A DNA stretch of 64,000 bases from an uncultured Owenweeksia sp. (GTDB lineage: Bacteria; Bacteroidota; Bacteroidia; Flavobacteriales; Schleiferiaceae): positions 1 through 64,000 of the forward strand of contig CAKZRR010000044.1 in NCBI GenBank assembly GCA_937146805.1, given 5' to 3'. The notes beneath the pieces were generated by a model, which saw only the letters and a list, made by a program, of their open reading frames with translations, was not told the DNA's origin and did no database searches. Numbering within the stretch: the first letter of the stretch is position 1; the number at the start of each line of letters is the position of its first letter. The translations under genes were made by a program, and so were the position numbers. Below, piece after piece: positions 1 to 64,000 of the stretch.

Positions 1-28
1 CGTGTTAAAATATCAATGTTTTTAGGGA

Positions 29-283
29 TTACAAGCCAGTAAAATTGAATCTCAGATTTTTATCGGACACTATTGATAAAAAATAAAGACCTATCGTAAG
101 CAAGCAAATACCAGCAGTAGAGAGTCCAACTCCTACCAAATTCATTACAAAATTATTGATAGTAACAAAGAACATAATAACAAAGGAGCCTAGGCTAACA
201 GCGTGAAAAACACGTATACGCATGCCGAAGTCATCTCGGGTTCCAAGTATTTTTTTTTGCAGAGTGGAGGCTTTGTTTGGCAA
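29..283 (-). CDS. Small two-helix membrane protein, possibly a truncated sensor N-terminus
   Basis: This 84-residue frame holds two hydrophobic segments (about residues 28-50 and 53-72) after a charged N-terminus, so it is an inner-membrane protein if expressed. The first codon is TTG; the first ATG is residue 21. The run GMRIRVF just before the first helix resembles the start of the membrane region of Bacteroidota sensor kinases and cyclases, but no kinase, PAS or catalytic domain follows before the stop. It may be the stump of a longer sensor cut by a frameshift or deletion, or a genuine small protein. No function is assigned. Confidence 0.35.
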   Translation of the reverse strand: MPNKASTLQKKILGTRDDFGMRIRVFHAVSLGSFVIMFFVTINNFVMNLVGVGLSTAGICLLTIGLYFLSIVSDKNLRFNFTGL

Positions 284-464
284 ATTAATAGAGTGATTTA
301 GGGTTAATGGTTTTACGTTGGTTGACGTTTGTTAAAATTCAAACATTCTATTTCATTGATGTTCATGACTTATCTCATTTAACATAACGAAATACTACCT
401 TTTTTAAGGTTTTTAACGAAGTGAAAATAACTATAATTATTTTATAATCAGTCAGTTTGGGCTT

Positions 465-513
465 AAAAAATCAGAAACCCCCGGTTGCTATAAGAAATAG
501 CAGCGGGGGTTTC
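465..513 (-). terminator. Rho-independent terminator of the PKD/porP operon
   Basis: Arms GAAACCCCC (474-482) and GGGGGTTTC (505-513) pair perfectly and are extended by an imperfect TTGCTA/TAGCAGC stem. On the minus strand the hairpin is followed by a run of six T (465-470 read in reverse). It lies 27 bases past the porP stop codon. Confidence 0.85.
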
Positions 514-539
514 ATCACTCCAACCAATCTAAAATATTG

Positions 540-1670
540 TTACGGATTCCATAAGTATAAGTCTCTAAAATTGGAGCTTACATCATCCATTAGCATAAAG
601 CAGTTATCATGTGATTTTTTTCCTTTTCGGCCTTTTCCTTTCCCTCTACAAACATTTACGCCTTTAAAGGTGTAGGCTATACCAAACTCGTGGGTACCAT
701 AGGTGCGGTGTGGCCCTAATTTAGAGATGGTTACATCGTAGCTGTACCCTAAGGTGAGGCCACCAAAACTTATTAATCCTTGAATTATAAGAGCGTCTAC
801 ATTTTCATCAATCAAAAGAAAATTTTGTCTTCTAAAACCAGCACTCACTTTGGCAAAGTGATCAATATCTTTGCTCACCATTACCGTATTGGTTTTTAAG
901 GAGGCTTGATTATCTGAAATCATTCCGAGTGATACGTAGTTAGGCTTGTTAGTAAACTTTTTTAGCTGGAAATAGGTGAAGAAATGATACGTATAGCGTA
1001 TCGGTAATCTATTATCCGAGTCAAAGAAAGTTTCTACAGGTTTGTTTAAGTGAAACACAGCGCCACCAAACGAAACATAAGATCCACGTTTGTTTATTTG
1101 AGCCTGCGTTTTTAAACCTGCGCTTACATCAAAAATGGTGTTACTGGTAGAGGCAAAGCCACTGGCCACAGAGGGTTGGTTAAGATAACCTTGGTAAGGG
1201 CTGTACTGGTCGCTAAAGGTTAGTTTACTCCAATCAATGGATTTTTGCCCTACCGCTACCGATAGGCCACCAGAGGTAATAAACTTTCTGCGGTATAGTT
1301 TTTTACCCCACCAGCGAGCTAGCTTGCCTGGTATATTGACTGATATTTGAAGGGCACCATTTTTTGTGCGTAACAAACCTTCTCCTTCTACATGATCATA
1401 TCCCGCTAAGGCAAAACCTACCCTGCCTTGTCCGCAACCCATGTTGGCGTTAAAGGTGGTGGTGTTAAACTTACCCGGTATATTGCTCCACTGTATTCGA
1501 TGGTTAATACCAGCACTAAGGTCTTCTGAGTAGCCAGCATACGCTGGATTCAGATAGTTTTTGTTTAAGTTAAACTGTGAGAAGACAGGGTCTTGCGCCT
1601 TAACCATAAAGGCTAAAAGCACAAGTCCTGTAGTTAACAGCTTCTTATCTAATGAGAGTAACCGTTCCAT
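540..1670 (-). CDS. PorP/SprF family type IX secretion outer-membrane protein
   Basis: A 376-residue outer-membrane protein of the PorP/SprF family. The signal peptide ends near residue 25 (FMVKAQ), followed by the family signature DPVFSQF...NPAYAG. The rest alternates short strands as in a beta barrel and ends in a basic GKGKGRKGKK stretch and tail. Members of this family partner with T9SS cargo that carries type B C-terminal signals, as SprF does for the gliding adhesin SprB in Flavobacterium. The start codon lies inside the 3' end of the upstream giant PKD gene (26-base overlap), so the two are translationally coupled, and this protein is the likely attachment partner of that adhesin. A strong terminator follows. 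Confidence 0.9.
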   Translation of the reverse strand: MERLLSLDKKLLTTGLVLLAFMVKAQDPVFSQFNLNKNYLNPAYAGYSEDLSAGINHRIQWSNIPGKFNTTTFNANMGCGQGRVGFALAGYDHVEGEGLLRTKNGALQISVNIPGKLARWWGKKLYRRKFITSGGLSVAVGQKSIDWSKLTFSDQYSPYQGYLNQPSVASGFASTSNTIFDVSAGLKTQAQINKRGSYVSFGGAVFHLNKPVETFFDSDNRLPIRYTYHFFTYFQLKKFTNKPNYVSLGMISDNQASLKTNTVMVSKDIDHFAKVSAGFRRQNFLLIDENVDALIIQGLISFGGLTLGYSYDVTISKLGPHRTYGTHEFGIAYTFKGVNVCRGKGKGRKGKKSHDNCFMLMDDVSSNFRDLYLWNP

Positions 1671-4600
1671 ATGGTTGGCTTAATTTTTTACTTGCATCTG
1701 CTCCTTTCCATTTAGTGCCGTCATTAAAGGTGGCGTCAATACGCCAAACGTAGGCACCCATTGGCAGTAGCTTTCCTGTTTTATAGTGTGTTCCATCCCA
1801 AGGCTCGTTGGGTATTCCGTTTTCATCTATAGATGTTGACTCAAAGAGGATGTTACCCCATTCGTCAAAAATGTACAGATGGTACTCCTTCATGGAGTGT
1901 CCGGCTGGTAAAAAGTACTTGGCCTGACCAGCTCCTTCTACACCCGGGACAAAAGCATTGGGTGTAAATAATAGGTAGCCTTTTAAGTCAACCGTGGTAC
2001 AAAAGGTATCGGTACAACCGTGCGGGTTGGTCACGTATAAACAAACATCAAATATGTAGTCTGTTTCAAATAAATCTACATTGTAGGTATGTTTAGGGTG
2101 CTTGTCATAACTAACCCTTCCATCACCAAATGTCCAGAAGTACTGGGTTCTGGGGTCATCCGTAAATTGGGTGGTATTCCCAAAGTTAAATGTCTTAGAG
2201 TTAATTTCTGCCCAAGCAAAGCTGGCCACTGGCGTGGGATAAACATCAATGTAATTGTCATAGCTAATGGTATCACTACAGCCACCGTCATTTTGTACAA
2301 TTAAGGTAACTTGATACTTACCTGGTAATAAGTAAGTGTGCGTAGGATTAGGGGTTCCTCCAATCGTGGTTCCGTCACCAAAATCCCAATGCCATGCCGT
2401 AATACCACCTGGGCCACTAAAGGCATAATGTGAGGTGTCATTAAATGATATAGTAAGGGGTGCACAACCTGCAAACGTATCACCTACAAAACCTGCTTTA
2501 GGATAAGGACGGATATACACGGGTTTGATGATAGAATCAACACAACCATTTACATTATAGGCTACTAGTAGTACATCGTAAGTTCCTTCAGTGAGGTATG
2601 TAAACGATGGGTTTACAAGCGTAGAGGTATAAGCACCTCGTAAGCCATTGTAATCAAAGTCCCAATAATATCCAGCGGCAGCTGTACTTAAATTGGTAAA
2701 GAAAATAGTTTGCGGTGCGCCACATTTTTTACCCAACGGACGTGTGTCATTGAAATCGGCATTGCTGCTAGGGAAAATGTTTACTACTTGTTTTGTACTA
2801 TCGCTACACCCATAAGACGAAGTATGAATTAAGGTAACAGTATAAATACCAGGGGCTGAATAACTATGTGTTGGGTTAGCAGCTACTGATGTGTTACCAT
2901 CTCCAAACTTCCACTGGGTACCAACAAGGTTCCCAAAGCGTACAAATGATGTGTCAGTGAAGGCCACGGGTTGGCGATTAAAACAAGTATTGTGCACCAC
3001 AAACCCCATTTCAGGATCATCGTATATGGTTACAGTACCAAAGGCCGAATCTGTACAACCACTGGCAGTTTGTACCTCTAGTTTTACGGTATAAATACCG
3101 GGGCTAGTATAATAGTGTGTTGGGCTAGGTAAGAAGGTGCTATTACCATCTCCAAAATCCCAGTTATAGCCTACAATGTTTAATCCATTGCTACTACTGT
3201 TATTGGTAAAGATTACCGCATTGCCTTGGCAAACCGAACCGGTATGAGCAAACGCAGCCACAGGAGATGGGTGAACGGTTACCGTGGTAAAGGCGGTATC
3301 GGCACTACAGCCATCAGATACAAATTGCGCAATGGTATAAGTACCCGGTGTATAGTAGGTGTATTTAATACTATCGCCAATGGCAGTAGGTTGATTGCAG
3401 GTACCTGTAGCGGTATTGTAATCTAAACACCAAAGGGTAGTTGTTCCACCAAATGATACATCGTAAATATCTACCGTTAAAGGAGCACAGCCGCTGCTTG
3501 GCGCAGTTTGAATAAAGGCTTGTACATTACTAGGATGTACTAGAATGTTAACATTTACGGTGCTATCTCCACAACCATTAATGGCTCTAAGCCCAACGGT
3601 ATAAGTAGTATCCTGGCTATTAGGGTTCACAAAAGTGTGATTTCTTTGTCCCCACACCCAAATAGTATCACCTACTGGGTTTAGCTGGTAAAAGCTGTAA
3701 ACGGTATCAATAGTACCATCTCCGTAATCAAATATTAAGTAATCCGGACGACCGAATACCAAACCATCTAACTGGAAAGTAACATTAAGAGGCGTACAAC
3801 CACTACTTACCGAAGGAATAGTTTTAGCAATGGGCATTGAAGCAATTGTAATACTATCGATATGAGTTGAACTACCACAACAGTTACTTACCGTTTGGCT
3901 GATGTAATAGGTTGTATCTACACCAAAGTTTGGATAGAAGGTAGGTAATGGGTTGGGGTTAGGTGAATTAGAAGAATAGATGTTAATGATCGATCCTGCT
4001 GTATCTTTTACATATACATGCCATTGGGTATTGTTAATGGTACCAAAACTTTGATTGGTAACTGTGGTGGTAAAAGGTCCACAAGGTTTAATACTGTCAA
4101 TTACAAAACCAGCCGATGGTGGTTCGTTTATGTAAAAGGTACGATCTAAGGTATCAACACAACCAAACTCGGTGTATACAGTTAATCTAACATGAAATAA
4201 GCCTGTATCTGCAACTTGATGTACCGGATTTTGAACGGTATCATCAATAGTTCCATCGATACCATAATCCCATAACCAGGTGCTTATGTTTCCGCCAAAA
4301 GGCGCGATGGTAGTACCGTCAAAAATGGTAAAGTTCTGATCTTTACAAAGCGTATCAATACCACAAGCACTGCTGGCGGTAAAGCTAGCTACAGGTTTAG
4401 GATATACCGTAATCGTATCTGCGTAAGTATCGTTACAACCGTAAATATTGGTGGTAGTAAGACTTACTGTAAACTGACCAGGGTTGGCATACAAGTGACT
4501 AGGGTTGGCTGAAGTATCGGTTTGTCCGTCTCCAAAGTTCCAAGCCCAGGTACTAATATTATGTAGGCTTTGCGTACTGTCACTAAACGAAATACTATCG

Positions 4601-7600
4601 CCAATACAGCTGTTTACAAAGTTAAAGTGTGTTTGTATTGGTGCACGCACGGTAATGTATTGCGTTACCGAATCCGCACAACCATAGGTTGATGCCGCTA
4701 CTAAAGTTACTTTATAAATAGAGTCTTGTGTTAAACTGCTATTGGTAAAAGTGTGCAATAAGTTTTGTGAATTAGATACCAGCTGGTTATTTACAAACCA
4801 CGACCAGTTTCCGAAACCAGGTACCGTATCCGTAAAGGTTACAGTAAGTGGGCTACAGCCTTCGTAGGTGCTGGCGGTAAAACCTGGAAAGGATTGACCA
4901 ATGGCAAACATTAGGGTAGAGGCGGTATCGGTGCTACAATTATAAGGGCTATAGCTTATTAAACGTAGTATTACAGAATCACCAGGATTAGGTAATAAGT
5001 AGGAGATAGAATCTACATGTGTGTAGCTGGCCAATATTGCCATATTATTAGGGTTTACAACCTCCCAAGTATGTGTGCTGTTGGCAGCTGGGTGTGGTAA
5101 ATGAGCCACTACCGCGCTGTCAATAGTAAAAGGCGCACAATCTGCTTGCCTTACTAAGTTGTACGATGAACGTGGTTCGGGGTGTACTACTACCGAATCA
5201 ATAGTGGTATCGCTACAACCAAATGAGTTGGTAGCAATTAATTGAATAATATAAGTAGTATCGCTTAAGCCATTATTGGTAAACGTGAAGTTTGGCACCG
5301 AGTCGGTAGAAGTTTGGCTAGTACCAAAGCTCCATAAAAAGCTCATGCTACTACGGTTTAAACCTGTTTGGTTGGTTAATGAGGTGTTGGTAATACGTAC
5401 GGTGTACGGAGGACATGAATCGGTAGAAGCCAACACAAAACCTGCCGTAGGGCGAGGATATACCGTGTAAATTCTAGTCATAGAATCTAAACATCCAAAC
5501 AAGCTATCTTGTAAAACCAGTTTAATGCGATATACAACGCTGTCGCTAAAGCTGGCTGGGAAATTAAAAGCAGGGTTGCTGCTAGTGCTACCCGAAATAC
5601 TGGCTGGAGGAAACACACTCCATTGGTAAGTAAGGTTGCTACCGATAGACGAATCTAAAGGACTAATGGCTACAGGGGCACAAGCCGAGGCTGGTACACT
5701 AAAGTTAGCCGTAGGTCTAGAGAAAATATCAATTATTCTACTAACCGTATCAATACAGCCAAATGGGCTGGTAATTTCTAGTGTTACCCTATAGGTAGAG
5801 TCGGTTCCTGATTGATTGTTCGCAAAAACAATTACTGGAGAAGCAGTCCAAGGGTTACTAATCCAGGCGGTGCTGGAGTTGGTAGTCCAATGAAAGGTAG
5901 AACCCACTGCATAGCTACTGGTATTGTTCGTGAAAACGGTATCCCATGGGCAAGCATTGGTACGTAAGTTAAACGCGGCTTGCGGTTGTGGGTGAACTAC
6001 CACTGTACGTTGTATAGAATCAGTACAACCAGTACCAGCTTGCACTACCAACTTAATAGTATAGATAGAATCTTGGGTTTGACTGTTATTGATAAATGTA
6101 AAGGTAGGAGCAGCACCAGTGGTGTCTAAAACTCCGTTTACATACCAATATTTGTTGGCTCCAGCTGATGACGAATCCAAAATGTTAACCGTTAAAGGGC
6201 TACATCCAGAGTCGGGCACAGGCGTAAAGTTGGCCACAGGATTGTCTATCGTATAAAACAATTGACGAGCTGTATCCATTTTACAGCCAAATGGGCTGCT
6301 TACTATTAATTGCAAGTAAATAGAATCATTGGCCGTTAATAGGTCGTAAGTGAAATTCTGAATACCAGTATCTTGTTTCATTACAAAGCCCTGCATGTCA
6401 ACAAATTGCCAGTAATAGTCTTGATTGGCAAAGTTGTAATGCGTGGCAGTAGCCACCGCAGTATCTATGTGAAACGGAGCACAGTTGGCTGTAAAGTTGG
6501 CATTTATCACAGCTCTAGGATCGGGGTGTACGGTTACCGTATCGGTTAGGGTATCGGTACAACCAAACGGGGTAGTAACTACTAAGCTTATGATAAAGCT
6601 CGAATCTGTTAAGCCAGTATTGGTATAAGTTACGCTAGGAAATGAATCAGTAGAGGTAACACCATTCCCAAAATCCCAGGCAAAGGTTAAATCACTTAGC
6701 CCCATACCTGTTTGGTTGGCTGATGAAAAGTTGTCGAAACGTACCGTTAAAGGACCACAGCTGTCGGTAACCGAAGGTGTAAAAGCAGCAGTTGGCAAGG
6801 GGTAGGCTGTATAACTTTGTACGGTAGTATCGGTACAACCATTGGCATTAGTAAGTACCAAGGTAATACGATATACTATAGAGTCATTGCTACGTTGTGG
6901 AATCATAAAAGTAGGTGTGGCCGTGGTGTTTCCGGTAAAGGGAACAAAAGGACTGATACTCCACTGGTGGCTAATGCCACTGCCCGAAGAACTATCTACA
7001 GGTTGAATGGTTACTGGAGTACAAGAGGCTGCTGGTAATGTAAAGGCAGCCACTGGTCTCGAGTAAATGGTAATACTTTGTTGGGCAGTATCGCTACAGC
7101 CATCATCTGTAATCATTATAAGCGTTACAGTGTAGGTAGAGTCAAATCCAGATTGATTATCGGCAAATCGAATAAACGGATTAGTAGATGTCGAATCTGA
7201 AATAGTGCCTGTAGAATTTGTTATACTCCAAATGTAACTTTGGCTTCCATTTCCTTGTGAGGTATTTATTACCTGAATGCTGTCGTTGGCACAAAGGTTA
7301 GCGGGAAGTGTAAAACTAGCAATAGGAGTAGGGTGAATAGTCACCATTTGAATGCTTGAATCGGTACAACCAGACCCTGCTGCGATGATTAATTTCACTT
7401 GTACAATACTATCATTTGTGGTACTTAAATTAGTTAACACAAACTGTGGATTAGCTACCGAATCAACCAATACATTATTGAGGTACCAAAAATGCTGTAC
7501 ACCCACTGTAGAAGAGTCAAAAGCTTGAATTGTAAGCTGAGAGCAACCCGCATTAGTATCTAATGAGAAGTTAGCGGTTGGTACGTTAATTACATTTACC

Positions 7601-10389
7601 GTAAGGCTATCAGAATATCTACAACCTTGAGAATTAGTATAGTAATAATAAATTACATGGCTGCCTAAGCCAGCGGCAATAGGATCAAAAAGTGAGTCCG
7701 TCATTCCAGCACCTACCCACGTACCGCCAAAGTGTGAAGCTTGATTTAGAGGGTATTGGATACTGTCATAACAAAAAGTAATATCTGGACCAGCATCAAT
7801 AGGTTCTATTTGATGAATAACCAAGGTTACATCATCGGTAGCGGTACAGCCAATAGCATCTGTAACATGTAAAGTGTAGGTTACTGTGCTATCATGCGGA
7901 TATCGAATGGGGTTTAATACCGTATCAGAAGACAGTTTAGTGCTGGGTGTCCAATAGTAAGTATAAGGAGCAATACCTCCCGTTATAGATCCGAGTAAGT
8001 TACTGGTATCGGTATGACAAAGCGTTTGATCTGCACCCGCATTTGCTATTAATGGATCACGCACATTAATGGTGAAAAACACATCGGTTCTACAGCCATT
8101 ATGATCTATTACACGCAGCCTAATAGTGGTGGTATCTAGTAAATTACTAAGATACAGTGAGTCACCATTATGGTGTACAGCACCTGAGGGTATTGATCTC
8201 CATCGGTAGCGGTACCCCGGTGTTCCACCAAAAGCATTTCCGGTAATAGAAAAATCACTACCGTAACACACTACTGTGTCTGCAATACTATCATGTTGTG
8301 GGTTTTCGTTAAAAGTATAGGTTACAAATCCATCAACATATCCGCAGGCATTATCTAAATAATGCAGCACTTGATACGAGCCGTGGCTGGTAAAATCAAT
8401 GTGGGGAAATTCAGAAGTTGAATCGGTACCATTGATATAAGTCCAGCCAGTATCGGGTACCACTTTCCATAAAAAGGTAAGGGGCGCTAAACTATCGTAA
8501 GTAGTAGGTCTAAAGCCATTTTGCGAGAAATCAATATCACGTACACCACAAAAGTCATCATCATTTGGCATTACCAAACTGGGCGGTCCTTGAACAATAA
8601 ACTGTCTACTGTAGTTTGAGGTATCACAATGGTTATTACTGAAAATGTTTACATCGTAAATTCCAGATCTAAAGAAATAAGCCTGTAAAATCGAATCATC
8701 TGAAACCCCAAGCATACGGTGTCCCGTAGGTGGATTAATAGTCCATAGTAACTCGGTAGTATCACAAAACGTTTTTATTTCATTAAGGAAAAAAGCATTC
8801 AGTGTATCGGGCGAGCAAATAGTATCTGGGCGCATGCCAAAATCAGGGTTGGGAATGGAGTCCACGCAAATCACCTGTTCAACAGTATCTACTTCACAAC
8901 CAGCTTGATTACCCACAAACTGACGAATGGTATAATACCCTGTTCTAGTAAAGTTTACTGATAACGCTTCCGATCCGGGTATCCAGTTCATGGGGTTTGG
9001 ATCACCCAAGCTGCTACCCAAGTTACCCGAGTTGAGCACATAGGTAGAGGGCGATATTTCCCAGTATAATAATACGTTAGTATCACAACCCGTAAGCGCG
9101 TTCATACTACCCCAAGAGGCATCTACAATAGAAGCGGGTTGGCCAATACAAATACGCGGATCGGCATTAAAGGCAGCGGTAGGCGGATCGGACACCAATA
9201 TAGGCTCTACCGTAGCCACCGAGTTAGGTGCACAAGGTGTTACAGCCGTAATTTTGATTTGAAAAGCATTTTGAAAGTTGGCAGTATTGTAGCCACAACT
9301 GGGTTCGTAAAAAGTATGGTAAATACTATCGGGTGGCGGGTGTGTAAAGGTTCTAATGGGTGAGCCATCACTAACTTCTACCACATAGTAGGTACCAGGT
9401 GGGTTAGATGAAATGTTGGTAATGGGAAACCAAAAGGTAATACCTGAACTATCGCTAGGTAAACATTGAATGTTGTTACCGGTAATATTTAATCCAACAC
9501 TAGGATTGGACCCGTAAAATATAGTTACGGTATCGGTGCTTTCACAACCGTTACCACCTATAAGTGTTAAGGCAACTTTATAAATACCGGTGCTACCATA
9601 ACTGTGCGGTAGAACTGGACTAGGAAAAGATACTCCAGTTTGTACAGGAGAACCATCACCAAAATTTATTCGGTATCCCGTGTAGCTTCCGGCAGGGGTA
9701 TTAGAGTAAAAGTTAAATATAGAGCTAGATGGTACACATCGAGTATAAGTAAGTTGTCCATTAAACAAGGTAGGTGTTCCTTGCGCGGCTAGGTGAGCAT
9801 TGGGTGCATTAATAACTGTAATTAAGGCACTTGCGGTATCAGTGCATAAAGCATTCTGTACGTTGTACTGTATGCGGTGCGTACCAATACCAGCTACGCT
9901 TGGGTCGAATAATCCATTTACAGTTCCTTGTCCTGTAAGATATCCACCGGCAGGTGTACCTGCGCCCAGGTTAGATGGTGGCTCGCTAATACAAACGGTG
10001 GTAATAGGAGGTATAAAAGTGGTGGGGCTAGGGCTTCCTAACCATACATATTGAACAGCAGTATCTACAGGGTTAATACCTACGTAGGCAATAACTTGTA
10101 CTGCGTGTACACCTGTTGTAGTAAAGTTAACGGTGTGAGGGCCAATACCATTGATTGCTGCGGGAACTCCGTTAGCAAATGTCCAAGAGTAGTTTGTGGC
10201 TAAAGGGTGATTTGCACCAAAGGTTGCATTGCTACTGCTGCTTGTACAAAGCAATACAGTATCATTAGTTGCGGCCGGGAAACCTTGTATAGTTACCTGA
10301 GCACGCAGCATACCTGCGGTATAAAGAAGCAGAGCTACCAAAAAGGCACCCTTTACCAGCTTCGCGATATTTCGTGTAGCATTTCTCAT
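1645..10389 (-). CDS. Giant PKD-repeat surface protein with T9SS type B sorting domain
   Basis: A 2914-residue secreted protein. The signal peptide (residues 1-31) ends LLYTAGMLRAQ. The body is a chain of about 25 PKD-like beta-sandwich modules of 80-100 residues, recognisable by repeated P-x-A-x-F starts, a conserved Cys near position 12, W-x-F/W-x-V cores, G-C-x-D-T near the end and I/V-x-P linkers. The last 95 residues (TPNAFVPG...YHLYIFDEWGN...WDG...GAYVWRI) are a type B (gliding-motility C-terminal) sorting domain. The protein should be exported by T9SS and held on the surface as an adhesin or matrix protein. Residues 936-1382 and 1383-1831 are two copies of the same five-module block. 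It is the first large gene of an operon with porP, with a promoter and a short leader ORF upstream. The ligand is unknown. Confidence 0.92.
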   Translation of the reverse strand: MRNATRNIAKLVKGAFLVALLLYTAGMLRAQVTIQGFPAATNDTVLLCTSSSSNATFGANHPLATNYSWTFANGVPAAINGIGPHTVNFTTTGVHAVQVIAYVGINPVDTAVQYVWLGSPSPTTFIPPITTVCISEPPSNLGAGTPAGGYLTGQGTVNGLFDPSVAGIGTHRIQYNVQNALCTDTASALITVINAPNAHLAAQGTPTLFNGQLTYTRCVPSSSIFNFYSNTPAGSYTGYRINFGDGSPVQTGVSFPSPVLPHSYGSTGIYKVALTLIGGNGCESTDTVTIFYGSNPSVGLNITGNNIQCLPSDSSGITFWFPITNISSNPPGTYYVVEVSDGSPIRTFTHPPPDSIYHTFYEPSCGYNTANFQNAFQIKITAVTPCAPNSVATVEPILVSDPPTAAFNADPRICIGQPASIVDASWGSMNALTGCDTNVLLYWEISPSTYVLNSGNLGSSLGDPNPMNWIPGSEALSVNFTRTGYYTIRQFVGNQAGCEVDTVEQVICVDSIPNPDFGMRPDTICSPDTLNAFFLNEIKTFCDTTELLWTINPPTGHRMLGVSDDSILQAYFFRSGIYDVNIFSNNHCDTSNYSRQFIVQGPPSLVMPNDDDFCGVRDIDFSQNGFRPTTYDSLAPLTFLWKVVPDTGWTYINGTDSTSEFPHIDFTSHGSYQVLHYLDNACGYVDGFVTYTFNENPQHDSIADTVVCYGSDFSITGNAFGGTPGYRYRWRSIPSGAVHHNGDSLYLSNLLDTTTIRLRVIDHNGCRTDVFFTINVRDPLIANAGADQTLCHTDTSNLLGSITGGIAPYTYYWTPSTKLSSDTVLNPIRYPHDSTVTYTLHVTDAIGCTATDDVTLVIHQIEPIDAGPDITFCYDSIQYPLNQASHFGGTWVGAGMTDSLFDPIAAGLGSHVIYYYYTNSQGCRYSDSLTVNVINVPTANFSLDTNAGCSQLTIQAFDSSTVGVQHFWYLNNVLVDSVANPQFVLTNLSTTNDSIVQVKLIIAAGSGCTDSSIQMVTIHPTPIASFTLPANLCANDSIQVINTSQGNGSQSYIWSITNSTGTISDSTSTNPFIRFADNQSGFDSTYTVTLIMITDDGCSDTAQQSITIYSRPVAAFTLPAASCTPVTIQPVDSSSGSGISHQWSISPFVPFTGNTTATPTFMIPQRSNDSIVYRITLVLTNANGCTDTTVQSYTAYPLPTAAFTPSVTDSCGPLTVRFDNFSSANQTGMGLSDLTFAWDFGNGVTSTDSFPSVTYTNTGLTDSSFIISLVVTTPFGCTDTLTDTVTVHPDPRAVINANFTANCAPFHIDTAVATATHYNFANQDYYWQFVDMQGFVMKQDTGIQNFTYDLLTANDSIYLQLIVSSPFGCKMDTARQLFYTIDNPVANFTPVPDSGCSPLTVNILDSSSAGANKYWYVNGVLDTTGAAPTFTFINNSQTQDSIYTIKLVVQAGTGCTDSIQRTVVVHPQPQAAFNLRTNACPWDTVFTNNTSSYAVGSTFHWTTNSSTAWISNPWTASPVIVFANNQSGTDSTYRVTLEITSPFGCIDTVSRIIDIFSRPTANFSVPASACAPVAISPLDSSIGSNLTYQWSVFPPASISGSTSSNPAFNFPASFSDSVVYRIKLVLQDSLFGCLDSMTRIYTVYPRPTAGFVLASTDSCPPYTVRITNTSLTNQTGLNRSSMSFLWSFGTSQTSTDSVPNFTFTNNGLSDTTYIIQLIATNSFGCSDTTIDSVVVHPEPRSSYNLVRQADCAPFTIDSAVVAHLPHPAANSTHTWEVVNPNNMAILASYTHVDSISYLLPNPGDSVILRLISYSPYNCSTDTASTLMFAIGQSFPGFTASTYEGCSPLTVTFTDTVPGFGNWSWFVNNQLVSNSQNLLHTFTNSSLTQDSIYKVTLVAASTYGCADSVTQYITVRAPIQTHFNFVNSCIGDSISFSDSTQSLHNISTWAWNFGDGQTDTSANPSHLYANPGQFTVSLTTTNIYGCNDTYADTITVYPKPVASFTASSACGIDTLCKDQNFTIFDGTTIAPFGGNISTWLWDYGIDGTIDDTVQNPVHQVADTGLFHVRLTVYTEFGCVDTLDRTFYINEPPSAGFVIDSIKPCGPFTTTVTNQSFGTINNTQWHVYVKDTAGSIINIYSSNSPNPNPLPTFYPNFGVDTTYYISQTVSNCCGSSTHIDSITIASMPIAKTIPSVSSGCTPLNVTFQLDGLVFGRPDYLIFDYGDGTIDTVYSFYQLNPVGDTIWVWGQRNHTFVNPNSQDTTYTVGLRAINGCGDSTVNVNILVHPSNVQAFIQTAPSSGCAPLTVDIYDVSFGGTTTLWCLDYNTATGTCNQPTAIGDSIKYTYYTPGTYTIAQFVSDGCSADTAFTTVTVHPSPVAAFAHTGSVCQGNAVIFTNNSSSNGLNIVGYNWDFGDGNSTFLPSPTHYYTSPGIYTVKLEVQTASGCTDSAFGTVTIYDDPEMGFVVHNTCFNRQPVAFTDTSFVRFGNLVGTQWKFGDGNTSVAANPTHSYSAPGIYTVTLIHTSSYGCSDSTKQVVNIFPSSNADFNDTRPLGKKCGAPQTIFFTNLSTAAAGYYWDFDYNGLRGAYTSTLVNPSFTYLTEGTYDVLLVAYNVNGCVDSIIKPVYIRPYPKAGFVGDTFAGCAPLTISFNDTSHYAFSGPGGITAWHWDFGDGTTIGGTPNPTHTYLLPGKYQVTLIVQNDGGCSDTISYDNYIDVYPTPVASFAWAEINSKTFNFGNTTQFTDDPRTQYFWTFGDGRVSYDKHPKHTYNVDLFETDYIFDVCLYVTNPHGCTDTFCTTVDLKGYLLFTPNAFVPGVEGAGQAKYFLPAGHSMKEYHLYIFDEWGNILFESTSIDENGIPNEPWDGTHYKTGKLLPMGAYVWRIDATFNDGTKWKGADASKKLSQPYGTVTLIR
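4645..7584 (-). repeat. Five-module PKD cassette, two full copies plus one extra module
   Basis: Block A (7584-6244) and block B (6243-4897) match module for module: module 1 GCSQLTI/GCSPLTV, module 2 FADNQSGFDSTY/FANNQSGTDSTY, module 3 RPVAAFTLPAASC/RPTANFSVPASAC, module 4 a long loop with NQTG and TSTDS, module 5 CAPFHIDTAV/CAPFTIDSAV. The blocks are 447 and 449 residues. A third copy of module 1 (GCSPLTV) begins at 4896 and then the pattern changes. Divergence between copies is high, so the duplication is old. Confidence 0.85.
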
Positions 10390-10442
10390 CCCAAAGAAAA
10401 TTTTGGATGTAAAAACGTAAGGAAACGATATAGGCGAAAAGC

Positions 10443-10538
10443 CTAGACCTTATTCCGTGTTATGCTAGAAAAACTGAAAGGGGTAAATGCCTGCTGCTTG
10501 AACAGAAATGAATGTCGTAGAGTAGAGATTCGTTTCAT
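10443..10538 (-). CDS. Short leader ORF (31 residues) upstream of the PKD gene
   Basis: The reading frame starts MKRISTLRHS and ends before the PKD gene with a 53-base gap. It has no clear signal peptide or domain. It is listed because it would be the first ORF on the PKD transcript (about 28 bases below the predicted start site) and because its first 22 bases match, with one difference, the first 22 bases of the leader ORF on the opposite side of this intergenic region. It may be a regulatory leader peptide or merely a by-product of the repeated DNA. Confidence 0.3.
   Translation of the reverse strand: MKRISTLRHSFLFKQQAFTPFSFSSITRNKV
10517..10538 (-). repeat. Left arm of a 22-bp inverted repeat
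   Basis: Read on the minus strand, the segment begins ATGAAACGAATCTCTACT and ends CTAC. It equals 11205-11226 on the plus strand except for position 6 (A here, G there). The 11-base core TAGAGTAGAGA (10518-10528) occurs again as a direct copy at 10550-10560. Confidence 0.9.
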
Positions 10539-10572
10539 AGTTTATAATTTAGAGTAGAGAGATTATTCATTG

Positions 10573-10601
10573 CCAAATGTAAGGATAAATTATTGTTACA
10601 A
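10573..10601 (-). promoter_or_regulatory. Promoter of the PKD/porP operon
   Basis: Minus-strand -7 box TACATTTG (10580-10573) fits TAnnTTTG exactly, with a TTG at 10601-10599 placed 18 bases upstream as the -33 element. Transcription would start near 10566, giving a leader of about 175 bases before the PKD start codon. Confidence 0.6.
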
Positions 10602-11168
10602 GCTAAAAATGTGAGTGTTATACTTCTGTTTTTGTTATTTGTGTAGGCTAAAAAAAGAGAGTATTTTTTGAAAAATCACGACTTGCTCTCATTTCAGACT
10701 CTAACTTTTTCTACAAGTAAAAAATCAAAATAAATACCAACTTTTTTTATCGTTGAGGGCAATATTCCATGTTTTGATGAAAACAGGCTTTTAAAAAGGA
10801 GGGCTTTTTGGCTTAAAATGTTGTGAATTATGATTGGAGATCATTTAACTTTTAAGACGTACCAAATAATATGGAATCTTGGTTGCGAAAAGTGGTAAAA
10901 AAGACAATAACCCAGTCGCTTTTAAGAAATATAAGCCCAAATAGCTGTAGGGTAAATCATTGATATTTGATGATTTGTAGAATATACGGGATAGAGGTCA
11001 AATTTTTTTTGTTGAATAAGTTGTTGAAAAAATGATAATCACAAATCCATTAAAACTACCAATAGTAATGGGAAACCTTTAGTTTTGGCGTGTAGAAAAA
11101 GTTATAGTACACAACTGTTCTTTGAATTTAAATTGCTGTTGTTTAGTTTATTATGTGAGTTTTCCGTT
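10602..11168. other. AT-rich divergent intergenic region
   Basis: No convincing gene. The stretch is AT-rich with several runs of A and T. A second exact TAnnTTTG box (TAGTTTTG) lies at 11090-11097 on the plus strand and could be an alternative promoter for the SprB-repeat gene. Nothing else was recognised. Confidence 0.5.
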
Positions 11169-11176
11169 TAACTTTG
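11169..11176 (+). promoter_or_regulatory. -7 box of the SprB-repeat gene promoter
   Basis: TAACTTTG is an exact TAnnTTTG match. Initiation would be near 11183, about 22 bases before the leader ORF. A well-spaced TTG -33 element is not obvious. Confidence 0.55.
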
Positions 11177-11204
11177 GAGTTCACATAATTTAAAAACACT
11201 AACA

Positions 11205-11226
11205 ATGAAGCGAATCTCTACTCTAC
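11205..11226 (+). repeat. Right arm of a 22-bp inverted repeat
   Basis: It begins ATGAAGCGAATCTCTACT, covers the start codon and first seven codons of the 52-residue leader ORF, and mirrors 10517-10538 with a single mismatch. Confidence 0.9.
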
Positions 11227-11363
11227 TCGTTTTAGCCTGTTGGCTAGTGTTGTTATTTGTAGTAAGCACCGTAACCTTATCCTTAGAGATAAGTAAGCAG
11301 AACCAAATGGCAGCGGAAGAATCTGAAAAGAAAAACCCGGAAATAGCGTACTCGGCTCCCTAG
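11205..11363 (+). CDS. Small membrane or leader peptide (52 residues)
   Basis: The frame reads MKRISTLLVLACWLVLLFVV and continues to a charged tail EESEKKNPEIAYSAP. A single hydrophobic segment covers residues 7-27, so it could be a membrane peptide or an uncleaved signal. It starts about 22 bases below a consensus -7 box and precedes the giant SprB-repeat gene by 173 bases, so it would head that transcript. No family is recognised. The 99-codon frame on the opposite strand here is not supported. Confidence 0.5.
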   Translation: MKRISTLLVLACWLVLLFVVSTVTLSLEISKQNQMAAEESEKKNPEIAYSAP

Positions 11364-11376
11364 GTTTTTTTGATCT

Positions 11377-11472
11377 CTCAGTTTCTTGCTCCAACAAGTG
11401 CTGAGTCGATGAGTACCTGCTCAATTTTGGGCGGGTACATATGATAAGGAATTTGGCTTTCCACGGAAAGCC
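11377..11472 (+). promoter_or_regulatory. Three consecutive hairpins in the leader of the SprB-repeat gene
   Basis: Hairpin 1: CTCAG and CTTG (11377-11388) pair with CAAG and CTGAG (11395-11405). Hairpin 2: GTACCTGC (11413-11420) pairs with GCGGGTAC (11431-11438), with one G-T pair. Hairpin 3: GGCTTTC (11455-11461) pairs with GAAAGCC (11466-11472) around a four-base loop. They fill the space between the leader ORF and the adhesin start codon. No known riboswitch family is recognised and no T-run follows, so simple termination is unlikely. Confidence 0.45.
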
Positions 11473-11536
11473 TGCAAATGATGAAATTCTTTTGGGATAC
11501 CAAAAGATAACGACCACACAACTCTAAGGTTAAAAC

Positions 11537-14500
11537 ATGACTCTCAACAAATCACCGTTTAGGTGGGCTCTACCAATTATTGCATTTCTACTTTGTATAG
11601 GTAATGCAAAGGCCTCTCATATTGTGGGTGGCGAAGTTACCTACCAATGTTTAGGAAACGATTACTTTAAAGTAACCGTAGCGTATTACCGCGATTGTTC
11701 CGGTATATTGTTACAGGATTCGATTCCACTCGAAATTTATGATGGATTAGGAAGTCAGGTGGGAAGCTATTGGCTTAACAAAGGAGTCTCTTCATTTATC
11801 AACGTAAACCAGGTAGGTTGCGGAAGTCCAACTCCTAATATTTGTATTGAAACGGCCGATTACGTTTTGGACTCCGTCCATCTCCCAGCCAGCCCTTTGG
11901 GTTATACCCTGTTTCACCAACAATGCTGTAGAAACAGCGGGGTTAACAATGTAAGCAATGCATGGAAAGTAGGAGCTACAATTCCTGCGTGGGTGTACAA
12001 TGTTTGTAACACCAGCCCAAGTTTTAACAGCTACCCTCCGGTAGCTTTGCCCGCCAATGTGCCATTAAATATTAATGCCGCAGCCACTGAGCCAGATGGA
12101 GATTCATTGTTTTATGAATTGTGTATTCCACTAGAAAATAAACCTGCCTTACCTCCTTTTAATACGGTGCCTTTAGCAGGCGGGTATTCAGCCGCTAACC
12201 TTACTGGTGCTGGCATTCCCATTACCATTGATCCTTACAACGGAATGATTACAGGAACCATTACGGGTGTTGGTAAATACTCAGTAGGTATTTGTGTGAG
12301 TGAATACCGAAATGGTGTTTTGGTTGGAAGAGTTCAACGTGATTATCAATTTACTGTAGTGCAACCTTGGCGAGTATTTGGTAGCATAGGAAATCAAACA
12401 AATGCTACTTGTGGCGCTTCAACTGGGTCAGCAACTATAGCTGCTGGTGGTGGAACCGCTCCTTATACTTATACTTGGGCTCATGGACCCAGTGGTGCAA
12501 CCTTAAACAATTTAGCGCCCGGAAATTATACCGTTTTTATTAGCGATAATGGCTTTTGTGGTGATACAGTTAGTGTTGCAATTGGTTCGTCACCCGGATT
12601 TACGGCTTCTTTAGATTCTGTTACGCCTGCAGCTTGTGGTGCTGGTAATGTGGGTTCTGCCACTATTTCGGTAGTCGGTGGTTTAGCGCCTTTTACGGTG
12701 CATTGGCCTCAAGGGAATGGCGGATTGAGCAGTAGTAACGTGCCGGCAGGAACTCATGCTGTGGCAATAGTAGATGCAAGCAATTGTACCGATACCGTTA
12801 TTGTAACCATCGCTTCGGCTGGTTTAAATGCACAATGGGATTCTATTGTTAACCCATTTTGTAATGGTGGAAATACAGGTTATTTACAGGCATCAGTTGT
12901 AAACGGAACCGCTCCTTTTACCTATGCTTGGAGTAACTCTGCAAGCACCAATAACAGCGCCAACGGTTTAAGTGCGGGCGCACAGCAACTTATCATTACA
13001 GACTCGTTAGGTTGTACAGATACCTTAATTCAAACACTTACAGATCCTTCCGCTTTAAGCGTACAATTAGATAGTATTGCGCATGTACGATGCAACATAG
13101 CCAACTCAGGTTATATACGTGTTTCGGGTGTAAACGGAACGGCTCCTTATTCCTTTAGCTGGAGCAGTTCAGATACCACTTCGTTTATTTCGGGTGCCAA
13201 CCCAGGCAATTACACGGTAATTATTACCGATGCCAATGGATGTACCGCAGCCGCCAATTATCAAGTAAATACAAGCGATAGCCTTAAAATTCAAATTAAA
13301 AACAATGTTTCAAATACTTGTTTTGGACAAAATAATGGATCCATAGCCTTAGGGATAACGGGCGGAACCAAACCTTACAGTTTTAACTGGAGCCATGCCG
13401 TAGCCGATAGTAATGCTATGGGCCTAGCTGCTGGAACTTATTGGGTAACCGTGAGTGATGCAGTAGGTTGTTCGATAAATGATACTATCACTATTACAGA
13501 GCCTGCCGCTTTAAACATGGCGGTAGATAGCTTGTTCGCAGCTGGTTGCGGTCTGAATGATGGATATGCAAGCTTAGCCATTGCGGGAGGAGTTACTCCT
13601 TACCAAGTAATGTGGAGCAATGGGGCAACCGGTTTACAAACGGCTACTTTGCCTGCGGGCTTAAACACTGCAGTGGTTACCGATAGTAATGGTTGTGTGG
13701 ATAGTATTAGTGTAACGGTACCAAATGCGGGTGGATTAACTATTCAACTGGATTCGGTGGCCCCGCCAACTTGTTTTGCGGGTACTAATGGTTATGCTTT
13801 GGTTCATATTATTGGTGGCTTGGGCCCATATAAGGTAAAATGGAGTAACAACGATACCTTGTGGGCCAATACCAACCTAAACAGTGGTATGGCTTGGGTT
13901 TGTGTGATAGACGTTAAAGGCTGTAAAGACAGTATTATGGTTGCCATACCAGCGGCCGATAGTTTGCACATTGCTTTAGATTCATTGGTAAACCCAACTT
14001 GTACACAGCCTAATGGCGGAAGCATAGGGGTGGCGGTAAGTGGAGGAACAGGTCCTTATACCTATAGCTGGAATACAGGGGGAACCAACGATACGATTAC
14101 TGGAAAAACAGGAGGTATCTATACAGTTACTGTTACCGATGCCCAACTTTGTACGCGCCAAAAAACATTCACATTACAGGCAGTAAGCGCTTTAGGCCTT
14201 ACGCTTCAAAATAATATGTCCGCTACTTGCGGAATGAGTAATGGCTCCTTAGCTATTTCGGTTACGGGTGGAACCGCCCCTTACCAATTTACTTGGAGTA
14301 ATGGTGGTGTAGGTTCTACCTTAACTAATTTAGCGGGCGGTGCTTATTTAGTAACCGTTACCGATGCCAACTTATGCTCGGTAAGCGATAGTTTTTGGGT
14401 AGCGGCTACTGCTGCTCCAGTATTAACATTTGATACCGCTTTGGCTGCCAGTTGTGGAAGTCCTAATGGTAGCGCTTCAGTGGTAGTTTCGGGTGGAAAC

Positions 14501-17500
14501 CCGCCTTACCAAATAAACTGGAGTACAGGTGCAACAGGTTTGCAACTACAAAATGTAAACGGTGGAAACTACCAAGCTTGGGTAACCGATAGCCTGGGTT
14601 GTACCGATACCATTACGGTTAATGTTCCAAATGCGGCCAACTTTACAGCGGTTATTGATTCGTTGGTTTGGCCATCGTGTAACATAGCTAGTGGTTATGC
14701 TCGTGTAGCTGCCAGTGGTGGTACGCCTCCTTATAATTTTAATTGGAATTTTGGTCCTATTACTCCAGATGTAACAGGTTTAGCTACCGGTGTTTACTAT
14801 GTAATAGTAAGCGATCAATCTGGTTGTACGGATAGCATTTCTGTTACTATTCCGGCCAACGATACCATTTCTATTAGTTTAGATTCAGCTTACAATCCCA
14901 GCTGTTTTAGCGGGGCAAACGGAATGTTGAGCTTGGCAATCTCAGGAGGAATAGCACCTTATACCTATAATTGGAATAGTGGTCAAGCGGCTGCAACGAT
15001 TAACAGTTTAACAGCCGGCACTTACAGCGTTACGGTTACTGATAGTGTGGGATGTAGTAATACGGCCAGCTTTACTCTAACCGAGCCAACTGTTTTGGGT
15101 TTTACCGTTAATAATATTCAAAATGTAAATTGTTACGGAGCCACTAATGGTGCCGCGGCTATTCACCCTACTGGGGGAACTACGCCTTATACCTTTAGTT
15201 GGAACAACGCCAGTACCGATAGTACTTTGTTAAATGTAGCGGCTGGTTGGTATGTATTAAACCTTAGCGATGCCAACGGTTGTACCTTTATTGATAGTCT
15301 TGAAATTCAGCAGCCTGATTCAGTTAGCATTACCATAGATTCGTTGTATGCCTCTAGCTGCGGATCTAGTAATGGTTATTTAGCCATCGTTTTAAGCGGA
15401 GGAACGGCTCCCTACCAAGTAATGTGGAGCAATGGAGATACTACGCTTAGTATTTCAAACGCAACTATGGGAAACTACACAGCTACGGTTACGGATGCCA
15501 ATGGTTGTACTAATGCTGCCACATTTGTAATGAACCAGGCTACAACCTTGGCCATGAGCTTAGATAGTTTACATCATACCATTTGTAAAAATGACTCTTT
15601 AGGGTACATTGGACTTAATATTAGTGGTGGTGCGGCCCCAGTAACAATTAGCTGGAACACAGGGCAAAATACACCCGTAATTTCAAGCTTAGTAGGCGGT
15701 ACTTATATTGTTACGGTAAGCGATAACGGAGGATGTAGCCTAACGGATACTTTCCATATTCAAGAATCGGATAGCTTATTGGTACAATTGGTTAACCAAC
15801 AAAATATTTCGTGTTACGGTAATAATGATGGTCAATTACAAGTGCAAGTTACCGGAGGTGCTCCACCGTATCAATACGTTTGGAGCAGCGGATCAATAGA
15901 CAGCCTAGCGGCCAATTTATTTACAGGTAATCACACTTTGTATGTTACCGATGCCAATGGGTGTACCGTTACTAATGTTTATCCGGTTACACAACCCGAT
16001 AGCCTTAGCGTAGTTATTGACTCGGTATGGGCGGCCAGTTGTGGACGAGCGGATGGACATGTTTTCTTGAATGTAATGGGCGGTACCGCACCTTTTCAGA
16101 TAGTTTGGAACACTGGTAAAACAGGAATGAATATGGACAGTTTAAGCGCTGGATTGTACACTGTTTTAATTACTGATAGCAACGGATGTTCTTTAAGTAC
16201 CCACGTAAATATTCCCGCTACAGCGGCATTAACTGCCAATGCCACCAACGTAGTAGCGCCCAGCTGTTTTGGTATGAGCGATGCACAAGCAAGAGCCCAG
16301 GTATCGGGTGGTACGCCTCCTTATACCTATTATTGGATGGGTGGTAGTAACCTAGATAGTATTAATACTTTGTCTTCGGGTGTGGCTTACTTAGTGGTGC
16401 AAGATGCCCGAAACTGTACTGATAGCGTTTCGTTTTTGGTGCCGGTTAAGGACAGTGTTTTAATAAGTTTGGATAGCTTGGTAAACCCAAGCTGCTTTAG
16501 CAGTGCCAACGGAAGTGTTAATTTAACAATAAGCGGTGGTAATGCCCCTTATCAGTACAGTTGGTCTCATGGCGATAGTGTTTTAAGTCCTCAAAACTTA
16601 ACAAGCGGAACCTACAGTGTTTTGGTAACTGATTTATTGGGTTGTACCGCTTCGCAAGTTTTTGTACTGCAAGCACCTGATAGTCTTTTTGTTAGCAGTA
16701 GTAACATATCCAACGTAAGTTGCAACAGCGGAAACGATGGCGCTCTACACTTAAACCTAGTGGGCGGAACCCCACCTTATAGCTACAGTTGGAGTACTAG
16801 TAGTAGTGATAGTGCTTTACAAAACCTTAGTGCTGGAAATTATTGGGTATTGATTACCGATGCCAATGGTTGCAGTCTTCAAGATACTTTTACCCTTACG
16901 GAACCTGCTTTGCTAAGTGCCACTTTAGACACCGTTTACGATGCCTTTTGTGGACTTAACAACGGGGGGGCTTCTTTACAGGTAGTGGGCGGAACGGCTC
17001 CTTATACCGTAAATTGGGGTAATGGACATACTGGTTTATCAACCGATAGTTTATTGGCAGGAAACCACTTTGTAAGTGTAACCGATTCGATGGGTTGCAG
17101 CACTACCGTAGCGGTAGATGTGCCATCTGGAGCGAATTTGGTAGTAGCCGTTGATTCGGTAAAAATGCCTAATTGCGCGGGTTCAGCCACAGGTTATGCC
17201 GAGGTTTCTATTGGCGGAGGAACGGCTCCTTACCAAGTTACCTGGAGCAATAATTACAATTTAATTTACAACCCGTATTTTAATTCGGGTGCAGCTTGGG
17301 TATACGTGTTAGATGCCAAAGGTTGTGCCGATACTACCTTTTTTACGGTGCCTGCGCGCGATTCTATAGAGGTGCAGCTTGATAGTGTACACCATGTATT
17401 GTGCTATGGAGATACCAGTGCCTTTTTAGAAGTTTCGGTAACAGGTGGTTTGCCACCTTATACCTTTAACTGGAACAACAATAGCAAAGGCAAGCAGTTG

Positions 17501-18541
17501 CAAAATGTAGTGGCTGGTTTTTACCAAGTAACGGTAACCGATAGTTTAGGATGTAGCATTAACGAAACTTTTGAAGTTACCCAGCCCGATTCGTTTTATG
17601 TAATAATAGACAGTTTGCGTCATGTATCCTGCGATGGAAATATTGATGGAGCCATTTTTATAAGTGCCTCGGGTACTAACACTATTAGCAATATAATTAC
17701 CGGAAACGGTAAAGTAGCCGGAAACAATGTTTCGCAACTTACCAACGGGCAGTACAGTATTTGGATTGAAAACCAAGATGGCTGTAGAGCTTTGCTTGAG
17801 TTTGAAATTTTAGATCAAACACCCATGGCGGTTTCGGCTTACCGTAACTTATCACCATCTTGTATTGATACGCATGATGGTACCATTGAGTTAACCATTA
17901 CAGGTGGTAATGGTGCGCCTTATAAATATGCTTGGGATGATGGCAGCACACAAGGTAACCGATATGATTTAAGCCCTGGCAATCACACGGTAACCGTAAC
18001 GGATAAACGTGGATGCAGCGCCAGCCAAACTTTTTATATAACACCTAAGGTAATAAGCTTTGACTACCGCGTAAAAAATGCCCCTTGTTATGCCGATGGC
18101 GATGTACAAGTAGATGTAAATGTGCAAGGTGGTGTGGCGCCTATAAGTTTGTTTTTAGATGAAACCCTAATTGCCAATGGGGGTTATATAAAAGCGGGTA
18201 GCTATACCTTAAAGGTGATGGATGCCGACAGTTGTTTTGTAACCAAAAAGATTACGGTAGAAGCACGCCCCGAACAAACCGTGTTTTTTGCCAATGCCTT
18301 TACCCCTAATGGGGATGGCTTAAACGACAGCTTTGAAATTAAAGGAGCCCAAGAATGTATGATAGACGGTAAGATGGAAATCTTTACCCGATGGGGTTCC
18401 TTAATTTTTAGTACAGATGATCCCTTTACCGAATTTTGGGATGGTACGATAAATGGCGAGCCAGCACCCATTGGGAGTTACGTATATTCTTTTACCGCCA
18501 AAAAGGTAAAAGAAACGGGCCATTTTCAAATTATAAGATAA
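11537..18541 (+). CDS. Giant SprB-repeat surface adhesin with T9SS type B sorting domain
   Basis: A 2334-residue secreted protein. The signal peptide ends at NAKA (residue 26), followed by a Cys-rich N-terminal domain (SHIVGGEVTYQC..., to about residue 285) that is shared with the cargo protein at 23755. Then come about 26 SprB-type repeats of 75-77 residues with the pattern C-x-G-x(2-4)-N/D-G ... G-G-x-x-P-Y-x-x-x-W ... G-x-Y-x-V-x-V-T-D-x-x-G-C. The 24th repeat has lost its PY-W core. The last 85 residues (FFANAFTPNGDGLNDSF...EIFTRWGSLIF...WDG...IGSYVY) are a type B sorting domain. SprB of Flavobacterium is the mobile adhesin of gliding; whether this protein moves or only adheres is unknown. 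It has no porP/sprF gene of its own beside it, so the copy at 540 may serve both giants. Confidence 0.92.
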   Translation: MTLNKSPFRWALPIIAFLLCIGNAKASHIVGGEVTYQCLGNDYFKVTVAYYRDCSGILLQDSIPLEIYDGLGSQVGSYWLNKGVSSFINVNQVGCGSPTPNICIETADYVLDSVHLPASPLGYTLFHQQCCRNSGVNNVSNAWKVGATIPAWVYNVCNTSPSFNSYPPVALPANVPLNINAAATEPDGDSLFYELCIPLENKPALPPFNTVPLAGGYSAANLTGAGIPITIDPYNGMITGTITGVGKYSVGICVSEYRNGVLVGRVQRDYQFTVVQPWRVFGSIGNQTNATCGASTGSATIAAGGGTAPYTYTWAHGPSGATLNNLAPGNYTVFISDNGFCGDTVSVAIGSSPGFTASLDSVTPAACGAGNVGSATISVVGGLAPFTVHWPQGNGGLSSSNVPAGTHAVAIVDASNCTDTVIVTIASAGLNAQWDSIVNPFCNGGNTGYLQASVVNGTAPFTYAWSNSASTNNSANGLSAGAQQLIITDSLGCTDTLIQTLTDPSALSVQLDSIAHVRCNIANSGYIRVSGVNGTAPYSFSWSSSDTTSFISGANPGNYTVIITDANGCTAAANYQVNTSDSLKIQIKNNVSNTCFGQNNGSIALGITGGTKPYSFNWSHAVADSNAMGLAAGTYWVTVSDAVGCSINDTITITEPAALNMAVDSLFAAGCGLNDGYASLAIAGGVTPYQVMWSNGATGLQTATLPAGLNTAVVTDSNGCVDSISVTVPNAGGLTIQLDSVAPPTCFAGTNGYALVHIIGGLGPYKVKWSNNDTLWANTNLNSGMAWVCVIDVKGCKDSIMVAIPAADSLHIALDSLVNPTCTQPNGGSIGVAVSGGTGPYTYSWNTGGTNDTITGKTGGIYTVTVTDAQLCTRQKTFTLQAVSALGLTLQNNMSATCGMSNGSLAISVTGGTAPYQFTWSNGGVGSTLTNLAGGAYLVTVTDANLCSVSDSFWVAATAAPVLTFDTALAASCGSPNGSASVVVSGGNPPYQINWSTGATGLQLQNVNGGNYQAWVTDSLGCTDTITVNVPNAANFTAVIDSLVWPSCNIASGYARVAASGGTPPYNFNWNFGPITPDVTGLATGVYYVIVSDQSGCTDSISVTIPANDTISISLDSAYNPSCFSGANGMLSLAISGGIAPYTYNWNSGQAAATINSLTAGTYSVTVTDSVGCSNTASFTLTEPTVLGFTVNNIQNVNCYGATNGAAAIHPTGGTTPYTFSWNNASTDSTLLNVAAGWYVLNLSDANGCTFIDSLEIQQPDSVSITIDSLYASSCGSSNGYLAIVLSGGTAPYQVMWSNGDTTLSISNATMGNYTATVTDANGCTNAATFVMNQATTLAMSLDSLHHTICKNDSLGYIGLNISGGAAPVTISWNTGQNTPVISSLVGGTYIVTVSDNGGCSLTDTFHIQESDSLLVQLVNQQNISCYGNNDGQLQVQVTGGAPPYQYVWSSGSIDSLAANLFTGNHTLYVTDANGCTVTNVYPVTQPDSLSVVIDSVWAASCGRADGHVFLNVMGGTAPFQIVWNTGKTGMNMDSLSAGLYTVLITDSNGCSLSTHVNIPATAALTANATNVVAPSCFGMSDAQARAQVSGGTPPYTYYWMGGSNLDSINTLSSGVAYLVVQDARNCTDSVSFLVPVKDSVLISLDSLVNPSCFSSANGSVNLTISGGNAPYQYSWSHGDSVLSPQNLTSGTYSVLVTDLLGCTASQVFVLQAPDSLFVSSSNISNVSCNSGNDGALHLNLVGGTPPYSYSWSTSSSDSALQNLSAGNYWVLITDANGCSLQDTFTLTEPALLSATLDTVYDAFCGLNNGGASLQVVGGTAPYTVNWGNGHTGLSTDSLLAGNHFVSVTDSMGCSTTVAVDVPSGANLVVAVDSVKMPNCAGSATGYAEVSIGGGTAPYQVTWSNNYNLIYNPYFNSGAAWVYVLDAKGCADTTFFTVPARDSIEVQLDSVHHVLCYGDTSAFLEVSVTGGLPPYTFNWNNNSKGKQLQNVVAGFYQVTVTDSLGCSINETFEVTQPDSFYVIIDSLRHVSCDGNIDGAIFISASGTNTISNIITGNGKVAGNNVSQLTNGQYSIWIENQDGCRALLEFEILDQTPMAVSAYRNLSPSCIDTHDGTIELTITGGNGAPYKYAWDDGSTQGNRYDLSPGNHTVTVTDKRGCSASQTFYITPKVISFDYRVKNAPCYADGDVQVDVNVQGGVAPISLFLDETLIANGGYIKAGSYTLKVMDADSCFVTKKITVEARPEQTVFFANAFTPNGDGLNDSFEIKGAQECMIDGKMEIFTRWGSLIFSTDDPFTEFWDGTINGEPAPIGSYVYSFTAKKVKETGHFQIIR
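13313..17623 (+). repeat. Four-module SprB cassettes repeated in tandem
   Basis: Equivalent points (the residue two before the first Cys of the leading module) fall at 13313, 14222, 15125, 15806, 16715 and 17624, spacings of 909, 903, 681, 909 and 909 bases. Each full cassette holds modules with distinct signatures in a fixed order: a W-type (for example SCYGNNDG), an X-type (SCG or GCG then a short linker P-N-A/S-G-A), a Y-type (G-x-A-W/Y-V-x-V-x-D, then a D-S linker) and a Z-type (SCFS-x-ANG). The 681-base cassette lacks one module. Confidence 0.8.
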
Positions 18542-18565
18542 AGCACATCTCTATATAATACACTG

Positions 18566-18600
18566 CCCGCCTAATGCTCTTTTAGGCGGGATTTTTTTTT
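18566..18600 (+). terminator. Rho-independent terminator of the SprB-repeat gene
   Basis: CCCGCCTAA (18566-18574) and TTAGGCGGG (18582-18590) form a perfect nine-base stem with a seven-base loop, followed by A and nine T. Confidence 0.95.
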
Positions 18601-18692
18601 GGAGTACGGTTTACCGTGGGCTTCCCTTTTTTACCACATTGGTAATTAATCTTACTTTGTATATTGGCAATGCGAAAGATATGAAGGACTAA

Positions 18693-18926
18693 ATGCCCTT
18701 CGGGATGATAATGCCAGAGCACTCTTATACTTCTGAATCGTATAGAGATGGGTTCAAAGGAAAAGAAAAAGATGATGAAGTGTTCGGAAATGGGAATCAG
18801 TGTGATTATGGCTTTAGATCTGAAGAAGGTATAAAAGGAGCTACCCAGTACCTTGAGGAAAACTATTCAGATGTTAAAAACGAGATAATTGAAAGAATGT
18901 CTAAAAGAAATGAAAGTAAAGAATAA
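18693..18926 (+). pseudogene. RHS repeat-associated core fragment
   Basis: The 77-codon frame begins MPFGMIMPEHSYTSESYR and continues GFKGKEKDDEVFGNGNQCDYGF, which is the RHS core signature normally written PFGM-MPERS...YRYGFNGKEKDDEV-G-GNQYDYG-R. A stop codon stands immediately before it, and the usual continuation R-I-Y-x-P-R-x-G-x-F-L-S-x-D-P is missing; the frame instead runs into an unrelated charged tail. An RHS protein normally has hundreds of residues of YD repeats before this point, and none are seen. This is the relic of an RHS polymorphic-toxin gene and marks the following genes as its likely cargo. Confidence 0.75.
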
Positions 18927-19314
18927 GGTACAATCAATTATCGTTTTAATATTGGTCAGTTGTGCTACCGTTATGGAATGTACTGGTCAATTTAAGTCAA
19001 GCCAGCTCATTGGGAAATGGGACTGTGTTGACTCAAAAGAAAAGGATGAGAACCCAATCTTTGGAGATGGAGAAGAGAAGTGTACATCCAAGCTCGAATT
19101 TTTTCAAGATCATGTTTATTCCTACTTGTATGGGGAAAGATACAAGTTTGATTTTTCGATAATTGATGGTGATATACTTCAGTTAGGCAATAGTTATTAC
19201 GAAATACTTGAGCTTGGTAAAGATCAAATGGTTTTAAAAGAAACAAGGCTAAACAATCCCGAGATTCTTCTATTTAGAGATGAGTTAACATATGTGCGCC
19301 AAAAGGAAAAATAA
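18910..19314 (+). CDS. Small lipoprotein, lipocalin-like, possible immunity protein
   Basis: From the ATG at 18910 the protein is 134 residues, with a lipoprotein signal peptide ending LILVSC. The mature part (SSQLIGKWDCVDSKEK..., then alternating strands to DELTYVRQKEK) has the GxW start and length of small lipocalin-like beta-barrel lipoproteins common in Bacteroidota. A TTG start 21 bases upstream is less likely because it adds a charged stretch before the signal peptide. It overlaps the end of the RHS fragment by 17 bases and precedes the candidate toxin gene by 9 bases. Lipoprotein immunity proteins occur next to RHS toxins, but the role here is inferred only from position. Confidence 0.6.
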   Translation: MKVKNKVQSIIVLILVSCATVMECTGQFKSSQLIGKWDCVDSKEKDENPIFGDGEEKCTSKLEFFQDHVYSYLYGERYKFDFSIIDGDILQLGNSYYEILELGKDQMVLKETRLNNPEILLFRDELTYVRQKEK

Positions 19315-19323
19315 AATTGGTTT

Positions 19324-19677
19324 ATGAGGTTAGTAAATAATTCTGATAAGACAATTATTGTTGGTAGGAAAATGGACGACATTAAGAAAATGAAAAATAA
19401 ATTGGGAAAAAATGATCCGAATTTAATGACATTTGACCCTTCACCACTAGCAAAAAAAGAATGGAATGAATATTTAAAGAAGTACGGAAATAATGTTCCA
19501 GATGAAATTGTGAAAAATTCCGAACTCTATAAGGAGAATGCAAAGTGGATTAGAGGGGCAATGGATGGGGGATTTAATGTAATTGATTTAGGTACTGTTA
19601 ATGGTGGAGGGAAAGGTACGTTTTATGAGATGGAGTATAATGAAATAGTTAAAAAGCATGGAAATGGAGGCATTTAG
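19324..19677 (+). CDS. Orphan C-terminal toxin-like domain of an RHS/polymorphic toxin
   Basis: A 117-residue soluble protein without signal peptide. The first part (KTIIVGRKMDDIKKMKNKLG) and the end (NAKWIRGAMDGGFNVIDLG then FYEMEYNEI) recall the C-terminal domains of RHS proteins whose last 100 residues read W-I-x(6)-G-x-x-I-I-D-I-G ... F-Y-x-M-E. I recognise the pattern but not a characterised toxin family, so the activity is unknown. It sits 400 bases after an RHS core fragment and overlaps the next gene by 20 bases, the usual spacing of a toxin tail and its immunity gene. The tail has lost its delivery part, so it is probably an orphan cassette or relic. Confidence 0.55.
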   Translation: MRLVNNSDKTIIVGRKMDDIKKMKNKLGKNDPNLMTFDPSPLAKKEWNEYLKKYGNNVPDEIVKNSELYKENAKWIRGAMDGGFNVIDLGTVNGGGKGTFYEMEYNEIVKKHGNGGI

Positions 19678-20164
19678 GCAATTGGAAATCGCGATTAGTG
19701 AACGGTTAAATTGGTTAATTGGATTGGGTTATGTAAGGAGGCCTAGTGAACGCGGAAAATTTGGAACTGTGGTAGAATCACATCGAATTTGGTTTGACTG
19801 TAAGAAGTTGAATAGGCGTCTCCTTGTTGATTTTCAACCGTTTGATGTTATTAAAACTGAAATTAATTTTATATCGGTGCGATTGTACAGGTACAGCGAG
19901 ATGGATTATATTGCCATCGGATTGCTTGCGGAGAAGCATTTACGTTGTACGCTCTATAATGAATATTTAGGAAAAAGTATGGACAGAAATTTCCCTTCGA
20001 ACCTGTCTAATAGTTTAAATTCTATTTCTAAGTATCTACTGAGATATGGTCTGGGCTTTCTTGAGGGTAAAGAATGGGAAGCTGGTTTAGATTATGAAAT
20101 AACTGATGAAACTTGGGATAGACTTTATGATGAACAAAGTAAGAAGATAAATGGTGATTCATAG
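19658..20164 (+). CDS. Candidate immunity protein for the preceding toxin-like gene
   Basis: A 168-residue cytoplasmic protein with no signal peptide or membrane helix and no family I can name. It contains a conserved-looking core RIWFDCKKLNRRLLVDFQPF and an acidic C-terminus (DYEITDETWDRLYDEQSKK). The start codon lies inside the end of the toxin-like gene (20-base overlap), with a second possible start six bases later. Acidic, soluble partners encoded directly after RHS toxin tails are typically immunity proteins that bind and block the toxin. The assignment is by context. Confidence 0.5.
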   Translation: MEMEAFRQLEIAISERLNWLIGLGYVRRPSERGKFGTVVESHRIWFDCKKLNRRLLVDFQPFDVIKTEINFISVRLYRYSEMDYIAIGLLAEKHLRCTLYNEYLGKSMDRNFPSNLSNSLNSISKYLLRYGLGFLEGKEWEAGLDYEITDETWDRLYDEQSKKINGDS

Positions 20165-20188
20165 TGTTCTAAATTAGTTTCTTAACAC

Positions 20189-20641
20189 ATGATTAGTTAT
20201 AATTACAAGGTTACATTATCTGACATGCTCGCTGCCTTTAATTTATACGAGCCTAATTTTAATAATTTTCTTTTTCAGTTTTACGAGAATAGGATTGCAC
20301 TGGGGTGGACGGGTATTGCGTTTAAAAATCAAGATGCTGCCAATACTGGAGCAATGTCTTTTCATTTTGGATCAGAAGGAGGTATTAGCATAGGATATCA
20401 ACAATTTACGGGTTCGATAATAGGAGGTCCAAAGCCAGGGGCCGGTGCTTATCCTCAAACAAGTTTTCAACAATCCTTTAATCGAGCGAATACATTTTTA
20501 CAACTTGGGGATGTAAGAACTGATTTTAGTACACATCCTTGGATGCAGAATCTTCTTCACGATAATGTAACGGGAAATCCTCATTTCAATCATCAGAATT
20601 ATAATTTTAACTTATTTGGTATATCCGGTGTTCCGTATTAG
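20189..20641 (+). CDS. Unrecognised small protein in the toxin/immunity stretch
   Basis: 150 residues, no signal peptide, rich in Phe, Asn and Gly (SFHFGSEGGISIGYQQFTG) with a His-containing end (NPHFNHQNYNFNLFG). The composition suggests short beta strands and loops rather than a helical enzyme. No family is recognised. It is followed, with a 26-base overlap, by a lipoprotein gene, which repeats the pattern of the pair just upstream and suggests a second toxin tail with its immunity gene. The first codons (MISYNYKVTLSDM) do not look like a natural N-terminus, so it too may be a detached C-terminal domain. Confidence 0.45.
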   Translation: MISYNYKVTLSDMLAAFNLYEPNFNNFLFQFYENRIALGWTGIAFKNQDAANTGAMSFHFGSEGGISIGYQQFTGSIIGGPKPGAGAYPQTSFQQSFNRANTFLQLGDVRTDFSTHPWMQNLLHDNVTGNPHFNHQNYNFNLFGISGVPY

Positions 20642-21167
20642 TCTCCTTCTTTTTAGTTATTTTTTTTGTGTAGGCTGCATGAGCAGATACCAGACTCGTT
20701 ACGGCCTTTATAGACCTGAGAAACCTAGGTTCACGATTAAGTCTTGCTTTAAAGACATAAAGGAACTTGACAATGTGCCTTTTGATGTTCAGATGGGCTA
20801 TCAAACATATACTGAAAATTATGATGGCTTGTTGTATAGAGATGTAATGCTTTTTTCGGAAGACGGAAGATTTTGTGCGATACCAATGATCGATGAAGCA
20901 AAATCGGAGTTGTTATACGTAGATAGAAATCCATGGTTGATAGCTGATCAGGTTGGTTTCTACATCTTACTAAACGACACCTTAAAAGTTGAATATTTTA
21001 CAAACTTTCAAGGTGGTCAATATCACTCTTTTACAGGGGTTATAGACGAGAGTGGAACACTTCGGATTTATGAATACTATCAAGGCTTAGGGAGGCATAA
21101 GGTCGAAATAAATAAACCTCACCGATCAAAGCTTAGTCGAGTAAAGAAGGTGGTTGTAAGTTATTAA
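20616..21167 (+). CDS. Lipoprotein, possible immunity protein of a second pair
   Basis: 183 residues starting at TTG. The N-terminus (YPVFRISLLLFSYFFCVGC) is a lipoprotein signal peptide with Cys at residue 21, which supports this start although it overlaps the previous gene by 26 bases. The mature protein (MGYQTYTENYDGLLYRD..., DTLKVEYFTNFQGGQYHSF, TGVIDESGTLRIYEYYQ) reads as an all-beta domain of unknown family, anchored in a membrane facing the periplasm. Its place after an unrecognised toxin-like frame makes an immunity role possible, but the sequence alone does not show it. Confidence 0.55.
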   Translation: MVYPVFRISLLLFSYFFCVGCMSRYQTRYGLYRPEKPRFTIKSCFKDIKELDNVPFDVQMGYQTYTENYDGLLYRDVMLFSEDGRFCAIPMIDEAKSELLYVDRNPWLIADQVGFYILLNDTLKVEYFTNFQGGQYHSFTGVIDESGTLRIYEYYQGLGRHKVEINKPHRSKLSRVKKVVVSY

Positions 21168-21498
21168 GAGGCCCAGCTAAATCATTTTAATTTATGCCAT
21201 AAGTTGGTTTTAATTGATAACCTTATACTAGTGAACAAGTATGTTTCGTTGCTCATTAATGAATTGTTTGGTTAAATAGAATGAGCTAAGTATGAAAGAA
21301 CTAAAAGCTAGAGGGTGTTTTTACAGGACAAGTAGTTTGAGGTACCCCTATGTTGTAGATTTAGGGGCTATTGAAAGTTAATAGTTGCTAATCGGTGACA
21401 ATAAAATACACAAATTTTACAATATACCTCTATCTCGCCTTCGCATATTTTCTCATAACAAATACCTACATTTAAGCCCTTCATTTTAAATAAAAACC
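21168..21498 (+). other. Intergenic region, weak promoter candidate
   Basis: No supported gene; a 29-codon frame at 21292-21381 (MKELKARGCFYR...) has no features that argue for it. TACATTTA at 21467-21474 is one base off the TAnnTTTG box and lies 25 bases before the next start codon, so it is the likely promoter of the following gene. Confidence 0.4.
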
Positions 21499-23607
21499 AT
21501 GCGCCCAAACCTTAAGTTTTCTTTATTGCTAGTAGTAATTACGTTAGGTAATCTCTCCGCTCAAATACCACAAGTAGAGTGGTATAAAACTTTTGGGAGA
21601 ATTAACGCTAGTGAGATTTATGATGGGGCTATTGGCCCAAATGATGAAATGGTTACGGTGGGTCATTTTCAAGATTCTTTGGATTTAGATCCGGATTCAA
21701 CTAACACAGCAATGTTGTACGCCCTACCTGGTCAATACAAAGGGTATGCGGTAAAAGTTAGTTCCAAGGGCGTTTATAAGTGGTCTTATGGTATCGGTTG
21801 TAATACTACGGATCAAGCCACTATAAGAGAGGTGGCTATTTCGGCATCAGGCGATGTGTATATAGCGGGTGCATTTTTTTGCGATTCGTTGGATGTAAAT
21901 CCAGACCCAAATAGTAGCAATTATTTACAAAAGGGAGTTTTTATAGTAAAGTTGGATAGCTTAGGTAATTATGTTTGGGGTTTAAGTCATGGTATGAATT
22001 GTAACGTAACTAAGTTATTGGTAGATAGTCAAGGCAAGTTAATTGTCTCAGGTGTTTATGGTAGTTCTTTTGATATGAACCCTGGTCCAGTCTATTTACC
22101 CTCCGCGCCTCCTTCTGGTACAAGAAGTTCGTTTATAGAAAAAATAAGCGCTAGTGGCCAACAAAACTGGATAAAATTAATAAATGGTGGCGCCATGGCA
22201 CTTATTGATGATATGGCTTTGTTAAATGGTTTACATCCAGTGTTGGTAGGCTCTTATAGTGGGTCGGTAGATTTTAATCCCAATCCTGGGGTATTTACTT
22301 TTCCTAATCCTTCAAGTAGTATTACCCGTGGTTTTGTTTTACAACTTACGCAAACAGGTGGCTTTACCAGAGCTTTGGGCTTACAAGGAGCAGGAACTTC
22401 TGAGGTGTTTGCCATTGAGGTAGATGCCAATCAAGATTTACTTTTTGCAGGTGCTTATCAGGGCACTGTAGATTTTGATCCTACTGGTTCGGTAGTTACC
22501 AATACGGCATCCAACGCAGGTTGGTTTTTTGCAAAAATGAGTGTATTAGGTCAGTTGCAATGGGTTAAACCCTATGCCAATACCATACCCTCAAATATTG
22601 AATACAATAGACCGCTGGATATAGCATTGGATAGCCAAGGAGCTATCTATTTGGCGGGTCAATATATTGGAGGATCTATGGGCTTAGAGCCTGGTAATCC
22701 TTCAGCTCTTGTGTTGACACGGAATGGTAGTGCAGCCTATCGAAATGCCTTTGCATTGAGGTATTCCAACAGTGGAAATTTGGAGTGGGCGCATAGCTTT
22801 TTAGCGGATAATGGTGCCTCTAGCATACGAAAGGTTTTTATAAACAGAAATGATCGCTTATTGCTAACGGGTCAAGGCAATAGAATTAGACATGATCCTT
22901 ATAATTTAAGCATTCCAGGTGTCTCCGATTTAGGTTTTTTTCACATAAAGTTTGAGAATTGCCCCAAACCACTTGATTCTGTAACAACAGAATGGTTCAA
23001 CTGTGCCCGTTACTTTGAACCTATAACACAACAGGTGTTTAAAAGTGATACACTTTTAAAGCTAGATACTTTACAAAATATAAAGGGTTGTGATTCTGTT
23101 TATTTCAGTGTAGATATTAGGGTTTACAGGTTAGAAGGTATTCCACTAAACAAAACCAGTACAGGTAGTTTAACTTGGAGTGGAAGTAGCAGTAGAATAA
23201 ACGACTTTTTTTATAATTGGTATGATTGTGATAAAGACAGCCTAATATACCCCAATGCGGGTTTCGAGTTTTTTGCTCCTTATAGCGGTAATTTCGCCTT
23301 AATGGCAGAGCATAAAATCAGTGGTTGTATTGATACCTCCGCCTGCCATAGTTTACAATACACCACCGTGCTTGAAAACCCATTACATACTTTAACCTTA
23401 TATCCCAACCCTACACATGGGCAGTTAACTATTGGCCACAACCCGGAAGAAACCTACCACCTAACCTTAATGGACTTAAGTGGTAAAAAGTTACTGGAAC
23501 GCAGCCAACAAAACCAACTAGATATTAGTGCTTACCCCAAAGGCACTTATTTGCTCAGGATACAAAAAGATGAGTGGCAAGTGGTGCGCAAGGTTTTGAG
23601 GGAGTGA
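21499..23607 (+). CDS. Secreted repeat protein with T9SS type A sorting domain
   Basis: 702 residues. The signal peptide ends NLSAQ (residue 22). Residues 23-480 hold repeated blade-like units of about 60-70 residues with the pattern D-x-x-G-D-V/L-x-x-A-G-x-F-x-G/D-S-V/L-D-F/V-N-P-D ... F-V-x-K-x-x-x-x-G-x-x-x-W, the SBBP-type beta-propeller repeat found in Bacteroidota secreted proteins. The D-F-N-P-x-P loops look suited to bind calcium. The final 80 residues (LYPNPTHGQLTI...LMDLSGKKLL...YPKGTYLLRIQ) are a type A T9SS sorting domain. Secreted or cell-surface; the ligand is unknown. A short palindrome follows the stop. Confidence 0.85.
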   Translation: MRPNLKFSLLLVVITLGNLSAQIPQVEWYKTFGRINASEIYDGAIGPNDEMVTVGHFQDSLDLDPDSTNTAMLYALPGQYKGYAVKVSSKGVYKWSYGIGCNTTDQATIREVAISASGDVYIAGAFFCDSLDVNPDPNSSNYLQKGVFIVKLDSLGNYVWGLSHGMNCNVTKLLVDSQGKLIVSGVYGSSFDMNPGPVYLPSAPPSGTRSSFIEKISASGQQNWIKLINGGAMALIDDMALLNGLHPVLVGSYSGSVDFNPNPGVFTFPNPSSSITRGFVLQLTQTGGFTRALGLQGAGTSEVFAIEVDANQDLLFAGAYQGTVDFDPTGSVVTNTASNAGWFFAKMSVLGQLQWVKPYANTIPSNIEYNRPLDIALDSQGAIYLAGQYIGGSMGLEPGNPSALVLTRNGSAAYRNAFALRYSNSGNLEWAHSFLADNGASSIRKVFINRNDRLLLTGQGNRIRHDPYNLSIPGVSDLGFFHIKFENCPKPLDSVTTEWFNCARYFEPITQQVFKSDTLLKLDTLQNIKGCDSVYFSVDIRVYRLEGIPLNKTSTGSLTWSGSSSRINDFFYNWYDCDKDSLIYPNAGFEFFAPYSGNFALMAEHKISGCIDTSACHSLQYTTVLENPLHTLTLYPNPTHGQLTIGHNPEETYHLTLMDLSGKKLLERSQQNQLDISAYPKGTYLLRIQKDEWQVVRKVLRE

Positions 23608-23615
23608 TTTAAAGG

Positions 23616-23634
23616 AAAGACGCGTCTTTTTTAT
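23616..23634 (+). terminator. Possible weak terminator
   Basis: AAAGACGCGTCTTT is a perfect 14-base palindrome followed by T-rich sequence, eight bases after the stop codon. The usable stem is only five pairs, so strength is doubtful. Confidence 0.4.
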
Positions 23635-23754
23635 TGGTATTGCTATGGTTAAGCTTGTATGGTTACCCTTTAACTCATTCAAGTATTTCCTTAACTAAGT
23701 TTAAGGATGTGTATTTGTTGAGAGTTAGTATTTTTATGCCAAAATAAAGAGATT

Positions 23755-26700
23755 ATGAAAAACTTAACCCGAATCGGAATAATAATAGCCTTCTTGCTAG
23801 TAGGTTTCCAGTCCAATGCAACTCACCTGTTGGGTGGTGAAATTACTTGGGTTTGTAACCCTGTAAATGGTAAGTTCACTTTTGATGTAGTATTGTATAA
23901 AGAGTGTGGAACGGGAGTGGCCGGTTACCCTGGCAGTGTTAACCTTACGGGAGGCCCTACAGGTTCTATAACATGTCCTGCCTTAGGTCCTGCGGTAGAT
24001 ATTTCACCAACCTGTGTGAGTGTAGTGGGCGGGCCAGCAGCCACGGCTTGTAATGTTTCTGCTTCAGGTAAAGGAGCTGTGCAACGTAGAGTTTACCGAA
24101 GTGCACCCATTACCTTAAATGGCACGCCTCCTCCGGGTGGATGGCTTTTTACATGGAACAGTTGCTGTCGTCCGGGTACGATACGAAATGGTCCGGTTAA
24201 TGCATCTTATTATCTACGTGCTATTATGTATCCTTATACGCCAGTAGGAGGTGCTACTCCTAATAATACCAATCCTTGTTACGATAACAGCCCTTATTTT
24301 AGTGAAACGGGTTCGATTACAATTTGTTCAGGTCAACCTTTTGTATATAATCACTTGGCCTCTGATAAAGATTTAGATTCTTTGTACATGCGTTTTGCCG
24401 CTCCTTGGGTTGGTATTAATCAACCGGCTAATTTTTCTACAGGTTATAGTATAAATTCTCCTTTTCCTAATACTGCTACCAGCGCTCTTAACGGCCCTGT
24501 TACTATGAATAGTTTTACTGGAGAGGTTTCTATGAATATTCAAAGTGCTACGGAGGGAAGTTATGCCAGTTGTTTTGCTGTAGAATCGTGGCGTTGTGGC
24601 CAAACTAATATGGGAGCTGCACCGGTAAAAATCGCGGAAGTGTTTAGAGATGTATCTATTGTAATACTTACAGGCTGCACTCCTAATACAGAACCTGGTG
24701 TATTAATTGATACTGTTATTTTTCCAAATATTAGACAACACAGTGCCAAGAGTTTTTCTACCAATGTGTATCCTGGTGATACTATTGAGTTTGATATTTT
24801 GGCTACCGATTACGAGACCCAACCAGATGGTATTACCTTTCAGGAGATTGAGTTTAGATCGGCTGGATTGCAGGTGAATGGTAATTCGCCTGGCTTGGCT
24901 ACTGGTTGTGATGGTGTAGCGCCTTGTGCTACTTTTACTCCTATAGCACCTCAAACAGGTTATATAAGAGCGTTAAATAATAAGATTAAATTCTTTTGGG
25001 TACCCAATTGCCAACACTTAAAGGTAGAAGGTAATTTTTGCAGCCCTTTTAATACGTTTACTTTTTCTATGCGTATGCAAGATGATGGTTGCCCAGCACC
25101 ACGAATAGCATTGACCACATTTAGGGTAAATGTAATAGCAGGAGATCCATCGCCTATAGAGTTTGAATGTATAGACTACAGAACGGCTACTAATGATGTA
25201 CGTATGAGTTGGAACCGCGCAGAGATAGACAGTGCATTGACCTTTAATTATTATATGTTATTGGGTATTCAATCTAATGGTACGGTAGATACTTTAGATC
25301 GTATTTACGATATAGACTCCTTAAACAGTGTAGTTTCATCAGGGAATCACCGCAGTTTTTACATTATAAAAAGTACAGGTCGTTGTGATTTCTTGTCGGC
25401 ACCATCAGATACATTAACCATTATGGATTTAACCATGACGGCTACCCCTCCGGGCAGTGCAGAATATGCTAACTTGAGCTGGACAGCTCTTCAAACGCCT
25501 TTATCGTACACCACCAATGGTATGTACGAGATATGGATAGAAGCCCCCAGAGGCAGTGGAAACTGGAATAAAGTAGGAGAGACCCCTAATTTGAACTATA
25601 TTGATACGGTACAAGTATGTAACACCTTGGTTAACTATCAAATTAGAGTAACCGATACGGTAAACGGATGTCAAAGTACCAGTACCTTAGATAGCGCTAC
25701 TTTTTCAGATAAAACCAATAGCGATAAGATGGTGTTGGATAGCGTAAGTGTAAATGCCAATGGTAATAGCTTAATAAGCTGGCAGCCATCCACCTCAGGA
25801 GATGTAGTATTGTATGATGTTTATTATAACGACCCTGTATTGGGTTGGGCAGTAATCGATCAGGTACCCATAGGAACAGTAATGCCTTACGAGTGGGCAA
25901 CCAGTAGTGCCAATGAGCGATCCGAGCAATTTAAAGTAGTATCGGTAGATAGTTGTGGAAATACCAGTCCAAACCAAGTAGTGGTGGCTCATAAAACCAT
26001 TTACCTACGTAACTACTTAAATAAATGCGAAGGATACTCTAGAGTAAGCTGGAACAACTACGAAGGTTTTGGAGAAGCCGTAGCCGGTTATCGCGTATAT
26101 GTGCAGACTACGGTAGGAGGCACCACCAACGGATGGAGCTTACTGAATGTATCAGGAAAAGAAGATACCTCTTTTGTTCAAAATAACTTAACCAATGGTA
26201 CCGAATATTGCTACCGCGTTAGAGCTTTTGATACCACCGGAACATTGTCATCTACCTCTAACGAGATTTGTTTTACAGCTCAGGTGCCTACCCCCTCTAA
26301 AATATTGTACATTTCACAAGTAACCAATGATTTTGGAAGAGGATCATTATTTATCAATACCTTGATAGATGGCAATGCCGATGTAACCGGTTTTGATATA
26401 GAGCGTGCGCCAGACATTTTAGGCCCATACGAAGTAATTGGTCAAGTAGATAAACCAGCATTTGCTCCTTATACTATAGGCTTTAACGATTACAATACAA
26501 ATCCCGATAGGTTACATTACTACTATAGAGTTTCCTCTCAGGATAGTTGTGGTGGAAGAGATACGGTTAGTAATATTGGTAGAAACATTATTTTGAGTGT
26601 AAAACCAAAGTTAAACTTAACCAATGTATTAAACTGGAACGCTTATGAAACCTGGGATGGAGGAGTAAACAAATATGAGATATACCGCAAAGCGGCTGAT

Positions 26701-27174
26701 GAAGTAAACTACACATTTGTAAGCAGCACCACTGATACAACCTTTACCGATAATGTGAAGGATTACGGAGAAACCGAGGGTGAGTTCTGTTACTATGTAA
26801 AAGCAGTAGAAGGTATTAACCGTTGGAATTTGGTGCAAGATGATGGTCAGCCCTTTAACAGTGTCTCCAATCAAAAATGTATAAACCAAAGTGCAAGAGT
26901 GTATATGCCTAATGCCTTCCGTCCAGGAAGTAGCATTGCAGAAAACCGCAGTTTTGGGCCTTCGATACGCTTTGTAGAAATAGAGAAGTACAACTTCTAT
27001 ATTATGAACCGTTGGGGCGTAAAAGTTTTTGAGACAAACGATCCAGAAGTTAGATGGGATGGAAAGCTAGATGGCGAAGTAGCCCCACAAGGCGTTTACA
27101 TTTATGTATTAAAGTACTCTACGCCAGGCGAAGTTCCTGAAGAAGAAAAAGGAAGCTTTACCTTAATACAATAA
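23755..27174 (+). CDS. Secreted fibronectin-III-like protein with T9SS type B sorting domain
   Basis: 1139 residues. The signal peptide ends FQSNA (residue 22). Residues 23-300 (THLLGGEITWVC..., NSCCRPGTIRNGP..., DKDLDSLYMRF, EVFRDVSIVIL) match the N-terminal domain of the SprB-repeat adhesin at 11537 in order and spacing. Residues about 460-1040 form fibronectin-III-like modules, seen from the repeated N-x-x-x-W-x-x-Y-E/D starts and Y-C/Y-Y-x-V-x-A/S/D endings. The last 95 residues (VYMPNAFRPG...YNFYIMNRWGVKVFET...WDG...GVYIYVLKY) are a type B sorting domain. Exported by T9SS and surface-attached; the binding partner is unknown. Confidence 0.88.
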   Translation: MKNLTRIGIIIAFLLVGFQSNATHLLGGEITWVCNPVNGKFTFDVVLYKECGTGVAGYPGSVNLTGGPTGSITCPALGPAVDISPTCVSVVGGPAATACNVSASGKGAVQRRVYRSAPITLNGTPPPGGWLFTWNSCCRPGTIRNGPVNASYYLRAIMYPYTPVGGATPNNTNPCYDNSPYFSETGSITICSGQPFVYNHLASDKDLDSLYMRFAAPWVGINQPANFSTGYSINSPFPNTATSALNGPVTMNSFTGEVSMNIQSATEGSYASCFAVESWRCGQTNMGAAPVKIAEVFRDVSIVILTGCTPNTEPGVLIDTVIFPNIRQHSAKSFSTNVYPGDTIEFDILATDYETQPDGITFQEIEFRSAGLQVNGNSPGLATGCDGVAPCATFTPIAPQTGYIRALNNKIKFFWVPNCQHLKVEGNFCSPFNTFTFSMRMQDDGCPAPRIALTTFRVNVIAGDPSPIEFECIDYRTATNDVRMSWNRAEIDSALTFNYYMLLGIQSNGTVDTLDRIYDIDSLNSVVSSGNHRSFYIIKSTGRCDFLSAPSDTLTIMDLTMTATPPGSAEYANLSWTALQTPLSYTTNGMYEIWIEAPRGSGNWNKVGETPNLNYIDTVQVCNTLVNYQIRVTDTVNGCQSTSTLDSATFSDKTNSDKMVLDSVSVNANGNSLISWQPSTSGDVVLYDVYYNDPVLGWAVIDQVPIGTVMPYEWATSSANERSEQFKVVSVDSCGNTSPNQVVVAHKTIYLRNYLNKCEGYSRVSWNNYEGFGEAVAGYRVYVQTTVGGTTNGWSLLNVSGKEDTSFVQNNLTNGTEYCYRVRAFDTTGTLSSTSNEICFTAQVPTPSKILYISQVTNDFGRGSLFINTLIDGNADVTGFDIERAPDILGPYEVIGQVDKPAFAPYTIGFNDYNTNPDRLHYYYRVSSQDSCGGRDTVSNIGRNIILSVKPKLNLTNVLNWNAYETWDGGVNKYEIYRKAADEVNYTFVSSTTDTTFTDNVKDYGETEGEFCYYVKAVEGINRWNLVQDDGQPFNSVSNQKCINQSARVYMPNAFRPGSSIAENRSFGPSIRFVEIEKYNFYIMNRWGVKVFETNDPEVRWDGKLDGEVAPQGVYIYVLKYSTPGEVPEEEKGSFTLIQ

Positions 27175-27201
27175 AAGGAAGCTTTATTATAAATTAACTA
27201 A

Positions 27202-27237
27202 AGAGCCCCACGTTATAAACGTGGGGCTCTTTTTGTT
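27202..27237 (+). terminator. Rho-independent terminator
   Basis: AGAGCCCCACGTT (27202-27214) and AACGTGGGGCTCT (27218-27230) form a perfect 13-base stem with a three-base loop, followed by TTTTGTT. Confidence 0.92.
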
Positions 27238-27291
27238 GGTATTATTAATGAAAACACATGGTTAAAACTGTATTTCAAAGCATAATAATGT

Positions 27292-27299
27292 TAAATTTG
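27292..27299 (+). promoter_or_regulatory. -7 box of the guaB promoter
   Basis: TAAATTTG matches TAnnTTTG exactly, 33 bases before the guaB ATG. The -33 element is unclear. Confidence 0.6.
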
Positions 27300-27331
27300 C
27301 ACGCAATTTTAATTCAAAGTTGCATTCCCTC

Positions 27332-28807
27332 ATGTTGTTAAGCGCAAATAAAATTTTAGGAGAAGGACTTACCTACGATGACGTTTTGTTGGTACCCGCC
27401 TATTCAGAAGTACTCCCACGCGAAGTAGATTTAACCTCTAAGTTTACTCGCAATATTAGTTTAACTACTCCCATACTTTCGGCTGCAATGGATACTGTTA
27501 CCGAGTCAGGTATGGCTATTGCTGTGGCGCAGGATGGAGGAATTGGTGTACTGCACAAAAACATGAGCATTGAGCAGCAAGCTGTGGAAGTACGTAATGT
27601 GAAAAGGGCAGAAAGTGGGATGATTTTAGATCCCGTAACCCTACACGAAAATGCCTTGGTGTCGGACGCTAAAAAAATGATGGCCGATTTTAAAATTGGT
27701 GGTATTCCTATTATTACAGATGGAAAAAAGCTAATCGGAATTATTACCAATCGCGACCTACGCTTTGAGAAAGACGATAACCGCCCTTTGCGTGAAATAA
27801 TGACACGTGAAAACTTGATTACAACTCATGAAAATACAAGTTTGCAAGAGGCAGAAGTAATCTTGCAGAAGCATAAAATTGAAAAACTCCCGGTTGTAAA
27901 AAAGGATAATACTCTAATTGGCTTGATTACCTACCGAGATATTACCAAACTTAAAATAAAACCCAACGCCAGTAAAGACCAATATGGAAGGTTGCGCGTA
28001 GCGGCAGCCTTGGGAGTGACTCCCGATATTTTGGAAAGAGTAACTGCATTGGTAGAATCAAATGTGGATGCCGTGATTATTGATACTGCACATGGTCATA
28101 CTCAGGGTGTTGTAAACTCGCTAAAAAGCGTAAAGGCCAAATACCCTAGTTTAGATGTGGTTGTTGGAAACATTGCAACTGCAGAAGCCGGTAAGTTTTT
28201 GGTAAACGCTGGTGCAGATGCCATTAAAGTGGGGATAGGGCCGGGCTCAATTTGCACTACGCGAGTAGTAGCCGGAGTAGGTATGCCACAGCTTACCGCT
28301 GTAATGGAGGTACGTAAAGGAATTGAAGGTAGTGGTGTTCCACTAATTGCAGATGGAGGCGTTCGATTTACAGGAGATATTGTGAAAGCAATTGCAGCTG
28401 GAGCTGATACCGTAATGCTGGGTTCTTTATTAGCGGGAACAAAAGAGGCGCCAGGAGAAACCATTATTTACGAAGGCCGTAAGTATAAAACGTACAGAGG
28501 AATGGGCTCGATTGAAGCCATGCAAAAAGGAAGTAGCGATCGTTATTTTCAAGATGCAGAAGATGATATTAAAAAATTGGTACCCGAAGGTATTACAGGC
28601 CGTGTAGCCTATAAAGGCGAAGTGAGTGAGGTAATGTACCAGTTTATTGGAGGGCTAAGAGCTGGAATGGGCTACTGTGGTGCCTCCAATATTGAAGCCT
28701 TACAACAAAATAGTCGTTTTGTTAGAATTACAGCATCGGGTATTAACGAAAGCCACCCACATGATGTACATGTAACACGCGAGGCACCAAATTATAGCAG
28801 AAAATAA
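27332..28807 (+). CDS. guaB: IMP dehydrogenase
   Basis: Oxidises IMP to XMP with NAD+, the committed step of guanine nucleotide synthesis in the cytoplasm. From the ATG at 27332 the protein is 491 residues, the normal length; an upstream TTG at 27320 would add four residues and sits very close to the predicted transcription start. The N-terminal half-barrel contains GLTYDDVLLVP, two CBS domains lie at about residues 95-205 (VSDAKKMMADFKIGGIPII and the second at EAEVILQKHKIEKLPVV), and the catalytic loop GPGSICTT places the nucleophile at Cys308. The C-terminal flap has the expected YRGMGS. It is preceded by its own promoter and followed at 29 bases by a periplasmic isomerase gene. Confidence 0.97.
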   Translation: MLLSANKILGEGLTYDDVLLVPAYSEVLPREVDLTSKFTRNISLTTPILSAAMDTVTESGMAIAVAQDGGIGVLHKNMSIEQQAVEVRNVKRAESGMILDPVTLHENALVSDAKKMMADFKIGGIPIITDGKKLIGIITNRDLRFEKDDNRPLREIMTRENLITTHENTSLQEAEVILQKHKIEKLPVVKKDNTLIGLITYRDITKLKIKPNASKDQYGRLRVAAALGVTPDILERVTALVESNVDAVIIDTAHGHTQGVVNSLKSVKAKYPSLDVVVGNIATAEAGKFLVNAGADAIKVGIGPGSICTTRVVAGVGMPQLTAVMEVRKGIEGSGVPLIADGGVRFTGDIVKAIAAGADTVMLGSLLAGTKEAPGETIIYEGRKYKTYRGMGSIEAMQKGSSDRYFQDAEDDIKKLVPEGITGRVAYKGEVSEVMYQFIGGLRAGMGYCGASNIEALQQNSRFVRITASGINESHPHDVHVTREAPNYSRK

Positions 28808-28836
28808 AATTTACTAACCATAATTATCAATCAAAA

Positions 28837-30801
28837 ATGAAAAGAATCTTCTTATCCAGCTTTGTGTTTGCTTTGCTTACATCGGGTTTAATGGCACAAA
28901 AACTAGAAGACCAAGTTTTGTTTACCGTGGATGGTAACGAAATTACTGCCGAGGAATACATGGCAGTCTATAACAAAAACAGAAATTTAGGTGAGGACAT
29001 TGATCCTAAAACGCCAGCGGAGTATTTGGATTTATACATCAATTTTAAGTTAAAGGTAAATGAGGCCAAAACTTTAGGTCTTGATACTTTACCGGGTTTT
29101 GTGCGTGAGTTTAGTACCTACCGCGATCAGTTGGCAAAACCTTATTTATCGGACAAAGATGTTACGCAAGAGTTAATTGATGAAGCTTATAGTCGTTTGC
29201 AAAAGGATGTTAGAGCTTCGCATATTATGATAATGTGCAGCGAAGGTTCGGCACCAAAAGATACGTTGGCAGCTTTTAACACTATTAAAAATGTAAAAGC
29301 CCAAGTAGAAAAGGGAGGTGATTTTGCCAGTTTAGCATTAGAATATTCTAAAGATACCTACTCTGCCGAAAACGGTGGTGATCTAGGTTACTTTACAGTT
29401 TTTAATATGGTATATCCTTTTGAGAATGCAGTTTACAACGCCAATGTAGGTGATGTGGTTGGCCCCGTTCGTACACGTTTTGGTTACCATTTAATCAAAA
29501 AAACTGATGAACGTGCTTCAAGAGGAGAGGTAGAAGTATCGCATATTTTAATTTTAGATAGCGATAAAATGAAGCCGAAAGATGGAGTTGTTCCTGAAGA
29601 AAAAATTAAAGAAATTTACACAAAGCTACAGGCTGGAGAGAATTTTGAAACTTTAGCAAAACAGCATTCACAGGATCCTACTTCGGCTCCTAAAGGTGGA
29701 GCCTTGCCTGCTTTTGGCATTAATAAAATGTATCCTGAGTTTGAAGATGCTGCATTTGGACTGGAAAATAGCGGTGATTATTCAGCGCCCGTTCGTTCGC
29801 CCATTGGTTGGCACATTATTAAATTACTCGCTAAGGCGGAAACTATTTCTAAAGAAGAAGCTTCGATTGTGATTAAGCAAAAGTTAGATCGTGATCAGCG
29901 TTCTCATCAGAGTAGCTTAAGCATTATTAAAGAGCTAAAAAAAGAGTATTCGTATAAAGAGGATTACAAAATGGTGGATTACGCCCTTGCTAAAATTGAC
30001 GATAAAATTTTGGAAGGAAAGTTTTCTGCACCGAAAACTAAATACGATAATAAGGAGGTTTTAAGCTTTGCTGGCACTAAATATACCGTGGCTGATTTGT
30101 TATTATATATCCAAAAAAACCAAAAATCGGTACGCAGTACTAAGGCTTATAACTATGGTGGCCAATTATTTAAGAAGTTTAGCGAAGGCCAATTATTAGA
30201 TTATGAAAAAACTAGATTGGCTGACAAATACCCAGAATATAGATTGATTAACAGAGAATACTTTGAAGGGATTTTGCTTTTTAACCTTACCGAGACAATG
30301 GTATGGCGTAAGTCGGTTACTGATAGTGCCGGACTTGAAGAGTACTTTAACAGCAACAGCGCAAATTATACTTGGAAAGAGCGCTATGTGGTAAAAGTGG
30401 TAGATGCAGCGAGCCCAAAATTGGCTAAGAAATCGGCAAAGTTGATGAAGAAGGGTATGCCTATTGGCCTAATTGCTAAAACCCTTAATGTAGATTCTCA
30501 GCTCAACGTAAGTGTAGATAGCGCCCAATATGAGGCCGGAAAATACAGCTTGCTAGATGAAACTACTAAAGAGTTAGGTGTGGCTAAGGCATTTGAAAAG
30601 GATGGTAGATTTTTTGCCATTAACTTTATTGAAATTAAAGAACCTGTTGCTAAAACTTTTGAAGAGGCACGTGGTTCTGTAATTAGCGATTATCAAAAGT
30701 ACTTGGAAGAAAACTGGATTAAAGAACTAAAAGCCAAATATCCCGTAAAGGTGAATGAGGCAGTAATGGCAAAAGTGGTTTCAGAGCTTGAAGCAGAATA
30801 G
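28837..30801 (+). CDS. Periplasmic peptidyl-prolyl isomerase with two parvulin domains
   Basis: 654 residues with a signal peptide ending GLMAQ (residue 21). Two parvulin (PpiC-type) domains follow at about residues 124-222 (VRASHIMI...DFASLALEYSKD...GGDLGYF...FGYHLIKK) and 230-335 (VSHILILD...NFETLAKQHSQDP...GGALPAF...IGWHIIKL). The C-terminal 300 residues are helical with repeated charged stretches and hold no known catalytic domain, probably chaperone surface. It should catalyse prolyl isomerisation and hold outer-membrane or secreted proteins in the periplasm. The next gene begins before its stop, so the three folding factors and the MoxR gene form one transcription unit, perhaps with guaB. 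Confidence 0.9.
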   Translation: MKRIFLSSFVFALLTSGLMAQKLEDQVLFTVDGNEITAEEYMAVYNKNRNLGEDIDPKTPAEYLDLYINFKLKVNEAKTLGLDTLPGFVREFSTYRDQLAKPYLSDKDVTQELIDEAYSRLQKDVRASHIMIMCSEGSAPKDTLAAFNTIKNVKAQVEKGGDFASLALEYSKDTYSAENGGDLGYFTVFNMVYPFENAVYNANVGDVVGPVRTRFGYHLIKKTDERASRGEVEVSHILILDSDKMKPKDGVVPEEKIKEIYTKLQAGENFETLAKQHSQDPTSAPKGGALPAFGINKMYPEFEDAAFGLENSGDYSAPVRSPIGWHIIKLLAKAETISKEEASIVIKQKLDRDQRSHQSSLSIIKELKKEYSYKEDYKMVDYALAKIDDKILEGKFSAPKTKYDNKEVLSFAGTKYTVADLLLYIQKNQKSVRSTKAYNYGGQLFKKFSEGQLLDYEKTRLADKYPEYRLINREYFEGILLFNLTETMVWRKSVTDSAGLEEYFNSNSANYTWKERYVVKVVDAASPKLAKKSAKLMKKGMPIGLIAKTLNVDSQLNVSVDSAQYEAGKYSLLDETTKELGVAKAFEKDGRFFAINFIEIKEPVAKTFEEARGSVISDYQKYLEENWIKELKAKYPVKVNEAVMAKVVSELEAE

Positions 30802-31672
30802 AAAAATAGCATATTTAAGAACTTTAGTATTGACAGGAGGCGTCCTTTTTGGGCTGTCCTCCTGTCAGTTTTTTGGTGATTCAGCCAATGATGATTTGGA
30901 GGGTGAACCATTGGCCAGGGTGTATAATCGTTATTTATATAAGAACGAATTGCTTCGTTATATACCTAAGGAAATTAGCGAGGCAGATAGTTTGGCTTTT
31001 GTACAAAACTATATTAATTCTTGGGCTAAGGATCAGTTAATGATTTATAAAGCCGAATACAATCTTACTGAGAAACAGAAAAATTTTGAAGAGCAAATAG
31101 AGGCTTACCGGAATGATTTACTAAAGTTTAAGTACAAGCAAGAGTATATAAGGCAAACTTTAGATACGATAGTTCAGGACAGTTCCATTTTAAATAATTA
31201 CCAAGGCAGCAGCAATAATTTTATACTTAAAGAAAATATTGCAAGAGTGCGTTACATGGTAGTTAATAATGAAGCACCACAATTAAAACAAGCTATAAAG
31301 TGGTTTGCTAGTAGCAAAGAAGATTCAAAGGAAAAGTTAGAAGATTACGCGTTGAAATACGCCTATCAGTTTACCTTAACCGATAGTAATTGGTTTGCAA
31401 TTAGTAATTTACAAACCATCATTCCTTTTGAGGAAACAGATCAAGAAAAAATAGCGAAAAACACCACGGTATTGCAATTTAAAGACGCAACCAATGTTTA
31501 CTTAGTACAAATTTGGGATGCTAAGCTAAAAGGTGAAAAGGCACCGTTACCTTATGCTACTGGTGTTATCCGAAATACTTTAATAAATCAGCGAAAGCTT
31601 AAACTATTGGCTAAGTTGGAGAATAACCTGCTGGATGATGCTACCGGCAAAAACGAATTTGAAATTTACTAG
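30788..31672 (+). CDS. SurA-N-like lipoprotein lacking a parvulin domain
   Basis: 294 residues starting at TTG inside the end of the previous gene (14-base overlap). No ATG precedes the signal peptide, which ends LFGLSSC, so this start is preferred. After the lipid-anchored Cys the protein reads as helical, with VYNRYLYKNELLRYIP and SLAFVQNYINSWAKDQLM resembling the N-terminal chaperone helices of SurA/PpiD-type proteins. The region where a parvulin fold would sit has no HIL/GG/GYH signatures, so it is probably a non-catalytic chaperone partner of the two flanking isomerases. It ends exactly one base before the next start codon. Confidence 0.75.
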   Translation: MKQNRKIAYLRTLVLTGGVLFGLSSCQFFGDSANDDLEGEPLARVYNRYLYKNELLRYIPKEISEADSLAFVQNYINSWAKDQLMIYKAEYNLTEKQKNFEEQIEAYRNDLLKFKYKQEYIRQTLDTIVQDSSILNNYQGSSNNFILKENIARVRYMVVNNEAPQLKQAIKWFASSKEDSKEKLEDYALKYAYQFTLTDSNWFAISNLQTIIPFEETDQEKIAKNTTVLQFKDATNVYLVQIWDAKLKGEKAPLPYATGVIRNTLINQRKLKLLAKLENNLLDDATGKNEFEIY

Positions 31673-33022
31673 ATGAAAAGAATTTTCCTTTTTTTACTGA
31701 TTACACAGGTGTTTGCAGCCTGGGCGCAACCTAAGTTGGTAGATGGTGTGGTAGCGGTAGTTGGAAAAAACATTGTGCTTAAATCTGATGTAGACCAGCA
31801 GTACGAAAGTATGATGCAGCAAGGCCTTGGTAAAGGGGAAGGAGACGTATGTAAGGTTTTTGAAGAATTGCTTTTTGAAAAACTAATGTTGCACCAAGCC
31901 GAGTTGGATAGCGTAAGCGTAAGCGAAGAGGAGGTGGAGGCTTCCATTCAACGAAGAATGGATATGTTTATTCAGCAGGTAGGTAGTGAGCAAAAATTGG
32001 AGCAATACTATAAAAAATCGATAATTGAGATTAAAGAGGAAATGCGTCCTTTTATGAAAGATCAAATGACGGCTCAAAAAATGATGGGCACCATTACGGC
32101 CGATATTAAAATTACGCCTAGTGAGGTTCGCGAATTTTTTAAAAAAATACCAAAAGACAGTCTCCCTCTAATTAACTCGGAGGTGGAGTATGCAGTTATT
32201 ACTCACTTTCCGGATGCTGGACAAGAAGCCGTTGATGCCACCATTAAGCAGTTAAACGATTTAAAGGAACGTATTGAAAATGGCTCATCTTTTAGTACGA
32301 TGGCTGTTTTATATTCCGAAGACCCTGGGTCGGCAAAGGACGGAGGTAAGTATGAGGGTATTAAGCGAGGCCAGTTTGTAAAGGAGTTTGAGGCGGTAGC
32401 TTTTAACTTAAAAATGGGCGAAATATCAAAGCCTTTTAAAAGTGAGTATGGTTATCATATTGTACAATTGTTAATGCGTAGGGGAGAGGAACTTGATTTA
32501 AGACACATCTTAATTAAACCAAAAATTACACCTACCAATTTAGAGGTAAGTAAATTGTTTTTGGATAGTGTACGCAGTCAAATCTTGAATAAAGCGATAA
32601 CTTTTGAAGCTGCGGCAGAGAAGTTTTCGCATGATGAAAACTCGAAACTAAATGGTGGAATAGCCATGAATTTACAAACGGGAGATAGCCGTTGGGAGAC
32701 CAGCCAATTGGACCAAGCGGTATTTTATGATTTGGAAAAACTGGAAGTAGGTAGAATTAGCGAAGCCGCTTTTTTTAGAGAACCGGATGGAAAAGAGGGG
32801 TATAGATTAATAATGTTGATTTCTAAAACCGAACCACATAGAGCTGATTTAAAACAAGATTACCAAAAGCTGCAGGCCATAGCGTTACGAAATAAGCAAA
32901 ACGAAGCCACGCAAAAATGGATAGAAGAAAAATTAAGAGACACCTACGTTAGAGTAAATAACGAATACCTAAGCTGCAGTTTTAATAGCGGTTGGATAAA
33001 AAGATCACAATATGTCGAATAA
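31673..33022 (+). CDS. surA: SurA-like periplasmic chaperone and peptidyl-prolyl isomerase
   Basis: 449 residues. The signal peptide ends FAAWAQ (residue 19), followed by the SurA start VDGVVAVVGKNIVLKSDVDQ and a helical chaperone region to about residue 165. Two parvulin domains follow: residues 172-272 (VEYAVITHF...GSSFSTMAVLYSEDPGSAKDGG...YGYHIVQLL) and 278-380 (LRHILIKP...TFEAAAEKFSHDENS...GG). SurA escorts unfolded outer-membrane proteins across the periplasm, which suits a genome with many T9SS and barrel proteins. Its start codon abuts the previous stop and its end overlaps moxR by 11 bases, so translation of the set is coupled. The symbol reflects family, not tested function. Confidence 0.88.
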   Translation: MKRIFLFLLITQVFAAWAQPKLVDGVVAVVGKNIVLKSDVDQQYESMMQQGLGKGEGDVCKVFEELLFEKLMLHQAELDSVSVSEEEVEASIQRRMDMFIQQVGSEQKLEQYYKKSIIEIKEEMRPFMKDQMTAQKMMGTITADIKITPSEVREFFKKIPKDSLPLINSEVEYAVITHFPDAGQEAVDATIKQLNDLKERIENGSSFSTMAVLYSEDPGSAKDGGKYEGIKRGQFVKEFEAVAFNLKMGEISKPFKSEYGYHIVQLLMRRGEELDLRHILIKPKITPTNLEVSKLFLDSVRSQILNKAITFEAAAEKFSHDENSKLNGGIAMNLQTGDSRWETSQLDQAVFYDLEKLEVGRISEAAFFREPDGKEGYRLIMLISKTEPHRADLKQDYQKLQAIALRNKQNEATQKWIEEKLRDTYVRVNNEYLSCSFNSGWIKRSQYVE

Positions 33023-33977
33023 CTCGGGAGCTGCGGCTGCAGTTCAAGAACTCGGAGTAAAATACAAAGCACTTAAGTCAGAAATTGGAAAAGTAATTGT
33101 GGGGCAAGAAAAGGTAATAGACCTTCTTTTGTTATCCATATTTTGCAAAGGCCATTCTTTATTAGTGGGGGTACCCGGTTTGGCTAAAACACTTTTGGTA
33201 AACACCACGGCTCAGGCATTGGGTTTAAAGTTTAACAGAATTCAGTTTACACCCGATTTAATGCCCAGCGATATTGTAGGTTCTGAAATTTTGGATGAAA
33301 ACAGAAAATTCAAATTTGTAAAGGGCCCTCTGTTCTCTAATATTATTTTGGCAGATGAAATTAACCGAACTCCGCCCAAAACGCAATCGGCTTTGTTAGA
33401 AGCGATGCAAGAGCGTTCGGTAACGGCTGCTGGAAATACCTACCCCATGAGCAAGCCCTTTTTTGTGTTGGCTACCCAAAACCCTATTGAACAAGAAGGA
33501 ACCTACCCCTTGCCAGAGGCGCAGTTGGATAGATTTATGTTTAACATTGAAGTAGGCTATCCTACTTTTGAGGAAGAACTACAAATTGTAAAAAGTACTA
33601 CTGCCGGTGCATCGGTGCAAGTAAATGAGGTGTTGAGCGAGCAAGAAATTATTAAATTTCAAGATTTAATACGCCAAATACCCGTGCCGGATAGTGTATA
33701 TGAGTTTGCCGTAAACCTGGCCAGCGCCACACGACCCAATACGGCTAAAGCTCAGGACATAACCAATCAATACTTGGCGTGGGGAGCAGGGCCCAGAGCT
33801 TCGCAATACTTGGTGCTTGGTGCTAAATGCCATGCAGCTTTAAATGGCAAGTTCTCTCCCGATAAGGAAGATGTATTGGCCATTGCCGAACCCGTATTAC
33901 GCCACCGTGTAGTTAAAAATTACAAAGCCGAAGCCGAAGGAATTAAAATAGAAGATATTATTAAGAAGTTGGTGTAG
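33012..33977 (+). CDS. MoxR family AAA+ ATPase
   Basis: 321 residues, cytoplasmic. Walker A is GVPGLAKT (residues 53-60), Walker B IILADEINR (111-119), followed by the MoxR hallmark TPPKTQSALLEAMQE and sensor 1 LATQNPIEQEGTYPLPEAQLDRF. MoxR proteins are chaperone ATPases that usually act with VWA-domain proteins encoded next door; none follows here, and the 236-base gap is succeeded by pyrG under its own promoter. The gene overlaps surA by 11 bases, which ties it to envelope protein folding. Homologues in Flavobacteriales are often annotated only as MoxR-like. Confidence 0.92.
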   Translation: MSNNSGAAAAVQELGVKYKALKSEIGKVIVGQEKVIDLLLLSIFCKGHSLLVGVPGLAKTLLVNTTAQALGLKFNRIQFTPDLMPSDIVGSEILDENRKFKFVKGPLFSNIILADEINRTPPKTQSALLEAMQERSVTAAGNTYPMSKPFFVLATQNPIEQEGTYPLPEAQLDRFMFNIEVGYPTFEEELQIVKSTTAGASVQVNEVLSEQEIIKFQDLIRQIPVPDSVYEFAVNLASATRPNTAKAQDITNQYLAWGAGPRASQYLVLGAKCHAALNGKFSPDKEDVLAIAEPVLRHRVVKNYKAEAEGIKIEDIIKKLV

Positions 33978-34171
33978 TAAAAAGTATTGCTAAAATAAAA
34001 TAGGCCGGACAGAAGGTTGTTAAAAAATTTCAGCGGCTCATTTGAGTATAAGATTCTAGGAGTTAGAAAAGGGGGGATTGTTTTTTGAAGAGTGAGAACA
34101 ACCCTGTATCAAAATTTAAAATTCCTTCAAAATCAGCTTCTTTATTCCCGCTAAGGCCCCTCAATTATTGT

Positions 34172-34179
34172 TAGATTTG
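34172..34179 (+). promoter_or_regulatory. -7 box of the pyrG promoter
   Basis: TAGATTTG is an exact TAnnTTTG match, 34 bases before the pyrG start codon. Confidence 0.6.
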
Positions 34180-34213
34180 CAGCGTTTTTTGTAAATCTGT
34201 TTCAAACGCCATT

Positions 34214-35833
34214 ATGCCATCAACTAAGTATATTTTTGTAACCGGTGGGGTTACCTCTTCATTAGGAAAAGGTATTATTTCCGCTTCGTTGGCTACGCTT
34301 CTGCAATCGCGCGGTTACAGCGTTACCATTCAAAAGTTAGATCCCTATATTAATATAGACCCCGGTACACTAAACCCTTACGAGCATGGAGAGTGTTTTG
34401 TTACCAACGATGGAGCTGAAACGGATTTAGACTTAGGTCATTACGAGCGTTTTTTAAATCGCCCTACCTCACAGGCTAATAACGTTACTACTGGTAGGGT
34501 ATACCAATCGGTGATTGAAAAGGAACGTAGAGGTGAGTTTTTAGGGAAAACGGTACAGGTAATTCCACATATTACAGATGAAATAAAAAACAGAATTCAA
34601 AAACTGGGAAATACCGGTGAGTTTGAAATTGTAATTACTGAGATCGGAGGAACCGTAGGTGATATTGAGGCTTTACCTTATATAGAAACCGTACGTCAGT
34701 TAAAATGGGAATTGGGCGATGATTGTTTGGTAATTCACCTTACGCTTATTCCATTTTTGGCCGCTACGGGCGAGCTTAAAACCAAGCCTACACAGCATTC
34801 AGTAAAGTCGTTGCAAGAGTCGGGTGTGCAGCCTGATATTTTGGTATGCCGATGTGAGCACTCTATTGATGATGAAATAAAACGCAAATTGGCACTTTTT
34901 TGCAACGTTAAAACGGAAGCTGTAATCGAATCTATAGATGCTGAAACCATTTATGCGGTGCCCATTTTAATGCGTAACCAAAAGTTAGATGAAGTAGTAT
35001 TAAAACGTTTTGATTTACCCATTGAGGATAACTTGGATTTGGTAAACTGGAAGGACTTTTTATACAAACTACGTTACCCAAAAAGTGAAGTTAATATTGG
35101 CCTTATTGGTAAGTATATTGAGCTGCATGATTCCTATAAGTCTATTGTTGAGAGTTTTATACATGCCGGAGCCACCAATGAGTGTAAGGTAAGGATAAGC
35201 TGGATTCATTCCGAAAATATATCGCGCGAAAGCGCAGCCAAACATTTTGAACACCTAGATGGTATTTTGGTAGCACCTGGTTTTGGCGAACGTGGTTTTG
35301 AAGGAAAGCTGGAAACCATACGCTATGCGCGCGAAAATAATGTGCCCTTTTTAGGGATTTGCCTAGGTATGCAAGCTGCGGTTATTGAGTTTGGCCGTAA
35401 TGTTTTGGGTTGGGAAGATGCCAACTCAACCGAGATGAATGCCAAAACAAAGTATCCGGTAATTTCGTTGATGGAGGAGCAAAAGAAAGTGAAGAACAAG
35501 GGAGGTACCATGCGTTTAGGTGCTTGCGATTGTGAACTGAGCGAAAAGAGCCATGCTTTTGATGCTTACCGCAGAAAAGAAATCAGCGAACGTCACCGTC
35601 ATCGTTTTGAGTTTAACAATAAGTTTTTAGCCGATTTTGAGAAAAACGGCATGGTGGCAACGGGTAAAAACAAGGATTTAAATTTAGTGGAGATTGTAGA
35701 AATTCCAGAGCACCCTTGGTTTGTTGGAGTACAGTTTCACCCAGAATATAAAAGTACGGTATCCAATCCGCATCCGTTATTTGTAAAATTTGTAGAAGCG
35801 GCCAATATAGCGGCCAAAGCTAAAAAATCATGA
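34214..35833 (+). CDS. pyrG: CTP synthase (glutamine hydrolysing)
   Basis: Converts UTP to CTP with ATP and glutamine. 539 residues, normal length. The synthase domain begins KYIFVTGGVTSSLGKGI and contains DPYINIDPGTLNPYEHGE and the GGTVGDIE motif. The class I glutamine amidotransferase domain occupies the C-terminal half, with the nucleophile Cys383 in LGICLGMQ and the His/Glu pair in VGVQFHPEYKS. All key residues are present. It has its own promoter, and its last four bases overlap the start of yidC (ATGA), so the two are co-translated. Confidence 0.98.
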   Translation: MPSTKYIFVTGGVTSSLGKGIISASLATLLQSRGYSVTIQKLDPYINIDPGTLNPYEHGECFVTNDGAETDLDLGHYERFLNRPTSQANNVTTGRVYQSVIEKERRGEFLGKTVQVIPHITDEIKNRIQKLGNTGEFEIVITEIGGTVGDIEALPYIETVRQLKWELGDDCLVIHLTLIPFLAATGELKTKPTQHSVKSLQESGVQPDILVCRCEHSIDDEIKRKLALFCNVKTEAVIESIDAETIYAVPILMRNQKLDEVVLKRFDLPIEDNLDLVNWKDFLYKLRYPKSEVNIGLIGKYIELHDSYKSIVESFIHAGATNECKVRISWIHSENISRESAAKHFEHLDGILVAPGFGERGFEGKLETIRYARENNVPFLGICLGMQAAVIEFGRNVLGWEDANSTEMNAKTKYPVISLMEEQKKVKNKGGTMRLGACDCELSEKSHAFDAYRRKEISERHRHRFEFNNKFLADFEKNGMVATGKNKDLNLVEIVEIPEHPWFVGVQFHPEYKSTVSNPHPLFVKFVEAANIAAKAKKS

Positions 35834-37653
35834 GTACTAAAAAACCATTTGATACCAACACCGTAATTGGCATTTTGCTAATAGGGGCTATATTTTTATA
35901 CTTCGGATATTTTAATAGCAGCCAGGAGGTAGATACCACCGGTGGCAAGGCCGACACTGTTGTTGTAGATGAAAAAAAGAATGAGGCGGCAGCCCTTATT
36001 GATACGGCTGTAACAAGCGAAACTCCAACAGCTATTGTAGATAGTTTAGATACTACCGTGATGGTTTCTAAATTTTATAAGCCGGCCGCTGGTACGGAAG
36101 AGCATATTATTACCCTAGAAAATGAGTTAGTAGAGTTAAAGGTTTCATCTACAGGTGGTAAAATTGTTTCGGCTCGACTAAAAAACTTTAAAACCTACGA
36201 TTCGCTTCCACTGTATTTGATAAACGATAATGCCGAATTTAACTTAGAGTTGAATGATGGTAAAGTTTACAACACCGCTGATTTGTATTTTGAAGCTAGT
36301 AGAGCTAATGAGCAAGGGGTAACGATGACCATGTTGGCTGGAGAGGGTAAAACGATAAGTTATACTTATAGTTTAGAGCCCAACTCCTACATGGTAAATT
36401 GGGATGTAAAAACCGAAGGTTTATCAAAAGCAATAGGGCCTAATAGTGGTTTGCAGTGGGAGATGAACAGTCTTCGCCACGAGAAGAATGCCGAGAACGA
36501 ACGCACCAATACTATATTAACATACCGCTTTAGTAGTGAGGATGATGTGGATGAACTTTCGGTTAGATCGGACGATCAGGAAGAAGAAGAAAACATTAAA
36601 TGGGTAGCTTTTAAGCAGCAATTCTTTTCCTCTATTTTGCTTAATAAAAGTGATGATTTTGATAAGGCAGGCTTAGTAACCAAAGTATTGCCCGAAGAGC
36701 AAACTACCCATACGCGCTTTATGGCTACCAAAGTAAGTTTGGGTGCGCCTAATGCTGATATTAATGCGCAACTAGCTTTGTATTTAGGGCCTAATAAATT
36801 TGATCTTTTAAAAGAGCAAAATCAAGGCTTTGAAGAGTTAGTGCCTTTAGGTTGGGGAATTTTTGGCTGGATTAATCAGGGCTTTATCATTAAAATGTTT
36901 AACTGGTTAGAGGGCTATGGAATTGGTTACGGTATCATTATTTTAATTATTGCTTTGGTAATCAAAATGATTTTGTTCCCGCTCACCTTTACCTCTTATA
37001 AATCGATGGCAAAAATGCGTGTACTAAAGCCAGAGATTGATGAAATTAATGAAAAGCATAAGGACAGCGAACCCATGAAAAAGCAACAGGCTACCATGGA
37101 GCTGTATCAAAAAGCAGGGGTAAACCCGCTGGGCGGTTGTTTACCCATGGTTTTACAAATGCCTATTTTAATTGCTTTGTTTCGCTTTTTCCCCTCGTCT
37201 ATTGAACTACGTCAACAGTCCTTTTTATGGGCAGATGATCTTTCTACTTACGATTCAATTTGGAACCTTCCTTTTGAAATACCGTTTTATGGAGACCACG
37301 TAAGCTTGTTTACACTGTTGATGACTGTTTCTACCTTGATTTATACCTATATGAATCAGCAGATGTCGGGTAGCAACCAGCAAATGCCGCAGTTAAAGTA
37401 TATGATGTATTTAATGCCTATTATATTTTTAGGAGTGTTTAACAATTATGCATCAGGCTTAAGTTATTATTACTTTTTAGCCAATATGATAACCTTTGGT
37501 CAGCAGTTTGCCATTAGAGCTTTTTTAGATGATAAAAAGATTTTAGCGAAGATTCAAGAGAAAAAAGCACAGCCTAAAAAGGAAAATAGATTGATGCGTA
37601 GAATGAAAGATATGCAAGAAGATCAAAATCGTCAGGCAAGACGTAAGAAGTAA
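35830..37653 (+). CDS. yidC: Membrane protein insertase YidC
   Basis: 607 residues. One N-terminal membrane helix (residues 12-30) is followed by a periplasmic beta domain (about 90-335), typical of Gram-negative YidC. The conserved insertase core follows: GIIILIIALVIKMILFPLT, the cytoplasmic hairpin KSMAKMRVLKPEIDEINEKH, then the QKAGVNPLGGCLPMVLQMPI segment and three further helices. The C-terminus is strongly basic and would bind ribosomes. It inserts inner-membrane proteins alone or with SecYEG. The pyrG-yidC arrangement is seen in other Bacteroidota. A two-way terminator follows. Confidence 0.97.
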   Translation: MSTKKPFDTNTVIGILLIGAIFLYFGYFNSSQEVDTTGGKADTVVVDEKKNEAAALIDTAVTSETPTAIVDSLDTTVMVSKFYKPAAGTEEHIITLENELVELKVSSTGGKIVSARLKNFKTYDSLPLYLINDNAEFNLELNDGKVYNTADLYFEASRANEQGVTMTMLAGEGKTISYTYSLEPNSYMVNWDVKTEGLSKAIGPNSGLQWEMNSLRHEKNAENERTNTILTYRFSSEDDVDELSVRSDDQEEEENIKWVAFKQQFFSSILLNKSDDFDKAGLVTKVLPEEQTTHTRFMATKVSLGAPNADINAQLALYLGPNKFDLLKEQNQGFEELVPLGWGIFGWINQGFIIKMFNWLEGYGIGYGIIILIIALVIKMILFPLTFTSYKSMAKMRVLKPEIDEINEKHKDSEPMKKQQATMELYQKAGVNPLGGCLPMVLQMPILIALFRFFPSSIELRQQSFLWADDLSTYDSIWNLPFEIPFYGDHVSLFTLLMTVSTLIYTYMNQQMSGSNQQMPQLKYMMYLMPIIFLGVFNNYASGLSYYYFLANMITFGQQFAIRAFLDDKKILAKIQEKKAQPKKENRLMRRMKDMQEDQNRQARRKK

Positions 37654-37669
37654 TATTTACGTTAAAAGA

Positions 37670-37710
37670 AAAAAATCCCGTTGAAACAATAGGTTTCAAC
37701 GGGATTTTTT
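37670..37710. terminator. Bidirectional terminator between yidC and a convergent lipoprotein gene
   Basis: AATCCCGTTGAAAC and GTTTCAACGGGATT form a perfect stem with a five-base loop (37688-37692). A runs precede it and T runs follow it, so both strands present a T-run after the hairpin. It separates genes that point toward each other. Confidence 0.92.
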
Positions 37711-37714
37711 TGAG

Positions 37715-38308
37715 CTAATAACTTAGCTCAAAAAAGGTTCCGTCTGTTATTAAGTAGGATTCACCACTACCAAATATATCGATGGCTTTAAACTCAAAGG
37801 TGCCAGTAATGAGTCTGTTTACCCTGTCTATAGCCGTTATGGTTCCTGTAGAATTTGCGTTTTGTTCGGAATCAGAGATTATGTCTAAGTTATTTCCAGG
37901 GATACGGCTTCGTCTGTAAAAATCACCATCAAAAACATTTTCGTCATTATTTAAATTGGCTCCGGCAACAAATACATCGCCCGCTTTTAATACATTAAAA
38001 TCGGTACCAAAGAGAGAAAAGGTGATAAGGTCTTCGATGCCATTCACCTCGGCCTCAGCTCCAATATTAATGCGATAACTGTTATCACTATTAATTTTTA
38101 GTTGGCTATTTACAGCAAAAAAACCTTTGGACGAAAACGGAACGCCATCAATTTTGGCGGTAACCTTACCGGGTTCATCCGTTATTATTACAGGTGTTTT
38201 GCTGTCTTCGTTTTTTTCTTCTTTTTTACAGCTAGTGCTGGATAACAGCATTGATCCTGAAAGTAGGAGGGCCGTGGCCATAGTTAAAAGAGCTTTGTTT
38301 GAGTGCAT
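37715..38308 (-). CDS. Lipoprotein of the DUF6252 type
   Basis: 197 residues. The signal peptide ends LLSSTSC (Cys27), followed by a charged KKEEKNEDSK linker, so the protein is anchored in the outer or inner membrane and exported. The mature part (GKVTAKIDGVPFSSKGFFAV...NSYRINIGAEAEVNG...GTITAIDRVNRLITGTFEFKA) fits the small all-beta DUF6252-type lipoproteins common in Bacteroidota. Function unknown. Single gene, convergent with yidC. Confidence 0.7.
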   Translation of the reverse strand: MHSNKALLTMATALLLSGSMLLSSTSCKKEEKNEDSKTPVIITDEPGKVTAKIDGVPFSSKGFFAVNSQLKINSDNSYRINIGAEAEVNGIEDLITFSLFGTDFNVLKAGDVFVAGANLNNDENVFDGDFYRRSRIPGNNLDIISDSEQNANSTGTITAIDRVNRLITGTFEFKAIDIFGSGESYLITDGTFFELSY

Positions 38309-38554
38309 AATGAGAATTTGGATTAAGAAATTGGTTTGTGAATTGTAGGCATAAAATTAGGGAAGCTTATTCGATTAAAGGAGTATTTTAAGGTAAAAAA
38401 GAGCGATGGTAGTTTCCTTTAAAAAGTGAAAACTCATTAGGGAGAAGGTTTAAAACCATCAGTTTAATTTGTAAGAAAAAACGCTTATGTAAAAATCGAG
38501 TTACAATGATTATTCCATTTGCCGATTAAAATAGAATGATTAAATTGAGATGAT

Positions 38555-38562
38555 TATTTTTG
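38555..38562 (+). promoter_or_regulatory. -7 box deciding the start of the next gene
   Basis: TATTTTTG matches TAnnTTTG. It covers the TTG that would be the earliest start codon (38560), so translation must begin at the ATG at 38593, about 24 bases below the expected transcription start. Confidence 0.55.
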
Positions 38563-38592
38563 CCTATCCTAAACCTAATACTTAAATCACTA

Positions 38593-40131
38593 ATGACTCT
38601 GAGAATTATTGCGCTAAGTCTGCTAGTATTTCTGATTTCCTGTAAAAAGGAAAAACTAGATTTTGACATGGTAGATGACATCAGGCTAAGCCCCGAAGTG
38701 GAGTTAGCTCTGGTAAATGCTTACCTTAATTTAGAAGATATTGCCATAGAAGATTCTTTGGTAGTAGTAGATCCAGATAAAGCGATTCGCTTAAAATATC
38801 GAGACGATAGCTTATTTTCTTTTTACCCAATTGACTTTGTAGATATACCCAATCAGGATACTATTGATTTTAAGCTGTTTCCATTGTTGCCGGGTGCCGA
38901 TATAGAGGTTAGTTTAGGAACCATTGCTGATATTGAATTATTTGAAGCCGTTTTTGATAAAGGCTTACTGCATTTTATGCTTAGCGCAGCGGCTCCTTAC
39001 CTTACAGATGTAGATGTAGAAGTGATTCTGAAAAATGCAACTAATAACGGAAGCCCAGTAGCTTACACCGTAACATTGCCTGCGGGGCAAGTTTCTGTTT
39101 CAGAATCTTTTCCTATTGAGGGCTTAACCTTTGATTGTACCAACAACGGGCAGGATGTAAATTATATAGGATTTTCAGCTCAAGTATTGGATGGAGATTC
39201 CGTTTCTCCCAATACACAAGGGCTAAACTTAGGTATTACGTTTACAGATTTAAAAATTAGAAATACAACCGGTTATTTTGGAGCAAGGAGTATTAATATA
39301 CCTGATGGAGATTTTGATTTTGACATTTCAGCTTTCAGCGATTTTAATGATGGATTTTTATTGACTAATCCAACGATATCTCTATTAATATCAAATGAGG
39401 TTGGTATCGATTTAGCCTTTAATTCAGATTTTGATGGGGTAAATAATGATGGAGTTTTAACGGCACTTAATGCCAATTCACAATCGGTTACAGGGCCAAT
39501 GGTATTAGGAAATGAGGTGAGTTCTGTTTTAACATTTAACAAAAGTAACAGCGATATTGTTGACTTTATTGGCGCGATGCCCAATAAGATATTTTACAGT
39601 GGAGACGTAAGTCTTAATGACGGGCAAACAAGAACGGAGAACTTTATTGATAAGGAATCTCAAGTGGTAGTAGGAATTGATGTTGATTTACCGCTCGAGC
39701 TTCAGATAGAATCTCTGCGCATGGTTGAAGAGATTGATAACATTGATTTTATCACAGAAAACCCAGATGAGATAGACGAGGTAGAGCTCATTTTTTATAC
39801 CGAAAATGGCTTTCCTATTGACCTGAACGTTCAGGTTTCTTTATTGGATGACGTAACAGGGGATAGCATTAATGGATTTGACTTGAAGGTACTAACGGCT
39901 GCTCCGGTAAATCCAAATACGGGAAGAGTTACGCAATGGGTGCATTCAAAAGAATCAATAGTTTTTACAGATTTGTTAATTGATGACTTATCACGGGCTA
40001 GCACCATCCGCCTTAAAGCGAAATTAAGTACGGTAAATGGAGGCAGCCAGTTTGTAAAGCTGTACACCGATTATGGAGTGAATATTAAGATTGCCGCCAA
40101 AGCCAAGTTAAATTTAAAATTAGAAGACTAA
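38593..40131 (+). CDS. Large lipoprotein of unknown function
   Basis: 512 residues from the ATG at 38593. The signal peptide MTLRIIALSLLVFLISC ends in a lipobox Cys17. The mature protein is acidic and beta-rich with repeated hydrophobic-alternating stretches and Asp/Asn-rich loops (FDFDISAFSDFNDGFLLTN, NSDFDGVNNDGVL), suggesting stacked beta-sandwich domains, possibly calcium-bound. No family is recognised with certainty. It shares one base with the start of the DUF5723 gene (TAATG), and a second lipoprotein follows, so the three probably form one envelope complex. Confidence 0.7.
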   Translation: MTLRIIALSLLVFLISCKKEKLDFDMVDDIRLSPEVELALVNAYLNLEDIAIEDSLVVVDPDKAIRLKYRDDSLFSFYPIDFVDIPNQDTIDFKLFPLLPGADIEVSLGTIADIELFEAVFDKGLLHFMLSAAAPYLTDVDVEVILKNATNNGSPVAYTVTLPAGQVSVSESFPIEGLTFDCTNNGQDVNYIGFSAQVLDGDSVSPNTQGLNLGITFTDLKIRNTTGYFGARSINIPDGDFDFDISAFSDFNDGFLLTNPTISLLISNEVGIDLAFNSDFDGVNNDGVLTALNANSQSVTGPMVLGNEVSSVLTFNKSNSDIVDFIGAMPNKIFYSGDVSLNDGQTRTENFIDKESQVVVGIDVDLPLELQIESLRMVEEIDNIDFITENPDEIDEVELIFYTENGFPIDLNVQVSLLDDVTGDSINGFDLKVLTAAPVNPNTGRVTQWVHSKESIVFTDLLIDDLSRASTIRLKAKLSTVNGGSQFVKLYTDYGVNIKIAAKAKLNLKLED

Positions 40132-41549
40132 TGAAAAAGGTACTACTATTGGTAGCCAGCGCCTTTTCGTTGGTAGGGATTGGCCAAAGCAATATGCTTT
40201 TATACAATTTTGATGCGGTTGCACAAAGTTTACATGTAAACCCATCTTTGCAGCAACAGTCTAAGGTATGGGTGGGGCTTCCCGGTATTTCAGGCATTAG
40301 CTTAGATTATCAAAATAGCGGATTTAGCTTATTGGATATTTTTGAAGAGGGAACGGATATCAATGATAATATTAGAAAGACCTTAGGGGAGATGGATGAT
40401 GCCTCAGGTTTGTTTTTGAACAGCACTATAGATTTATTGGGAATAGGTTTTAAGGCAGGTAAAGGCTATTTTTCATTGGGAGCTCAGCAAAGCATAGATC
40501 TAAAAATGAAATGGCCTACCCAGTTACTCACCTTTGCCTATGAAGGAAATGCTATTCCTCGTAACAGAGTAATGAGCCTAGAGAGCTATAATGCAGAGTT
40601 TAATATTAGAACCAATTATTATTTGGGCTACCAGCGTGCCATAGGTGAAAAATGGCGGGTAGGGGGTAGATTGAAATATATTATAGGCCAAGGCCATGGT
40701 TATGTTGACAGAATGAATGGTCGTATTACTACCACCAGTGTTTCAGATCTAGTAATTGATACGGATATCTTAATTCGTAGTTCGGGTGTAGCCAATACTG
40801 AAGATGATATAGAGGTGATGGACTTGGTGTTTTCTGATAATCGTGGTTTCGGGGTAGATTTAGGCGCTACCTATACCGTAAATCAGCGATTAAGCTTTTC
40901 AGTTAGCGCTCTAGATATTGGCTCTATAAACTGGGAGTCTGATAATCGTGAATATTCAAGTAAAGGTACTTTTACCTTTGATGGTGTAGATGCAGATTTA
41001 GCGGACGATGATCCGATTAAAGATTTTGATGATTTAGTGGATAGTCTAGAAGCAGCTTTTGATTTTAGTGAATCTGTAGGGGTTGGTTACAAGCGTAGTT
41101 TGCCAAGTCATTACTATGTTTCGGGTAATTTTCATCTAAATGAAAAACACAGTTTAGGTGCCTTATACCATTTGCGAACTTGGGATGGAGATGCGTTTCA
41201 TGATATTGGCTTTAATTACGTTGGAAAATTAGCCAGAGGATTTCAGGCTACAGTAGGTTATTCCTTGATTAATGGAGATGCCTCTAATGTGGGAGTAGGG
41301 CTGAGTACTAAGTTAGGCCCCATGCAGTTTTATGTAATGAGTGATAATGTTTTAGGAGCTGTTAATTATGCATCGCTTCAAACCACCAATGTGCGTTTGG
41401 GTTTAAATATTGCCATTTATGAACCTAAAGAGAAAAAGATGGAGCGTAAAAAAGCAAAAGCGGCTAAAAAGCTAGGGAAAAAGCAAAATAAAAAAACCAA
41501 TAAATCAGAGTCTAATAAAAGTAAAACCCCAGAAAATGAGAATGACTAA
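40131..41549 (+). CDS. DUF5723 family outer-membrane protein
   Basis: 472 residues. The signal peptide ends LVGIGQ (residue 19), followed by the family start NMLLYNFDAVAQSLHVNPS and then repeated amphipathic strands with turn motifs (GYFSLGAQQSID, GEKWRVGGRLKYIIGQGHG, GFGVDLGATYTVNQRLSFSVSALDIG), as in PorP/PorV-like barrels. The C-terminal 45 residues are extremely Lys-rich (KKAKAAKKLGKKQNKKTNK) after the last strand, an unusual basic tail probably facing the periplasm. Members are Bacteroidota outer-membrane proteins of unknown role. It lies between two lipoprotein genes. Confidence 0.8.
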   Translation: MKKVLLLVASAFSLVGIGQSNMLLYNFDAVAQSLHVNPSLQQQSKVWVGLPGISGISLDYQNSGFSLLDIFEEGTDINDNIRKTLGEMDDASGLFLNSTIDLLGIGFKAGKGYFSLGAQQSIDLKMKWPTQLLTFAYEGNAIPRNRVMSLESYNAEFNIRTNYYLGYQRAIGEKWRVGGRLKYIIGQGHGYVDRMNGRITTTSVSDLVIDTDILIRSSGVANTEDDIEVMDLVFSDNRGFGVDLGATYTVNQRLSFSVSALDIGSINWESDNREYSSKGTFTFDGVDADLADDDPIKDFDDLVDSLEAAFDFSESVGVGYKRSLPSHYYVSGNFHLNEKHSLGALYHLRTWDGDAFHDIGFNYVGKLARGFQATVGYSLINGDASNVGVGLSTKLGPMQFYVMSDNVLGAVNYASLQTTNVRLGLNIAIYEPKEKKMERKKAKAAKKLGKKQNKKTNKSESNKSKTPENEND

Positions 41550-41559
41550 ACAATTACCT

Positions 41560-42366
41560 ATGAAAATTAAATTATTTACAATGGCCTTAGCGGCCTCAGT
41601 CTTAGTGGCATGCGAAGAAACAGAGTTAGGAGAAGGTGCCTATGATGGAGAAATTGCTTTAAGCGAACAGTTTGTAGAAAATGAAGCAGCCTTTTTAAAT
41701 ACCTATACCATTGTAGATTTAGCAATGCGTAACGATGATCTTTTAGCTAATGATTCAGTAACAATAGATGGGGCAGCCGTAACAATGGTAGGCGCTAATC
41801 TAGTAATTGATTATGGACAAGGTGTTTTGGGTGCTGATGGACAGATGCGCAAAGGAACTCTTAATGTATTAGTAAATGGCGATTATAAGACCATTGGCAT
41901 GCTTACAGTGGATATGAGTAACTATACCTTGAAAGAAATGAAAGCTTCTGGAAGCATGGAGATTACTAACTATAATCTAGATTCAATAACTTTGAGTAGC
42001 ACCGAGTTTAGCGTTAATACTATGAAATTGGTTGCCAATAAAACGTTGACATGGAAAAGTGGTTTCGGAACTCCTTCAGCGGATGACGATTTATTTCAGT
42101 TAATGGGAAGTGCTTGGGGAACAGACTCAAGTGGCGTAAATTCTATTGCCATTGCCACTTCAGAAAGACTGGAATACGATGCCAAATGTGCCCATAAAAT
42201 GGTTTCGGGTATTTTTGATTTATCGTTTGATATTGATAGCGTTGCTGATAACAATTCAGGAAGCTTGGACTTTATTAATAGCGATGGTTGTAATAACCTT
42301 ATTAAGGTAACAGTTGATAAGGGCGAATCAAGCTTTTCAACTACACAGCAGTTTTCAGGATTCTAA
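41560..42366 (+). CDS. Lipoprotein of unknown function
   Basis: 268 residues from the ATG at 41560 (MKIKLFTMALAASVLVAC, Cys18), preferred over two upstream ATGs because it gives a normal signal peptide and a 10-base gap to the DUF5723 stop; the upstream ATGs would overlap that gene. The mature part is beta-rich with Ser/Thr/Asp repeats (LGADGQMRKGTLNVLVNG). Two Cys near the end (KCAHKM, DGCNN) may form a disulfide. No family recognised. Last gene of a three-gene unit. Confidence 0.7.
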   Translation: MKIKLFTMALAASVLVACEETELGEGAYDGEIALSEQFVENEAAFLNTYTIVDLAMRNDDLLANDSVTIDGAAVTMVGANLVIDYGQGVLGADGQMRKGTLNVLVNGDYKTIGMLTVDMSNYTLKEMKASGSMEITNYNLDSITLSSTEFSVNTMKLVANKTLTWKSGFGTPSADDDLFQLMGSAWGTDSSGVNSIAIATSERLEYDAKCAHKMVSGIFDLSFDIDSVADNNSGSLDFINSDGCNNLIKVTVDKGESSFSTTQQFSGF

Positions 42367-42374
42367 GAATCTAA

Positions 42375-43337
42375 CTATAAATTTACTTTTAAGCCCAACC
42401 TTGCCACCTGGTAAGGTTGGGCTTTTAGTTTAAGGCTTTGCGCACTGTTTTCCAATAACAGTGGGTTGCTATGGTTTAAGTGAATAAAATAAATCTTCCT
42501 CTTGTCCGTCTCGCTTAACGTTTCAAATTGCGCTATGCTCTCCACCACAAAAGGATGCGGTATTTCACTCATAGCCCTATTCTTAAGCTCATCTCCATCG
42601 TAAAAGGTAGCATCCAAAAAGGCGTAATCTACTTTTCCAATCCACTCATTAATATCCTCATCCCAACGGTTCCATTTATCAATATCCGGAATAAACAAAG
42701 CACTTTTAGTAGGTCCGGTAATATGATAGCCCACGGTTTCCGAAAACTCATCACGGTGCGGAACCACGATAGGAGTAACTTTGATTTGTTGGTCTATGGT
42801 TTGGCTTTCGCCAGATGTAATAGGTACTAGCGCAATATTTTTTAAATCCACCAACTGAGACCAAGGTCCGTTATTTTTTAAAAAATGAAGCATTCTGGGC
42901 ATGGCATATACAGGTAATTGTTGCGCATTTTGAGCCTCCCTACCCAAGTACATTAAACCAGTATAGTGCCCAATATGGGCATGGGTTAAAAATATGCCAG
43001 CAGCTTGGGGTTTTAAATGAGCATACTCTTTATGCAACCATTCGTCCTGTTTGCTAAAATCAGGAGAGGCATCAAAAACCCAATATTCATGAGTTTTATT
43101 GTTTACCAATCCCAGACAGCTTACCATGCGCTTTGCCTTTTGCTCAGCTGTTAAATCGCTACAGCAACTTTTTGTGCACCCTAAGTGCGGACTGCCTCCA
43201 TCCTGTACGGTACCTAATACTATCAGTTGTACCCCTTCATTTTCAATAGAAGTTTCTACTGAGTTAGACTGTGAAGTTTGGCAAGCTGTAAAAAGGCAAA
43301 ATAGCCCCAATACCAGTTGAATACGCACAAAAAACAT
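42375..43337 (-). CDS. Exported PqqB-like metallo-beta-lactamase-fold hydrolase
   Basis: 320 residues with a lipoprotein-type signal peptide ending LFTAC (Cys19). The fold starts QLIVLGTVQDGGSPHLGC with a Cys cluster (C54, C58, C59) as in PqqB proteins, then the metal motif THAHIGHY (His119, His121, His124), a distal His in VPHRDEF and Asp in LFIPDID. PqqB acts in PQQ synthesis, but no other pqq gene is present, so this is better read as a PqqB-related hydrolase of unknown substrate. It is the last gene of an operon with plsC and an acyl-ACP desaturase (6-base gap), hinting at a lipid-related substrate. The terminator of the convergent operon is embedded in its last codons. Confidence 0.8.
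   Translation of the reverse strand: MFFVRIQLVLGLFCLFTACQTSQSNSVETSIENEGVQLIVLGTVQDGGSPHLGCTKSCCSDLTAEQKAKRMVSCLGLVNNKTHEYWVFDASPDFSKQDEWLHKEYAHLKPQAAGIFLTHAHIGHYTGLMYLGREAQNAQQLPVYAMPRMLHFLKNNGPWSQLVDLKNIALVPITSGESQTIDQQIKVTPIVVPHRDEFSETVGYHITGPTKSALFIPDIDKWNRWDEDINEWIGKVDYAFLDATFYDGDELKNRAMSEIPHPFVVESIAQFETLSETDKRKIYFIHLNHSNPLLLENSAQSLKLKAQPYQVARLGLKVNL
42391..42428 (+). terminator. Terminator of the lipoprotein/DUF5723 operon, inside the 3' end of the opposite gene
   Basis: AAGCCCAACCTT (42391-42402) pairs with AAGGTTGGGCTT (42413-42424) in a perfect 12-base stem with a ten-base loop, followed by TT and AGTTT. On the minus strand no T-run follows, so it works only on the plus strand, while the same bases encode the C-terminus of the hydrolase. 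Confidence 0.8.
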
Positions 43338-43343
43338 AAGCTG

Positions 43344-44333
43344 TTATTTAACCATAGCAGGGTTTACCCATTTAAAAATATGCTGTTCTTGTGGTACTAC
43401 CATTCGTTGGCCTAAGCGTTCTAGTCTAGCGGGTAAATTCATTACATAATCGCGGGCACGCTCAGCTTCACCAGTTAAGCCATTTATATTGCTAATATCC
43501 CAGCGTTTCAATAAACGTCTCAAAATACTAATATAATCATCGGCTGTATAAACCCCTAAGCGTTGAGCCGCATTCGAAAATTCGTCAAATGCATGTCCCG
43601 CACTTTCGCCTGTTTCGCGTAAAAAGTGAGCGGGCATTATAATTTTATGCTTCATCATATCTCTAAAAGCCAACATCATTTCACTGGCATCTACTTCAAA
43701 AATATTTTTAATAAACTCGCTGTAGGCAGTATAATGGCGCATTTCATCTCCGGCAATCATCTGGCACATTTTTGCCAAACTTTTGTTGGAGTATTCTTTG
43801 GCTAATTTGGCTACACGTCCGTGCGAAATATTGGTGGCCAATTCCTGAAAACTGGTATAAACAAAGTTTTTATACGGATCGCGTTGCGTACCAATATCAA
43901 AACCATCATTAATTAAATGTTGCGTGGTACGCTCAATTTCCTTCATATTCACTCGTCCCGATAGGTATAAAAATTTATTGAGCGCATCACCATGGCGGTT
44001 TTCTTCAGCCGTCCAAAATCGTGTCCATTTAGACCATCCATTGGCCTCCTGTTGGTCAATACCTTCTACATCCATCAACCACGATTCGTAGGTAGGTAAA
44101 GCCTCCTCCGTAATGGTGTCTCCAACTAATACCACCCAAAAATCATAAGGCAGTTCTTTAGCTAATTCACGTAACTCAGTTACTTCTTCAAAAAAACCGT
44201 CCTCTTGTGAGTTTGGAAGTAAATCGGTGGGCTGCCACGTTTTTTCAACGGGTACCAAAAAACGATCAACAAATCCATCAATCTTCTTTTCTAAAAGTTG
44301 CATCACCTCAAGGCGTACATTGTGTAGTGCCAT
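43344..44333 (-). CDS. Acyl-ACP desaturase (soluble, di-iron)
   Basis: 329 residues. Introduces a double bond into saturated acyl-ACP chains using O2 and ferredoxin. The two di-iron motifs are present: E110-ENRH114 (WTAEENRHGDAL) and E197-MRH200 (AGDEMRHYTAY), with the further ligand in SFQELA (Glu164). This is the plant-type stearoyl-ACP desaturase family, less common in bacteria than membrane desaturases but found in Flavobacteriales. It lies between plsC and a PqqB-like hydrolase with gaps of 11 and 6 bases, so new unsaturated chains may be passed to phospholipid synthesis encoded by the same operon. Confidence 0.93.
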   Translation of the reverse strand: MALHNVRLEVMQLLEKKIDGFVDRFLVPVEKTWQPTDLLPNSQEDGFFEEVTELRELAKELPYDFWVVLVGDTITEEALPTYESWLMDVEGIDQQEANGWSKWTRFWTAEENRHGDALNKFLYLSGRVNMKEIERTTQHLINDGFDIGTQRDPYKNFVYTSFQELATNISHGRVAKLAKEYSNKSLAKMCQMIAGDEMRHYTAYSEFIKNIFEVDASEMMLAFRDMMKHKIIMPAHFLRETGESAGHAFDEFSNAAQRLGVYTADDYISILRRLLKRWDISNINGLTGEAERARDYVMNLPARLERLGQRMVVPQEQHIFKWVNPAMVK

Positions 44334-44344
44334 AGTTTTCTGTT

Positions 44345-45079
44345 TTAATAGTGTATGTCTTTTTTTATGCTAGCGTCCATTTTGGCAATAGCTTCATCCG
44401 CAGTATGTCCCTCAATACTAAAGGGTTCTTGCACCTTTAAAGTTAGGTTAATTCCTCCGTTTATCGGAAACGAACCATACCTTACTATTTTCCAACTATT
44501 GTTAACGGTTACTGGAACCACAAAGGCCTCCGGCATATTTTTAAGTAAAATTTTTAAACCCGTAGTGCTAAACTCTTTGGGTTTGCCTGTTTTGCTGCGA
44601 GTTCCTTCCGGAAAAATTACCGCGGCATAACGTTCCGTAGCAATGTATTTAGAAAACTTGGTAAGCGCAGGTATGGATTGCCTTGGGTTTTTACGATCAA
44701 TTAATACCGAGCCCCCATGGCGTAGATTGAACGAAACGCTGGGTATGTTTTTTCCCAATTCAATTTTAGAAATAAACTTGGGGTGATAGGCTCGCATAAA
44801 CCAGCTAATAGCAATAATATCAAACATACTTTGATGGTTAGAAACTACTAGTAACGGCTTATCATCTGGGAGATTTTGATTGTTTTCATAACTGCATCGG
44901 CTGCCCATAACCCATAGGCAGCGCATTAAAGCCAAGTTCAAAAAATCAACCGAAACCTTGTGGGCCCTGTAACCACCCAGTTTTAAACAAAGCCACTGTA
45001 GCGCATGACAAAACAACAAGGTAACACCAAAGCAGATGTAAAATAAAACCGAAAGAGGGTACAGAAGTATTCGCTTCAA
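44345..45079 (-). CDS. plsC: 1-acyl-sn-glycerol-3-phosphate acyltransferase
   Basis: 244 residues. Transfers an acyl chain to lysophosphatidic acid to make phosphatidic acid. An N-terminal membrane helix (residues 5-25) anchors it to the inner membrane. The catalytic motif NHQSMFD is at residues 81-87 and the glycerol-phosphate motif FPEGTRS at 156-162; the VPVTVNNSW motif follows. It is first in the operon with the desaturase. Confidence 0.93.
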   Translation of the reverse strand: MKRILLYPLSVLFYICFGVTLLFCHALQWLCLKLGGYRAHKVSVDFLNLALMRCLWVMGSRCSYENNQNLPDDKPLLVVSNHQSMFDIIAISWFMRAYHPKFISKIELGKNIPSVSFNLRHGGSVLIDRKNPRQSIPALTKFSKYIATERYAAVIFPEGTRSKTGKPKEFSTTGLKILLKNMPEAFVVPVTVNNSWKIVRYGSFPINGGINLTLKVQEPFSIEGHTADEAIAKMDASIKKDIHY

Positions 45080-45643
45080 GGATAATATTTTAAGTTTTAC
45101 AAGGCTGTAAAAGTAAGGCGCTAAGTTCTTATTATTTTAGGCTTTAGCCTAGCTTTAATAACATGATTATTCTCAGTTTTTTAGTTGAATAGAAGAGGAT
45201 CGGTATAAACCGTTTTAAACAATTTAGTACTAATATTTATCAAAAGGAATGTGGTTTGGCATATAATGGTTCAGCGTTTATTTGCATTAAGCGATTTAGG
45301 CAGATGTTTTATTTGGGAGGAAGGTAGTAAGAAAAGAGGCAGGGTAAATACCCTCCCACTCAAAGGAGGGTTTTAGACGAAGGCAATGTTGCTCTAAATA
45401 ATAAGCTGACTATAGTTGTTAAATTCGAAGTTACGGCTTTGTGTTTATACTCCTTAATATAGGCCAACAGGTTTTTTAGCCCGTTGCTAAAACCTGTTGG
45501 GCTCTACTGCTGATTCACCCGTTGTTTTACCTTTAAAAGAAGATGTAATATGCTTACAAATAGCAAATTAAAGTTTTATTTAAAAGTTCAACTAACGGAT
45601 TATTTATAGAGTGGAGAGTTTAAAGGTTATAATTCAACCCGTA
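45080..45643. other. Intergenic region with hairpins
   Basis: No gene is supported. Two mutually exclusive hairpins overlap at 45341-45371: AGGGTA/TACCCT (45341-45354) and ACCCTCC/GGAGGGT (45350-45371). A dispersed hairpin repeat lies at 45462-45502. The rest is AT-rich with no recognised signal. Confidence 0.5.
45462..45502. repeat. Dispersed hairpin repeat, copy 1
   Basis: CCAACAGGTTTTTTAGC (45464-45480) pairs with GCTAAAACCTGTTGG (45486-45500) with two unpaired T and a five-base loop. It lies about 140 bases past the stop of the minus-strand lipoprotein gene. Confidence 0.8.
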
Positions 45644-46273
45644 TTACTTCTTTATGTTGAGGTTATTGACGGCTATAGCAGAATTTTTGGAGGCGTAAAG
45701 CCGAAGATCATACCAATACCGAGGCTCCATTTTAAGCTCTCCTCTTCCAATTTCGATATCATTTATATTCAATCGATAGGAATTCTGATTGATTTCAAAT
45801 TTAACATCTAACACACTGTTGTAATTGGGTTCTACATACTTAGAGCTTAGGGTATATATGGAGTCTAAATTATAGTCATATTCGGTAAATAGAGTCCATC
45901 CTGTTGGATATATTGAAATGGCATACTCCAAAGAAGCTCCCTGTAGAATGATTCCAAAATGCGTATTATCATCTTCAGCGTTTATCAATTTTATGGAACT
46001 TTCAATTGTATATTTTTGAGGAAGGTTTATTAAGTAGGAGCGCATTAAACTGCCACAACTTGTTCGTGTTGTATTACTGTCCCTTGATAATATACGATAG
46101 TATCCATCAGATATATCTGTATAATGAGAACTGGTATTTTCTTCAATCCAACCAAGCGTATTGTTGTCAAAATTTTCATCTAGTATTAGATTGTTGCCTT
46201 CGACTGACTCACATGAGGATATAGCAAGAAAGGATGTGAAGATGACTATAATGGGTAATATTTTACGATACAT
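45644..46273 (-). CDS. Lipoprotein with a lectin/jelly-roll-like domain
   Basis: 209 residues. The signal peptide ends LAISSC (Cys21). The mature part (LDENFDNNTLGWIEE...YYRILSRD...YTIESSIKLI...FGIILQG...WTLFTEYDY...VLDVKFEINQNSYRLNINDIEIGRGEL...YDLRLYASKNSAIAVNNLNI) has the strand order of concanavalin-like jelly rolls: an FD-x-N-x-x-G-W start and a final D-x-L-x-I strand. Such domains bind sugars in related secreted proteins, but no catalytic residues are evident. Single gene in an accessory stretch. Confidence 0.65.
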   Translation of the reverse strand: MYRKILPIIVIFTSFLAISSCESVEGNNLILDENFDNNTLGWIEENTSSHYTDISDGYYRILSRDSNTTRTSCGSLMRSYLINLPQKYTIESSIKLINAEDDNTHFGIILQGASLEYAISIYPTGWTLFTEYDYNLDSIYTLSSKYVEPNYNSVLDVKFEINQNSYRLNINDIEIGRGELKMEPRYWYDLRLYASKNSAIAVNNLNIKK

Positions 46274-46425
46274 GTTCTATTTGTTTTTAATCTACTGTCT
46301 AGCAATACGTGTGTTCTAATAAACTATTAGCATCTGTCCAGTCTGTTAAACTGTGCTGCTAGAAGGGTAATGTACACAACACAAGTACGAGTGTTAATGG
46401 TAATTGGTATCAGTTTTAAAACAAA

Positions 46426-46468
46426 ACCCAACAGGTTTTTCAGCTTGTGGTGAAAAATCTGTTGGGGT
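46426..46468. repeat. Dispersed hairpin repeat, copy 2
   Basis: ACCCAACAGGTTTTTCAGC (46426-46444) pairs with GGTGAAAAATCTGTTGGGGT (46449-46468) with a few mismatches. It lies 45 bases past the stop of the next minus-strand gene. Confidence 0.8.
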
Positions 46469-46513
46469 ATTATATAGCTGAATTTTACCGCAGCTTTTAA
46501 TAACAGGGGTTCT

Positions 46514-47230
46514 TTACTTTTTTACAAATTTTAGTGTGTTTCCATCTTCCAATTTTAGGAAGTACACTCCGTTGGTTAAGTGTTGAATTTCAATTTTTCC
46601 ATTGTCCGTGGTCATTCCTCTGTTTATTTCAGAACCAATAATATCAAAAATTGTATAATTGACTGTTTCGCTTACATCTAAAATTTGAATGAAATTGGAT
46701 GAAGGATTTGGGAATATGCTTGTCCCTTTATTTTCTTCAAATTCATTTATTTCTAAACCTTGATCCGTTGAACGTTCATACGAGAATGCACCAGTGCCCC
46801 CATTGCCTTGTCCATTACCCTTTGCCCAAGAGATGAATTTAATATCTATGTATATATCATCCGTAATTAAGTGAAGTACCATATCTTGATTCAAAATAGT
46901 TGAAACGTTTGAACTGTGAGTCTCTTCCCAACTATCAAAGGTCAAGGATCCAATGTTTGCGGTTGTACCGAAAGCCCATTCGGTACCCGAAGGACTTAAA
47001 CTTGGTGTATACCCACCTTCACTTACAATATTAAATACCCCACCACCAGGATATGATCTTGTTATCCATACGTTGGCGGTTATTCTGTCTTGATTTACGG
47101 CTAAAGTCCAGTCTGTACTGGCTGCTTTAGTAAAAGTCATAGTAGTGCCCGTCCAAATTGTTTGAGAATGTAGTTTTTGGTGGCTTATAAATGCAATGCC
47201 AACGGTAAGTAAAATGTAAAGTCTTTTCAT
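46514..47230 (-). CDS. Small secreted protein with T9SS type A sorting domain
   Basis: 238 residues. The signal peptide ends QKLHSQ (residue 23). Residues 24-150 form a beta-rich domain of unknown family (TIWTGTTMTFTKAASTDW, GGVFNIVSEGGY, WAKGNGQGNGGTGAFSYERS). The last 75 residues (SIFPNPSSNFIQI...YTIFDIIGSEINRG...LTNGVYFLKLEDG) are a type A T9SS sorting domain. Secreted through the outer membrane; function unknown. Confidence 0.8.
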   Translation of the reverse strand: MKRLYILLTVGIAFISHQKLHSQTIWTGTTMTFTKAASTDWTLAVNQDRITANVWITRSYPGGGVFNIVSEGGYTPSLSPSGTEWAFGTTANIGSLTFDSWEETHSSNVSTILNQDMVLHLITDDIYIDIKFISWAKGNGQGNGGTGAFSYERSTDQGLEINEFEENKGTSIFPNPSSNFIQILDVSETVNYTIFDIIGSEINRGMTTDNGKIEIQHLTNGVYFLKLEDGNTLKFVKK

Positions 47231-47377
47231 GATTTTGGTTGTTTTAGTATTAAAGTTGATTGACGTATTTACGTCTGGTTAATAGCGTGATAAGGTAGTT
47301 AAATAACCTAAGCCTTTTAAGGTTTTGGTGTCTATGCCAAAAGTAAGCATTTAGTCAATAAAATATCTCAAGGCTTA

Positions 47378-47423
47378 AGACCCAACAACTTTTTCAGCGG
47401 CAAGTAAAAAACCTGTTAGGTCT
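47378..47423. repeat. Dispersed hairpin repeat, copy 3
   Basis: AGACCCAACAACTTTTTCAGC pairs imperfectly with AAGTAAAAAACCTGTTAGGTCT. It lies 53 bases past the stop of the truncated lipocalin-like gene. Confidence 0.7.
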
Positions 47424-47476
47424 CTAGTGATAACTCCCTGCGTTAGGCAGTTTTGTTTCTTTATTAAAGTCCATCT

Positions 47477-47704
47477 CTATTTTATGCCAATAGAGTTTAT
47501 AGCTTTACCTTCTGTTCTATATAAGTCAATTCTCTTTCCTTTATAGATTGAATATTCATTGTTAAAGCTGAATTCTATATTTCTATTATGTTGAGTCCAT
47601 ACATCATTATCCGGGGTAATCTCATTAGGGTGTGTAGTTATAATTTTTCCGTTTTCAGCAAACGTTACCTCATACTTCCAATCATGTAAACCGTCCTCAT
47701 ACAA
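47477..47704 (-). pseudogene. N-terminally truncated lipocalin-like protein
   Basis: The 75-codon frame opens abruptly with MYEDGLHDWKYEVTFAENGK and continues with alternating strands to IDLYRTEGKAINSIGIK. It resembles the middle and end of a small lipocalin-like domain (strand, E/D-N-G, strand, W-x-x), but the N-terminal GxW strand and any signal peptide are missing. The upstream 150 bases do not restore them. Probably a gene remnant. Confidence 0.45.
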
Positions 47705-47854
47705 GTATCGCTATATAGCCTATATATTGATCTCAAAAAACCAGTCATAATAGAGGTTTACAGTCAAACTAGCTCAATAACCTAAATGTAGCATGAAAAA
47801 AGAGTGATTATCACACCTATTAAAACTGTTTAAAAAGAGTACAAAAACGCTTCC

Positions 47855-49156
47855 CTAATCTCCGTAATACCAAAACGGTACTTTACGGATACTCACGAGT
47901 GAATCGGAGTCTCTACGTTTTAAGCTTTGCAATTCTATAACGTGTTTTCCTTCTGGTAAATCTTGGGCTCCGATATAGGATTCAAAACCTAATTCACCTT
48001 TGGTGTTGGTAATGATAAAACTAGGATGATAGGTTTTTGAGTCAATTTTAAAGCGGTATTTGTTTTGGAAGGTGGCCAAGTATTCTTCACTAAAATTATC
48101 TATTGGAGCTGCTTGCGAAAAAAAAGAAACCCCGGAGCGGAAATGCAATCCGCGCTTGTCCACCTCTGGTTTTAACTTGGGGTTAAACTCCATTAAAGCA
48201 TCTTCAATTTTTGTATTTAAGGGGATTATTACCTTGATATAAGGCTCCGTTATTACTTTAGATTGGATGGCAAATTCACGGATAAAGGGGCTGCTACTTG
48301 TTTCTATCACATCCTCGTAATTAGCGCCATTAGACACATGGCTGCTAGATGTTTGGGTGGATTCTACGGTAATAAAATTTGACTTTTGATAGTATAAATT
48401 AAAGCCCACATAAATGAGAAGGTAAAAAGGAATCAATCCGAGGCTTATCCGCCTTCCATACTTATTATCTAGCAGATTATACACTAGGGGTCTGTACAAA
48501 AAAGACAAAGTTAATAGGCTAAAAATGCGATAAAAAGGGAAGTAGATTTTTGCAATCCACTTATTCTTTTTTAGTAGGCCATGTGTAACAAAATCAATAA
48601 AAGTGAGCACCACACCTAGGGCAAAAATCACAAACACGATTCTAACAATAGGAACTAGCCCATCTTCTATCGGGGTTTGAAATAGAATTAGGATAGAGTT
48701 GATGATGAAGAATGCAGAAATGTAAAAAACCAGTAAAAACGAAATAGCAAAAATTACACTGCAAAAGTTTTCTAGCTTCTTTATATAGTTGTCAAAGGAT
48801 CCAATGTTCCGTTTGAGGTATTTTGTAAACCGTTCGCTGTAACTGAGTTTATCAAAATCAATATCTCCAAACACATAGCGCAGTCCTAGGCTTCCTATCC
48901 ATAATCCTCTAAATACTAGGTGGAGGATGAGATTGAAAATTAAAATCTTTATAGAGAAATTAACAACTATAAAAAAGATAAGGAAGACCTGGTTGTTGTC
49001 AAATGCGGCAGCCTGTAGTTGATATGTGATAGGCTCAAGCGCATAAAACAAGCCAAAAATGGCAAAAGCCGAAACAAGCAACTCTAGTTGCCAAGAATCT
49101 TCTTGCAGTCGGTCTAATAGTTTGGTAAAGGAGTTTGTTTTATTGTTCTCTTGCAC
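47855..49156 (-). CDS. Integral membrane protein of unknown function
   Basis: 433 residues. A cytoplasmic N-terminus is followed by about six membrane helices in the first 265 residues (around 27-45, 55-85, 133-160, 168-190, 208-222, 243-258), with a basic loop RFTKYLKRNIG between the second and third. The C-terminal 170 residues are soluble (IREFAIQSKVITEPYIKVIIPLN..., PEGKHVIELQSLKRR) and read as a beta-rich periplasmic domain. No family is recognised. Single gene with no obvious partner. Confidence 0.65.
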   Translation of the reverse strand: MQENNKTNSFTKLLDRLQEDSWQLELLVSAFAIFGLFYALEPITYQLQAAAFDNNQVFLIFFIVVNFSIKILIFNLILHLVFRGLWIGSLGLRYVFGDIDFDKLSYSERFTKYLKRNIGSFDNYIKKLENFCSVIFAISFLLVFYISAFFIINSILILFQTPIEDGLVPIVRIVFVIFALGVVLTFIDFVTHGLLKKNKWIAKIYFPFYRIFSLLTLSFLYRPLVYNLLDNKYGRRISLGLIPFYLLIYVGFNLYYQKSNFITVESTQTSSSHVSNGANYEDVIETSSSPFIREFAIQSKVITEPYIKVIIPLNTKIEDALMEFNPKLKPEVDKRGLHFRSGVSFFSQAAPIDNFSEEYLATFQNKYRFKIDSKTYHPSFIITNTKGELGFESYIGAQDLPEGKHVIELQSLKRRDSDSLVSIRKVPFWYYGD

Positions 49157-49378
49157 GTTGTTTCTTTGGGTTAATTGGCGTTCAATGTTTTAAAGTTCGT
49201 TTTATTATTGGTTAGGTTTTACGAGCGATTGATTAATTTAAAAAAGTCAGTTGAATTGGCTTTTATATCAAGTTTAACTCAAAGAGGTAAATGTAGGGCG
49301 AAACAAGTAGAATTTTTTCCTTGTTTAAAACTATTAAAAAGGGGGTACCTGGTTAACAGGGTGAAAGGCGTCTTGTAA

Positions 49379-49852
49379 CTAGGTATTCAAAGTAAAAGAA
49401 GCGGTAAGACCTACACTAAAATTGCGTGGTAGTTTTTCTACTCCAAAAATAGCACGTGTATGCTGGCCCTTTTCGTCTAGTACTTTTACAAAAAGCTCGG
49501 AAGCGCCATTGGCCACCAAAGGGGAGTCATCCCAATTACCAAAAGACCGAAAGTAGATGTCGATATGGTTTAAGCCCTCTAATTTGTCGAGTCCAACTTT
49601 TTGATTTATTTGAGCCAAAACATTTAATGCGCAAAGCTCCATTGCTTTAACTCCATCTTTGGTAGAAATCTCTTTTCCTAACTGACCTTGGTACCGGTAT
49701 TCTTCATTGTAAATGGGAAACTGAATAGCGATATAGGCAATGTTTGCTCTAACATTTACGGATAGATAGCTCCCACCTGGAGTGGAAACATTGGGAAGTG
49801 AAAGCCCAAGTGCTTTTAGATTTTCTTGTGGGTTCATGCGGTGTTGTTGCAA
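49379..49852 (-). CDS. RidA/YjgF family protein
   Basis: 157 residues; the ATG five codons downstream (MNPQENLKALG) fits the family start better. The sequence NPQENLKALGLSLPNVSTPGGSYLS...GQLGKEISTKDGVKAMELCALNVLAQI...LEGLNHIDIYFRSFGN...NGASELFVKVLDEKGQHTRAIFGVEKLP matches the longer RidA subfamily that keeps the trimeric chorismate-mutase-like fold. Typical members hydrolyse reactive enamine/imine intermediates; in this subfamily the catalytic Arg is often absent, so activity is uncertain. Confidence 0.85.
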   Translation of the reverse strand: MQQHRMNPQENLKALGLSLPNVSTPGGSYLSVNVRANIAYIAIQFPIYNEEYRYQGQLGKEISTKDGVKAMELCALNVLAQINQKVGLDKLEGLNHIDIYFRSFGNWDDSPLVANGASELFVKVLDEKGQHTRAIFGVEKLPRNFSVGLTASFTLNT

Positions 49853-49871
49853 GCCAATTTATAGTCGCTTG

Positions 49872-50239
49872 CTAAGATTCAATGCTATTGGAATTAGGTG
49901 CAAAACTAGTGGTTCTTTCGCGATATACACGGAATAGAATATAGAGCAAAGCCGCTATCATTACCCCAATTCCTATAATTCTTCGTGCCGTGGATGGATG
50001 GGCACTAAACAACCGTAGCTGCTCATTAAGGCAGTATATCCCATATTCGTAAATCTTAAATACCGTTTTCCATTTGAGCTTTATTCAACGGTACTATTGT
50101 CAACAACGGTTGATTCAACAGTTAATTCAAATTGGGGGATTGGCTCTGAGGTAGTTGCACAAGCCACCACTAAGGAAAAACGGTTTAGACATGCGTTGCT
50201 AAAGGAAAAAGCAATGCCGCAGTTTTGGCATAACCTAAG
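49872..50239 (-). pseudogene. Decayed zinc-ribbon membrane protein
   Basis: Two frames read in succession on the minus strand. The first (50239-50081) contains CQNCGIAFSFSNACLN, the first half of a zinc ribbon (C-x-x-C ... C-x-x-R instead of a second C-x-x-C), and ends PIPQFELTVESTVVDN. The second (50084-49872) continues KWKTVFKIYEYGIYC...RRIIGIGVMIAALLYILF, a single membrane helix and polar tail. There is no start codon before the first part and a frame change between them. Small zinc-ribbon plus single-helix proteins are common in Bacteroidota; this one looks broken. Confidence 0.35.
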
Positions 50240-50267
50240 CTAGAGTATTAGTATTTGAGACTGAAAC

Positions 50268-50382
50268 CACTGATTGGACTAGAGCAGTAACCGTAATTAT
50301 GGAAGCGATGATCAAACTGTTTTGGAAATTGATGTTAATCTTTAGTGGGTAGTCAAGAGCGGGACGCTCGCGCTAGCTGAGG
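50268..50382 (+). repeat. Dispersed 115-bp repeat, copy A
   Basis: It shares TGATTGGA, AGCAG, GATGAT-A, GTTTTGGAAA-TGATGTTAA and a palindromic end GAGCGGGACGCTCGC followed by CTAGCT with 50992-51106. No coding potential. The remainder of 49853-50387 is pseudogene debris. Confidence 0.75.
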
Positions 50383-50387
50383 ATAGT

Positions 50388-50837
50388 TTATCGTCTGCTA
50401 GCTGCTTCACCCTCATATGGGTTCCACATATAGTTTTTATTGAATTCAACTAGGTTTTCAGGTTTGCCCATAGATTCATAGATATCCTTGCGTATAACAA
50501 AACCTTTAAAAGAAGCGGCATAATTAGGGTTCTCTAAAACCTCGTTCATAAATTGCAAACCATCCACATCCAATCCCACAAAAGCATACCTGAAGTCAGG
50601 TGCCTTTTTTAAATGCTCAAGCAAATAGAACCCTACGATACTCATTTCATTTACTTCTGTTTCTGAAGCTCCTCCATTTAGACTTAGGTTATCAGCTGTA
50701 ACCACACCTCCACGATAAGTTTCGATTATATGTTTCTTACCAGAATTAACAGGTTCAAGTGTATTGAAGTAGCTAAGAATAGCTTTTTCTTTTTCATCAC
50801 TCTCTGTTTCTACCCATAAACAAAATACTATAGCCAT
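50388..50837 (-). CDS. Unknown small protein bracketed by inverted repeats
   Basis: 149 residues, soluble, acidic (MAIVFCLWVETESDEKEKAILSYF...). Mixed strands and helices (KHIIETYRGGVVTADNLSLN, RYAFVGLDVDGLQFMNEVL) suggest a small alpha/beta domain; no family is recognised. The stop codon is six bases from the palindromic end of repeat copy A, and the start is 17 bases from an inverted copy of the same palindrome, so gene and repeats may form a single mobile or duplicated unit. Confidence 0.55.
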   Translation of the reverse strand: MAIVFCLWVETESDEKEKAILSYFNTLEPVNSGKKHIIETYRGGVVTADNLSLNGGASETEVNEMSIVGFYLLEHLKKAPDFRYAFVGLDVDGLQFMNEVLENPNYAASFKGFVIRKDIYESMGKPENLVEFNKNYMWNPYEGEAASRR

Positions 50838-50854
50838 TATTAAATGATTAAGTT

Positions 50855-50882
50855 CCAGCCAACGCGAGCGTCCCTCTCGTGC
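50855..50882 (-). repeat. Inverted copy of the palindromic repeat end
   Basis: Read on the minus strand it is GCACGAGAGGGACGCTCGC followed by GTTGGCTGG, matching the ends of copies A and B but lacking their upstream 85 bases. Confidence 0.7.
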
Positions 50883-50991
50883 TTATTATTTTTTATCATC
50901 ACATCATGAGTGGAAAATACAAATTTCTTGAAAAGTAGGCCTCCATAGATATTTCCTTAGCACAATTACTGGTTGAATGTTTTTTAACAGA

Positions 50992-51106
50992 ACTATTGAT
51001 TGGATATAGCAGCGCCTTCAATACGAAAATGATGATTAATCAGTTTTGGAAACTGATGTTAACGCGTAGGTGACGAGCACGAGCGAGACGCTCGCAGTAG
51101 CTCTGG
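50992..51106 (+). repeat. Dispersed 115-bp repeat, copy B
   Basis: Direct copy of 50268-50382, about 70 percent alike by eye, ending GCACGAGCGAGACGCTCGC then AGTAGCTCTGG. Confidence 0.75.
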
Positions 51107-51155
51107 TAATCATTAATAATTTTGGCAATAATTATTTCATTTGAAAAGCGGCAAT

Positions 51156-52790
51156 TTACGCCTGTATCACCCCCGGATTATATGCCTTTTTAATAGGAGC
51201 ATGATTAGCAGCATCTATACCCATGCTAATCCATGTACGGGTATCTAGTGGGTCAATAATGGCATCGGTCCATAAGCGGGCAGCAGCATACTCTGGCTTG
51301 GTTTGTTTTTCGTAACTGGCGGTAATACGGTCTAGTATTTCCTTTTCTACCTCTGGGGTAATTTCTTCGCCTTTGCCTTTTAAGCTGGCTTTTTCTATTT
51401 GTAACAACACCTTAGCGGCCTGGGTGCCTCCCATTACGGCTAAGTTGGCGGTGGGCCAAGCTACAATAAGGCGTGGGTCGTAGGCCTTGCCACACATGGC
51501 ATAATTACCCGCCCCGTAGCTATTACCAATTACAATGGTAAACTTAGGTACTACAGAGTTGGCCATGGTACTCACCATTTTAGCACCATCTTTAATAATG
51601 CCGCCATGCTCGCTGCGGCTACCCACCATAAAACCGGTTACATCTTGCAAAAATACCAAGGGTATTTTCTTTTGGTTGCAATTGGCTATAAAGCGCGAAG
51701 ATTTATCTGCACTATCCGAATAAATCACACCACCAAACTGCATTTCGCCTGTTTTGGTTTTTATCAGTTCGCGATTATTGGCTACAATACCTACTGCCCA
51801 ACCGTCTATCCGGGCATAACCCGTAACAATAGTTTGGCCGTAACCTGCCTTGTATTCTTCAAAATCGCTGTTATCTACCAATCGCTCAATAATGTCCAGC
51901 ATTTTATAGGGCTTGGCTCTATCGCGGGGTAGTATGCCGTAAATTTCTTCTTCGTTTTTGCTAGGCTTGGCGGGTTCTATTCGGCTAAATCCAGCTTTAT
52001 CAAAATCACCAATCTTATCTACAATGTTTTTAATAGAGCTTAAACAATCTTTATCGTCTTTGCTCTTGTAATCGGTAACTCCTGATATTTCGCAATGAGT
52101 GGTAGCCCCACCCAACGTTTCGTTGTCAATATTTTCGCCAATAGCCGCTTTTACTAAGTACGAACCAGCCAAAAAGATAGAGCCTGTTTTATCTACAATC
52201 AAAGCTTCATCGCTCATAATAGGTAGGTAAGCCCCACCGGCTACGCAACTGCCCATTATAGCCGAAATTTGGGTAATACCCTCTGAGCTTAATATAGCAT
52301 TGTTTCTAAAAATTCGTCCAAAGTGCTCTTTATCAGGAAATATTTCATCTTGCATAGGCAAATACACTCCGGCACTATCTACCAGGTAAATAATAGGGAT
52401 ACGGTTTTCCATAGCAATCTCTTGGGCTCGTAAATTCTTTTTTCCTGTAATGGGGAACCAAGCACCTGCCTTTACCGTGGCATCATTGGCCACTACAATA
52501 CACAGTTTACCTTTTAAGTAGCCCATTATAACCACTACGCCACCGGCAGGGCAACCACCGTGTTCAGCATACATCTCGTATCCAGCAAAAGCACCTATTT
52601 CAATTTGGTCTCTTCCTTTATCCAACAAAAAGGCAATACGCTCACGGGCTGTCATTTTACCCTTGGCATGATGCTTTTCAATTTTTTTCAATCCACCGCC
52701 TTCGCCAATGGTTTCTAATTTTTTACGGATATCGGTAACCATTAATTTTAAATGGTCTTCGTTTTTATTGAATTCTATGTTTTGTGACAT
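51156..52790 (-). CDS. Acyl-CoA carboxylase, carboxyltransferase subunit
   Basis: 544 residues of the biotin-dependent carboxyltransferase family (propionyl- or methylcrotonyl-CoA carboxylase beta type). The N-half has KMTARERIAFLLDKG and the oxyanion loop GGCPAGGVVV; the C-half has FLQDVTGFMVGS, VIGNSYGAGNYAMCGKAYDPR and GGTQAAKVLLQIE. It transfers CO2 from carboxybiotin to an acyl-CoA in the cytoplasm. No biotin carboxylase or biotin carrier gene lies beside it, so those are encoded elsewhere. Overall the length and motifs best fit the methylcrotonyl-CoA carboxylase branch (leucine breakdown), but substrate cannot be fixed from sequence by eye. Confidence 0.92.
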   Translation of the reverse strand: MSQNIEFNKNEDHLKLMVTDIRKKLETIGEGGGLKKIEKHHAKGKMTARERIAFLLDKGRDQIEIGAFAGYEMYAEHGGCPAGGVVVIMGYLKGKLCIVVANDATVKAGAWFPITGKKNLRAQEIAMENRIPIIYLVDSAGVYLPMQDEIFPDKEHFGRIFRNNAILSSEGITQISAIMGSCVAGGAYLPIMSDEALIVDKTGSIFLAGSYLVKAAIGENIDNETLGGATTHCEISGVTDYKSKDDKDCLSSIKNIVDKIGDFDKAGFSRIEPAKPSKNEEEIYGILPRDRAKPYKMLDIIERLVDNSDFEEYKAGYGQTIVTGYARIDGWAVGIVANNRELIKTKTGEMQFGGVIYSDSADKSSRFIANCNQKKIPLVFLQDVTGFMVGSRSEHGGIIKDGAKMVSTMANSVVPKFTIVIGNSYGAGNYAMCGKAYDPRLIVAWPTANLAVMGGTQAAKVLLQIEKASLKGKGEEITPEVEKEILDRITASYEKQTKPEYAAARLWTDAIIDPLDTRTWISMGIDAANHAPIKKAYNPGVIQA

Positions 52791-52807
52791 GCTTGGTAGG
52801 TATTATG

Positions 52808-52860
52808 TATTTAGTAGCGAGTTTAGAGTATTTAGTAGTTAGTACGGAGTATGTAGAGAT
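52808..52860. repeat. 21-bp tandem repeat, two and a half copies
   Basis: Units start at 52808 and 52829 (both TATTTAGTAG..., ending GAG) with a partial third unit at 52850. A 12-base palindrome CTAAGTACTTAG at 52886-52897 of similar composition follows, just before the next gene's stop. It fills the gap upstream of the carboxylase gene. Confidence 0.7.
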
Positions 52861-52898
52861 TTCACTCTTTACAAAATATTTCATACTAAGTACTTAGG

Positions 52899-54047
52899 TC
52901 AATAACATTTATCAATTACCCAGTCGCTTTGTTTTTGGTATAGAGGCCCATTGCTATTGGAATTACTAACCAACAGGGTAAAATGATTTTTTTCTTCAAA
53001 ATCGGTTACAAAAATAAACTCGGGTAAACCATCGCCTGTTAGGTCACCGTACCAGTATATATTGGGCATACCGCAAGCTGGGTTGTGAGTTAGGAGTTTT
53101 CCAATATTTTGATTTCTAGCCACTCTATCAATTTCGGTTACAGCCGATAACTCATAATCTTTAAGCTGAGGACAGGGACCGCTTTTTAGCACACTTCCTG
53201 TAGCTTCTAAAATCATTTTTCCACTTTGTGTATTTACTTCAAACTGCTGGCCCGGAAATACCTTTCGATCCATCATTCTGAGGCGATCGCTGTCATCTTC
53301 AATACGTATATTATCTACCGCTAAAGTGCGATTTAAACCCAGTAAAAAGATACTGCGCTCACCACTTTTGGTGGTAATATCAAACTCTAAACCTTTACCT
53401 ACCTTGGTTTTGCTCAAAATAATATCCAGCTCTACTTTTTTAATACGGTAGTTTTTTGATCTCGATTTTTCATCGGCTGGATATACCGCATACCAAAGTA
53501 AATCGGGCTTTAGGAGATTTACATCTCCGCAATAATTATAGGTTTCGGTTAGGAAGCTAAACTCTGAAGCCGCTGTATTGCTTTTTGTTTGCACATCATT
53601 TGCTGGTTCTACCTTTTGCGGTTTCCCACCATTATCTATAATGTCATCAACTGGCTCAGGTGCAGGAGGTTCGGGCAGATCACTTGACTTAGGTACCACC
53701 TGCACAACTTCGTTAAGCTTTTGATATTTAACATGCTCCTGGCCTTTAATGGATTTTATTTCTAAAAACCCATCAAACATATAGCCTATTTTACCCATAA
53801 ATTCCACTTTACGCCAGTGGCCTTCCATGTCTTCGTAGGTCATGGGGGCGTATAGTTTGGCGCAGGCAGTAACGGTCTCGTTATAAGGCACACCGCCTAC
53901 CATTTTAGATTTTAAATTGGGCTCGGCTCGCATGCGTATTCCCGATGGAGCAATAACACGGCATATAAAAGTTTGTTCGCAATCGAGTTGGGCGTATCCA
54001 TCCCACGAAAGTGCAAGAAGGACTATTAGGCTGGCGAGTTTTTTCAT
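52899..54047 (-). CDS. Secreted SH3-like domain protein
   Basis: 382 residues. The signal peptide ends WDGYAQ (residue 20). Residues 28-95 form a bacterial SH3-like domain (RVIAPSGIRMRAEPNLKSKMVGGVPYNETVTA...MEGHWRKVEFMGKIGYMFDGFLE), a fold that often binds peptidoglycan. A Pro-rich linker (SDLPEPPAPEPVDD) leads to a C-terminal beta-rich domain with YWYGDLTGDGLPEFIFVTDF, which resembles one FG-GAP/EF-hand-like calcium loop. Periplasmic or surface; function unknown. Single gene ahead of the wbqC cluster on the same strand. Confidence 0.8.
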   Translation of the reverse strand: MKKLASLIVLLALSWDGYAQLDCEQTFICRVIAPSGIRMRAEPNLKSKMVGGVPYNETVTACAKLYAPMTYEDMEGHWRKVEFMGKIGYMFDGFLEIKSIKGQEHVKYQKLNEVVQVVPKSSDLPEPPAPEPVDDIIDNGGKPQKVEPANDVQTKSNTAASEFSFLTETYNYCGDVNLLKPDLLWYAVYPADEKSRSKNYRIKKVELDIILSKTKVGKGLEFDITTKSGERSIFLLGLNRTLAVDNIRIEDDSDRLRMMDRKVFPGQQFEVNTQSGKMILEATGSVLKSGPCPQLKDYELSAVTEIDRVARNQNIGKLLTHNPACGMPNIYWYGDLTGDGLPEFIFVTDFEEKNHFTLLVSNSNSNGPLYQKQSDWVIDKCY

Positions 54048-54077
54048 TAAATTGGGTGTGAGCTGCGAAAATACAAA

Positions 54078-54671
54078 TTAAGGATGGAGGTAATCAAAGG
54101 CAGCGGGGCCTTCGTTAAAAATTAAATCAATTACCGAAAGGTTGGGGCTAAAATGGCCTGTGGGCTGAAAAACTTGTGGGTAGGGAACAAACGTTTCTTC
54201 TGTTACCTTTTTGGGACTAAAATAGTTTCTAAAATCATTTTCCACTGTAGGTTCCCATTCGGTGGAGGCTTTAATGTTTAAAGGGTATTGCAACCATTTT
54301 AAAATCAGATTAAATAGCTGCGTGTTCCAATCTAAAAGCCGTTCGGTTTTTTGTAGATAGAGTGGTTCCAAATCGGGTGCCAGCACTTCAAAAAAAGGGC
54401 TATTGCCATAAGCCGATACCAGAGCTTGCCAATGTTTGCGTTGCCAATTTTCGTGATAGCTAATACAAACTTGGTTGATAGGTGTTTTGCTGGCTTGCTG
54501 TGCCACGGGTATGTTTAAAAACTGCACCCCATTGGCGCCCAAAATATAGCAACGATTGCGATAGCTTTGTTTTTGCCAGCTTTCAAAATGCTCTAAGCAA
54601 ATTTCGGGGTAAGCCAAAACCGCTTTTACATAGGCAATAGGAGGTAAGTAAGCCGTACTAAAGTGCGCCAA
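54078..54671 (-). CDS. WbqC family protein
   Basis: 197 residues. The N-terminus STAYLPPIAYVKAVLAYPEICLEHFESWQKQSYRNRC and the block ILGANGVQFLNIPV...INQVCISYHENWQRKHWQALVSAYGNSPFF are the WbqC signature. Related proteins occur in O-antigen/sugar modification loci, but the reaction is not established. It follows lepB by two bases and ends the parA-to-wbqC operon. Confidence 0.9.
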   Translation of the reverse strand: MAHFSTAYLPPIAYVKAVLAYPEICLEHFESWQKQSYRNRCYILGANGVQFLNIPVAQQASKTPINQVCISYHENWQRKHWQALVSAYGNSPFFEVLAPDLEPLYLQKTERLLDWNTQLFNLILKWLQYPLNIKASTEWEPTVENDFRNYFSPKKVTEETFVPYPQVFQPTGHFSPNLSVIDLIFNEGPAAFDYLHP

Positions 54672-54673
54672 GG

Positions 54674-56359
54674 TTATGCTGCTTTTTCAGCCTTTTTCTT
54701 TTTGATTCTGCGATTAACCACGCTGCCAATAGCTACAAGAACCACAAAAGGCCAAAAGTAAGACCTACCTGGGCCACCTCCATTTACGGTGGTAAAAATT
54801 CTATCAAAGCGTAATTTTTTAAGGCCTTTTCCAAACTTATCGTAGCTCATCCAAATAAAAACGGGCTTGCCCACAATATGATCGGCTGGTACAAAGCCCC
54901 AATAGCGCGAATCATCAGAAGCGTGGCGATTATCACCCATCATCCAATAATAACCTTGCTTAAAAGTGTAATGGGTGGCCACTTCATCGTTTATATACAC
55001 CTGCTTGTTTTTAATCTCTAAGGTATTACCCTCGTAAGCGGTAATGGCTCTGCGGTATTTGTACAGGTTATCTTTATTCAACTCAATCTTATCTCCAGCC
55101 TTAGGCAGGTATAAAGGGCCAAAATTATCACGGCTCCATTCGTACACATATTGCGAGCCATTGTTTGGCTTAGGGTTTGGAAACAAATCGTAGTTGGCTT
55201 TTAAATGGCCTAAGTTAGGATGCTGGTATAGGCGCATCAAATTGGCGGGTAAACTATCCGAGTAATCTTGAGCTGTTTTACGCCCAATAATAGGTTCTAC
55301 TGTTACAATATTGGCCATTTGTTTAAACTCCTCTAATTGCTTTTCGGGTATATTAATAATGTATCCGTACTCCTGTGTAGTGGGTTGTTCCATTACCAAA
55401 AGAGCCGCACCAGAAGCACCTATTTGCTGCTGTTCTCTAGCTGTAAAGAAGTTAATATCAAATCGGCTTTTTAAAACCTTCCCATTTAGCGGAGCTCCCT
55501 TGGTTTCCACATAATAACTGGTTTGTAGGTTGGCTCTATCCGGCATTTCAATGGTTTTGCCATTGGCCGTTACCAAGCCATCTAGTATTTTAATGGTATC
55601 ACCCGGTGTACCAACGCAGCGCTTTACATAATGCTCTCGTTTATCAATGGGTCGTACCTTACCTTCCATATTAATGGGTCTAATATCTTCGGCAGGATAA
55701 TTAAATACTACGGGATCACCTTTTTTAACTTCGGATATTTTTGGGAAACGCCAGTAAGGAAGTTGTATAAGCTCACTATAGGCTTGAATGCTGGTAAACG
55801 GAATTTTGTTGTGAACCAAAGGCAAGCTCAAAGGCGTAATAGGAATACGCGAACCGTAATGAATCTTACTAACAAAAAGAAAATCGCCTACCATTAACGA
55901 CTTCTCCATAGAAGGAGTAGGGATGGTAAAAGCTTCAAAAGTATAAGCCCTAATTACCGTGGCTGCGACTACCGCAAAAAACAAAGACGCTACCAACTCG
56001 CTCACGTATCTGCGCATATCTTGTATATCGCGACCTACTAATTTTGCTTCACTGGTAAAGTTAAGATATCCTAGGTAAAGACCTCCTGTTAAGATAGTTA
56101 TAATGGTGTAGCTAAGTTTGCGTAAATTGAATACATGCAGTAATTCAAAGATGATAATAATGGTCATTACATTACCTACCACCGGTAAGTAACACAGGAT
56201 AGTCCACCACCAAGGGCGCTCAATAATTTGCAACCAAATTACCGTACGGTAAATGGGTATAAAAGCCGACCAAGAAGGTTTGCCGGCTTTTTCAAAAAAC
56301 TTAAAAGTTAAAATACCTGCAAAAAGTTCGAGGGCAATAAATAATAGGAGTAAGTTCAT
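54674..56359 (-). CDS. lepB: Signal peptidase I
   Basis: 561 residues, long for the family. An N-terminal part with four membrane helices (residues 1-100, DUF5684-like) precedes the S26 peptidase. The catalytic Ser150 is in PTPSMEKSLMVGD and the Lys246 general base in YVKRCVGTPGD; GYYWMMGDNRHASDDSR is the third conserved box. A last helix near residue 535 and a basic tail follow. It cleaves signal peptides on the periplasmic face of the inner membrane. An insertion of about 190 residues separates box D and box E, common in Bacteroidota LepB. Six bases after dapB. Confidence 0.96.
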   Translation of the reverse strand: MNLLLLFIALELFAGILTFKFFEKAGKPSWSAFIPIYRTVIWLQIIERPWWWTILCYLPVVGNVMTIIIIFELLHVFNLRKLSYTIITILTGGLYLGYLNFTSEAKLVGRDIQDMRRYVSELVASLFFAVVAATVIRAYTFEAFTIPTPSMEKSLMVGDFLFVSKIHYGSRIPITPLSLPLVHNKIPFTSIQAYSELIQLPYWRFPKISEVKKGDPVVFNYPAEDIRPINMEGKVRPIDKREHYVKRCVGTPGDTIKILDGLVTANGKTIEMPDRANLQTSYYVETKGAPLNGKVLKSRFDINFFTAREQQQIGASGAALLVMEQPTTQEYGYIINIPEKQLEEFKQMANIVTVEPIIGRKTAQDYSDSLPANLMRLYQHPNLGHLKANYDLFPNPKPNNGSQYVYEWSRDNFGPLYLPKAGDKIELNKDNLYKYRRAITAYEGNTLEIKNKQVYINDEVATHYTFKQGYYWMMGDNRHASDDSRYWGFVPADHIVGKPVFIWMSYDKFGKGLKKLRFDRIFTTVNGGGPGRSYFWPFVVLVAIGSVVNRRIKKKKAEKAA

Positions 56360-56365
56360 TTTTTC

Positions 56366-57070
56366 TTAAAAGTTTAATACATCTCTCATGGTGTACACTC
56401 CTTTTTTGGAATGTAAAAATTCGGCAGCCAGTACCGCGCCTAAAGCAAAACCTTGGCGGTTATGAGCAGTATGTTTTATTTCAATGGTATCTATTTCGCT
56501 TTGGTATGTTATACTATGAGTGCCAGGTACATTAGGTTCTCTAATCGCTTCAATTTCAATGCTTTTTTCAGTGGCTCCCTCTAAACTCCAATCCGTTTTA
56601 CGCGCAACATTTTCAATAATTTGCTCCGCCAAGGTAATGGCGGTTCCGCTGGGGGCATCTAACTTTTTGGTATGATGAATCTCTTGCATAGCTACGTCAT
56701 ATTGGCCTTGACCATCCATAATACGAGCTAACTGCTTATTTATTTCAAAAAAAATGTTAACGCCTAAACTAAAGTTAGAGGCGTACAAGAAAGCGCTATT
56801 GGTTTGCTCGGTTAATTGTACGGCTTTTTCGTAATGGGCTAGCCAGCCAGTAGTGCCACAAATCACAGGTACCTTAGCTTGTAGTGCACTGCTAATATTA
56901 TTAAAAGCTACTTCGGGTTTACTAAATTCTATAGCTACATCGCATTTGGCCAGCTGCTCGGTGTTGATTCCTTCTTTACCAAAAATAGCGCCTACAGTAT
57001 GACCGCGCTTTAAAGCCACCTGCTCAATGGTTTTGCCCATTTGGCCGTATCCAATAAGTGCTATTTTCAT
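56366..57070 (-). CDS. dapB: 4-hydroxy-tetrahydrodipicolinate reductase
   Basis: 234 residues, the short form usual in Bacteroidota. It reduces hydroxy-tetrahydrodipicolinate in lysine and diaminopimelate synthesis with NAD(P)H. The dinucleotide site is IGYGQMGKT (residues 6-14), GTTGW follows at 72-76, and the catalytic block EIHHTKKLDAPSGTA has His132/His133 and Lys136. Cytoplasmic. It overlaps the previous gene by four bases. Confidence 0.96.
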   Translation of the reverse strand: MKIALIGYGQMGKTIEQVALKRGHTVGAIFGKEGINTEQLAKCDVAIEFSKPEVAFNNISSALQAKVPVICGTTGWLAHYEKAVQLTEQTNSAFLYASNFSLGVNIFFEINKQLARIMDGQGQYDVAMQEIHHTKKLDAPSGTAITLAEQIIENVARKTDWSLEGATEKSIEIEAIREPNVPGTHSITYQSEIDTIEIKHTAHNRQGFALGAVLAAEFLHSKKGVYTMRDVLNF

Positions 57071-57651
57071 TTTACTTGCAGCGTTATACCCACGCCAAAA
57101 GCAGGCAGTAGATTGTTACTTTGGATAATAGCTGGGCGCCATTGCAGTGATAAATCATCTCCCACATCGTAATACATTAGGTGCGCATCAATATAGGCAT
57201 CTAATACATTAAGGCCGTAGCCTACGCAACTCAAAATAATAGATAAATCGCGCCACCTACGGTATAAGTTTTGAAGTTCAATTAGCTGTCTTTCATTGTA
57301 TTGGCTGCTAAATTGATCGTTGCTAGGATCGTCATCCAATCGCGATTTAAAAGCGTTGAGGTAAATTTGATATTGATCTTGATTGAAGCTAATCGCGTAA
57401 ATTCCTCCCGCTAAGGCACCATAAACGATAGGAAGTTTCCAATATTTTTTATTGTAGATCTGGCCTAAGCCTGGAAAAATAGTAGAGTACAAGGCGGCCT
57501 TGCCAGGCGAATGATCTCCTTGAATTACTACTTCAACGCTGTCGCCTTTTACTTTATCGCGCTTTTGAGCAGTGCCAACTTTGCCAAGCAATAGCAAGCC
57601 AATAATTAATAGCAGTGTTAGGGGAGTATATGTTGACGTTGATTTTTTCAA
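57067..57651 (-). CDS. DUF5683 family protein
   Basis: 194 residues. The signal peptide ends GKVGTAQ (residue 29). The domain start KAALYSTIFPGLGQIYNKKYWKLPIVYGALAGGIY is the DUF5683 signature; a second hydrophobic segment (LSIILSCVGYGLNVLDAYIDAHL) follows. Function unknown; the family is found between parB and dapB in many Bacteroidota, as here, with four-base overlaps on both sides. Confidence 0.9.
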   Translation of the reverse strand: MKKSTSTYTPLTLLLIIGLLLLGKVGTAQKRDKVKGDSVEVVIQGDHSPGKAALYSTIFPGLGQIYNKKYWKLPIVYGALAGGIYAISFNQDQYQIYLNAFKSRLDDDPSNDQFSSQYNERQLIELQNLYRRWRDLSIILSCVGYGLNVLDAYIDAHLMYYDVGDDLSLQWRPAIIQSNNLLPAFGVGITLQVK

Positions 57652-58544
57652 TTATCTAGTAAGCTCAAAATGCGTTCAAATTCCTTATCGTTTTTAAACG
57701 GAATTACAATTTTTCCTTTGCCTCTTTTACTACGGCTTAAATTTACTTCTGTGTCTAACTTTGTAGCCAATTCGTTTTGTATTTCCATAAAACGAGGCGG
57801 TAAACTTTCGGCTTTAGGCGCTTCGTTTGTATTGTTGTCGCTCGTTGCTTTCAATTTCCGTACCGCTTCTTCTATCTGACGAACGTTTAAATCTTTGGCG
57901 ATGGCATTGTGGTATAAATCAAGTTGTTTTTCTAAATCTTCCACATTAATAATAGCGCGGGCATGCCCCATGCTTATCATTTTATCGCGCAAGCCAGCTT
58001 GTACAATGGGTTGCAGCTTTAACAAACGTAAATAATTGGTAATGGTGCTACGCTTTTTACCTACACGTTCGCTCATTTCTTCTTGCGTAAGCTGGCATTC
58101 ATCAATAAGACGTTGGTAGCTTAGGGCAATTTCAATAGCGTCTAGTTCTTCGCGCTGAATGTTTTCAACCAAGGCCATTTCCAGCATGGTTTGGTCATCT
58201 GCCAAGCGTATATAAGCCGGTATTTTTTGAAGCCCTGCTAGTTTGCTGGCTCTAAACCTACGCTCGCCACTAATAATGGTAAAGGTGCTGTTGGCGTTTT
58301 TACGAACCGTAATAGGCTGAATAATACCCAATTGCTTTATAGAAATAGACAACTCCTCCAGCAGCTCTTTATTAAAATGCGTACGCGGCTGATCGGGGTT
58401 GGCCTTTATCTTTTCAATTTCAATTTCGGCAATATTGCCAATCAGCTTATCTGCATTTTTATCTTGCGCTGAATTTATTTCACCTGTTTCTTTGAGTAGA
58501 GCCGAAAGCCCTCTTCCCATTGCTTTTCTTTTAGGTGCCGACAT
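57648..58544 (-). CDS. parB: Chromosome partitioning protein ParB
   Basis: 298 residues. The N-terminal ParB/Spo0J nuclease-like domain (IEIEKIKANPDQPRTHFNKELLEELSISIKQLGIIQPI...GERRFRASKLAGL) contains the CTP-binding box GERR. A helix-turn-helix (LTQEEMSERVGKKRSTITNYLRLLKL) and a C-terminal dimer domain ending KGKIVIPFKNDKEFERIL follow. It loads on parS sites and acts with ParA in segregation. No parS match to the usual 16-base palindrome was noticed in this window. Confidence 0.96.
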   Translation of the reverse strand: MSAPKRKAMGRGLSALLKETGEINSAQDKNADKLIGNIAEIEIEKIKANPDQPRTHFNKELLEELSISIKQLGIIQPITVRKNANSTFTIISGERRFRASKLAGLQKIPAYIRLADDQTMLEMALVENIQREELDAIEIALSYQRLIDECQLTQEEMSERVGKKRSTITNYLRLLKLQPIVQAGLRDKMISMGHARAIINVEDLEKQLDLYHNAIAKDLNVRQIEEAVRKLKATSDNNTNEAPKAESLPPRFMEIQNELATKLDTEVNLSRSKRGKGKIVIPFKNDKEFERILSLLDN

Positions 58545-58601
58545 AAAATAGGGTGGTAATTTGTGTGAATTATTTTTTCAAATGCATCTATTAGGATGCG
58601 G

Positions 58602-59393
58602 TTATTGCGCTACTTCCGTTTCGGTGGTTTCTCTATTTTTTTCTAGAAACTCACGAGCCAAATTTAGGTAATTCTCTGCGCCATTGCTGCTCGCATCATA
58701 CATGATAATGGTTTCGCCATAACTAGGCGCTTCGCTTAAACGCACATTACGCTGAATTATAGTATTGAATACCATTTTTTGGAAATGTGTTTTTACTTCT
58801 TCTACCACTTGGTTGCTCAAACGTAATCGCGAATCATACATAGTAAGTAGCAGTCCTTCAATATCTAAATCGGGGTTATGCAAGCTTTGTACGCTCTTAA
58901 TGGTGTTTAGTAATTTACCAAGCCCTTCCAATGCAAAATACTCACATTGTATAGGTACTACTACCGAATCGGCCGCTGTTAAAGCATTAAGCGTAATAAG
59001 CCCCAAAGAGGGTGCGCAGTCTATAATGATATAATCGTAGTCGTCTTTTATTTCGGCCAACGCATGTTTTAGCATTTGCTCACGGCTGGGTTTATCTACC
59101 AATTCAATTTCTACGGCCACCAAGTCAATTTGGGCGGGCATTAAATCTAAATTAGGAGATTTGGTTGAAACAATTACATCTTTAGCGGCACTTTCGTGCT
59201 CCAACACTTGGTAGGTGCCCAACGTAATGTTATCGGGGTTAAAGCCCAAGGCAGAGGTAGAGTTTGCTTGCGGATCTGCATCTATTAGTAAAACTCTTTT
59301 TTCGAGTACTCCCAAACTAGCAGACAAATTTACCGCGGTGGTGGTTTTGCCTACGCCTCCTTTTTGATTAGCTACTGCTACCGTTTTACCCAT
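58602..59393 (-). CDS. parA: Chromosome partitioning ATPase ParA
   Basis: 263 residues from the ATG at 59393; the TTG two codons earlier is less likely. The deviant Walker A KGGVGKTT is at residues 11-18, the signature LIDADPQANST follows, and the Walker B-type IIIDCAPSLGLI is present. It binds DNA nonspecifically and moves ParB-parS complexes. It heads the parA-parB-DUF5683-dapB-lepB-wbqC operon, 57 bases before parB, with a -7 box about 110 bases upstream. Confidence 0.96.
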   Translation of the reverse strand: MGKTVAVANQKGGVGKTTTAVNLSASLGVLEKRVLLIDADPQANSTSALGFNPDNITLGTYQVLEHESAAKDVIVSTKSPNLDLMPAQIDLVAVEIELVDKPSREQMLKHALAEIKDDYDYIIIDCAPSLGLITLNALTAADSVVVPIQCEYFALEGLGKLLNTIKSVQSLHNPDLDIEGLLLTMYDSRLRLSNQVVEEVKTHFQKMVFNTIIQRNVRLSEAPSYGETIIMYDASSNGAENYLNLAREFLEKNRETTETEVAQ

Positions 59394-59445
59394 GTGCAAC
59401 TGTATTATGCGTGTTATAATTTTTTAAAAAATGCTTTGTTTAGGC

Positions 59446-59477
59446 TTGGATTGGTGCGGACTACCACAGTACATTTG
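59446..59477 (+). promoter_or_regulatory. Promoter of the flavin reductase gene
   Basis: TACATTTG (59470-59477) fits TAnnTTTG, with TTG at 59446-59448 placed 21 bases upstream. The leader would be about 93 bases. Confidence 0.5.
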
Positions 59478-59505
59478 GCAGACCCTTTCAAAAGTTTCCA
59501 ATCCC

Positions 59506-59513
59506 CAAAATTA
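59506..59513 (-). promoter_or_regulatory. -7 box of the parA operon
   Basis: On the minus strand it reads TAATTTTG, an exact TAnnTTTG, about 113 bases before the parA ATG. It lies downstream of the opposing plus-strand box, so the two divergent transcripts overlap at their 5' ends. Confidence 0.45.
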
Positions 59514-59576
59514 CAATATTAAAAGGGCTTCTAAACTGTGATAAGCATTGTGTAATCTAATTTTTTTAACAAGCTC

Positions 59577-60098
59577 ATGATAACCTTAATCTGCGCTACT
59601 CATCGCCCTAAAAATCAAAGTATAAACATTGTAAACGCGTACCTCGCCTTATTAATAGAATTAGGAGAACAAGTTTCGGTGCTTAATATGAAAGAGCTGC
59701 CCAACGATTTATTGGTAGGCGAAAGCTTTGGAAATCGCAGCATGGAAATGCAACGACTGATTGAAGCCAAAGTAATGCCCGCAGAAAAAATAATTGTGGT
59801 ATCACCAGAGTACAACGGTAGTTTTCCGGGGGTGTTTAAATCTTTTATAGATGCGGTAGAGCCTGATGTATGGAAGGGTAAAAAAATTGGCTTGGTGGGT
59901 GTATCTACCGGAAGGGCAGGCAACAGCCGAGGAATGGATCATTTAACAGATGTTTTTCACCATTTACGAGCCGAAGTGTTTTCGGATAAGGTGCCTATTT
60001 CCAACGTAAGTGAAATGGTAAATACCAAAGGTGATCTAACCGATGCCGCTACCTTGGCTGTTTTAAAAAGACAAGCTACTGGCTTTTTGAGTTTTTAG
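59577..60098 (+). CDS. NAD(P)H-dependent FMN reductase
   Basis: 173 residues of the flavodoxin-like NADPH-dependent FMN reductase family. The phosphate-binding start LICATHRPKNQSINIVNAYL and the flavin loop VVSPEYNGSFPGVFKSFIDAVEP are clear, followed by GVSTGRAGNSRGMDHLTDVF. It would reduce FMN or quinones in the cytoplasm. Single gene, divergent from parA. Confidence 0.9.
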   Translation: MITLICATHRPKNQSINIVNAYLALLIELGEQVSVLNMKELPNDLLVGESFGNRSMEMQRLIEAKVMPAEKIIVVSPEYNGSFPGVFKSFIDAVEPDVWKGKKIGLVGVSTGRAGNSRGMDHLTDVFHHLRAEVFSDKVPISNVSEMVNTKGDLTDAATLAVLKRQATGFLSF

Positions 60099-60117
60099 TT
60101 TTTGTGAATTAAAAGTA

Positions 60118-60678
60118 CTATCGTTTATTTTGCTCGGTAGCGGTGTCAACACAATCGTTTTGTGTGGATTTGTGCTTCCATTGAATCCAATATTCTTGTA
60201 AGCCTTCGGGTGTTTTCTTTAAATCACTTATGGCCAACTTTTCGCCATCCATTAATACACTTTTTAGTTGAATCTTTCTTGCCTCTAACGCAGGTTTGTG
60301 ATTCCAACCGCCTACATGATCAAATGAAGTATAGGCATCACATTGATTTTTTACACGAATAAAAGGAATTGTTAATTTATAGATTACAGTGCCAGTTCCC
60401 ATTCCGTGGGTTGACATTTTTAAATTGTGGAAATCTACCTTGGAATATAATTTCCTTCGATAGAGGTCTTTTAGCTTGTTTCCAACCTCATTTGACATTT
60501 TATTGGAAAACTGGTGCGCAATATCAGAGCCATCAATAAACTCTGCGCCTTGGTAGGTTCCTATGCACGCCTTCTCACTACAGATTATTTGTGAATCTTT
60601 ATTATTGTTACTTAAAGTAGCGCCAATAGTTATAACACTACAAATAATGCTGGAAAAGGAGAGGAGGAGAAACTTCAT
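60118..60678 (-). CDS. Exported protein of unknown function
   Basis: 186 residues from the ATG at 60678, which gives a clean signal peptide (MKFLLLSFSSIICSVITIGA). The mature protein has four Cys (two near SEKACIGTY, others near NQCDAY and NDCVDT) that could form disulfides, and a central basic stretch (LKDLYRRKLYSKVDF). No family is recognised. It follows the gene at 60709 by 30 bases and is probably the last gene of the CrtA-like operon. Confidence 0.6.
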   Translation of the reverse strand: MKFLLLSFSSIICSVITIGATLSNNNKDSQIICSEKACIGTYQGAEFIDGSDIAHQFSNKMSNEVGNKLKDLYRRKLYSKVDFHNLKMSTHGMGTGTVIYKLTIPFIRVKNQCDAYTSFDHVGGWNHKPALEARKIQLKSVLMDGEKLAISDLKKTPEGLQEYWIQWKHKSTQNDCVDTATEQNKR

Positions 60679-60708
60679 GTTACTAATCAATTTAGGTTTT
60701 ATATGTTT

Positions 60709-61569
60709 TTAGTTTTTGCAACTAATTTCGTAGTTAAACTTAAGAACTCTTTGGTGCCATAAAGTTAGCGTTTGTTTGGCCATAACATCTCCATCTAAAC
60801 CGCTTACGCTTAATTGGTCGCGAAATGATTTTATATACTGAGCCCAAAAATTCCCTTTCGAATCATTTAGTAAAAAATAAAAGCCGGGATCATCAAATTT
60901 CTTTCCGGAAGAATCTAAGTATAGTTCCCCGTTAGGACCAACACTTGGAGACATAATCACCGTGGCATTACCTTTTGGCAAAGGAAATACAGCTTTAATA
61001 CAAGCTCTACCGGATGGTAGCACACAGGTAGAATACACGCCCGAATACAATACTTTTCCTGTTGATTTGAAAGTTCTATACCAAACTCGATATTTTACTT
61101 CATTGGTTTTTGGGTCTTGTAATGTGATTATTTCGCTACTTATTTCTTCCGAATCTTTAGAGTTGCTTGTTGGTATATTTAGTTGCTTAATACGATTGCT
61201 AAACAACAGATTAACAAGGTTTCCGAAGGCTTTAAACCAAATGCTCCATTTTACAGATAAGTTTAATTGATAAAGCCCTGTGTTTTCATAAAAAGAGATA
61301 ACCTCTCTAGAAAGTCGGTTATATTCTACATCAGATAATTTTAAGTCTTTAATGGATGATACTAGGCCAAGAGATGGGGTATTTCTATCTATAATAAGAT
61401 TTTCTTCTTCAGCAATTTGATTTACGAAATCATCGCCTATTGATCCTAGTTTTCCAAAGGGACCCATTAGCCAAGGCTCTGCTTCTGGCTCAATTTGTTT
61501 GCCCCATAAAATTGCCCATTGCTGCGTAAACCAGTCCTGAAATTTTTGAAACGGGTAAGCTAAGCTCAT
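60709..61569 (-). CDS. Protein of unknown function in the CrtA-like operon
   Basis: 286 residues, no signal peptide. The N-terminal part is helical and hydrophilic (FQDWFTQQWAILWGKQI); the C-terminal part is beta-rich (EVKYRVWYRTFKSTGKVLYSG, SGRACIKAVFPLPKGNATVIMSPS, ELYLDSSGKKFDDPGFYFLL). The C-terminal region recalls small beta-barrel or lipocalin-like domains, without a clear match. It overlaps the CrtA-like gene by four bases, so their products likely act together. Confidence 0.6.
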   Translation of the reverse strand: MSLAYPFQKFQDWFTQQWAILWGKQIEPEAEPWLMGPFGKLGSIGDDFVNQIAEEENLIIDRNTPSLGLVSSIKDLKLSDVEYNRLSREVISFYENTGLYQLNLSVKWSIWFKAFGNLVNLLFSNRIKQLNIPTSNSKDSEEISSEIITLQDPKTNEVKYRVWYRTFKSTGKVLYSGVYSTCVLPSGRACIKAVFPLPKGNATVIMSPSVGPNGELYLDSSGKKFDDPGFYFLLNDSKGNFWAQYIKSFRDQLSVSGLDGDVMAKQTLTLWHQRVLKFNYEISCKN

Positions 61570-62285
61570 TTTGATCCACTGGTATTAGGGTTTGGAATGA
61601 AGTTGTTGCGGCCTTCCCATTTGCCATATTCAGCAATGGGCTTAAAGCGTAAGGTTGTAAACTCAAAGTGGAAATCCTTTCTTTCTCTTTCTTTCATTGC
61701 TTTTGCATGCCGTTTTGGCTTAGGAACGGCACTATGACCATGCACCATATCGACCATTTCTTTTTGAGATTTCCAAATTGAAAAAGTGGAAACCGTTCTT
61801 GGAAACCTAATAGCAGCTAGTGCTAGCGAAGTGCCTGGGTGGTCGCGGACTAGTTTTTCAACTGGCCTGCCCCAGCGAATAAATCTAGGAACTTGAAAAA
61901 GTCTCATTCGGGCTAGGGTAACAGCCACCACTGGCGCATTAGGGTTATTTAATTCTATAGTTTCTTTTGGAATTGTAAATTCATTGATTTCTCCCCATTG
62001 TCTTAAGAAGGTAAGCCGAATATGCCATCCTTTTGAAAGTTTTTTTCCAAAATCGTCTTTTTCTAAAAAGTCATCAATGGCAGATTCATTCTCCCATTGT
62101 GCAAATACCGCCATTTGCCTAATGAGCATTCGAGAGGGTGAAAATACTTTAGATCCTAATGTCATAGAGGTCATATATTCTGCATGAATTAACCCAGGTA
62201 TATTACGCGTGTTTGGTGGCTTAAAGAAGGCTGTAATAGCAGATTTAACGGTTACTTTGGTGAGATGGAAGGTAAACACGCTCAT
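61566..62285 (-). CDS. Spheroidene monooxygenase (CrtA)-like protein
   Basis: 239 residues. The core FAQWENESAIDDFLEKDDFGKKLSKGWHIRLTFLRQWGE, followed by PVVAVTLARMRLFQVPRFIRWGRPVEKLVRDHPG, ALAAIRFPRTVSTFSIWKSQKEMVDMVHG and FHFEFTTLRFKPI, follows the CrtA/DUF3291 family layout. CrtA adds keto groups to carotenoids; other members have unknown substrates. No carotenoid genes lie nearby. First gene of a three-gene operon, preceded by an exact -7 box. Confidence 0.7.
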   Translation of the reverse strand: MSVFTFHLTKVTVKSAITAFFKPPNTRNIPGLIHAEYMTSMTLGSKVFSPSRMLIRQMAVFAQWENESAIDDFLEKDDFGKKLSKGWHIRLTFLRQWGEINEFTIPKETIELNNPNAPVVAVTLARMRLFQVPRFIRWGRPVEKLVRDHPGTSLALAAIRFPRTVSTFSIWKSQKEMVDMVHGHSAVPKPKRHAKAMKERERKDFHFEFTTLRFKPIAEYGKWEGRNNFIPNPNTSGSK

Positions 62286-62340
62286 TTTTTGATTTCTTTA
62301 ATTTTCAGATTTAGTGTTTTGCTAAGCCAAGTGGTATTGG

Positions 62341-62348
62341 CAAATGTA
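62341..62348 (-). promoter_or_regulatory. -7 box of the CrtA-like operon
   Basis: On the minus strand it reads TACATTTG, an exact TAnnTTTG, 56 bases before the start codon. Confidence 0.5.
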
Positions 62349-62392
62349 ATTAAGTGGTAGTTGTGTAAACTGGAATAGTGTTAGTAACGCCA

Positions 62393-62438
62393 AGTCCTGA
62401 CAGGTTTATTAACGTGGCGTAAAAAACCTGTCAGGACT
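62393..62438. repeat. Dispersed hairpin repeat, copy 4
   Basis: AGTCCTGACAGGTTTATTA (62393-62411) pairs with TAAAAAACCTGTCAGGACT (62420-62438). It is the best-paired copy and lies 14 bases past the stop of the MtfA-like gene. Confidence 0.85.
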
Positions 62439-62452
62439 GATGCTGCCATTGA

Positions 62453-63331
62453 TTAGCTACCCCCGCAACACTTCTTGTACTTTTTACCGCTATTACAAGG
62501 GCATGGGCTGTTTCGTTCGGTTTTACCCGTTTTTCTGGTTAGGTTTTTAGAGGCCATATCTTGATTAAAAATTTGCTGTAATGACTGATACAGCTCAGGA
62601 TGTTTGCGTTGCATTAGTTTGGGTCTTTCAAAAAAATATTCGCTAGCTACTGAAAAAAACTCTGCTTTATTAGTGCCTCCGTAAGGGTTAATGTCGGATG
62701 CATCCTCGTAAATTTCCTCTAGCTTTTTGTTAATCAAATCCAACCACGGAATGGCATATTGTTTTTCCATTAAAGCAGAGGGTATTCCATCAATGGTGCC
62801 ACCTACACGGTCTATCAAGTGTACAAATTCATGAATGGCTGTATTCTTTTTGTCCGTTTCATTTTTAAAGCCGTGCCTTAAGGCTTCTTTTGAGAGTATC
62901 ATGGTGCCCTTCATATTACCATTGCCTACCATTCCTAAAATGTGCCTGCCATTGCCTTCCATTTTTAAATGGGCATTAAAGGCAGCAGGGTAAATGAGTA
63001 TCTCATAAAGATTAACATACTTCCAATTATCAAAGCCAAATATTGGAATAACCGCGCTGCTCGCCACCAGTAATTTATCAGTTATAGTAAGGGTAGTTTT
63101 TACGCCTGTAATTTTATGGTTAAGTATAAACTCTTGAACCTTAAACTCAAATCGCTTTTTTTCTTTTGGAGATAAAGAATTGTAAAAAGAAATGTTTTCA
63201 ATTAATACTACCCGCCACTTATTAGGAAACTCCACGGTTGGTGTTACCCAGTTAGATGATTTTTTACGCTTAAAGAAATACCAAAACAAGGCAGTTAAAA
63301 GTACAATTGTTAGGAGCAGAGGGATATTCAT
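62453..63331 (-). CDS. MtfA-type zinc metallopeptidase fused to a SEC-C motif
   Basis: 292 residues. An N-terminal membrane helix (residues 4-20) is followed by the MtfA domain; the zinc motif HEFVH is at residues 167-171, after the KNTAIHEFVHLIDRVGG block. The last 20 residues (NSPCPCNSGKKYKKCCG) are a SEC-C zinc motif, of the type at the end of SecA. MtfA is a zinc peptidase with a regulatory role in E. coli. The fusion suggests the peptidase is brought to the translocon or a ribosome, but that is inference. Confidence 0.85.
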   Translation of the reverse strand: MNIPLLLTIVLLTALFWYFFKRKKSSNWVTPTVEFPNKWRVVLIENISFYNSLSPKEKKRFEFKVQEFILNHKITGVKTTLTITDKLLVASSAVIPIFGFDNWKYVNLYEILIYPAAFNAHLKMEGNGRHILGMVGNGNMKGTMILSKEALRHGFKNETDKKNTAIHEFVHLIDRVGGTIDGIPSALMEKQYAIPWLDLINKKLEEIYEDASDINPYGGTNKAEFFSVASEYFFERPKLMQRKHPELYQSLQQIFNQDMASKNLTRKTGKTERNSPCPCNSGKKYKKCCGGS

Positions 63332-63491
63332 AGGTTCGGAAACAATGGCGAAAATAGGAGGTGAGTTATTGTTTAAGAGACTGATTTAAAAGCCATTGTG
63401 ATGATTCGACCAAAGGATCACTTTTGCTGCTTAATTTAGGAAACTGGATTGATAACCTGTTCAATAATAGCTGTCCTGTTTTCTTTTTGAG

Positions 63492-64000
63492 CTATGGGGT
63501 AAACACTGGGCGGAAGCCCAAATAACTGGTAGTAAGCGAGGGCTTTATGCCGCTACGATAGGCAACACGGCAGCTGGTAGCCGTGGTTTTCCAGCTACCG
63601 CCACGATGAACACGGCTAGTACCCGTTGCAGGTCCTTGTGGGTTCCAGCTTGGACTAATACTGTAAAAATTCCTATCACTCCAATCATTTGTCCATTCCC
63701 ATACATTCCCAGACATATCGTGCAAGCCTAATTCATTGGCACTTTTTGTGCCAACTGGGTGCGCAGAACCTCCTGAATTTGAAATATACCAAGCAAAATC
63801 ATCTATAGTATTACTACCGCTATACTTGAAGTCACTGCTATTAGTACCTCCTTTTGCAGCAAACTCCCATTCTGCTTCGGTAGGTAGCCTGCCTCCGTAA
63901 TGCTCGGCATACGCCTTGGCTCCAAACCAACTTACCTCTATTACAGGGTTGTTTTCTTTGCCTGCATCCACCACAAAACTGCCACTTGTATGGCTTATTT
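63492..64000 (-). CDS. Formylglycine-generating-enzyme-like protein (C-terminal part; runs off the window)
   Basis: The frame is open to the window edge, so the N-terminus is missing. Visible motifs are VIEVSWFGAKAYAEHYGGRLPTEAEWEFAAKGG, GLHDMSGNVWEWTNDW and RVHRGGSWKTTATSCRVAYRSG...LGFRPV, the FGE-sulfatase (SUMF1) fold. In Bacteroidota this fold is used by GldJ/GldK-type T9SS lipoproteins and by many unrelated surface proteins. The catalytic Cys pair of true formylglycine-generating enzymes is not complete in the visible part, so a non-enzymatic role is possible. Confidence 0.85.
   Translation of the reverse strand, partial: ISHTSGSFVVDAGKENNPVIEVSWFGAKAYAEHYGGRLPTEAEWEFAAKGGTNSSDFKYSGSNTIDDFAWYISNSGGSAHPVGTKSANELGLHDMSGNVWEWTNDWSDRNFYSISPSWNPQGPATGTSRVHRGGSWKTTATSCRVAYRSGIKPSLTTSYLGFRPVFTP

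Follow-up and report, generated by a model that had tools for sequence, protein, structure and literature searches.

A probable mirrored divergent promoter region between two giant adhesin genes in an uncultured Owenweeksia sp.

Invertons, exemplified by the Bacteroides fragilis polysaccharide promoters and fimS, are intergenic segments with inverted repeats that lie beside surface-protein genes. In known switches the inverted repeats are short and may contain mismatches, and the recombinase may be distant (PMC5903667). A different architecture, general among bacteria, is the divergent promoter with a regulator site on each arm, in which two outward promoters carry the same site in the same orientation to each gene at conserved distances. 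Promoters of the Bacteroidota primary sigma factor have a -7 box with the consensus TAHHTTTG, as refined in Flavobacterium johnsoniae (PMC6847099). In a flavobacterium, amino-acid operons are reported to be controlled by leader-peptide attenuation (PMC9723704). Template switching is known to make the arms of imperfect inverted repeats alike; a yeast study looked for such events at spacers of up to 70 bp (PMC8604942).

Here we describe a locus in a 64,000-nucleotide stretch of DNA (the window) from an uncultured Owenweeksia sp. The locus resembles invertons in that an intergenic segment with inverted repeats lies beside surface-protein genes, but it differs from them in having two outward promoters, an unconserved repeat, no recombinase found on its contig and, judged by spacing, the same orientation in all relatives examined. 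Its likeness to divergent promoters is that of two outward promoters with the same site on both arms, in the same orientation to each gene and with spacing conserved between species. It differs from them in that the arm distances are unequal (the predicted site center lies at about -82 in the plus arm but at about -138 in the minus arm) and in that the regulator is putative.

Layout of the locus and the 22-bp mirror repeat

The locus consists of two divergent giant genes and the gap between them (Table 1). An earlier note on this DNA had claimed giant type IX secretion system (T9SS) adhesins on both sides, and our analysis agrees: the proteins carry SprB or PKD repeats and a C-terminal CHU_C match, although that of the minus-strand protein scored 26.7 bits, just under the cut-off of 27. 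A PorP/SprF gene (540-1670) comes after the giant PKD-repeat gene. The divergent adhesin pair also is present in two congeners, G002 (a complete chromosome) and G003, and the intergenic gap (10390-11536 in the window) measures 1147, 1084 and 1464 bp in the window, G002 and G003, respectively. The locus comparison covers three species of one genus; in a fourth congener either the locus is missing or the genome is incomplete. Homologues of the PKD-repeat giant in other genera have neither the leader nor the divergent partner.

We also noted five adjoining plus-strand ORFs of 117-183 aa (18889-21167 of the window) directly 3' of the SprB-type adhesin gene, none of which had a Pfam match.

Table 1. 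Features of the divergent adhesin locus (window coordinates)
Feature	Position	Strand	Remarks
Giant PKD-repeat secreted protein, 2914 aa	1645..10389	-	Weak CHU_C end
Minus leader ORF, 31 codons	10443..10538	-	Start alike as DNA; protein constraint not seen
Minus copy of 22-bp repeat	10517..10538	-	Start of minus leader ORF, ATGAAACGAATCTCTACTCTAC
Second CTCTACTCTA copy, minus 5' untranslated region	10548..10559	-	Tandem to 22-bp repeat
-7 box TACATTTG, minus transcript	10574..10581	-	Fits TAHHTTTG
Upstream site, minus arm, TGTAGAAAAAGTTAGA	10700..10715	-	Starts 134 bp before the first base of the -7 box; kept in G002 and G003
Upstream site, plus arm, TGTAGAAAAAGTTATA	11091..11106	+	Starts 78 bp before the first base of the -7 box; kept in G002 and G003
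-7 box TAACTTTG, plus transcript	11169..11176	+	Fits TAHHTTTG
Plus copy of 22-bp repeat	11205..11226	+	Start of plus leader gene, ATGAAGCGAATCTCTACTCTAC
Plus leader gene, 52-aa small membrane protein (predicted), MKRISTLLVLACWLVLLFVVST...	11205..11363	+	Homologues at same place in G002 and G003
Giant SprB-repeat adhesin, 2334 aa	11537..18541	+	CHU_C type IX secretion signal

The earlier note had described a 22-bp mirror repeat at the two leader starts, and its position, its identity (21 of 22 bases) and the ATG and MKRISTL start at each copy all proved correct. When extended, the arms reach 26 nt with a 92% match (10517-10542 and 11201-11226). With up to 3 mismatches allowed, the 22-mer was found at only two sites in the 3.16-Mb genome, both at this locus, and no other inverted pair (22 nt, at most 1 mismatch, 60-1500 bp apart) was observed in 464 kb sampled from the same genome. 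The gap was shuffled 300 times with dinucleotides preserved, and the top 22-nt inverted match was at most 20, compared with 21 in the real sequence. Because the shuffles reach at most 20 of 22, a chance origin is excluded; the near-identity of the two 22-base stretches was made or maintained by some process.

Outside the 22 bases the two sides had been said to differ. This description was incomplete, since a second mirrored repeat (the upstream sites in Table 1) had been overlooked, and the tandem CTCTACTCTA copy directly upstream of the 22-bp repeat on the minus side also had been missed.

Upstream sites, promoter boxes and orientation of the segment

The second mirrored repeat has the form TGTAGAAAAAGTTA(T/G)A, and its minus-arm copy differs from TGTAGAAAAAGTTATA by one mismatch. 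In each of the three species both arms carry the site, oriented toward the respective gene, with 0 to 2 mismatches to the site consensus across the six arms (the next best matches have 3 to 5). An unguided 14-mer scan of the six arms returned TGTAGAAAAAGTTA as the top word, with 3 mismatches in total compared with 15 to 18 in shuffles. Counted from first base to first base, the upstream site and the -7 box of the plus arm are 78, 78 and 79 bp apart in the three species, and those of the minus arm 134, 135 and 134 bp. The intervals between the elements gave alignment z-scores of about 0, i.e., no alignable similarity across species. Because the DNA in between shows no such similarity, selection must maintain both the upstream site and its spacing.

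To our knowledge, TGTAGAAAAAGTTATA resembles no recognized motif. A wider regulon for the site was not supported by a search of 88 family genomes, which contained 6 exact copies (3 of them at this locus) compared with 3 for the reversed control. One extra exact copy in the window's own genome (G000:C33:66239-66254; L051:1501-1516) lies between two tandem secreted adhesin-like ORFs. Its orientation is opposite to that of the flanking ORFs, and it may be due to chance.

The -7 boxes that had been placed 20 to 30 bases above the leader ATGs are indeed present; the distances are 28 bases on the plus side and 35 on the minus side. All six boxes (both arms, three species) fit TAHHTTTG and in this core do not differ from Bacteroidota primary sigma factor promoters (PMC6847099). 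The predicted 5' leaders at the six promoters are about 24 to 44 nt long.

These features suggest that the gap is probably a divergent promoter that co-regulates both adhesins via matched sites. The 22-bp near-identity most likely arose by lineage-specific homogenization of the arms rather than by functional inversion. The gap would comprise two mirrored outward modules, each consisting of an upstream site, a -7 box, a leader start and a giant adhesin gene, with the 22-bp repeat forming the start region of the two leaders. Judging from this architecture, one putative regulator would bind both upstream sites and switch on both adhesins jointly, and the plus leader membrane protein would be made together with the SprB-type adhesin. 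The earlier note had included among its alternatives an element that co-regulates both adhesins. Co-regulation fits our data, although the conserved element that would mediate it is chiefly the mirrored upstream site rather than the 22-bp repeat.

The other alternative offered there was an invertible segment, in which a site-specific recombinase would recognize the 22-bp repeats, flip 10539-11204 and so exchange promoters and upstream sites between the adhesins. Near-perfect inverted repeats do bound an intergenic segment of fitting size, next to surface-protein genes, and a flip would leave both leader starts in frame. The genome also encodes several tyrosine recombinases, all on other contigs; imperfect repeats and recombinases encoded elsewhere both have precedents among known switches (PMC5903667). 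However, inversion would bring the 134-bp spacing to the plus side. This is not seen, so the window's segment is in the same orientation as that of its relatives, and this spacing fingerprint is shared by all three species. An outward TAHHTTTG box lies inside each end, so that a flip would swap promoters without any ON/OFF switching. The repeat also is part of a protein-coding start that is under constraint, and no further genomic site carries its sequence. The earlier note had proposed searching related genomes for the 22-bp pair; the 22-mer was absent from 59 of 59 relatives. In the congeners that retain both adhesins the repeat as such is missing: the plus and minus leader starts agree at 12 of 22 bases in G002 and 15 of 22 in G003, compared with 21 of 22 in the window. 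Such an absence from close relatives was the finding that the earlier note had named, as far as relatives are concerned, as speaking against inversion. Searches for recombinases detected none of the serine type in the genome and none of the tyrosine type on the 109-kb contig; since recombinases can act from a distance (PMC5903667), this absence alone is a weak argument. With like spacing in three species, an outward promoter at both ends and an unconserved repeat, the invertible segment is unsupported, and we consider it very unlikely.

Leader ORFs and possible signals at the start codons

Both transcripts had been said to begin with a leader ORF. The plus ORF does behave as a protein gene, but the minus ORF does not. 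Comparison of the plus leader with its G002 homologue (25 codons) gave a pS of 0.83 and a pN of 0.12, and the protein contains one strongly hydrophobic stretch (hydropathy of 2.7 over 19 residues). Its homologues were found only at this position, in three species of one genus, and Pfam analysis of the leaders returned only matches far below the cut-off. The substitution pattern shows purifying selection on the plus leader, which with its hydrophobic stretch is a genuine small membrane protein; its distribution and lack of a Pfam match above the cut-off mark it as a new genus-restricted family. For the minus leader ORF, comparison with G003 gave a pS of 0.55 and a pN of 0.59. Because pS about equals pN, no protein constraint is visible, and 18 of 22 bases at its start are the same as in G003.

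This difference between the leaders bears on leader-peptide attenuation, in which translation of a short leader would control transcription into the giant genes. Both transcripts are headed by short ORFs, hairpins occur between leader and giant gene, and the plus leader-to-giant distance is steady (332, 330 and 335 in the three species), all of which would be compatible with the flavobacterial precedent (PMC9723704). Against this, the plus leader encodes a membrane protein under constraint and has no run of regulatory codons, the minus leader lacks protein constraint, and the hairpins vary between species and are without convincing T tails; no conserved terminator was found. Attenuation is the least probable of the explanations considered here, and we regard it as highly improbable.

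Other short sequences also were noted. A 13-mer, CCACACAACTCTA, is common to the window (11497-11536) and G002, where it lies about 20 to 28 bases before the start codon of the plus giant gene. In G001 and G002 a similar pair, TGTAGAAAAAGTGATA ... TACTTTTTCTACA, is found near the end of the same gene in both genomes (L048 and L056, approximately 1501-1560) and is perhaps a terminator or a repeat. An Rfam search returned nothing above threshold.

The start codons themselves might carry a signal that acts at the RNA level. One small RNA or RNA-binding protein could recognize CTCTAC/ACTCTA words near the leader and giant starts and so adjust the translation of both transcripts, with the 22-bp repeat as its strongest site pair. 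In the six 5' transcribed regions ACTCTA occurs nine times in sense, for the most part close to a leader or giant start codon, and never in antisense, and it is not enriched at starts generally in the window's genome (5 seen versus 6.5 expected at 317 starts). Codon choice also is identical in both 22-bp copies beyond what the shared peptide requires. However, the motif was picked after the repeat had been seen, and 4 of the 9 occurrences are in the window itself. G002 has one ACTCTA copy here, and its starts show a mild general enrichment (11 seen versus 4.8 expected). An antisense RNA gene with the full complement is absent elsewhere in the genome. Overall, we consider such a target unlikely. 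The more elaborate proposal, that the CTCTACTCTA start-codon element and the upstream site tie translation of the two giant type IX adhesins and the new membrane protein to one signal via a shared small RNA or RNA-binding protein, is in our estimation a distinctly unlikely one.

Origin of the near-identity and implications for adhesin regulation

Because the arm starts are only partly alike in the relatives, the near-identity belongs to the window's lineage alone. G002 and G003 have ATGAAACGTTACTCC in common in their plus starts; at five sites the window's plus start has a different base, and at four of the five the change is toward the window's own minus start. This pattern suggests that one arm served as the template for rewriting the other. 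The rewriting would have occurred in the window's lineage, through template switching or through gene conversion involving the two imperfectly repeated inverted arms, where both arms already had the common ATGAAA...CTC start pattern; its direction rests on few sites (four of the five at which both relatives agree). The likeness to repeats homogenized by template switching (PMC8604942) is that the arms are imperfect in relatives and near-perfect in one lineage, with several neighboring bases changed together, whereas the spacer here is 666 bp, compared with the searched limit of 70 bp. We consider arm rewriting the likeliest cause of the near-identity, the alternative being a shared start-codon signal.

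On the sequence comparisons presented here, the locus is most likely a divergent promoter of mirrored, conserved design that serves two giant adhesin genes; the near-identity of its start regions is lineage-specific, and its architecture suggests co-regulation. A near-perfect inverted repeat beside surface genes is not necessarily an inverton, and comparison of congeners can argue against inversion even without reads. The regulation of T9SS giant adhesins has been little studied, and a site whose distance from the promoter box is fixed in each arm of a divergent adhesin pair would offer a direct handle on it. The genus-specific small membrane protein that may be made with one of the adhesins would provide a further handle on this locus.
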